37,881 bases of DNA from positions 1 through 37,881 of the forward strand of contig JAAESS010000342.1 of NCBI GenBank assembly GCA_024229195.1, read 5' to 3'. The stretch comes from Flavobacteriales bacterium. GTDB taxonomy: Bacteria; Bacteroidota; Bacteroidia; Flavobacteriales; Flavobacteriaceae. The notes beneath the pieces were generated by a model. It had not been told where the DNA came from. It did no database searches and saw only the letters and a program-made list of their open reading frames with translations. Of this stretch, positions 1 through 37,881 are shown one piece after another (within the stretch, counting starts at the first letter, position 1; the number at the start of each line of letters is the position of its first letter). The position numbers and the translations under genes are program-made.

Positions 1-42
1 GTGACCGACAGAATGTTAGAAATGTTTAAAAAGAAAAAATAA
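1..42 (+). CDS. pntA: NAD(P) transhydrogenase subunit alpha, C-terminal fragment (partial at window start)
   Basis: Frame 1 reads VTDRMLEMFKKKK-stop, a transhydrogenase alpha-like C-terminus; the stop overlaps the pntB start (TAATG). Confidence 0.7.
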   Translation: MTDRMLEMFKKKK

Positions 43-1433
43 TGGAATATATATTCAGTCTTGAGTTGATCTATTTGGTCGCATCGGTTACTTATATTTT
101 AGGATTAAAAATGTTAGGTCATCCTGAAACGGCACGTAAAGGAAATTTAATTGCGGCTTTTGGTATGACCCTTGCTATTCTGGGTACTATTTTCTTACAT
201 CAGGGAACAGTTGATCCCCTTATTTATTCTTTAATTGGTGCTGCAATTGTTATTGGTACCCTTATTGGCTGGGGCGTCGCAAAAAAAGTTGATATGACCA
301 AAATGCCTGAACTAGTGTCACTTTTCAATGGTATGGGAGGTGCAAGTGCCGCTATTATTGGTTTGATCGAATTCAGTCATTATGTAGGAGATCAATTGTC
401 AATTGCAACGATTATTGCAGGACTTGTGATCGGTAGTATCTCATTCTCGGGCAGTATGATCGCATGGGCCAAATTGAACGGAACCTTAAATAAACCGATT
501 CGTCTACCCTCCTATAATATCCTGAATAATATTATTCTATTGGCGATAGTTAGTTTTGGTATTTTTATAACCTGTAGTAATTCGGGCAGTCAAGCTTACC
601 TATATCTCATATTCTTTGGGGCTTTGGCCTATGGAGTATTATTTGTAATGCCTATTGGTGGTGCAGATATGCCTGTTGTTATTTCCTTACTGAATTCGTT
701 TACCGGATTAGCGGCGGCTTTTGCCGGTTTCTTATACGGAAATATGGTGATGCTTACAGGTGGAATTTTAGTAGGCTCAGCTGGTACGATACTTACATTT
801 GCCATGTGTGATGCCATGAACAGACCTTTAGCAAGTGTCATATTTGGTGCTTTTGGAGAAGGAGCTGCAGATCTGGAATCATCTCAAAAATCTCAGGGAG
901 GAAGTATTAAAAAAACAACTCCAAGTGACGCTGCAATTCTAATGAATTATGCCAATAGGGTTATTATTGTTCCCGGCTACGGTCTGGCAGTTGCCCAAGC
1001 CCAACATGTGATTCATGAACTTGAGATATTACTTGAGAAAAAGGGTGTTGAAGTCAAATATGCCATTCATCCGGTGGCAGGTCGTATGCCTGGTCATATG
1101 AATGTGCTGTTGGCTGAAACCAACGTTGACTATGATAAACTCGTTGAGATGGAAGATATCAATTCAGAGTTTCAAAATACAGACGCTGTATTGGTTGTTG
1201 GAGCAAATGATGTTGTAAATCCGGCTGCGCATAATGATCCTGCGAGCCCTATTTATGGTATGCCCATTCTGGATGTTGAAAATGCGAAAAGCATCATTAT
1301 CAATAAGCGAAGTATGAACCCGGGTTATGCGGGAATTGAAAATGAATTATTCTTTAACCAGAAAACTTCAATGCTTTTTGGTGACGCTAAAGATGTATTG
1401 ACCAAACTTGTCCATGAATTAAAAAATATGTAG
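42..1433 (+). CDS. pntB: NAD(P) transhydrogenase subunit beta
   Basis: 463-aa ORF; multi-TM N-terminus and PntB-like dIII motifs (VIIVPGYGLAVAQAQH, HPVAGRMPGHMNVLLAE, GANDVVNPAA). Confidence 0.96.
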   Translation: MEYIFSLELIYLVASVTYILGLKMLGHPETARKGNLIAAFGMTLAILGTIFLHQGTVDPLIYSLIGAAIVIGTLIGWGVAKKVDMTKMPELVSLFNGMGGASAAIIGLIEFSHYVGDQLSIATIIAGLVIGSISFSGSMIAWAKLNGTLNKPIRLPSYNILNNIILLAIVSFGIFITCSNSGSQAYLYLIFFGALAYGVLFVMPIGGADMPVVISLLNSFTGLAAAFAGFLYGNMVMLTGGILVGSAGTILTFAMCDAMNRPLASVIFGAFGEGAADLESSQKSQGGSIKKTTPSDAAILMNYANRVIIVPGYGLAVAQAQHVIHELEILLEKKGVEVKYAIHPVAGRMPGHMNVLLAETNVDYDKLVEMEDINSEFQNTDAVLVVGANDVVNPAAHNDPASPIYGMPILDVENAKSIIINKRSMNPGYAGIENELFFNQKTSMLFGDAKDVLTKLVHELKNM

Positions 1434-1511
1434 CTCATTTTATGCTGAAATACTGCCTTTTACAGAACAATAAAATTATAGCCAAATTCTTTCTACTCGT
1501 TAAATCTTGAT

Positions 1512-1519
1512 TATATTTG
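1512..1519 (+). promoter_or_regulatory. Putative Bacteroidota -7 element (TATATTTG)
   Basis: TATATTTG matches TAnnTTTG 16 nt upstream of the ATG; no clear -33 TTG. Confidence 0.4.
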
Positions 1520-1535
1520 TTGAAAAGATTTTGTA

Positions 1536-2996
1536 ATGAGGTTTATCAAAGGTGATAAAGAATTAGAACATGTTCTTTCGATTAAACATAAGGCACTTAG
1601 GGTTAATTTGAATGAACATATTTATGGAACGTTTGCCGAGATAGGTGCAGGTCAGGAAACGGTTCGTCATTTTTTTAGAGCAGGTGGTGCTTCAGGTACC
1701 ATTGCAAAGGCCATGTCTGCATATGACAAAGATTTCTCGGATGCCATCTATGGTATTGAGAGTGATAAACGTTATGTAACTGAGTCCCGTCTCAGAAAAA
1801 TGCTGCGTCACGAAGTAGAACTTATTGAAGATCGTCTAAACCGAGATAAGCACCCCAATAAAATCTTCTTTTCTTATGCCAACACCGTAACCACCATTGA
1901 TTTTGCAAAAAATTTCAAAGGACACGGATGGGTAGGTATACGTTTTCAAATGGACGCGTTAGAAGATTATAACGAAATCGTACTGCATGTTCGTTTCAAG
2001 CAAACAGATTCCAAATTACAACAAGAAACACTTGGTATTTTAGGAGCAAATCTGATCTATGGTGCTTTTTATTTGAACGATAGTCCAAAGGACCTTCTGA
2101 AATCCTTTTATGACAATATTGATACAGATACCATAGAAGTTGATATGGTCGACTTTACAGGCCCGAGATTTATGTATGTTGACAACCGTTTGATGAGTTT
2201 ACATCTGTTGAAAAACGGTATGACCAACGCGGTGATGTTCGGACCAGATGGAAATAACCTTCTTCCTGCGCAACAACTCTATAAAAAAAATATCCTTGCC
2301 TTAAGAGGAAGTTACAGACCCGTAACCAGGGTAAATATGGAAATTTATGAGGAAGCTAAAAAGATGTTCTTTTCTGATAAACGTGTTACAGAAAAAAATA
2401 CACACGTGATCTTTGAGATTACCTTGGCAAACCTAAGATCTGAGGGTAAAATCAATGAAAGAGATTTTCTGGATAGAGCAGAATTATTATGTTCTCTCGG
2501 ACAAACTGTAATGATCACAAATTTCCAGGAGTATTACAAGTTAGTTGATTATTTCTCTGAATTTACCAAAGCCAGAATGGGATTGGCCATGGGTGTGTAC
2601 AATTTGATACAGATATTCGATGAGAAATACTATAGAGATCTGAGTGGTGGTGTACTTGAAGCCTTTGGAAAATTATTCTATAAAGACCTTAAAGTATACC
2701 TATATCCTCTGAAAGATCTTGAGAGCGGAGAGATCATCACCAGTGCGAACCTCAAGGTGCATCCCAGAATGAAAGAACTGTATAAATATTTTAAATTCAA
2801 CGGCAGGATAGCTGATATTATGAAATTTGATCCTGATATTCTAGAGATTTTCTCAAGAAAGGCGTTCAAATTGATCGCTAATGGTGAAGATGGCTGGGAG
2901 GAGATGTTACCCGAAGGTGTAGCCAAAATTATCAAAGACAAGCGATTATTTGGTTACAGTAAGAGAAAACACGAAAGGAAAAATAAAATAAAATAA
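1536..2996 (+). CDS. Conserved protein of unknown function (486 aa)
   Basis: Long intact ORF; N-terminus LRVNLNEHIYGTFAEIGAGQETVRHFFRAGGASGTIAKAMSAYDK resembles a widely conserved uncharacterised family; no catalytic motif I can name. Confidence 0.85.
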   Translation: MRFIKGDKELEHVLSIKHKALRVNLNEHIYGTFAEIGAGQETVRHFFRAGGASGTIAKAMSAYDKDFSDAIYGIESDKRYVTESRLRKMLRHEVELIEDRLNRDKHPNKIFFSYANTVTTIDFAKNFKGHGWVGIRFQMDALEDYNEIVLHVRFKQTDSKLQQETLGILGANLIYGAFYLNDSPKDLLKSFYDNIDTDTIEVDMVDFTGPRFMYVDNRLMSLHLLKNGMTNAVMFGPDGNNLLPAQQLYKKNILALRGSYRPVTRVNMEIYEEAKKMFFSDKRVTEKNTHVIFEITLANLRSEGKINERDFLDRAELLCSLGQTVMITNFQEYYKLVDYFSEFTKARMGLAMGVYNLIQIFDEKYYRDLSGGVLEAFGKLFYKDLKVYLYPLKDLESGEIITSANLKVHPRMKELYKYFKFNGRIADIMKFDPDILEIFSRKAFKLIANGEDGWEEMLPEGVAKIIKDKRLFGYSKRKHERKNKIK

Positions 2997-3000
2997 AAAA

Positions 3001-3024
3001 AAGGGACGATTCAAATCGTCCCTT
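3001..3024. terminator. Bidirectional rho-independent terminator
   Basis: AAGGGACGAT-TCAA-ATCGTCCCTT hairpin flanked by A and T tracts, between convergent genes. Confidence 0.9.
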
Positions 3025-3032
3025 TTTTATTT

Positions 3033-3482
3033 CTATAGAATCTGAGCACTGTGGTCTTTTGTCTTTACCTTGGTGATTACATCTTCAATTTTACCTTCCT
3101 CATCAATTACAAAGGTTGTCCGGTAAATGCCATCATATTCTCTACCCATAAACTTTTTGGGTCCCCAAACACCATAAGCCATAATCACTTCTTTATCTTC
3201 ATCCGCCAATAAACTATAGGGTAATTCCTGTTTCGTACTGAAATTCATTTGCCTCTTTTCCGAATCAGCACTTACTCCTAATATTTCATAACCCTTGTTT
3301 TGAAATGTGTGATAGTTGTCTCTGAGGTTACATGCCTCCGCGGTACATCCGGGAGTACTAGCTTTGGGATAAAAAAATAAAACTACCTTTTTACCTTTAA
3401 AATCTTCTAAATTAATTATTTTTCCGTGTTGATCCTTCACTGAGAATGCTGGGGCCTTATCCCCTATTTTTAATGTTGTCAT
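3033..3482 (-). CDS. bcp: Thioredoxin-dependent thiol peroxidase (Bcp/PrxQ)
   Basis: FYPKASTPGCTAEACNLRDNY peroxiredoxin motif; the start MTTLKIGDKAPAF at 3482 is more likely than the ORF-track start at 3500. Confidence 0.93.
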   Translation of the reverse strand: MTTLKIGDKAPAFSVKDQHGKIINLEDFKGKKVVLFFYPKASTPGCTAEACNLRDNYHTFQNKGYEILGVSADSEKRQMNFSTKQELPYSLLADEDKEVIMAYGVWGPKKFMGREYDGIYRTTFVIDEEGKIEDVITKVKTKDHSAQIL

Positions 3483-3497
3483 TATTTGTATTTTTAC

Positions 3498-3505
3498 CAA
3501 AAATA
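3498..3505 (-). promoter_or_regulatory. Putative -7 element for bcp (TATTTTTG)
   Basis: Plus-strand CAAAAATA reads TATTTTTG on the minus strand, 15 nt from the bcp ATG. Confidence 0.35.
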
Positions 3506-3513
3506 ATCAAAAA

Positions 3514-4146
3514 ATGACTAAAAAGGAAAAGGTACAGTTCGTTATTGACACATTAGAATCACTTTATCCGCAACCACCAATCCCTCTAGAGCATAAAGAT
3601 CCTTATACCTTACTCATTGCTGTTCTCTTATCGGCCCAGAGTACTGACGCCAGAGTAAACATCATTACACCTCTTCTCTTCGAAAAGGCTGACAATCCAT
3701 TTGACATGATCAAATTGAGTGTAGAAGAAATTCGGGAGATTATAAAACCAGTAGGCTTATCCCCTATGAAATCGAAAGGTATTTATGGTCTCTCTCATAT
3801 CTTGATCGACAAGTACAACGGCCAGGTCCCTGACCAAATTGAGCTTTTGGAGGAACTTCCTGCAGTCGGACATAAAACTGCTTCAGTAGTAATGAGTCAG
3901 GCTTTTGGAGTTCCAAGTTTCCCTGTTGACACTCATATTCACAGGTTGATGTACCGATGGAATCTGAGTACAGGTAAAAATGTAGTAAAAACCGAAAAAG
4001 ATGCCAGACGATTATTTCCTGAATCATTATGGAATAAACTGCATTTACAAATTATCTTCTATGGACGTGAATACTCTCCTGCAAGAGGATGGAATTTAGA
4101 TAAGGATGTGATTACAAAAACAATTGGAAGAAAACATTTAAAATAA
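3514..4146 (+). CDS. nth: Endonuclease III-type DNA glycosylase/AP lyase lacking Fe-S cluster cysteines
   Basis: HhH motif LPAVGHKTASVV with the catalytic Lys position and VDTHIHR with the catalytic Asp position; no cysteines in the protein. Confidence 0.93.
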   Translation: MTKKEKVQFVIDTLESLYPQPPIPLEHKDPYTLLIAVLLSAQSTDARVNIITPLLFEKADNPFDMIKLSVEEIREIIKPVGLSPMKSKGIYGLSHILIDKYNGQVPDQIELLEELPAVGHKTASVVMSQAFGVPSFPVDTHIHRLMYRWNLSTGKNVVKTEKDARRLFPESLWNKLHLQIIFYGREYSPARGWNLDKDVITKTIGRKHLK

Positions 4147-4150
4147 AAAA

Positions 4151-4176
4151 AGCCCCTAACATACGATTAGGAGCTT
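4151..4176. terminator. Terminator hairpin after nth
   Basis: AGCCCCTAA-CATACGA-TTAGGAGCT (one mismatch) followed by T tract; A tract upstream. Confidence 0.75.
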
Positions 4177-4183
4177 TTTCCGA

Positions 4184-4324
4184 TTAATTCAAATGAAACA
4201 TTAAGCTTTCTTTTTCCGTCTTGACCGCTTTGATCGATTTCGAATAATTTAGTAAAAATGAAATCGTTTCTGTTTTTGGATCAAGTTTTTCTTTGAAGAA
4301 TCTTTCAGTGTAAAGTTTTGCCAT
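4184..4324 (-). CDS. Unlisted 46-aa small protein
   Basis: ATG to TAA on the minus strand: MAKLYTERFFKEKLDPKTETISFLLNYSKSIKAVKTEKESLMFHLN; lies 85 nt downstream of the sigma factor gene on the same strand; below the ORF-track size cutoff. Confidence 0.65.
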   Translation of the reverse strand: MAKLYTERFFKEKLDPKTETISFLLNYSKSIKAVKTEKESLMFHLN

Positions 4325-4409
4325 AAATCTCTTAATTTTTTAGGGATTAATAAGATAACGGACAAAAATGAACATTATTGTACAAAGATTAAAAAAAATT
4401 AAATTTTTA

Positions 4410-4994
4410 TTAGTTTGTTAAAATAATATTATTGTTGTCTATCATTTTTCTCAAGTTGATCAAGGCGTACCTCATTCTACCCAAAGCTGTGTTTATACTC
4501 ACATTTGTTTGTTCAGAAATTTCCTTGAAACTCATATCTCTAAAAATTCTCATCATAAGAACCTCTCTTTGATCATCTGGTAATTCATCAACCAATTTTC
4601 TAACATCGTCATGAATTTGATTCTTAATGATCTTTCCCTCTGCATCTAAAGACTTGTCACTCAATACTGAAAAAATATCAAATTCATCTGTGTTTTGAAA
4701 AGTTGGCATTCTGTTTCCTTTTCTAAAGAAGTCGATAATAAGGTTATGAGCGATTCTCATCGTCCAAGGTAAAAATTTACCTTCCTCATTGTATTTACCC
4801 ATCTTTAAAGTATTGATCACTTTAATGAAAGTATCCTGAAAAATGTCGTCAGCAACATCTCTGTCTTGTACTTTTGAATAAATAAAACTGAAAATTCTTT
4901 GTTTGTGACGCAGGATTAAGATTTCTAAACATCTTTCATTTCCTGCAATGTAGTTACTAACTAAGACGGCATCGTCTAATTTCTGATTTTGCAT
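4410..4994 (-). CDS. RNA polymerase sigma-70 family (ECF-type) sigma factor
   Basis: Region 2 (DRDVADDIFQDTFIKVINTL) and region 4 (LPDDQREVLMMRIFRDMSFKEISEQTNVSINTALGRMRYALINLRK). Confidence 0.94.
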   Translation of the reverse strand: MQNQKLDDAVLVSNYIAGNERCLEILILRHKQRIFSFIYSKVQDRDVADDIFQDTFIKVINTLKMGKYNEEGKFLPWTMRIAHNLIIDFFRKGNRMPTFQNTDEFDIFSVLSDKSLDAEGKIIKNQIHDDVRKLVDELPDDQREVLMMRIFRDMSFKEISEQTNVSINTALGRMRYALINLRKMIDNNNIILTN

Positions 4995-5136
4995 AATTCC
5001 CCTTTTTTAAAATGAAACCTTAATACTATTCGGTTTCTAGTTATTATTGTTATGAAAAGTAGAACTATACTATATACAGAAATTTTAAATTAATAAATCG
5101 TTAGGGGAGACTAGTTTTCTTTCATAAGTCTCGGGA

Positions 5137-5169
5137 CAAATATAAAAACAAATTTTTCTTATAAACAAA
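5137..5169 (-). promoter_or_regulatory. Bacteroidota-type promoter for the sigma factor gene
   Basis: Minus strand TTTG-N21-TATATTTG (plus-strand CAAATATA at 5137-5144, CAAA at 5166-5169); implies a 5' UTR of roughly 130 nt. Confidence 0.6.
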
Positions 5170-5234
5170 TTTTTTTGTAAAATATTTTATTTTTTTTAAC
5201 ATTTATATGCTTTTTTTTAACAAAAAAACCTTCT

Positions 5235-5242
5235 TATCTTTG
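5235..5242 (+). promoter_or_regulatory. Putative -7 element for uvrA (TATCTTTG)
   Basis: TAnnTTTG match 33 nt before the TTG start; no clear -33 element. Confidence 0.45.
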
Positions 5243-5274
5243 TAAAATAATCAAATAAAAACATCTGTAACTAC

Positions 5275-8043
5275 TTGAAAAACAATAATTTTAAAGACTT
5301 TATCTCGATTAGAGGCGCATCTTTACACAACTTAAAGAATTTAGACGTAAAAATTCCAAGAAATAAGCTCGTTGTGCTTACCGGATTGTCGGGATCTGGT
5401 AAATCCAGCCTTGCTTTTGACACGCTTTATGCCGAAGGTCAGCGACGATATGTGGAAAGTTTGTCCTCATATGCAAGACAATTCATGGGAAAATTGAATA
5501 AGCCAAAGGTAACCTCCATTAAAGGGATCTCCCCTGCCATTGCTATCGAACAAAAAGTAAATAGTACCAATCCCAGATCAACAGTTGGTACAACGACTGA
5601 AATTTATGATTATTTAAAATTATTATATGCCCGAATAGGAAGAACTTATTCACCAATTTCGGGTGATGAGGTAAAAAAAGATTCGGTATCAGATGTGCTG
5701 GACCATATCAAAAATATCAAGACAGGCACTAAATTGCTGCTGCTATCCCCCGTACATATGGATAAGAAGAAAGACGTAAGCACTGTTATTAAAATTCTTA
5801 AGCAACAAGGGTTCTCGCGTTTAATGGTGGATGAAAAGGCAATTCGCATTGATGATTTTACAGATAAAAAAAATCAGAAAATTTGGCTGATCGTTGACAG
5901 AATTGTCGTGCAAAAGGATGAGGATTTTTTCAATAGGGTTGCAGACTCAGTGCAAACTGCATTTTATGAAGGAAAGGGTGAATGCATCTTACAAATGGTC
6001 GAATCAGGAGAAAAGGTATTATTTAGTAATAAATTTGAAAAAGACGGGATGACCTTTCTTGATCCCAATATCCACTTCTTTAGTTTTAATAATCCTTATG
6101 GTGCCTGCAACAAATGTGAAGGCTATGGAAATATCATTGGCATTGATAAGGATCTGGTGATTCCAAATACCTCCCTTTCTATTTATGATGATGCGATCCT
6201 CCCTTGGAAAAGTGATTCATTTAGGCCCTACAAAGATGATCTGATTTTAAATGCATATAAATTTGATTTCCCAATTCATAAACCCGTTTATGAATTGACT
6301 GAGGAGCAATTTGAATTACTTTGGACAGGAAATAAACATTTCAATGGCTTACATGATTTCTTTAAACACCTCGAAGAAAAGAGTTATAAAATTCAATATC
6401 GAGTCATGCTGTCCAGATACAGGGGTAAAACAAAATGTAACAGTTGTCAAGGCAAAAGACTACGAACGGAAGCGACATATGTCAAGGTTCATGGTAAGGA
6501 CATCACAGAACTTGTTGACCTTCCGATAGGTGAAGTTCTTTCTTTTTTCGAACAATTAGAGCTTTCTGATACTGAAAGTGCCATTGCTCGTCGTTTGTTG
6601 ATCGAAATCAGAAACCGCTTAGAATTTTTAATTGATGTAGGGTTGAACTACCTCAGTTTAAATAGAAATTCCAATACACTTTCAGGAGGAGAAAGTCAGC
6701 GTATCAATCTAGCCACTTCATTGGGAAGCAGTTTGGTGGGATCTATGTATATTCTTGATGAACCCAGTATTGGATTGCATTCACGAGATACTGAGAGGCT
6801 TATTAAGGTACTGTTTAAATTAAGGGATCTCGGTAATACTGTGATTGTTGTGGAACACGATGAAGATATTATAAAAGTAGCTGATCATGTAATTGATATA
6901 GGACCTGAAGCTGGAAGTTTTGGAGGTGAACTTGTCGCCGAAGGATCGTTTAAAAAGATTCTTAAAGCCAATACGCTTACTGCCCGATATCTTAATGGTC
7001 AACTTAAAATAGAAGTTCCTGCAAAAAGAAGGTCATCTAAAAAGTATATTGAAATTCTTGGAGCCAGAGCGAATAACTTAAAAAATATTGATGTAAAATT
7101 TCCCCTCAATGCACTTACCATGATTACAGGAGTATCAGGAAGTGGAAAAAGTACATTGATCCGAAATATCCTATATCCTGCTCTTCAAAAAATTATCCAT
7201 AAATACGGTGAGAAACCAGGTCAATTTACTGATATACAAGGAGATATTAACCTTTTACAAAATATTGAGTTCATCAATCAGAACCCTATAGGAAGATCGA
7301 GCCGATCAAATCCAGTAACCTATATAAAAGCTTATGATGACATTAGAGGCCTCTATACGGATCAAAAACTTTCGAAACTAAGAGCTTACAAAGCCAAATT
7401 CTTTTCCTTTAATGTTGATGGTGGGCGCTGCGATACTTGTAAAGGTGAGGGCGAGGTTACGATTGAGATGCAATTTATGGCAGATGTTCACCTGGAATGC
7501 GATACTTGTAAGGGTAAAAGGTTTAAAAAGGAAGTTTTGGAAATAGAATTTGAAGGTAAAAACATCAATGACATACTTCGAACAACTGTTGATGAAGCTA
7601 TTCTCTTCTTTTCAAAACATGAACAAATTAAAATTGTAAACAAACTTAAACCTTTACAGGATGTTGGCCTGGGATATGTTCAATTAGGTCAGGCTTCAAG
7701 TACCCTATCCGGAGGAGAAGCCCAAAGGATTAAGTTGGCTTCTTTTCTTGTTAAAGGGAATAGTAAGGATAAAACACTTTTTATTTTTGATGAACCTTCG
7801 ACCGGACTTCATTTTCACGACATCAATAAGCTGTTAAAATCTTTCAATGCTTTGATTGACAAAGGACATTCTATCATAGTGATAGAACACAATCTGGATC
7901 TGATCAAATCTGCAGATTACATTATTGATCTGGGCCCTGAAGGAGGTAAAGCAGGGGGAAATATCGTTGCACAGGGAATTCCTGAAGAACTTGTAAAAAA
8001 TAAGGGGTCTTATACAGCTCAGTATCTTAAAGAGAAGATTTAG
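5275..8043 (+). CDS. uvrA: Excinuclease ABC subunit A
   Basis: Two ABC ATPase modules (GLSGSGKSSLAFDTLYAEGQRRYVESLSSYARQF; GVSGSGKSTLI), LSGGESQR/LSGGEAQR signatures, Zn-type Cys motifs; TTG start. Confidence 0.97.
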   Translation: MKNNNFKDFISIRGASLHNLKNLDVKIPRNKLVVLTGLSGSGKSSLAFDTLYAEGQRRYVESLSSYARQFMGKLNKPKVTSIKGISPAIAIEQKVNSTNPRSTVGTTTEIYDYLKLLYARIGRTYSPISGDEVKKDSVSDVLDHIKNIKTGTKLLLLSPVHMDKKKDVSTVIKILKQQGFSRLMVDEKAIRIDDFTDKKNQKIWLIVDRIVVQKDEDFFNRVADSVQTAFYEGKGECILQMVESGEKVLFSNKFEKDGMTFLDPNIHFFSFNNPYGACNKCEGYGNIIGIDKDLVIPNTSLSIYDDAILPWKSDSFRPYKDDLILNAYKFDFPIHKPVYELTEEQFELLWTGNKHFNGLHDFFKHLEEKSYKIQYRVMLSRYRGKTKCNSCQGKRLRTEATYVKVHGKDITELVDLPIGEVLSFFEQLELSDTESAIARRLLIEIRNRLEFLIDVGLNYLSLNRNSNTLSGGESQRINLATSLGSSLVGSMYILDEPSIGLHSRDTERLIKVLFKLRDLGNTVIVVEHDEDIIKVADHVIDIGPEAGSFGGELVAEGSFKKILKANTLTARYLNGQLKIEVPAKRRSSKKYIEILGARANNLKNIDVKFPLNALTMITGVSGSGKSTLIRNILYPALQKIIHKYGEKPGQFTDIQGDINLLQNIEFINQNPIGRSSRSNPVTYIKAYDDIRGLYTDQKLSKLRAYKAKFFSFNVDGGRCDTCKGEGEVTIEMQFMADVHLECDTCKGKRFKKEVLEIEFEGKNINDILRTTVDEAILFFSKHEQIKIVNKLKPLQDVGLGYVQLGQASSTLSGGEAQRIKLASFLVKGNSKDKTLFIFDEPSTGLHFHDINKLLKSFNALIDKGHSIIVIEHNLDLIKSADYIIDLGPEGGKAGGNIVAQGIPEELVKNKGSYTAQYLKEKI

Positions 8044-8054
8044 AAAAAATCTTG

Positions 8055-8732
8055 TTAATTTAATTTATCAAAATTTTCTTTAGCAAGCACGAACTTTGGC
8101 TCTATTTTTAGCGCTTTTTGATAACTTATTTTGGCCTCATCTATTTTATCTAACTGTTCTTCAATCACACCTTTTAAATAAGGAATTGCAGCTAATAACT
8201 CGATCTGTTGTGTATGCGTCTGATTAATAGAAAACGTAACCATAATATTTCCAGTATCATTAATTCCTTCTACTTTTTTGATGGTTGCATAGGCATCCTC
8301 AAACTTTTTCATAGACAATTGAAGTTTAGCCAAATTATAACCGTGATAATTATTATTGGTCAATTCAAACAATTCTTGATAAACTTCCATTGCTTTATCC
8401 AAAGCCCCTAATGATTCAAGAGAACTTCCTTTTAGCTCAAGCATAGTTTTGTGTTTTGGCTCTCTCTTGAGCACTTCATTCGCCATCATAAAACAAGACC
8501 CATATTTACCTGCCGAATAATACATATAAGCAAGACTGTCTTTGTAAGTACTATTGTCCCCTTCTAAAGCAATTAATTTATACATACTATAAGATGCAAC
8601 ATCAGGGTCTCCTATTTGCTTGGCATTAGCAATTATTTTCTTTTCCAAGGCAATTGCTTCTTCTTTTGATGATTGAGCAACAACTGAAAAACTCATCATA
8701 GCCACAACCAATACAGTATATAATATCTTCAT
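8055..8732 (-). CDS. Exported tetratricopeptide-repeat protein
   Basis: Signal peptide MKILYTVLVVAMMSFSVVAQ and TPR-like repeats; start placed at 8732 rather than 8756. Confidence 0.8.
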   Translation of the reverse strand: MKILYTVLVVAMMSFSVVAQSSKEEAIALEKKIIANAKQIGDPDVASYSMYKLIALEGDNSTYKDSLAYMYYSAGKYGSCFMMANEVLKREPKHKTMLELKGSSLESLGALDKAMEVYQELFELTNNNYHGYNLAKLQLSMKKFEDAYATIKKVEGINDTGNIMVTFSINQTHTQQIELLAAIPYLKGVIEEQLDKIDEAKISYQKALKIEPKFVLAKENFDKLN

Positions 8733-8828
8733 TGTAAGTAATTTTAATGGGGGCAAAAATATTCAATTTATTGGAATAATAAATTCTTTTTAAAAAGATT
8801 AACAAAGTAACCCTCTAAAATAAAAAAA

Positions 8829-8856
8829 ACGTTCAAAAAATTATTGAACGTTTTTT
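8829..8856. terminator. Terminator downstream of tRNA-His
   Basis: AACGTTCAA...TTGAACGTT hairpin with flanking A and T tracts. Confidence 0.85.
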
Positions 8857-8862
8857 AATTTG

Positions 8863-8937
8863 GGTGGAAGACCGGGCTCGAACCGGCGACCCTCGGTACC
8901 ACAAACCGATGCTCTAACCAACTGAGCTACAACCACC
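8863..8937 (-). tRNA. tRNA-His (anticodon GTG)
   Basis: Minus strand GGTGGTTGTAGCTCAGTTGGTTAGAGCATCGGTTTGTGGTACCGAGGGTCGCCGGTTCGAGCCCGGTCTTCCACC; anticodon loop TTGTGGT; D and T arms intact; G-1 and C73 encoded. Confidence 0.95.
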
Positions 8938-8973
8938 GTGATACTTTGAATTTACTTACTGCAAATTCGGGTG

Positions 8974-9004
8974 CAAATATAATCTATTTCACCACTTCTT
9001 CAAA
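8974..9004 (-). promoter_or_regulatory. Promoter for tRNA-His
   Basis: Minus strand TTTG-N19-TATATTTG, a very good match to the Bacteroidota -33/-7 consensus. Confidence 0.8.
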
Positions 9005-9058
9005 TAAATAATAAATTTTTATCAATAATTTTCTGCTTAAAATACTTGTCAGAGATAC

Positions 9059-9778
9059 TTAGATCAAATGATCGAGATGGTCTACTGCAACAAAACGTTC
9101 AACTGTATATCCTTCTGCATATTCTTTACCTATCAACCGACCCAGATCCCTCGCTCTGTAACTTATACTTTCAAGAAAATTTTGACTCGATATTGGAGAT
9201 ACAGGCTCCTTAGAATTTGGATCATAAAACTGTGAAGAATAAGCCTTTACAGCCTCCATTTTCATTTTCATAAAACCTGTCACATCAACTACAAAATCAG
9301 GCTTTAGGTTTTCCCATTGTATATAATGATACACCAGTTTTGGACGCCAGGCTTTTTGATCAATTCCGCCTAAATCTGTCTCAACTCTTCTTAGTCCGGA
9401 TAAAAAACAGGCATCAGAAACCAATTTACTTCCTTTTGAATGGTCTATGTGTCTGTCTTGAATTGCGTTACACAAAACAATTTCAGGCTGGTATTTTCTG
9501 ATCATTCGAATCACTGCCAATTGATGTGCCTCGTCATTGATAAAAAATCCATCTCTGAACTCTAGGTTTTCTCTATGGTGTACCCCCAGTATTTGCGCAG
9601 CTTTAGCAGCTTCTGCATCCCTAATATCTGCAGAGCCCCGAGTACCCAATTCTCCTCGCGTCAGATCGATAATACCAACTTTCTTACCTCTTGAAATTTC
9701 TTTGGCTAAAGTTGCTGAACAGCCCAATTCGACATCATCAGGATGCGCTCCAAACGCCAATATATCTAATTTTATCAT
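9059..9778 (-). CDS. bshB1: Bacillithiol biosynthesis deacetylase BshB1
   Basis: LmbE/PIG-L motif AFGAHPDDVELGC, GELGTRG and HIDHSKG; start MIKLDI overlaps the upstream stop (ATGA). Confidence 0.93.
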   Translation of the reverse strand: MIKLDILAFGAHPDDVELGCSATLAKEISRGKKVGIIDLTRGELGTRGSADIRDAEAAKAAQILGVHHRENLEFRDGFFINDEAHQLAVIRMIRKYQPEIVLCNAIQDRHIDHSKGSKLVSDACFLSGLRRVETDLGGIDQKAWRPKLVYHYIQWENLKPDFVVDVTGFMKMKMEAVKAYSSQFYDPNSKEPVSPISSQNFLESISYRARDLGRLIGKEYAEGYTVERFVAVDHLDHLI

Positions 9779-10926
9779 GTACAATTTTTTAATGCTTGTT
9801 CGATATCTCCGAGTATGTCCTCTTTGTTTTCCAGACCTACCGATAACCTTATTAGATTATCTCCGATTCCCTGTTCTTCTCTTTCTTTTGCAGATAACAA
9901 AGCGTGTGATGTTAAACTAGGTTGAATGACCGTACTTTCAACTCCGGCAAGACTCATTGAAGGTTTGATCATTGCCAGGTTTTGCAAAAATTCTGAAGCT
10001 TTTAGATTTTCATTAAGATCAAATGACAACATTCCTCCAAAACCATGCATTTGATCTTTGGCTAAATCATGATTCTTATGAGTTGTAAGCCCAGGATAGT
10101 ATACTTTTTCTATTGAGGGATTTTTTGAGAGCGCTTCTGAAATAAATTGCGCATTTTCATTGTGTTTTTCTATTCTTAGCGCCAATGTCTTTATACTTCT
10201 TTCCAATAAAAAGCACATAAAATCACTTAAATTTCCACCAAAATTTCTTCCTTTATACATGATCTTATCGACCATCTCTTTAGATCCTGCCACTACACCG
10301 GCACTAATATCACTATGACCTCCGAGATACTTCGTCGCACTGTGAATAGATAAATCTATACCTAAATCAAGCGGTGTCTGATTTATCGGAGAGGCAAAAG
10401 TATTATCGATCATACTCACCAGCTGATGTTTTTTTGCCAATTGAGCTATTGCTTTAACATCAGTAATACTCAGCAGCGGATTTGAAGGAGTCTCTATATA
10501 AATTACTTTCGTATTAGATCGAATTTCACTTTCAAAATCAATAGGATCCAATCCTTTGGTAAAGGAAAATTCAATGCAATATTTACTGAATTCCTCAACA
10601 ATCAAATGATGACTTCCTCCATAGATCTCATTCTGAAATACAACATGGTCACCACTTTTCAAAAAAGTAAATAAACTTGTACTAATCGCGGCCATACCGC
10701 TAGAAAATGGCAGTGCACTTTCAGCATTTTCCAATGTAGCCACCTTATTTGCAACAGTCTGTTGGTTTGGTGTATTGAAATAACGCGGATATCTTTTGTC
10801 TTCAACATCTAAAAAAGGATAAGATGTTGCCATATATATCGGAGAAATAGCTCCGCCAAACTGCTTGTCCTTAATTTGTCCTTCATGGATACAAACAGTA
10901 TGTTTTCCCTTATTATTTTGATTCAT
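9775..10926 (-). CDS. PLP-dependent transsulfuration enzyme (cystathionine gamma-synthase/lyase family)
   Basis: SSGMAAISTSLF, ETPSNPLLSITD, HSATKYLGGHSD (PLP lysine) motifs. Confidence 0.92.
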   Translation of the reverse strand: MNQNNKGKHTVCIHEGQIKDKQFGGAISPIYMATSYPFLDVEDKRYPRYFNTPNQQTVANKVATLENAESALPFSSGMAAISTSLFTFLKSGDHVVFQNEIYGGSHHLIVEEFSKYCIEFSFTKGLDPIDFESEIRSNTKVIYIETPSNPLLSITDVKAIAQLAKKHQLVSMIDNTFASPINQTPLDLGIDLSIHSATKYLGGHSDISAGVVAGSKEMVDKIMYKGRNFGGNLSDFMCFLLERSIKTLALRIEKHNENAQFISEALSKNPSIEKVYYPGLTTHKNHDLAKDQMHGFGGMLSFDLNENLKASEFLQNLAMIKPSMSLAGVESTVIQPSLTSHALLSAKEREEQGIGDNLIRLSVGLENKEDILGDIEQALKNCT

Positions 10927-10991
10927 TAGACTTCTTTATTTAATTATAATTTTTTATGTCTCATTTATTCAATATAAAATACCGCACAAAA

Positions 10992-10999
10992 CAAATGTA
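10992..10999 (-). promoter_or_regulatory. Putative -7 element (TACATTTG)
   Basis: Plus-strand CAAATGTA reads TACATTTG on the minus strand, upstream of the transsulfuration gene. Confidence 0.35.
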
Positions 11000-11020
11000 T
11001 TATTTTATTATCAAATACCT

Positions 11021-12715
11021 TTAAAAGCCAAGAGCAGTGTCGTCACCTCTTGGATCTGCTCCCCCCTCTAACCTACCATCTGGCATAACCAATATGGCAT
11101 CCACTTTTCCAAGAATTCTTGAAGCTCCCTGATTAAGCTGATATCCTTTTTTCCTTAGATGGCCAAAATGTATCGTATCAAAAGACTTCTCAAACTGGAT
11201 TTGATCTGGTAACCATTGATGATGGAATCTGGAAGCTGCAACCGATTCCTGCATACCCATATCAAATTCAATTACATTGAGGATATTCTGAAGAACAGAG
11301 GTTATTATTGTAGGTCCCCCGGGAGAGCCAAGAACCATAAACAGCTTATGATTTTTTGCAACTATAGTGGGCGCCATCGAACTGAGCATTCTTTTTTCAG
11401 GTGCAATCGAATTTACTTCTGCCCCTGTCAAACCAAACATATTTGGAGTGCCAGGTTTTGCACTCAGGTCATCCATTTCATTGTTTAGGAAAAAACCGCC
11501 CTCTTCAACAAAAACCTTTGAACCGTAGGCTCCATTGAGTGTGCAGGTTACAGCAACAGCATTACCATATGAATCGACAATAGAATAATGTGTGGTTTCA
11601 TCACTTTCAACAATTTCAATCTCTCCATGTGCTATTTCCGATGACAGTGTCGCTTTTTCCAAAGAAAAATCTTTCATTCTTTCTGTATTATAATAACTTG
11701 ACAACAAGGTATCAATCGGAATTATATTAAAATCCGGATCCCCTAAAAAATATGATCTATCGGCATATACTCTTCGCTCTGCCTCACTAAGAAGCTGAAT
11801 ATAATCAGCACCGTTGTGTTCAAATTGACCAAAATCATAGGGCTCTATACTTTTTAAAATTTGCGCGACACAAATACCGCCACTTGATGGAGGAGGCATG
11901 GATATTAATGTATATCCTTTATAGTCTGCTTTAATTGGCTTTCGCCAAACAGCCTCGTACTTTTTTAGGTCTTCTTTGGTGATAATTCCTCCCAATTTTT
12001 GAACATAATCAACCAGCATATCCGCAGTTTCTCCTTCATAAAACTCTTCTCTGCCATTGTCGCGAATTCTTTCAAAAGTTCTTGCCAATGGAAGATATTT
12101 GATCGTATCTCCAGCCTTCCATTCCTTATCCAACATAATAGTTCGATGATTCGCTCTTTCAAAATACTTTCGATAATTATTAATTGTTTTCGCTTGTTTT
12201 TCTGATACCACAACTCCCCTTTTTGCAAGATCTATTGCCGGCTGTATCAATTCAGCGAATGGTTTACTGCCAAATTTTCGATGGATTTCGAACAAACCTG
12301 CAACAGTTCCAGGAACCCCGATGGCCATCGCCCCCAAGGTACTTTTTTCAGGAATGATATCTCCATTTCCATCGAGATACATGTCTCTGTGAGCCGCAAG
12401 GGGTGCTTTTTCACGATAATCCAATGTGCCGGTCATTCCATCTGAGGTTCTAAATACCGTGAATCCACCACCGCCAATATTTCCGGAAAACGGATAAGCC
12501 ACAACAAGTGCAAGATCTGTTGCAATCATGGCGTCAAAGGCATTTCCGCCATTTTCTAAAATAGAAACACCAATTTGTGAAGCCTCAACACGAGCACTTA
12601 CCACCATTGCACTGTCAGCGATAAATCCGCGTTCTATTTCTTTCGTCGATTGTGGTTCTTTACACTGGCTAAGAAAAATAAAAATACAGCTCAGTAAAAC
12701 CAAACTAATCTTCAT
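11021..12715 (-). CDS. ggt: Gamma-glutamyltransferase, predicted lipoprotein
   Basis: GGT motifs (GGNAFDAMIA, DETTHYSIVD nucleophile Thr region, GSPGGPTIITSV); start at 12715 gives lipobox-like MKISLVLLSCIFIFLSQC. The longer ORF-track start overlaps acpH. Confidence 0.93.
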   Translation of the reverse strand: MKISLVLLSCIFIFLSQCKEPQSTKEIERGFIADSAMVVSARVEASQIGVSILENGGNAFDAMIATDLALVVAYPFSGNIGGGGFTVFRTSDGMTGTLDYREKAPLAAHRDMYLDGNGDIIPEKSTLGAMAIGVPGTVAGLFEIHRKFGSKPFAELIQPAIDLAKRGVVVSEKQAKTINNYRKYFERANHRTIMLDKEWKAGDTIKYLPLARTFERIRDNGREEFYEGETADMLVDYVQKLGGIITKEDLKKYEAVWRKPIKADYKGYTLISMPPPSSGGICVAQILKSIEPYDFGQFEHNGADYIQLLSEAERRVYADRSYFLGDPDFNIIPIDTLLSSYYNTERMKDFSLEKATLSSEIAHGEIEIVESDETTHYSIVDSYGNAVAVTCTLNGAYGSKVFVEEGGFFLNNEMDDLSAKPGTPNMFGLTGAEVNSIAPEKRMLSSMAPTIVAKNHKLFMVLGSPGGPTIITSVLQNILNVIEFDMGMQESVAASRFHHQWLPDQIQFEKSFDTIHFGHLRKKGYQLNQGASRILGKVDAILVMPDGRLEGGADPRGDDTALGF

Positions 12716-12728
12716 ATCTGTTAATATC

Positions 12729-13328
12729 CTAATCATAGAGTTTATTGATTTCTGATAGTTTATTATCGGAAAAATCACAAAGATCTTTAAAAAATAATTT
12801 AAAATCATTCTCAAAAGCTTCATAGTGATCCTTCAAATCATTGATCGCAAGATTCATATTCGATTTACCACCTGTTCTACGATTCATACCATTAAGAACT
12901 TTTTCAATTCCCTTTACATCGGCATAACTCAGCAGCCAGTCCCCTTCAATCAAATATTTGGACATGTACTGCACTTTTTCAGGCAGCACACCATAGTGAC
13001 GATTCAATAGCGTGTAAAATGATTGTGTATACTTATCCAAAGCTATATCAGAATAGATAGACCAATTTTTAGCCAGCATGTGATCGTACAAAATATCAAT
13101 AATGACGCCCCGGTATAAGCCGTAGCGATCATCTAGCCTCCTCTTACTTTTTCTGACTATTTGATGGGCATCCGTAAAAGAATCTATCTGTCTGTGCAAC
13201 AATATTCCTTTTTGCAATTCAGGAGAATATCTTTTAAATCTGTTTCCTTTCACATGATCTGCTATGAAATTTCCGATAGTGATCAGTTCATGATCCCTCG
13301 AAAGGTATATATGTGCTAAATAGTTCAT
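12729..13328 (-). CDS. acpH: Acyl carrier protein phosphodiesterase family (DUF479/AcpH)
   Basis: MNYLAHIYLS, GNFIADHVKG, LHRQIDSFTDAH, DILYDHMLAKNW motifs. Confidence 0.85.
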   Translation of the reverse strand: MNYLAHIYLSRDHELITIGNFIADHVKGNRFKRYSPELQKGILLHRQIDSFTDAHQIVRKSKRRLDDRYGLYRGVIIDILYDHMLAKNWSIYSDIALDKYTQSFYTLLNRHYGVLPEKVQYMSKYLIEGDWLLSYADVKGIEKVLNGMNRRTGGKSNMNLAINDLKDHYEAFENDFKLFFKDLCDFSDNKLSEINKLYD

Positions 13329-13441
13329 TTAATTGTTTGCCTAAAAATAATATTTTCTGACTTATCAATAAAATAAAGTATCGATTAGTTCACACTGTTA
13401 TTATAAAATAACTTTATCATCAAAAATTTTAATATTTTTGT

Positions 13442-13478
13442 CAATTCCAGGATGATTTCTCTCCGAAAGAAGGAATTG
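13442..13478. repeat. Inverted repeat in rocD leader
   Basis: CAATTCC (13442-13448) / GGAATTG (13472-13478), perfect 7-bp arms. Confidence 0.55.
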
Positions 13479-13491
13479 TGTTTTTAAAAAT

Positions 13492-13519
13492 ATACCATTG
13501 TCAAACTAAAAGATGGTAT
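13492..13519. repeat. Second inverted repeat just upstream of rocD start
   Basis: ATACCAT (13492-13498) / ATGGTAT (13513-13519), perfect 7-bp arms, 14-nt loop. Confidence 0.55.
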
Positions 13520-13534
13520 TAAATTCATTTTTCT

Positions 13535-14815
13535 ATGTTACTAAAAGACCAAAATCAAACTGCTCGGGCGATTGAGCTTGAAGAAAAGTACGGTGCCCAT
13601 AATTATCACCCACTGCCTGTGGTTCTAAACAAAGGTGAGGGCGTTTATGTATGGGATGTTGAGGGCAAAAGATATTATGATTTCCTTTCAGCATATTCTG
13701 CCGTTAATCAAGGACATTGTCACCCACGAATCATTGGATCATTAAAAGATCAGGCTGAAAAATTAACCTTGACATCAAGGGCGTTCCATAGTGATCAATT
13801 GGGAATTTATGAAAAATATGTCACCGACTTTTTTGGCTTTGACAAAGTGTTACCAATGAATACCGGGGCAGAGGCAGTTGAAACTGCAATTAAATTATGC
13901 AGAAAATATGCCTATGAAAAAAAAAGCATTCCAGAAGAAAAAGCAAAAATTATTGTCTGTGAAAATAATTTTCACGGTCGAACAACAACCATCATTTCAT
14001 TTTCAAATGATGAAACGGCTAAAAAGAATTTTGGACCTTACACTCCAGGGTTTATCAAAATACCATATGACGACACCGATGCTCTTGAAAGAGCATTAGA
14101 AGAAAATGATCATATCGCCGGTTTTCTTGTAGAACCTATTCAAGGTGAGGCAGGAGTTTATGTCCCTTCAGAAGGCTACCTGAAAAAAGCATTCGAGATC
14201 TGTAAAAAGAACGATGTTTTATTTATTGCCGATGAAGTTCAAACTGGTATCGCAAGAACAGGTCGACTTTTAGCTACATGCGGTAATTGTAATTGTGAAG
14301 ACAAGAATTGCTCCGGAACACCCGATGTCAAACCTGACATCCTGATCTTAGGAAAAGCTATTAGTGGTGGCGTATATCCGGTTTCTGCCGTTTTTGCAAA
14401 TGATGACATCATGGAAGTCATTAAACCAGGCCAACACGGATCTACTTTTGGAGGTAATCCTATGGCCTCAGCTGTAGCCATGGCAGCCTTGCGTGTTGTC
14501 AAAGAAGAGAACCTGGCTGAAAATGCTGAAAAAATGGGTGATTTATTCCGCAAAGAAATGAATTTACTTGTGAAAGAAAGTGATTTGGTTACTTTGGTAA
14601 GAGGTAAAGGTTTATTGAACGCTATCGTAATTAATGATACTGAAGATAGCGACAAGGCATGGAACATTTGTTTAAAACTGAGAGATAAGGGCTTACTTGC
14701 GAAACCAACGCATGGCAATATTATTCGTTTTGCTCCTCCCTTGATCATCACTGAAAAACAACTCATGGATTGTGTAAAGATCATCAGAGACACGATTTTA
14801 TCTTTTGAATCGTAG
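13535..14815 (+). CDS. rocD: Ornithine aminotransferase
   Basis: Class III aminotransferase: [51 protein letters not shown] (PLP Lys), [13 protein letters not shown]. Confidence 0.96.
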
Positions 14816-14850
14816 AACCTGCGGATAAATATCTAATTCAAATAAAAAAA

Positions 14851-14873
14851 ACCTGCTCATTAGATGAGCAGGT
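14851..14873. terminator. Bidirectional terminator between rocD and the Crp/Fnr gene
   Basis: ACCTGCTCAT-TAG-ATGAGCAGGT with flanking A and T tracts. Confidence 0.92.
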
Positions 14874-14900
14874 TTTTTTTAATTATTACAAGGTGATGCC

Positions 14901-15590
14901 TTAATAACCCTCTGTGAGATGTTGTAATTTCACTTTGTTTTCTATCCTGATCTTTTTTCCAGCCAGAGAAATATAACTTTCCTTTTTAAATTCTGAAAGC
15001 AAACGGATCGTTGATTCCGTTGCAGTACCAATGGCATTTGCAATTTCCTCTCGAGTAAGCGTTACTGATATATATCCTTCGTTATCAACACCAAATATTC
15101 TTTCAAAAAACAACAGAGATTCTGCCAATCTCTCTCTTACATTTTTCTGTGCCATGTTGGCGATGGAAGAGTTGGCCTCATCAAGATCTTCAGCCAAAGA
15201 TTTTGTGATTCCCATTGAAAACTCCGTGTTGTTTTTAAATAATTCTATGATTTCATTTTTTGGAATAAAACAGACATCCATTTCTTCTAAAGCTGTGACT
15301 GTAAGATGCGCTACTGAATTACTGATCACCGATCTATGGCCAACCAGTTCTCCTCTTCTGATAAATCTGACTATTTGTTCTTTACCATTTGGAGCTAGTT
15401 TTGTTAATTTACACTTTCCATTTCTCAAACAGTAAACTCCTCTTAATGAAGCTCCTTCACTAAATATAACCTCTCCTTTCTGAACATGTAGTGCTGATTT
15501 TTTCTTAGCTATGGATTTAAGTTCTTCAGACGTAATAGAATTTAGCGAATTAAGATCCCTGATGACGCATTTTTCACATTCTTCTCTCAT
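14901..15590 (-). CDS. Crp/Fnr family transcriptional regulator
   Basis: Cyclic-nucleotide-binding-like fold (KGEVIFSEGASLRGVYCLRNGKCKL) and HTH (LTREEIANAIGTATESTIRLLSEFKK); N-terminal MREECEKC. Confidence 0.93.
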   Translation of the reverse strand: MREECEKCVIRDLNSLNSITSEELKSIAKKKSALHVQKGEVIFSEGASLRGVYCLRNGKCKLTKLAPNGKEQIVRFIRRGELVGHRSVISNSVAHLTVTALEEMDVCFIPKNEIIELFKNNTEFSMGITKSLAEDLDEANSSIANMAQKNVRERLAESLLFFERIFGVDNEGYISVTLTREEIANAIGTATESTIRLLSEFKKESYISLAGKKIRIENKVKLQHLTEGY

Positions 15591-15611
15591 GAACTTGTTT
15601 TTGATTTAATG

Positions 15612-15619
15612 CAAATTTA
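15612..15619 (-). promoter_or_regulatory. Putative -7 element for Crp/Fnr gene (TAAATTTG)
   Basis: Plus-strand CAAATTTA reads TAAATTTG on the minus strand, 22 nt from the ATG. Confidence 0.45.
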
Positions 15620-15693
15620 TATAAATTCTGACAGCATTCATTTTTTTATGTAATTTTTTTATAAGAACTTTACGCAATTTTCCAAAAATATCT

Positions 15694-18069
15694 ATGTCAA
15701 AAGATAACTGCTACCACTGCGGTCTTGATTGTAATACGGATAGAATTGAATTTGATGAAAAATCATTTTGCTGTAACGGTTGTAGGACTGTTTATGAAAT
15801 TCTTAATGTACACGAGTTGACCGGTTATTATGATTTAGAATCCGCTCCAGGAACGGTTCCGAATGATATTAAAGGGAAATTTGACTATCTGAATAATCAG
15901 GATATTGCATCAAAACTGATTGAATTTGATGACCTGGAAACGGCTGTTGCAAATTTCTATGTTCCTACCATCCACTGTAGCTCATGTATTTGGGTACTCG
16001 AAAATTTACATAAGCTAAACAGCGGAGTTAAAATTGCTCTTGTAAATTTTCCCAAGAAAGAAGTACGAATTACATTTCGTAAAAGTGAGATTTCTCTCCA
16101 GCAAGTGGTTGAATTAATTGCCTCTATCGGCTATGAACCTTATATAAGCCTCGACAATGCAGATATTCACGAAAAAAAGATCGATCGAAAGCTGATTTAT
16201 CAAGTTGCTGTTGCCGGATTTGCCTTCGGTAATATTATGATGTTGTCATTTCCTGAATATTTCCAGATGGATGAGTACTGGCTAAACAGATTTAAACCTT
16301 TTTTCAGAGGATTAATGTTTTTATTGGCCCTACCTGCTTTGCTATATTCCGGAAGAGACTATTTGACATCCGCCTATAAAGGGCTGAAGCATGGCATCTT
16401 AAATATCGATGTTCCGATATCATTGGGTATTCTGGTATTATTTTTAAGAAGTACTTATGAGATCATAAGTAACGCAGGGCAAGGCTATTTTGATAGTATG
16501 ACCGGACTGATTTTCTTTTTACTTCTCGGTAAAGTTTTTCAACAAAAAACATATGGTTTTTTATCTTTTGAAAGAGATTATAAGTCCTATTTTCCAATAG
16601 CAGTAACCCGAATTATAGCTGATCAAAAAGAAGAAAATATTAGTGTTCATGAAATCGAACAGGGCAACCGTTTACTGATCAGAAATGAAGAGATCATTCC
16701 GGTTGACTGCATACTGATCAATGGGGACGCCATGATAGACTATAGCTTTGTTACCGGAGAATCAATTCCTGTTTCAAAAAAATCAGGAGATAAACTTTTT
16801 GCAGGCGGAAAACAAACAAGCGGAGCTATTGAAATTGAAGCCATACAATCTGTAAAGTCAAGTTACCTGACTCAATTATGGAGTAAAGATGTTTTCAAAA
16901 AAACCGATTCTAAGGATATCAAATCATTGACCGATTCTATTTCTAAACAGTTTACCATTGTTATTTTATCAATTGCACTTATATCTGGTGTCTATTGGTA
17001 TTTTATAGATAAAAGTGCAGCCTTTCAGGTTGTTTCAGCCATTCTGATCATCGCCTGCCCTTGTGCCCTAGCCTTATCTGCTCCCTTTGCCCTTGGAAAT
17101 ATGATCAGGATCTTTGGCAAGGAAAAGTTTTATTTAAAAAACACCAGCGTGATCGAGGCGATGTCAAAAATAGATAGTCTGGTCTTTGACAAAACAGGTA
17201 CAATCACCTCTAACAGAAAAGCGGAGATTAGCTTTCAGGGAGAAAAACTTGAAGAAAAAGAATTGAGTATGATCAAAACCCTCCTTCGTTCATCGAACCA
17301 TCCTTTGAGCAGAATGCTATACCATCACATCAAGCAGAAAGAACAGGGAAAACTAAGCAATTTCAAAGAGATTACATCTCAAGGAATTCAAGGCGATATT
17401 GATGGTTTAAGCATTGTTCTGGGAGCAGCTTCATTGGTTGGTATTGTTGAAAAAAAGAGTCTAGATACCGTGATTCACGTAAGGATTGACAAAGAGATAA
17501 AAGGAAAGTTCATTTTTAAAAATGCATATAGAAAAGGTTTAACAAATACCATTCACTCTCTGGAACAATCGTATCGAGTTTCTGTGCTGTCGGGTGATAA
17601 TGAAGGAGAAAAAGTGAGTTTACAATCACAATTTCCAAATATGGATGAATTGCTTTTCAATCAGAAACCTGAGGACAAACTTGATTATATCCAATCAAAT
17701 CAGGAAAATGGAAATAAAATCATGATGCTTGGGGATGGTCTTAATGATGCAGGCGCACTTGCGCAAAGCAATGTCGGTGTTGCAGTATCAGAAGACATTA
17801 ATGTTTTTTCTCCAGCATGTGATGCCATACTTGATGCCCACAGTTTTGAACTGCTTCCTGATTTTTTAAAATTGACGCATAAGACGATGGGCGTCATTAA
17901 AGTGAGTTTTGTGATCTCTTTTTTATACAATATCATTGGTCTTCTATTTGCCGTTAGTGGCAACCTCTCTCCTATTATAGCTGCCATACTAATGCCAATA
18001 AGTTCAATATCAGTAGTTTTATTTGCCACAATAAGTACTAACATTTTAGCAAAAAAAATACTACAATAG
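15694..18069 (+). CDS. ccoI: Heavy-metal P-type ATPase, cbb3 oxidase copper transporter (CcoI/FixI)
   Basis: HMA motif HCSSC, CPC motif IACPCALALSAP, DKTGTIT, GDGLNDAGAL; adjacent to the cbb3 genes. Confidence 0.94.
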   Translation: MSKDNCYHCGLDCNTDRIEFDEKSFCCNGCRTVYEILNVHELTGYYDLESAPGTVPNDIKGKFDYLNNQDIASKLIEFDDLETAVANFYVPTIHCSSCIWVLENLHKLNSGVKIALVNFPKKEVRITFRKSEISLQQVVELIASIGYEPYISLDNADIHEKKIDRKLIYQVAVAGFAFGNIMMLSFPEYFQMDEYWLNRFKPFFRGLMFLLALPALLYSGRDYLTSAYKGLKHGILNIDVPISLGILVLFLRSTYEIISNAGQGYFDSMTGLIFFLLLGKVFQQKTYGFLSFERDYKSYFPIAVTRIIADQKEENISVHEIEQGNRLLIRNEEIIPVDCILINGDAMIDYSFVTGESIPVSKKSGDKLFAGGKQTSGAIEIEAIQSVKSSYLTQLWSKDVFKKTDSKDIKSLTDSISKQFTIVILSIALISGVYWYFIDKSAAFQVVSAILIIACPCALALSAPFALGNMIRIFGKEKFYLKNTSVIEAMSKIDSLVFDKTGTITSNRKAEISFQGEKLEEKELSMIKTLLRSSNHPLSRMLYHHIKQKEQGKLSNFKEITSQGIQGDIDGLSIVLGAASLVGIVEKKSLDTVIHVRIDKEIKGKFIFKNAYRKGLTNTIHSLEQSYRVSVLSGDNEGEKVSLQSQFPNMDELLFNQKPEDKLDYIQSNQENGNKIMMLGDGLNDAGALAQSNVGVAVSEDINVFSPACDAILDAHSFELLPDFLKLTHKTMGVIKVSFVISFLYNIIGLLFAVSGNLSPIIAAILMPISSISVVLFATISTNILAKKILQ

Positions 18070-18098
18070 CCCTAATTGTTACACGAAGTTATTTTTCA

Positions 18099-18120
18099 AA
18101 ACATGACATTTATCATGTTT
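18099..18120. promoter_or_regulatory. Candidate Crp/Fnr-family operator upstream of the cbb3 operon
   Basis: Perfect palindrome AAACATGA-CATTTA-TCATGTTT (8-bp arms, 6-nt spacer), i.e. TGA-N6-TCA spacing. Confidence 0.65.
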
Positions 18121-18167
18121 CTGTTTTATCAATTTTTGTTAATTTGTGTAAACTAAAAAAATCAGTA

Positions 18168-18362
18168 ATGAATATCATATTCATGCTTATCATTGCAAGT
18201 CTGTTTATTGCAATCATATTTTTTGTGCTTTTCGTTAAATCGGTCAAGACCGGTCAGTATGATGATGTATACACTCCGTCTGTCAGAATGCTGTTTGATG
18301 ACGAATTGGTCGACAGCACGTTATCCAAAAAAAAAATAATCAAAAATCAACCAACCAAATAA
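18168..18362 (+). CDS. ccoS: cbb3-type cytochrome oxidase assembly protein CcoS
   Basis: MNIIFMLIIASLFIAIIFFVLFVKSVKTGQYDDVYTPSVRMLFDDE is CcoS-like; start at 18168 preferred. Confidence 0.88.
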   Translation: MNIIFMLIIASLFIAIIFFVLFVKSVKTGQYDDVYTPSVRMLFDDELVDSTLSKKKIIKNQPTK

Positions 18363-18379
18363 TTAACTAAATTTTTCAG

Positions 18380-20524
18380 ATGGAAAAAGAACAATTTTAT
18401 TACGATAACAAAATAGTAAAAATGTTCCTTATTGCTACCATCCTTTGGGGTGTAGTAGGTATGCTGGTAGGGCTAATTGTGGCACTGCTTTTCATTTTCC
18501 CGAATCTACTTGAGGGTATTTCATGGTTAAGCTTTGGGCGTTTAAGACCATTGCATACCAATGCTGTGATATTTGCATTCGTTGGAAATAGCATTTTTAT
18601 GGGAATTTACTACTCAATGCAACGCTTGTTAAAAACAAGAATGTTTAGTGACACCCTGAGTAAAATACATTTTTGGGGATGGCAATTAATAATTGTTTCA
18701 GCAGCCCTGACACTTCCTTTAGGTATTACCAGCTCTAAGGAATACGCAGAACTGGAATGGCCAATAGACATTGCCATTACCTTGATTTGGATTGTGATGG
18801 GAATCAATATTATCGGTACGATTCTGAAAAGAAGACAACGCCATATTTATGTGGCAATCTGGTTTTATTTAGCCACTTTGATCACGGTTGCAGTACTGCA
18901 TATCTTTAACAATCTCGAATTACCTGTATCAGCGTTTAAGAGTTATTCAATATACGCTGGTGTACAAGATGCTCTGGTTCAATGGTGGTATGGTCATAAT
19001 GCTGTTGCCTTTTTTCTAACAACACCTGTTTTAGGGCTCATGTATTATTTCGTACCAAAAGTTGCCAACAGACCTGTCTATTCCTACAGACTATCTATAA
19101 TTCATTTCTGGTCTTTGATTTTTATTTATATCTGGGCTGGACCTCACCATTTATTGTATACAGCTTTACCAGAATGGGCTCAAAATCTTGGAACCGTATT
19201 TTCAGTGATGCTTATTTTCCCTTCTTGGGGAGGTATGATCAATGGATTATTAACGCTAAGAGGTGCCTGGGATAAAGTCAGAGAAGATCCTATTCTCAAG
19301 TTTTTTGTTGTAGCGATTACGGGTTATGGTATGTCTACCTTTGAAGGGCCTATGTTGTCCTTTAAAACACTGAATGCAATCGGACATTATACTGACTGGA
19401 TCATAGGTCACGTTCATATCGGTGCACTTGCATGGAATGGATTTATGGCTGCAGGTATTATCTATTGGCTGGCAGCTAAACTTTGGAAAACCGAGCTATT
19501 CTCAAAAAAATTAGCAAATATCCATTTTTGGTTAGGTACCCTTGGAATATTATTCTATGCGCTTCCTCTTTATGTAGCAGGTTTTACACAGGCTGCCATG
19601 TGGAAACAATTTAATCCTGACGGAACTTTACTATATGGCAACTTCCTTGAAACTGTTACTCAAATTATGCCGATGTATATGATGAGAGCCTTTGGAGGAA
19701 CTTTGTACCTCGCCGGTTTCATTATATTGGCCTACAACATCATTAGAACGGCTCAAGCCGGATCTGCTGTTGAAGATGAATTAGCTGAAGCAGCACCTCT
19801 TAAGAAAATTTCATCTGCCAGAATTGCCGGAGAAGGTTTTCATTCCTGGTTAGAACGAAGAACCATTTTATTCTCGTTCCTTGTTGTGATAGCTATAGTT
19901 ATTGGAGGTGCAGTAGAGATTATTCCTTTATTAACTGTTGATTCAAACATTCCTAAAATTACTTCGGTAAAACCTTATACACCTCTTGAATTGGAAGGAA
20001 GAGATATTTATATCAGGGAAGGATGTAACAACTGTCACTCACAGATGATCAGACCTTTCAGATCAGAGGTTGAACGTTACGGAGAATATTCAAAAGCAGG
20101 AGAATTTGTTTATGATTTTCCATTCTTGTGGGGATCTAAAAGAACTGGTCCTGATGTGCATCGTATAGGTGGTAAATACAATGATAATTGGCACTTTAAT
20201 CATATGCTTGATCCAAGATCAACTTCTCCAGGATCAATTATGCCTCAGTATCCGTGGTTGATCACAGATGATTTGGATATATCAAAAACAATAGATAAGG
20301 TAAATGCAATGGTGACTCTGGGTGTTCCTTATACTCAGTTCGAACTTGATAAAGCCTTGTATTTATTGAAAAATCAGGCAAAAGAAATTGAAAATAATTT
20401 GAGACAGGATCCTGAATTTGTGAAAAATTATGGTGATGCTCAGATTGAAAATAAGGAAATTGTGGCCATGATTGCTTATTTACAGCGATTAGGAACGGAT
20501 ATTAAAGCTGAAACAGCAGAATAA
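18380..20524 (+). CDS. ccoNO: cbb3-type cytochrome c oxidase, fused subunits I and II
   Basis: N-terminal CcoN (GRLRPLHTNAVIFAF, WWYGHNAVAFFLTTPVLGLMYYF, GHVHIGALAWNGF) joined to CcoO with EGCNNCHSQMIRPF and GPDVHRIGGKYNDNWHFNHMLDPRS. Confidence 0.97.
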   Translation: MEKEQFYYDNKIVKMFLIATILWGVVGMLVGLIVALLFIFPNLLEGISWLSFGRLRPLHTNAVIFAFVGNSIFMGIYYSMQRLLKTRMFSDTLSKIHFWGWQLIIVSAALTLPLGITSSKEYAELEWPIDIAITLIWIVMGINIIGTILKRRQRHIYVAIWFYLATLITVAVLHIFNNLELPVSAFKSYSIYAGVQDALVQWWYGHNAVAFFLTTPVLGLMYYFVPKVANRPVYSYRLSIIHFWSLIFIYIWAGPHHLLYTALPEWAQNLGTVFSVMLIFPSWGGMINGLLTLRGAWDKVREDPILKFFVVAITGYGMSTFEGPMLSFKTLNAIGHYTDWIIGHVHIGALAWNGFMAAGIIYWLAAKLWKTELFSKKLANIHFWLGTLGILFYALPLYVAGFTQAAMWKQFNPDGTLLYGNFLETVTQIMPMYMMRAFGGTLYLAGFIILAYNIIRTAQAGSAVEDELAEAAPLKKISSARIAGEGFHSWLERRTILFSFLVVIAIVIGGAVEIIPLLTVDSNIPKITSVKPYTPLELEGRDIYIREGCNNCHSQMIRPFRSEVERYGEYSKAGEFVYDFPFLWGSKRTGPDVHRIGGKYNDNWHFNHMLDPRSTSPGSIMPQYPWLITDDLDISKTIDKVNAMVTLGVPYTQFELDKALYLLKNQAKEIENNLRQDPEFVKNYGDAQIENKEIVAMIAYLQRLGTDIKAETAE

Positions 20525-20535
20525 AAGATATTGAT

Positions 20536-20727
20536 ATGTTAAAATACATAAAACATCATTTAGATACTATTTCGGGAGTTGAAATATATCCAATCATATC
20601 GCTGCTACTCTTTTTTATAGTCTTTGCAACAATGCTGATCATTGTTCTGAAGATGCCAAAAAAGAATATTGAGAAACTAAGCAATTTACCATTGGATAAC
20701 GATCTAAAAAATACACACCATGAGTGA
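20536..20727 (+). CDS. ccoQ: CcoQ-like small cbb3 subunit
   Basis: 63-aa single-TM protein between ccoNO and ccoP. Confidence 0.75.
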   Translation: MLKYIKHHLDTISGVEIYPIISLLLFFIVFATMLIIVLKMPKKNIEKLSNLPLDNDLKNTHHE

Positions 20728-21358
20728 TCAAAAAAAAATAAGTGGTTGGAAAAAATTCATTCACTCACTTACCAAGGCACACGAACTTGGTAAGGAGGAA
20801 GAAATCATGACTGATCACGATTATGACGGAATTAAAGAATTAGACAACGTACTTCCGCCTTGGTGGAAATATGGTTTCTACATCACCATTGCAATTGGTA
20901 TATTTTACTATATCCAAGTCTTCACCAACTCAGAAGAGTACAGTCAGGAAAAGGAATATGCGGCAGAAGTTGAAAAAGGAAAACAAGAAGTTGAGGCCTA
21001 TAAAGCTGCTAATCCTGATTTATTCAAACTTGACGTAACCCTATTGACAGATGACACAAGTCTTGCAGCCGGTAAAAAGAGTTTTGACGCCTATTGTGTT
21101 GCATGTCATATGGCAGATGGAGGAGGTGGAATTGGACCAAACCTAACAGATGATCAATGGATCCTAGGTGGTGGTATGGAAAATATTCTTAAAACCCTTA
21201 ATGAAGGTGGTAGAGCCGGTAAGGGTATGATTTCTTGGAAAAATACATTTAATAATGATGAACTTCAGCAACTTGCCAGCTATGTGATTACATTGAATGG
21301 CACAACACCTGCCAATCCTAAGGCAGCTGAAGGAGATATCATTTGGAGCAAACAGTAG
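20720..21358 (+). CDS. ccoP: cbb3-type cytochrome c oxidase subunit III, single heme-c motif
   Basis: DNVLPPWWKYGFYITIAIGIFYYI N-terminal TM and one CVACH heme motif with GPNLTDDQWILGGG; overlaps ccoQ. Confidence 0.94.
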   Translation: MSDQKKISGWKKFIHSLTKAHELGKEEEIMTDHDYDGIKELDNVLPPWWKYGFYITIAIGIFYYIQVFTNSEEYSQEKEYAAEVEKGKQEVEAYKAANPDLFKLDVTLLTDDTSLAAGKKSFDAYCVACHMADGGGGIGPNLTDDQWILGGGMENILKTLNEGGRAGKGMISWKNTFNNDELQQLASYVITLNGTTPANPKAAEGDIIWSKQ

Positions 21359-21419
21359 TTTCGTTTTTAGTTCTCGCTTAAGCGGACTGCTGTGTTTTTG
21401 ATTTTTTTAGTTAGTAGTA

Positions 21420-21461
21420 GAAAAGGCTGCGCTTGTCCTGAACAGACATTGTAGCCTTTTC
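21420..21461. repeat. Inverted repeat between ccoP and ccoG
   Basis: GAAAAGGCT (21420-21428) / AGCCTTTTC (21453-21461), perfect 9-bp arms, with nested TGTC/GACA. Confidence 0.6.
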
Positions 21462-21482
21462 AAATACCCCCGGAACAGGATT

Positions 21483-22883
21483 ATGCAAGAACAAGAAAAT
21501 TTTAGAGACAGTATTGCGACTATTGATCAGGAAGGTAAGCGAAATTTTATCCACCCTCAAAAACCAAAAGGTCAGTACACCAATTATCGAACTTATGTTA
21601 GCTGGTTCTTACTAGCCATCTTATTTGCCTCTCCTTTTATCAAAATAAACGGAAATCAATTTTTACTGTTTAATATCATTGATCGTAAGTTCAATATTTT
21701 TGGGCAACCATTTTGGCCCCAAGATTTTTATTTACTGGTCATGTCTTTGTTGGTATCAGTTGTTTTTATCATACTCTTCACGGTGATTTTTGGCCGTATC
21801 TTTTGTGGATGGATGTGTCCGCAAACGATTTTTATGGAAATGATATTTCGTAAAATCGAATTCTGGATCGAAGGAGATCGCAACAAGCAGATAAAACTCG
21901 ACAAACAAGAATGGAATGCTGAAAAAATAAGAAAAAAAACAATAAAGTGGTTCTTATTTGCCATTGTCTCATTTTTTATCGCTAACGCATTTTTAGCTTA
22001 TTTTATTGGAGGAGACACCCTTATTCAACATATCAAAGATGGTCCGATTGCCCATGTTGACACCTTTGTTAAACTTTTGGTATTTACGTCTGTTTTTTAT
22101 TTTGTTTTCGCCTGGTTCAGAGAGCAGGTATGTATTATTGCTTGTCCTTATGGCCGATTACAAAGCGTTTTACTGGACAATAAATCAATCGTTGTGGCCT
22201 ATGACCACAAACGAGGAGAAAACAGACAAAAACTTCGAAAGAATGAAGATCGAAAGGAAAAAGAGTTCGGAGATTGTATCGATTGTAAACAATGTGTACT
22301 GGTGTGTCCGACTGGAATAGATATCAGAAATGGGACCCAATTAGAATGTGTTAACTGCACAGCATGTATAGATGCCTGTGATTCGATGATGGATCGTGTC
22401 GGTTTTGACAGAGGTCTCATAAGATATGCCTCTGAAAATAATATTGAAAAAGGTGAAAAATTCACTTATAATACACGGATCATAAGTTATATCGTCGTTT
22501 TGACCCTGCTCTTCTCCTTTTTCGTAACTTTATTGTTTCTTCGGAATGACGTGCAAGCCAACTTATTGCACCTGCCAGGGCAATTATATACAACTGAAGG
22601 TGAAGAAGTTAGTAACGTTTATACGTTTAAACTCATCAATAAGACCAATGATACTTTTGAGGATATTAAAATTCGCTTAATGTCACATGAAGGAAAAATT
22701 GAAGTAGTCGGAGGACAGATAAATATTCCAAAAGGAGGTCTATATGAAGGTACATTGTTTATCAAAATCAATAAAGAGAACCTGTCAGACTCCAAGGAAA
22801 AAGTTAATATCGGAATTTATGCAGATGAAGCGTTGATTGAAGAAACACACACCAATTTCTCTTCTCCACTGCAAATTAAATAA
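21483..22883 (+). CDS. ccoG: cbb3 oxidase accessory ferredoxin-like protein CcoG/RdxA
   Basis: FCGWMCPQTIFMEMIFRKIE, CIDCKQCVLVCPTGIDIRNGTQLECVNCTACIDACD, C-terminal Ig-like domain. Confidence 0.96.
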   Translation: MQEQENFRDSIATIDQEGKRNFIHPQKPKGQYTNYRTYVSWFLLAILFASPFIKINGNQFLLFNIIDRKFNIFGQPFWPQDFYLLVMSLLVSVVFIILFTVIFGRIFCGWMCPQTIFMEMIFRKIEFWIEGDRNKQIKLDKQEWNAEKIRKKTIKWFLFAIVSFFIANAFLAYFIGGDTLIQHIKDGPIAHVDTFVKLLVFTSVFYFVFAWFREQVCIIACPYGRLQSVLLDNKSIVVAYDHKRGENRQKLRKNEDRKEKEFGDCIDCKQCVLVCPTGIDIRNGTQLECVNCTACIDACDSMMDRVGFDRGLIRYASENNIEKGEKFTYNTRIISYIVVLTLLFSFFVTLLFLRNDVQANLLHLPGQLYTTEGEEVSNVYTFKLINKTNDTFEDIKIRLMSHEGKIEVVGGQINIPKGGLYEGTLFIKINKENLSDSKEKVNIGIYADEALIEETHTNFSSPLQIK

Positions 22884-22898
22884 ACAACAAATAAGTAT

Positions 22899-23351
22899 AT
22901 GAAGTTACGATTCAATTGGGGTACGGGAATAGTTATAGCGATGCTCGCTTTTATGATTTTTATTCTATCCTTCGTCTATAAATCGATAGCAATGGATGAA
23001 TACCAGCATGAATTGGTATCAGAAGATTATTACAAGGATGAACTTCATTATCAAGAAGAAATCGATAAAATGAACAACTCCAGTTCCTTATCCAAAAATA
23101 TTGAACTGGTTAATTCAAAAGAGGGAATTTTAGTTACTTTTCCTGAGGATATTGATCAAGAATCGATTGTAGGTTCCATTTATTTTCAGAGGCTTTCAAA
23201 TGAAAAACTTGATTTTACTGAACAGATCAAACTTACTGACCATCATCAATTGATCCCTGTTGAAAAACTGGTTTCAGGAAAATGGATCATTAAAATAGAT
23301 TGGGAATCCGAACAGAGGGAATATCTTTTTAAAGAAACCTGGTTCTATTAA
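22899..23351 (+). CDS. ccoH: FixH/CcoH family protein
   Basis: WGTGIVIAMLAFMIFILSFVYKSI TM start and LVSEDYYKDELHYQEEIDK motif. Confidence 0.9.
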   Translation: MKLRFNWGTGIVIAMLAFMIFILSFVYKSIAMDEYQHELVSEDYYKDELHYQEEIDKMNNSSSLSKNIELVNSKEGILVTFPEDIDQESIVGSIYFQRLSNEKLDFTEQIKLTDHHQLIPVEKLVSGKWIIKIDWESEQREYLFKETWFY

Positions 23352-24073
23352 TTGTTAAGATTATTTTATATACTGCACTCATATTAGGATTATTAGGAAG
23401 CTTTCACTGTATTGGCATGTGTGGGCCCATAGCCTTTGTTTTACCGGTAAACAAAAGCAATAAGCTTCAGACTTTTATTGGAACAGGTCTTTACCATATA
23501 GGCAGACTTTTAAGTTATAGCATCATTGGATTGTTATTCGGGCTTCTCGGACGAGGACTTTATCTGGCTGGTTTTCAACAACGTTTATCTATTCTGATTG
23601 GAGTAATCATGATTTTAATGGTCCTGATCCCAACCAAATTTTTGAGTCGATTTCAAGTGACAAGACCACTTTACCAACTTATTGGAAAAGTAAAATATAA
23701 ATTGGGTTTATACCTTAATAAAAGCTCTAATAAAGCCCTTTTCTCGATAGGTTTTTTTAATGGATTTCTGCCATGTGGATTGGTCTACATGGCATTACTG
23801 GGAGCTATTTCTACCGGTGACCTCATTGACGGTGCTGCTTATATGGCGGTCTTCGGGCTTGGTACAATACCTTTAATGACAGGCGCTGTATTCTTAGGTA
23901 ATTTTTTAAAAGTTTCTGTCAGGAATAAAATTCAAAAAGCAATTCCTATCTTTGTCGTTATCATAGGACTCTTATTTATTTTAAGAGGCTTGGGGCTTGG
24001 AATTCCTTATGTTTCTCCAACCGACACCCAGCTGCTCATTTCCAATGATCCAAATGCATGCGTAACAGAATGA
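23351..24073 (+). CDS. Sulfite exporter TauE/SafE family protein of the cbb3 locus; start codon uncertain
   Basis: In-frame N-terminus KIILYTALILGLLGSFHCIGMCGPIAFVLP extends upstream of the ORF-track Met (23417); no ATG/GTG/TTG back to the stop at 23330. ATT at 23351 overlaps the ccoH stop. Confidence 0.8.
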   Translation: MVKIILYTALILGLLGSFHCIGMCGPIAFVLPVNKSNKLQTFIGTGLYHIGRLLSYSIIGLLFGLLGRGLYLAGFQQRLSILIGVIMILMVLIPTKFLSRFQVTRPLYQLIGKVKYKLGLYLNKSSNKALFSIGFFNGFLPCGLVYMALLGAISTGDLIDGAAYMAVFGLGTIPLMTGAVFLGNFLKVSVRNKIQKAIPIFVVIIGLLFILRGLGLGIPYVSPTDTQLLISNDPNACVTE

Positions 24074-24076
24074 TTT

Positions 24077-24940
24077 ATGAATAAAAATTTCAAAAATAAA
24101 ATTACGGCAGCCGAATTTAATTCAATAAATTCTCATGATGATCTTTTAAAGATCGTTCAAGATAAAGATATTGATATCAGTGCTGTTTTGGATAAAGTTC
24201 ATTACGAACATGAAAAGGAAAAATTACAGATAGAACTTGTCAAATTACAACAGTGGGTAAAAAAGAATAACAAACGTGTTGCCATTATTTTTGAAGGGAG
24301 AGATGCTGCCGGAAAAGGGGGCAATATCAGAAGGTTTACAGAGCATTTAAACCCGAGATCTATGCGATTGGTGGCTTTGAACAAACCAACTGATGTTGAA
24401 AGAGGACAATGGTATTTTACAAGATATATCCAACATTTACCAAACCCGGGAGAAATCGTATTTTTTGACAGATCATGGTATAATCGGGCGGTAGTTGAAC
24501 CGGTCATGGGCTTTTGTTCCCAGCGTCAATATGAGCAATTTATGGTCCAATTACCTGAATTCGAACATATGCTTTATGAAGATGGTGTGACCATTGTGAA
24601 ATTTTGGTTATCGATTACCAAAGAGGAGCAGCTCAAACGATTTGATTCAAGAGAAGACAATCCTTTAAAGAGATGGAAATTTAGCCCGGTTGATAGAAAA
24701 GGTCAGGAATACTGGGATGATTATACAAAATACAAAGAATTGATGTTCAGTAAAACGCATACTTCTTTTAGTCCTTGGATCATCGCAAAAACAAATAAAA
24801 AAGAGACTGCAAGGCTTGAATGCATGCGCTATGTACTATCGCTATTTGATTATGAGAACAAAGATGATAGCACGGTGTCTCTATTGCCTGATCCAAATGT
24901 CATCATGCGTTATTTCCGTTCCTTACACAAATACGATTAA
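24077..24940 (+). CDS. ppk2: Polyphosphate kinase 2 family protein
   Basis: FEGRDAAGKGGNIRRFTEHLNPR Walker A, FFDRSWYNRAVVEPVMGFC, NPLKRWKFSPVD. Confidence 0.93.
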   Translation: MNKNFKNKITAAEFNSINSHDDLLKIVQDKDIDISAVLDKVHYEHEKEKLQIELVKLQQWVKKNNKRVAIIFEGRDAAGKGGNIRRFTEHLNPRSMRLVALNKPTDVERGQWYFTRYIQHLPNPGEIVFFDRSWYNRAVVEPVMGFCSQRQYEQFMVQLPEFEHMLYEDGVTIVKFWLSITKEEQLKRFDSREDNPLKRWKFSPVDRKGQEYWDDYTKYKELMFSKTHTSFSPWIIAKTNKKETARLECMRYVLSLFDYENKDDSTVSLLPDPNVIMRYFRSLHKYD

Positions 24941-25728
24941 TGTTTATGGAAAATTTTTCTGAAAAAGACCTCAAAAAGCTAAATTCAAAAAAGGGCTTAT
25001 TGTCGATTCTAATGAATAAGACAATCAATTTACCGAAAACCATTCGGTATATAGACTATGAGAAAGAACTGAAAGTATTGCAAACTGAATTGATCAGACA
25101 ACAGACATGTATCATTGATGAAAATATGCGTGTTATTGTACTTTTTGAAGGAAGGGATGCTGCTGGTAAAGGTGGTGCAATTCGCCGGATTACAGAAAGG
25201 ATCAATCCACGACATTATAGAATCGTAGCGCTTCCAAGACCCACTGAAGTGGAACAAACTCAATGGTATTTTCAAAGGTACATCCAACAATTTCCTAAAG
25301 CTGGAGAAATTGTGTTTTTCGATAGAAGCTGGTATAACAGAGCTGTTGTTGAACCTGTGAATGGTTTCTGTACCGTCGAAGAATACGACATTTTCATGAA
25401 ACAGGTTAACGATTTTGAAAGGATGATTACTGAATCGGGTATACTTTTAGTTAAGATCTATATGTCTATTTCTAAAAAAGAACAAGCCAAACGTTTTGAA
25501 GACATTCGCAATAATCCATTAAAGCAATGGAAAATGAGTAAAGTAGATGAAAAGGCCCAGGAATTGTGGGATTCATATACCGATTACAAAAGTAAGATGT
25601 TCGAAAACACTGAAAAAAATTGCATTCCATTTAAGGTGATCAAAGCAAACAGAAAAACTGACGCAAGGATCGAAGTTGTTGAGCACATGCTTGAAAGCAT
25701 TCCTTATGATAAGAACAAAGAGATTTAA
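24940..25728 (+). CDS. ppk2: Polyphosphate kinase 2 family protein, tandem paralogue
   Basis: FEGRDAAGKGGAIRRITERINPR, FFDRSWYNRAVVEPVNGFC, NPLKQWKMSKVD; start overlaps the preceding stop (TAATG). Confidence 0.93.
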   Translation: MFMENFSEKDLKKLNSKKGLLSILMNKTINLPKTIRYIDYEKELKVLQTELIRQQTCIIDENMRVIVLFEGRDAAGKGGAIRRITERINPRHYRIVALPRPTEVEQTQWYFQRYIQQFPKAGEIVFFDRSWYNRAVVEPVNGFCTVEEYDIFMKQVNDFERMITESGILLVKIYMSISKKEQAKRFEDIRNNPLKQWKMSKVDEKAQELWDSYTDYKSKMFENTEKNCIPFKVIKANRKTDARIEVVEHMLESIPYDKNKEI

Positions 25729-25731
25729 ACC

Positions 25732-26544
25732 TTATTTCTTCGATTTTCTAAACATAAAATACAGTCCAACCAGAATCATTGGTATGCTCAACAGTTGACC
25801 GGTATTCAGGTCCCATTCTCCTCTCTGATCAACCTGTGCTTCTTTAAAGAATTCTACGATCAATCTTACTGACCATAAACAGACCATGAACAGACCAAAA
25901 AGGTAGCCAAGTTTATCTTTTTTATCTGTTTTCCAGTAAACATACCATAAAAGAATAAAGGTAATTAGATAGCCAAAAGCTTCGTATAACTGGGTTGGGT
26001 GACGTGGAAAACTCTCTCCAAGCTGCTTGAATACAAATCCATAATCAGAATTGGTAGGTTTTCCTATGATCTCTGAATTCATTAGATTTCCTATCCTCAC
26101 AAAAATAGCACCACTTGCTACAGGCACTACGATTCTATCCAAAATCCAAAGCATTGGTTTATGAATCACATTTTTAGAGTAAAAATACATCGCTATGATA
26201 ATCCCAATCGCAGCTCCATGACTGGCTAAGCCCTGATAGCCGGTAAATTGGAATGGATTAAACTTTACAGGTAGCAGCACCTCTAAAGGATTAGAAAAAA
26301 GAAATGCTGTGTCATAAAATAAAAAGTGTCCTATTCTTGCACCTAGCAAAGTTGCAATCACTGTATAAATAAACAGGGAGTCCAGTTTTTCTACACTAAC
26401 CCCTTCCCTATTGTAGATCTTTTTCATGATCTGAAGCCCCAATACAAAGGCTATAACAAACATCAGGCTGTAATATCTTACAGCGAATGAACCAATTTTC
26501 ACAAGCTCAATGCTCGGATCCCAATCAATACTTAAAAACAACAT
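25732..26544 (-). CDS. lgt: Prolipoprotein diacylglyceryl transferase
   Basis: GARIGHFLFYD, GLASHGAAIG, RIGNLMNSEIIGKPT, HPTQLYEA motifs. Confidence 0.96.
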   Translation of the reverse strand: MLFLSIDWDPSIELVKIGSFAVRYYSLMFVIAFVLGLQIMKKIYNREGVSVEKLDSLFIYTVIATLLGARIGHFLFYDTAFLFSNPLEVLLPVKFNPFQFTGYQGLASHGAAIGIIIAMYFYSKNVIHKPMLWILDRIVVPVASGAIFVRIGNLMNSEIIGKPTNSDYGFVFKQLGESFPRHPTQLYEAFGYLITFILLWYVYWKTDKKDKLGYLFGLFMVCLWSVRLIVEFFKEAQVDQRGEWDLNTGQLLSIPMILVGLYFMFRKSKK

Positions 26545-26581
26545 TTAATTTTATTTTAGGCGTAAATATAAATGAAAGTAC

Positions 26582-26848
26582 TTAATTACTCATCCCTTCA
26601 TTACGGTTATTATTTGCTTCTTTTTCTGGCACCGGATCATATCCACTTCCTCCCCAAGGATGACACTTTGAGATTCTTTTGATTGACAGCCATCCCCCTT
26701 TAAACAGTCCATGAATTTTCAATGCTTCAACCGAGTAATGAGAACAGGTAGGTGAAAATCGACAACTTGCCGGGGTATAAGGCGAAATAGCTATCTGATA
26801 GAATCTTATGAGCATCAGAAAGGGAAATATCAAAATCCTTTTCAACAT
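26582..26848 (-). CDS. yidD: Membrane protein insertion efficiency factor YidD
   Basis: [59 protein letters not shown]. Confidence 0.95.
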
Positions 26849-26862
26849 AAACTTACTGGTCT

Positions 26863-28323
26863 TTAGTTCAGAGAGTAAGTAGTGCCGTCTTTACCGTCTT
26901 TCAATTGAATTCCGAGATCCATTAATTCATCACGGATCTTATCAGACAAGGCCCAATCTCTATCATCTCTTGCTTTCTTTCTCATCTCGATCAACAAATG
27001 TACCAATCCATCGATCTTTTCAGAATTATCGTCTTGCATTTGTGCGTTTTCTAGTCCCAGAATATCAAATACAAAAGTGTTAATGGTACTTGTTAAAAGT
27101 TCAAGGTCCTTTGAACTTAGAGATTCCTTACCATCATTGATCAAATTGATCCATTTTACCGCCTCGAAAAGATTTGCAATTAAAATGGGAGAATTAAAAT
27201 CATCATTCATTGCCTCATAACACTTCTGGCTCCAAGCTTTGACGCCTAGGGTCGAGGTTTCTGATGCTTCTAAGCGTTTGGAGAGCTCAATTGCCTCCAA
27301 AAGACGGTTATAGCCTTTTTCGGCAGCCAAAATCGCATCATTTGAAAAATCAAGTATGCTTCTATAATGAGCCTGCATCATAAAAAATCTGGCAACGCTT
27401 GGTGAATAGGCTTTTGAAATATTGTCGTTTTCTCCACTAAAGATCTCCTCCGGAAGGATATTGTTTCCGGTAGATTTTGACATTTTTTTTCCATTCATGG
27501 TCAACATATTGCCATGTAACCAGTATTTAACCGGATTTATATGGTTGCAAGCTTGGGCCTGTGCGATTTCACATTCATGATGAGGAAACTTCAGATCCAT
27601 TCCTCCTCCGTGAATATCAAACTGCTCACCAAGATATTTTGTACTCATTACAGTACATTCTAAGTGCCACCCGGGAAAACCTGATCCCCAAGGTGAATTC
27701 CATCTTTGAATATGTTCAGGTTCTGCCTTTTTCCAAAGGGCAAAATCCTGTGGGTTTTTTTTATCCGACTGACCTTCTAAATTTCTTGTGTTTTCGATTG
27801 CATCCTCGATATTCCTTTTGGACAATATACCGTAATGCTCTTTTTCATTGTACTTAATTACATCGAAATAAACAGAGCCATTTACTTCATAGGCTAATCC
27901 ATTTTTTAGTATTGTTTCTATGGCTTCAATTTGCTCCACAATATGTCCTGTGGCTGTTGGCTCAATACTGGGAGGAAGAAAATTAAATTTATTTAAAATA
28001 TCATGAAAATCAGTGGTGTACCTTTGGACAATTTCCATAGGCTCCAGTTGCTCAAGTCTCGCTTTCTTAGAAATCTTATCTTCATCTGAATCATCCGTAA
28101 GGTGACCGGCGTCAGTTATATTTCGTACATAACGCACCTTGTATCCTAAATGAAGAAAATAACGATAGATCATATCAAAAGACATAAAAGTTCTAACGTT
28201 TCCAAGATGCACATTGCTATAGACCGTTGGGCCACAAACATACATCCCGACATATCCTTCTTTTACGGGTTCGAAACGTTCTTTTTTATTTGATAGTGAA
28301 TTATATAAAAACAAATTCTGCAT
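26863..28323 (-). CDS. cysS: Cysteine--tRNA ligase
   Basis: [19 protein letters not shown] (HIGH-like HLGN), [22 protein letters not shown] (KMSKS). Confidence 0.97.
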
Positions 28324-28410
28324 CCTTGGCTATCTTATGATTATTGTAGATTTTAAGGTCCAAATATAAGAACTATTACGACAATGAGGAGTAAAAAAAA
28401 TCAGCAAAAA

Positions 28411-28435
28411 AGAAGGGCCCATTAATGGCCCTTCT
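28411..28435 (-). terminator. Terminator after cyclophilin/FKBP gene
   Basis: AGAAGGGCC-CATTAAT-GGCCCTTCT with flanking A and T tracts. It lies downstream of the gene at 28461-29570 on the minus strand. Confidence 0.88.
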
Positions 28436-28460
28436 TTTTTTGATAAACTATGTTTGTGAA

Positions 28461-29570
28461 CTACTTATTATCAACAATTTCTAATTGAAATAAAAGATCA
28501 GCGTTGGGAGGGATAACTCCTCTGGATCCTTGTTCACCATATGCGAGATGTGATGGAATAATTAATAAAACCTTATCACCAAAATTCATATTCTGAAGGC
28601 CTTCTTTAAATCCAGGAATTAAACTGGCATCAGGGCTGTAATCCATTTCTACAGGTTGATACATATTCATTTGATCTCTTCTCCTGTCATACTTTCCACA
28701 TACCTCAGCAATCTCTTTAATATTACTGTCAAATAAATCACCCGACATAAAATACCCCGCGTAATTGACATTAACTTTCGATCCAATAGTCGGCTTTACA
28801 CCACTACCCTCAGTAATTGATATGATTTTCAAACCTGAAGGAAGCGTTACTGCAGATGCTTCATTGTCTGTTACAAACTGCAAAATTTCCTTTTTATGAT
28901 TATCTTTCTGTTCCTGCGCTAATCGCTGCCTTTCCTCAATTTCCCCAAAATAACTGATGAATTCAGCTCCTGCATCAAATTCTTTGGCTTTTTTCCCAAC
29001 TTTAATGATCTTTATATTGAGTATCAAATCATCCTGAGCCATTGAATCAACGACCTCTTGACCTTGCACTACATAACCAAAAACCGAATGCTTTCCATCC
29101 AAAAATTTTGTTTCTTTATGTGTAATGAAAAACTGAGAACCATTGGTGTCTGGTCCGGAATTAGCCATAGATAAAATTCCTGGTCCGTCATGCGAAAGCA
29201 TCAAGTCACCATTTTCATCCATAGGAAATTCATCTTCAAATTTATAACCTGGATTACCTGAACCGTTACCTCTCGGATCACCTCCCTGAATCATAAAGTC
29301 TTCGACAATTCTATGAAATTTCAATCCATCATAAAACTTCATATCCTTATATTGTTCATCAACATAAGGGTTTGTTCCCTCAGCTAGCGAAACAAAATTA
29401 GCCACTGTAATTGGAGTAATTTCATACTCCAGTTTTAACAAAATATCTCCTTTATCTGTTTGAAGATCTGCATAAATCCCATCATCTAGGTCAGCATATT
29501 TTGTACTTTTACAAGCAACTGAACTAATTAAAAGAACGAGTAGGATAGAATTAATTATTCTCATTTTCAC
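28461..29570 (-). CDS. Peptidyl-prolyl isomerase lipoprotein, cyclophilin-FKBP fusion
   Basis: Lipobox ISSVAC; cyclophilin motifs FHRIVEDFMIQGGDPRGNGSGNPGY and NGSQFFITH; C-terminal FKBP VNVNYAGYFMSGDLFDS...PGFKEGLQNMNFGDKVLLIIPSHLAYGEQG. Confidence 0.95.
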   Translation of the reverse strand: MKMRIINSILLVLLISSVACKSTKYADLDDGIYADLQTDKGDILLKLEYEITPITVANFVSLAEGTNPYVDEQYKDMKFYDGLKFHRIVEDFMIQGGDPRGNGSGNPGYKFEDEFPMDENGDLMLSHDGPGILSMANSGPDTNGSQFFITHKETKFLDGKHSVFGYVVQGQEVVDSMAQDDLILNIKIIKVGKKAKEFDAGAEFISYFGEIEERQRLAQEQKDNHKKEILQFVTDNEASAVTLPSGLKIISITEGSGVKPTIGSKVNVNYAGYFMSGDLFDSNIKEIAEVCGKYDRRRDQMNMYQPVEMDYSPDASLIPGFKEGLQNMNFGDKVLLIIPSHLAYGEQGSRGVIPPNADLLFQLEIVDNK

Positions 29571-30102
29571 TTAATTTATTAATTTTTAATAGTTGAACTG
29601 TATAGGTTAAAGGTTGGTTCGGTTTGATAATATCATTTCCGGTATATCCGTAGGCCTTATGAGAAGGAAACAAAAAAGTTACTGTCTCACCTTCCTTCAT
29701 TAATTTAAATCCGTCATGAAGACCGGCAATCAAATCTTCTTTATCAATTATATAGCTCTTGGTACCAAGATCTTCTTTTGAATAAAGAATTGTATTATCT
29801 AAACTTTTGATCTCATGACTATAAAAGACTACATCTCCCGTTTTTGCTATATAGTCCTCAGATGAAACTTCAACATCGTAGTAATACCAGAATCCGTATT
29901 CAGAACTCGTGTATTGGTGAAGACTGTCTGCTTTCATTTTCTGCAATAAAATTGCATTTTCTGCTTTATTGAGTAGTTTATTCCTCTCTATGGATTCACT
30001 CATAAAAGAGCTGGTTTTTCTGACAATCGGCTTTCTGGCTTCAGGATTTGAACAAGAAGAAAAAACTGAAACAAAAATCAAGATGAGGGCTAAATATTTC
30101 AT
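29551..30102 (-). CDS. gldI: Gliding motility-associated FKBP-type isomerase GldI
   Basis: Lipobox SVFSSC; FKBP-like C-terminus GLHDGFKLMKEGETVTFLFPSHKAYGYTG; overlaps both neighbours. Confidence 0.88.
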   Translation of the reverse strand: MKYLALILIFVSVFSSCSNPEARKPIVRKTSSFMSESIERNKLLNKAENAILLQKMKADSLHQYTSSEYGFWYYYDVEVSSEDYIAKTGDVVFYSHEIKSLDNTILYSKEDLGTKSYIIDKEDLIAGLHDGFKLMKEGETVTFLFPSHKAYGYTGNDIIKPNQPLTYTVQLLKINKLSENENN

Positions 30103-31124
30103 GATGACATGGTTAATTCATTAGTTAATGAAGGTAATAAGTTGACGAATTTTTGTACGGTTTCATTTAAGGAAAGTTCACTTCTTCCTCCTGCTGCATT
30201 CACATGACCTCCCCCATTAAAATGATTCCGAGCAAATTCATTAACAGAAAATTCTCCAACCGATCTAAACGAAATTTTTATGATTTTTTGTTTCCTGTCT
30301 TCAATGAAAATAGCAGCAAACATTACATTTTTAATTGAAAGTGCATAATTCACAAAACCTTCTGTATCCCCGCGCTGAAACTTATACCTGTTAAGCTCAC
30401 CTTGTGACAAGGTGATATAAGCAGTGTGAAATTTATCCAAAACGACCATATTATCGAGTGCCCGCCCCAATAACTGCATTCGATTATAGGTGTTCACATC
30501 ATGAATTCTGTTATAAATATCAGCATTATTGGCTCCTTTATCCAATAGGTTTGCGACCACTTTGTGCGTTGCGCTGGTCGTTGCAGGAAATCTAAAAGAA
30601 CCTGTATCGGTTAGGATGCCAGCATAAAGGCAAGTGGCTATATCATTATCGATGGATTCTTTCATGCCTAATCTGTCGATAAATTGGTAGATCATCTCAC
30701 TTGTCGAACTCATACTCGAATTAACAAATGAAAACTCAGCATATTCATCGGGTTGCTGATGGTGATCAATCATGACAAAAATTGGATGAATTTCTTCCAT
30801 AACCGGCGCCATAACTTCACCTAATCGATGAAAAGCATTAAAATCCAATGTAAAAACCAGTTCTGCCGCATGTAAAATTTCTTTGCCCTTTTCCTGATTC
30901 CCTTCAAATATTTCAATTTGATCTTCACCGGGCAACCATTTCAAAAACCCGGGGCAATCATTGGGAGATACAACGGTCACCTCATGACCCTTTTTTATGA
31001 GAAACCAATATAGTCCAAGGCTAGAACCATAGGCATCTCCATCGGGATTTCTATGGGTAACAATAGCTATTTTTTTAGGTTCGGAAAGTACTTGCTTTAA
31101 GCGTTCAAACTCGGCTTCATTCAT
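30099..31124 (-). CDS. nrnA: DHH/DHHA1 family oligoribonuclease/pAp phosphatase (NrnA-like)
   Basis: THRNPDGDAYGSSLGL, VMIDHHQQPD, GGGHVNAAGG motifs. Confidence 0.92.
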   Translation of the reverse strand: MNEAEFERLKQVLSEPKKIAIVTHRNPDGDAYGSSLGLYWFLIKKGHEVTVVSPNDCPGFLKWLPGEDQIEIFEGNQEKGKEILHAAELVFTLDFNAFHRLGEVMAPVMEEIHPIFVMIDHHQQPDEYAEFSFVNSSMSSTSEMIYQFIDRLGMKESIDNDIATCLYAGILTDTGSFRFPATTSATHKVVANLLDKGANNADIYNRIHDVNTYNRMQLLGRALDNMVVLDKFHTAYITLSQGELNRYKFQRGDTEGFVNYALSIKNVMFAAIFIEDRKQKIIKISFRSVGEFSVNEFARNHFNGGGHVNAAGGRSELSLNETVQKFVNLLPSLTNELTMSS

Positions 31125-31387
31125 AGTTTGCGAATATACAATAAAAATAATATTATCATTCTTTTTTACACTCTTTCAAATCCTATTTTAGCCTTTCTAT
31201 TTTTCAAACTAAAAAGGATCACATTGATATAATAAATATTAGGTCTTTGCATCATGATAAAAGTTCCCTCTCTGAATTATAAAGTCATGGATTTAAAAAT
31301 GGAGACATAAACTTTTTAGAATGAAGCATTTTTTAATTCTTTTTAAAAAAAATGCCTAGTTAAATAGTCATTAAACTTCAAAAAAAG

Positions 31388-31395
31388 TATTTTTG
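31388..31395 (+). promoter_or_regulatory. Putative -7 element for ndk (TATTTTTG)
   Basis: TAnnTTTG match 26 nt upstream of the ATG. Confidence 0.45.
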
Positions 31396-31421
31396 CGGAA
31401 AATTATTGAAATTTAAATAAT

Positions 31422-31841
31422 ATGGCAACAAATAGAACATTTACAATGCTGAAACCTGATTCACTTGAAAAAGGTAACACAGGTGCAATTTTAGAAAAGA
31501 TCAGCGCTTCAGGTTTTAAGATCATCGCAATGAAACAAACTCAGATGAGCAAAAGGGATGCAGAGACTTTTTACGCGATTCACAGTGAAAGACCTTTTTT
31601 TGGTGATCTAGTCGAATATATGACTAGAGGTCCTATTGTCGCAGCTATACTTGAAAAGGATAATGCGGTAGAAGATTTTAGAACGCTTATTGGAGCGACT
31701 AATCCAGAAGATGCAGCAGACGGAACAATCAGAAAATTATATGCAAGCTCGATCAGTGAAAATGCAGTTCATGGTTCGGATAGCGATGACAACGCAGCAA
31801 TTGAGGGTTCCTTTCATTTTTCAGGAAGAGAAATTTTCTAA
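31422..31841 (+). CDS. ndk: Nucleoside diphosphate kinase
   Basis: [52 protein letters not shown] (active-site His). Confidence 0.97.
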
Positions 31842-31860
31842 ATATAAATTCATAAAAAAA

Positions 31861-31877
31861 ACCGCCTTAATGGCGGT
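31861..31877. terminator. Bidirectional terminator between ndk and the DUF721 gene
   Basis: ACCGCC-TTAAT-GGCGGT with A and T tracts. Confidence 0.9.
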
Positions 31878-31911
31878 TTTTTTGTTTTATAGAGGTCTAA
31901 TCAACCTTTTC

Positions 31912-32208
31912 TTATATCCATTTTATCGCTGTTATCTTCAAGTTTCCCAAAGATTCATCCATCATTCGAACAATTTTATCCTGGCCATACTGTAATTCTT
32001 CACGTAAAGCAGACGAATTCAATTTGACAAAAATAGTCTGGTTCTTGATACTGACTGATTCTGTATAATTCGCGACACCTGCGCCCATTACTTCTTTCCA
32101 GGCCTCTTTTACATATATCTGATCCATTCCTTTTTGCAACTTATTCTCTTGCAGCATCTGTGGAATCAGATCTTTCAATTTATTTGTATCATTTTCTCTT
32201 TTGCTCAT
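31912..32208 (-). CDS. DUF721 / DciA-like protein
   Basis: WKEVMGAGVANYTESVSIKNQTIFVKLNSSALREELQYGQDKIVRMMDE; next to recF as is usual for this family. Confidence 0.85.
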   Translation of the reverse strand: MSKRENDTNKLKDLIPQMLQENKLQKGMDQIYVKEAWKEVMGAGVANYTESVSIKNQTIFVKLNSSALREELQYGQDKIVRMMDESLGNLKITAIKWI

Positions 32209-32216
32209 ATCTACAA

Positions 32217-33314
32217 CTATAGGCCAAACATTTTATAGGACTGCCCTGTTTCTTTGATCAAGGCTTCGGTTCTTACATCATGTGTATCAGTGATAAACAA
32301 TTGTCCAAAACTATCATCATTGACCAAATGCAGCAGCTGTCCAACCCGCTGATCATCTAATTTATCAAATATATCATCAAGTAACAAAATTGGTTTGACT
32401 TTTGATTTTTTAGTGATAAAATCAAACTGTGCCAACTTCAGAGCGATCAAAAATGATTTCTGCTGACCTTGAGATCCAATTTTTTTTACAGGATGCTCAT
32501 TGATCTGGAAAAGAAGGTCATCTTTATGGATTCCTGCAGATGAATATTGTAACATCTTATCCCTTTCCAACTGCTGTTGAAGCAATGTTCTGAAATCTGT
32601 ATGCTCCAATTGAGTTTTGTACGAAAAGGAAACTTCCTCCTTTAAATTATCTGCTGATGACTTTTCAATGATATGACTGTAACGCTTATTAAATATGGGT
32701 GTAAACTCTTTAATAAAAGCTTTTCGTTTTTCAAATATTCGCAATCCAAACTCACCTAGTTGCTCATCATAGATCTCAAGATTATCTTTATCAAATGTGA
32801 AATTCGCCGCAAAATACTTTAATAATGAATTTCTTTGGCTAATTGTTTTATTATAAGAAATTAGGTCTTGAAAGTATTCCTTATCATTCATGGAAATAAT
32901 CATATCCATAAATTTTCGTCTAAATTCACTCCCTTCACTAATCAGGTTAGTATCTGAAGGTGAAATGATGACGATAGGAATCAAACCGAAATGATCTGAT
33001 AATTTTTCATAGACCTTTCCATTCCTTTTGACAACTTTTTTATGCCCTTTTTTAAGACTGCAATGAATATGTTCTTCTCTGTTCTCCTTTCTATAAATAC
33101 CATCCAAAACAAAAAAATCCTTTGAATGCTTAATGTTTTGCGAGGCCACGGGATTGAAATAACCTTTTGTATGAGACAAATAATAAATCGCATCCAAGAC
33201 ATTTGTTTTTCCTACCCCATTGTTTCCCACGAGGCAATTGATCTTCTGATCAAAACGAAATGATCTATTAGAAAAATTTTTAAAGTTGATCAATGAAATA
33301 CTTTCTAAAAACAT
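32217..33314 (-). CDS. recF: DNA replication and repair protein RecF
   Basis: [40 protein letters not shown] Walker [29 protein letters not shown] Walker B. Confidence 0.96.
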
Positions 33315-33373
33315 AAATAAAATACTTGTAATTGTCTGAACACATCCATGGAGTCGGACACTTTTCTTATCCC

Positions 33374-33408
33374 TTAAAAAAATTAGTTACTAACTAATTA
33401 ATTTTTAA
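33374..33408. repeat. Large palindrome in the recF/TPR divergent intergenic region
   Basis: AATTAGTTA-C-TAACTAATT (33381-33399) flanked by TTAAAAA / TTTTTAA with a 2-nt bulge. Confidence 0.8.
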
Positions 33409-33499
33409 CTATTTAAACCCTACTCCGATTCAAAGAAGAGAACCTTACAAAAAAACAAAAATTAAGTTTAAATTAAGTTAATAATTTGAATAAAAATTT

Positions 33500-33507
33500 T
33501 ATTTTTG
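33500..33507 (+). promoter_or_regulatory. Putative -7 element (TATTTTTG) for the TPR gene
   Basis: TAnnTTTG match 19 nt upstream of the ATG. Confidence 0.45.
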
Positions 33508-33526
33508 CGCTTTAATAAAATCACGG

Positions 33527-34291
33527 ATGGCGACTTATAAAAAAAGAGGAAATAAAGTAAAGAAGGGTAATCAATCAAAGATTGAAGATCAAAGTACAAC
33601 GGCTGAGGTCTTTAATACATTAGATGAAACTGCTTCAAGATCCGAGCAATGGGTTGAAAAGAATCAAAAGATCATTTTCACAGGATTAATTGCAGTAGCA
33701 GGTATTATTCTTGCATTTTTAGCTTACAACAAATATATCGTTGAACCTAAAGAGAAGGAAGCAGCTGATGAACTTGCATTTCCAAAAAGATATTTTGAAG
33801 AGGCTCAAAATACGAGCGTTTCTGTTGATTCTCTATTTAACTTGAGTTTGAATGGCTCTGATGGTAAATATGGTCTGATCGATATTGTTGACAATTACGG
33901 TAGCACCAAAGCTGGAAATCTTGCCAAATATATGAGTGGTATTGCTTTTCTAAAGACAGGAGACTATGAAAATGCTATTCAGTACTTAAGTGATTTCTCT
34001 TCAGAGGATGAGATGCTTTCAGCTCTTGCAAAAGGGAACATCGGAGATGCATTTGTAGAAATAGAGCAACCTGAAGATGCTTTGCAATATTATGTAGAGG
34101 CTGCGAATATAAAGGACAATAATTTTACTTCACCATTATACTTATTCAGAGCTGGAAATATAGCCATGGAATTGGGTCAATTTGATGATGCAGAAAGATA
34201 TTACACAAAAATCAAAGACGACTATTCTAAATCTGAAGAGGCCAAAAATATCTCAATATACATACAGAGAGCTAAGTTGGCCCAAAACTAA
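33527..34291 (+). CDS. Membrane-anchored tetratricopeptide-repeat protein
   Basis: Single TM (IIFTGLIAVAGIILAFLAYNKYIV) then TPR-like repeats. Confidence 0.85.
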   Translation: MATYKKRGNKVKKGNQSKIEDQSTTAEVFNTLDETASRSEQWVEKNQKIIFTGLIAVAGIILAFLAYNKYIVEPKEKEAADELAFPKRYFEEAQNTSVSVDSLFNLSLNGSDGKYGLIDIVDNYGSTKAGNLAKYMSGIAFLKTGDYENAIQYLSDFSSEDEMLSALAKGNIGDAFVEIEQPEDALQYYVEAANIKDNNFTSPLYLFRAGNIAMELGQFDDAERYYTKIKDDYSKSEEAKNISIYIQRAKLAQN

Positions 34292-34297
34292 ATTCTG

Positions 34298-34780
34298 ATG
34301 GCGACGACAAATCTTTCCTTATACGACAGTGAAAGCATTCCGGATGCTTCAGCCTATCGATTTGGTCTTGTCGTTTCTGAATGGAATCCTGAGATCACTC
34401 AAAATCTTTATGAAGGGGCACTCGCAACTTTGTTAAAACACGGAGCGCTTGCTGAAAATGTAACAGGTATAAAGGTTCCAGGTAGTTTTGAGCTTGTATA
34501 TGCTTGTAAACAGTTACTTTCGAATAAAAAACTGGATGCGGTCATTGCCATTGGAAATGTGATCAAAGGTGAAACGGAGCATTTTACTTTTGTATGCGAA
34601 GGTGTTACCCAAGGTATCAAGGATCTTAATTTACAATTCGATACGCCAACTATTTTTTGCGTATTGACAGATCATCACAAGCAACAATCAATTGACAGAT
34701 CTGGCGGAAAGCACGGGAACAAGGGTATAGAATGTGCTGTTGCGGCTATTAAAATGGCTGATCTAAAAAATCAACTTTAG
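34298..34780 (+). CDS. ribH: 6,7-dimethyl-8-ribityllumazine synthase
   Basis: VVSEWNPEIT, KVPGSFELVYACKQLL, IGNVIKGETEHFTFVCEGVTQGI, GGKHGNKGIECA. Confidence 0.96.
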   Translation: MATTNLSLYDSESIPDASAYRFGLVVSEWNPEITQNLYEGALATLLKHGALAENVTGIKVPGSFELVYACKQLLSNKKLDAVIAIGNVIKGETEHFTFVCEGVTQGIKDLNLQFDTPTIFCVLTDHHKQQSIDRSGGKHGNKGIECAVAAIKMADLKNQL

Positions 34781-34875
34781 GTTTTCTCCTCAGCAACTTA
34801 TCCGTTTTTAACAGAACTTTATTTGACCAGCTGATCTTATTTTTTTAATTTTGTTTATCCTTCAAAGGAAGCACT

Positions 34876-35166
34876 ATGTTCGGAAATGCTTTTAAACCAA
34901 GAGCCCATTATGTATTTAATTACAAACCTCGTTATTATGACGAGCGCAAAGAGCGATTGGCAATATTAAAGGAAAAGTATGAGAATAAGGATGAGGCTCC
35001 AAAGGATATCCCAAAGATTTCCCTTTCAAAAGACCATCTAAAATCAAGTTGGCAAAGACATAAAAAAGTCTCTTCTAATAGAGCTGTTAACAAAAGACTT
35101 GCTATTATTATAACTATCTTAGTGGGAATTTTAGCCTATTTATTTGAAATGCATAAACTGTTTTAA
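34876..35166 (+). CDS. Small conserved membrane protein
   Basis: 96 aa, basic N-terminus, one C-terminal TM; ends at the mutL start (TAATG). Confidence 0.75.
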   Translation: MFGNAFKPRAHYVFNYKPRYYDERKERLAILKEKYENKDEAPKDIPKISLSKDHLKSSWQRHKKVSSNRAVNKRLAIIITILVGILAYLFEMHKLF

Positions 35167-37022
35167 TGTCAGATTTCATTCAATTACTTCCCGATAATGT
35201 AGCCAACCAAATTGCTGCAGGAGAGGTTGTTCAGCGTCCTGCTTCAGTTGTAAAGGAGTTACTTGAAAATGCAGTAGATGCAGGTGCTACCAACATCCAG
35301 TTAATCGTAAAGGATGCCGGACGTTCACTGATACAGGTCATCGATAATGGAAATGGTATGAGTGCTATTGATGCAAAAATGGCTTTTGAAAGACATGCTA
35401 CATCAAAAATTGAATCTGCCAACGACCTCTACAATTTGCATACCAACGGATTCAGAGGGGAAGCCCTGGCCTCTATAGCAGCTATTGCTCATGTAGTTTT
35501 AAAAACTAAAACCAAGGAAGACGAATTGGGTATTGAAATCAAGATCAATGGTGGTGATTTGATCAGTCAGCAACCCTCGTCCACACCTGTTGGCTCTAAT
35601 TTTGAAGTCAAAAATCTTTTTTACAATATCCCTGCCAGAAGAAATTTTTTAAAATCAAATTCAATTGAGACCAGACATATCTTAGATGCCTTTCAACGGG
35701 TTGCACTGACCTATCCTAAAATAGCATTTTCGCTGGTGCATAATGAAAATGAACTTTTTAAATTGCCGGCAGGTTTATCTAAACAATGGAATGCAAATAC
35801 AAGACAGCGTGTGATCAACATCATGGGTAAGTCAACCAATGAAAAACTCGTTCCGATCAGTGAGGAAACAGATATATTGAAAATAAATGGTTTTATTACC
35901 AAACCATCGTATGCCAAGAAGAAAAAAGGGGAGCAATTCTTTTTTGTAAACAATCGATTTATTAAAAGTCCATATCTCCATCATGCTGTGATGGGTGCTT
36001 ATGAAGGATTATTAAGTCAAGGATACCATCCCTCCTATTTCCTTTACCTTGAAGTACCCCCAGCCAGCATAGACATCAATATACATCCTACTAAAACAGA
36101 GGTGAAATTTGATAATGAACGTGATTTATACGCAATCATTCGATCAACGATCAAGCACAGCCTGGGGCAGTACAATGTTTCTCCAAGTCTAGATTTTGAT
36201 CGAGACTCCAGTCTTGACACTCCTTATGCCTATAAGGATAAAGCTTATATGAGTACTCCTTCTATCAAAATAGATCAGGATTTTAATCCTTTCAAGACGG
36301 ATGACTATTCAAAATCCAAGCAACAAAGAACATCTGATAATCTTCAATGGGAGGCATTATATGTAAATGACCATCCAGAAAAAGAATTGATCAACAATAT
36401 TACAGTTGATATGGATAATGTGACACAGGAGTTATTTGAAGAGACTCAGGAGGCAACAGCAGTCAAAACATTTCAGGTTCAATTAAAATATATTGCCAGT
36501 TCGATTAAATCAGGTATGGTATTAATAGATCAAAATGCCGCACATCAAAGAATTCTTTATGAGGAGTATTTGACCAAAATAACCTTGGAAGGAATCGGTC
36601 ATCAACAATTGTTATTTCCATTAAAAGTCAATATCAGTAAAAATGATATGATCATTGTAGGCCAAATACAACAGGATCTGAAAAGTGCCGGTTTTAATAT
36701 TTTTGAAATTCAAGAGGAAGCGCTGGTATTAGATTCTATCCCCACTACTATTACTGAAAAAGAGGTAATTGGGGTTCTGGAAACACTCATTGAAAATTTC
36801 AAAAATGAAGTTCCTGACTCTAGTTTTAGCCAGATTGATTTGATTACCAAAAGCTTGGCAAAAAGTCTTGCTATTAAAGTTGGTACACCATTAAATAATA
36901 AAGAGCAAGAAAATATTTTAAATAAATTATTTTCCTGTAAGGAGCCAAATTATTCACCATTTGGCAAACAAACATATGTAACCTTGTCTTTACAAGACTT
37001 GGAAGAAAAATTTAATTTATAA
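35166..37022 (+). CDS. mutL: DNA mismatch repair protein MutL
   Basis: GHKL ATPase motifs (IAAGEVVQRPASVVKELLENAVDAGAT, NGFRGEALASIAAI); divergent C-terminal endonuclease motifs. Confidence 0.96.
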   Translation: MSDFIQLLPDNVANQIAAGEVVQRPASVVKELLENAVDAGATNIQLIVKDAGRSLIQVIDNGNGMSAIDAKMAFERHATSKIESANDLYNLHTNGFRGEALASIAAIAHVVLKTKTKEDELGIEIKINGGDLISQQPSSTPVGSNFEVKNLFYNIPARRNFLKSNSIETRHILDAFQRVALTYPKIAFSLVHNENELFKLPAGLSKQWNANTRQRVINIMGKSTNEKLVPISEETDILKINGFITKPSYAKKKKGEQFFFVNNRFIKSPYLHHAVMGAYEGLLSQGYHPSYFLYLEVPPASIDINIHPTKTEVKFDNERDLYAIIRSTIKHSLGQYNVSPSLDFDRDSSLDTPYAYKDKAYMSTPSIKIDQDFNPFKTDDYSKSKQQRTSDNLQWEALYVNDHPEKELINNITVDMDNVTQELFEETQEATAVKTFQVQLKYIASSIKSGMVLIDQNAAHQRILYEEYLTKITLEGIGHQQLLFPLKVNISKNDMIIVGQIQQDLKSAGFNIFEIQEEALVLDSIPTTITEKEVIGVLETLIENFKNEVPDSSFSQIDLITKSLAKSLAIKVGTPLNNKEQENILNKLFSCKEPNYSPFGKQTYVTLSLQDLEEKFNL

Positions 37023-37027
37023 TTCTC

Positions 37028-37765
37028 ATGGGCAAATTAACAGAAGCCATCAAACATTTGATCATATTAAATGTTATTTTTTTTGCAGCAAGTTCCTTTT
37101 TCGGATTGAATCTTGGCAATTGGCTGGCTTTATATTTTCCAAAAAATGAACACTTTGGTTTTTGGCAATTTGTATCTCACATGTTTTTGCATGGAGGATT
37201 TATGCACATTTTGTTCAACATGTATGCTCTTTGGGCCTTTGGCTCACCGCTTGAGCAAATGTGGGGTAGAAACAAATTTTTATTCTTTTACTTATCAACA
37301 GGTATAGGAGCAGGTCTTATTTACACTGCTGTAAATTATTTTCAATTCAACAGTATCTACAACGATTTAATTGCAGTTGGTCTCCAGCCGGGAGATATTC
37401 AGAATCTGCTCGAATCGGGAAGGTATAATTCTGGAATTTTAGACCAAATTCCTGAAAAAAAATTATCTGAAATCTACCAAATATACAATACTCCTGCAGT
37501 AGGAGCTTCAGGTGCGATCTATGGGGTTTTAGTGGCTTTTGGAATGAGTTTTCCTAATGCGAAACTAGCCTTGATTTTTATTCCAGTACCTATCGCAGCG
37601 AAATATTTTATCCCGGTATTGATCGGACTAGATCTCTTTTCGGGAGTTACCGGTTTTTCTATTTTCGGCCAAGGCATAGCACATTTCGCCCATGTTGGTG
37701 GTGCCATAATAGGATTTATTATGATGAAATATTGGGAAAAGAATCAATTCAAAAGGTGGAACTAA
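37028..37765 (+). CDS. Rhomboid family intramembrane serine protease
   Basis: HMFLHGGFMHILFNMYALWAFG, VGASGAIYGVL (Ser), HFAHVGGAIIGF (His). Confidence 0.94.
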   Translation: MGKLTEAIKHLIILNVIFFAASSFFGLNLGNWLALYFPKNEHFGFWQFVSHMFLHGGFMHILFNMYALWAFGSPLEQMWGRNKFLFFYLSTGIGAGLIYTAVNYFQFNSIYNDLIAVGLQPGDIQNLLESGRYNSGILDQIPEKKLSEIYQIYNTPAVGASGAIYGVLVAFGMSFPNAKLALIFIPVPIAAKYFIPVLIGLDLFSGVTGFSIFGQGIAHFAHVGGAIIGFIMMKYWEKNQFKRWN

Positions 37766-37778
37766 CAAGCGTAGAATT

Positions 37779-37881
37779 ATGAATTGGATAACAAATCTTT
37801 ACCACAATTTTCTTTCCAGAAGTATCGTAGAAAGAATCATTTTAATTAATGTGGCGCTTTTTGTTCTTACCTACCTTTTTA
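37779..37881 (+). CDS. Partial CDS at window end, possibly a second rhomboid-family protein
   Basis: ATG at 37779: MNWITNLYHNFLSRSIVERIILINVALFVLTYLF, TM-like N-terminus directly after a rhomboid gene. Confidence 0.55.
   Translation, partial: MNWITNLYHNFLSRSIVERIILINVALFVLTYLF

Follow-up and report, generated by a model that had tools for sequence, protein, structure and literature searches.

A conserved Crp/Fnr-type dyad ahead of the cbb3 oxidase genes as a predicted low-oxygen operator in Flavobacteriaceae

The cbb3 oxidase genes in the window (the whole stretch of flavobacterial DNA analysed, 37,881 nucleotides) are preceded by an inverted repeat, which raises the question of whether this repeat is a regulatory site and which protein would use it. 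The repeat, AAACATGACATTTATCATGTTT, occupies positions 18099-18120, with no strand assigned, between ccoI (FixI, a copper P-type ATPase; 15694-18069, plus strand; PF00122, PF12156) and ccoS (FixS; 18168-18362, plus strand; PF03597, E 1.6e-18), the first gene 3' of it. Its coordinates put it 29 bp past the ccoI stop at 18069 and 47 bp ahead of the ccoS ATG at 18168, in the intergenic position given by a previous, sequence-only reading of this DNA. Downstream, all on the plus strand, lie a ccoNO fusion encoding oxidase subunits I and II (18380-20524; PF00115, PF02433), a ccoQ-like gene (20536-20727; a weak PF05545 match, E 5e-4, under the gathering cut-off), ccoP (20720-21358; PF14715, PF13442), ccoG (FixG; 21483-22883; PF13746, PF11614), ccoH (FixH; 22899-23351; PF05751) and a gene for a DsbD_2-domain membrane protein (23417-24073; PF13386), with which the cluster ends. 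By inspection, the two adjacent genes that follow it (24077-24940 and 24940-25728) resemble tandem polyphosphate kinase 2 paralogues. The source genome is a flavobacterial draft of 3.0 Mb (completeness 90%, contamination 7%), in which ccoNO shares 83% identity with its Lutibacter oceani counterpart.

A TGA-N6-TCA arrangement is the spacing typical of Crp/Fnr operators, and the window site, with a core that reads TGAC-N4-ATCA, has it as had been claimed. The site had also been described as an exact 22-bp palindrome. Its two 8-bp arms, AAACATGA and TCATGTTT, are indeed perfectly complementary, but the 6-nt centre CATTTA is asymmetric, so that it is a perfect 8-6-8 dyad. Six such dyads occur in the window against 1.1 expected from dinucleotide shuffles, while the expected number per window drops to 0.02 once a perfect 8-6-8 dyad must also contain a TGA..TCA core. 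Because perfect dyads alone are not rare, the argument for function rests on conservation. Another perfect dyad, richer in GC (AGGGACGATTCAAATCGTCCCT, 3002-3023), lies between the 3' ends of two convergent genes and is terminator-like.

We sampled 80 named ccoNO loci plus 40 whole-genome relatives and compared 70 flavobacterial ccoS promoters. The dyad was present in 69 of them, with the consensus AAAYATGAYAWWTRTCATRTTT, in which TGA and TCA[TC] were fixed by the search pattern and the other positions converged freely. The pattern TGAYN4RTCA[TC] was found in 47 of the 49 named flavobacterial ccoS promoter windows, compared to 2.4% of random 160-nt windows from the same loci. One of two apparent exceptions, in Myroides marinus, is a second cco copy that lacks the dyad; the cco copy of this species that lies about 2.5 kb from the gene for the regulator with four conserved cysteines described below (4-Cys; G044:C19:45133-48382) has it. 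Conservation ahead of orthologous ccoS genes had been named as a check on the sequence-only reading, and the outcome favours it: the ccoS dyad is very likely a conserved operator, its function being predicted from this retention. In seven loci, from outgroup Flavobacteriales and others, two tandem dyads stand 22-24 nt apart 5' of ccoS, the downstream dyad being the closer of the two to the -7 box. In Sphingobacteriales (L075-L088) a TGA-N6-TCA dyad, often GTGAY-N4-RTCAC, lies directly 5' of ccoN at about -88 to -104.

The sequence-only reading held that the half-sites differ from those of both FNR and CRP. For CRP this stands: the flavobacterial half-site is ATGA and not TGTGA, although the TGA-N6-TCA spacing is that of the E. 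coli CRP site (TGTGA-N6-TCACA). With respect to FNR the difference is confined to the outer base, since ATGAY-N4-RTCAT retains the FNR core TGAT-N4-ATCA, which the consensus of the 69 promoters, TGAY-N4-RTCA, matches. The box of E. coli and Aliivibrio fischeri FNR, TTGAT-N4-ATCAA, shares this core and the class II position but carries an outer T, where the left arm of the flavobacterial operator has A in 52, C in 16, T in one and G in none of the 69 promoters. The outer base of the right arm is T in 68 and C in one, the search pattern permitting only these two bases there. No published flavobacterial FNR operator or motif was found in the open literature searched.

A second regularity concerns the distance to the core promoter. 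The sequence-only reading had proposed TTAATTTG (18139-18146, plus strand) as a -7 box of the Bacteroidota sigma-A type (consensus TAnnTTTG) and had placed the dyad centre near -42, as at class II activator sites. This box lies exactly 18 nt 3' of the dyad, a distance shared by most relatives: a T[AT]nnTTTG box follows the dyad at 17-19 nt in at least 57 of the 69 promoters, mostly at 18 nt, and its T and TTT are nearly invariant at this constant offset, the bases in between being little conserved. In F. psychrophilum the TAnnTTTG box has been mapped to -12 to -5 (PMC9723704), and setting the window box at the same place puts the predicted start of the ccoS-ccoNOQP-ccoGH transcript at 18151 (plus strand) and the dyad centre at -41.5, in agreement with the proposal. 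Within the window, no TTG is found 17-23 nt 5' of the -7 box, which means that a -33 element is absent, as expected for an activator-dependent promoter. Together, the centre at about -41.5, the conserved 18-nt spacing and the deduced start support a class II activator geometry for the ccoS promoter.

A candidate ligand for this site is encoded nearby. The gene at 14901-15590 (minus strand) encodes a Crp/Fnr-family regulator of 229 amino acids (PF00027, E 8e-21; PF13545, E 9e-14), whose AlphaFold2 model (pLDDT 86) matches Crp/Fnr structures, the best being 2gau (E 5e-21). As had been noted, it is divergent from ccoI; this arrangement is conserved in relatives, and the regulator gene adjoins ccoI in most loci compared. 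The gap between both genes contains a second dyad, AATTCTGACAGCATTCATTTTT (15624-15645, no strand assigned, read directly), which is degenerate, with imperfect arms, and which the motif model described below did not list in the scan of its own genome; a TGA-N6-TCA dyad is found in this gap in 32 of 33 relatives. An alignment of 39 orthologues shows four invariant cysteines, C5, C8, C54 and C107, and a recognition helix (GTATESTIRLLSEFKK in the window protein; codons of residues 188-200, GTATESTIRLLSE, at 14991-15029, minus strand) that keeps GTATE..IR..S, with G188, T189, A190, T191, E192, I195, R196 and S199 invariant. This adjacent 4-Cys protein is the likely, predicted binder of the dyad in the window genome.

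By profile score against the PDB, the regulator is closer to FNR (A. fischeri FNR, 135 bits) than to CRP (85 bits). Its best NCBIfam match is the curated Fnr model NF008365, at 96.6 bits, below the cut-off of 228. C5 and C8, which form a CxxC, align with FNR C20 and C23, and C107 with FNR C122, but the third N-terminal cysteine of FNR, C29, has no counterpart, the invariant C54 being present instead. In the recognition helix, where FNR has E-T-I-S-R, the window regulator has E-S-x-I-R: E209 and R213 of FNR are kept and S212 is replaced by I195 in all 39 orthologues. The E and R are shared with E. coli CRP as well, but the position of CRP R180 is T191 here. Because the protein falls short of the curated model and of two defining FNR features, we describe it as FNR-like, on these scores and alignments, rather than as FNR proper. 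In the AlphaFold2 model, C54 falls within the strand formed by residues 51-55 and C107 within that formed by residues 104-110. Strands at these positions are neighbours in the standard order of a jelly roll, so that C54 could, judging from the model, stand in for C29 as a cluster ligand. Oxygen sensing by a putative Fe-S cluster in the 4-Cys regulator is plausible. The protein belongs to the same Bacteroidota Crp/Fnr family as the MalR-type regulators of Bacteroides. Using the MalR matrix, Flavobacteriales Crp/Fnr homologues have been assigned to MalR-like carbon sensing (PMC8510549), whereas the sites described here precede respiratory and low-oxygen genes; the homologue of that study may not be the present orthologue.

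The sequence-only reading suggested a genome search for AACATGA-N6-TCATGTT upstream of microaerobic genes. Its exact form has two copies in the 3.0-Mb genome; one is the ccoS dyad and the other precedes a porin-like gene. Allowing up to two mismatches gave 38 places against 19 for a backwards control in the same genome, too noisy for a regulon search, and we used instead a sequence-only model, R1 (with A1), built from 60 promoters with the 18-nt spacing and run on whole genomes. R1 scores the window site at E 5e-7; matches at ccoS arise by construction and all others are independent. In the window's own genome, R1 sites with a correctly placed -7 box precede genes, checked with Pfam, for PFOR, hemA, ppdK and an FCSD/SQR-like oxidoreductase, and a site also precedes a fasciclin gene (likewise Pfam-checked). 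Further sites there, at genes named by inspection only, precede ccsBA and methylmalonyl-CoA epimerase, TonB-like and porin genes, the last three having no plain fit to an oxygen theme. Among relatives, again with names by inspection, sites were found at hemN (F. covae), nirK (Tenacibaculum discolor), hemA (Lutibacter oceani and Aequorivita), a multihaem cytochrome/ccsBA, korA, a DMSO-reductase-family enzyme, a truncated haemoglobin and uspA. Targets of FNR are alike, comprising cbb3, haem synthesis, nitrite reductase and PFOR. At E<=0.01, R1 gave no match in two Sphingobacteriales genomes against 3-14 in five Flavobacteriaceae, in a comparison with unmatched base composition. The proposed regulon agrees with what is reported for F. 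psychrophilum, where a limited oxygen supply induces cbb3 and haem biosynthesis (PMC9723704). The box also lies, in three genomes of the genus, between a gene for a fasciclin-domain lipoprotein and a divergent gene for an Rrf2-type regulator (for example L135:567-613), and in Lutibacter oceani it precedes a fasciclin gene.

We consider it highly probable that the dyad serves as a class II operator in a low-oxygen regulon of the FNR type that has a half-site of its own in Flavobacteriaceae, and that the 14901-15590 protein would bind this dyad and activate the cbb3 genes from it. On falling oxygen, a dimer of this protein would occupy ATGAY-N4-RTCAT at -41.5; once bound, it would substitute for the absent -33 element, sigma-A RNA polymerase would be recruited to the -7 box, and transcription of ccoS-ccoNOQP-ccoGH would begin near 18151. 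The conservation, the fixed spacing, the recurrence at low-oxygen genes and the arrangement and helix of the regulator are computed; we infer binding by the 4-Cys protein, activation, oxygen as the signal and a sensing cluster held by C5, C8, C54 and C107.

Another protein could also use this operator. Many of these genomes encode a hybrid of a receiver domain and a CRP module (REC-CRP), and the operator could be real with REC-CRP, phosphorylated by a neighbouring PAS histidine kinase, as its main activator and the 4-Cys protein acting secondarily or elsewhere. Eight dyad-bearing genomes have REC-CRP and no 4-Cys regulator and still retain the dyad at ccoS, so that the box is not exclusive to the 4-Cys protein; in most of the REC-CRP-only genomes read, moreover, the REC-CRP helix is ATESLIR, with the same contact residues as the ATESxIR of the 4-Cys regulator. 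Several genomes carry a cassette of PAS kinase, REC-CRP, uspA and hemN, in which R1 sites precede uspA. Eighteen dyad-bearing genomes, on the other hand, have the 4-Cys protein with no detectable REC-CRP, and 19, including the window genome, have both (in draft genomes a gene may merely seem to be missing). The single REC-CRP of the window genome (G000:C268) has a diverged helix, AKETLTR, unlike ATESxIR, which makes the adjacent 4-Cys protein the better candidate for binding here. The REC-CRP-only sites lean to TGAC-N4-GTCA, with the inner G in 8/8 against 7/18 in genomes with the 4-Cys protein only, kinship being ignored in these counts. We therefore regard REC-CRP as an unlikely main activator at the window promoter. 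The suggestion that the divergent half-site could define the motif of the adjacent regulator is to be corrected in one respect: with eight genomes having REC-CRP in its place, the motif is not that protein's alone.

Some features of the REC-CRP loci are of interest by themselves. The cassette of PAS histidine kinase, REC-CRP and uspA, in some cases with hemN, was seen in five loci (for example L040:16501-20608), and its kinase matches the NCBIfam FixL model weakly (103.6 bits, cut-off 850). Mangrovimonas, the second apparent exception to the ccoS dyad, has REC-CRP only, with a divergent helix; its ccoS lacks the dyad and a site precedes uspA. In the Sphingobacteriales loci mentioned above the REC-CRP helix is SETVSR, and the outer base of the operator (GTGAY there) and the REC-CRP helix may covary. 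In the rhizobial FixLJ-FixK2 system, with its FixK boxes, a Crp/Fnr-type protein likewise activates fixNOQP (cbb3) under microoxia, and a PAS kinase and a response regulator feed a CRP-type activator in a similar way. The flavobacterial alternative differs from it in having the receiver domain fused to the CRP module, and the window regulator in having conserved cysteines of its own.

The same regulator might instead repress from the ccoS site. Dyads at a constant 67 nt from the sucA start and at 37-38 nt from a coxIII-like gene (three genomes each) stand in another orientation or place relative to their genes, a placement that hints at possible repression of aerobic genes. At ccoS, repression is very improbable, given the centre at -41.5, the absence of a -33 TTG and the low-oxygen induction of cbb3 in F. 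psychrophilum (PMC9723704). An equally remote reading is that the repeat closes the ccoI transcript as an intrinsic terminator or a hairpin in the RNA. The repeat does follow the ccoI stop by 29 bp, with an 8-bp stem of -6.6 kcal/mol and a T-rich stretch after it; this stem, however, is weak and AT-rich, the repeat keeps a constant distance from the -7 box and recurs before unrelated genes, and we rejected this reading because the dyad also occurs in six loci without ccoI directly upstream. A chance dyad without function, conceivable in that about one perfect 8-6-8 dyad arises by chance in such a window and six are found here, is refuted by the retention of both its sequence and its position in 69/70 ccoS promoters, and is the least probable reading of all.

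A broader proposal is more tentative, and we put it at somewhat below even: that Flavobacteriaceae possess an FNR-like sensor with rearranged Fe-S ligands (the CxxC, C54 in strand 3 and C107 in strand 8) and a shifted operator, ATGAY as opposed to TTGAT, which REC-CRP can take over in lineages without the sensor. If this were true, a single operator network would be served by two interchangeable sensor designs, a 4-Cys sensor and a kinase-driven REC-CRP, raising the question of how Fe-S ligands are relocated and sensors exchanged on a conserved operator. For gene control at low oxygen in Flavobacteriaceae, the analysis yields a family-wide operator motif, a promoter geometry and a candidate regulator, with which it becomes testable whether oxygen regulates the genes for cbb3, haem synthesis, denitrification and fermentation.
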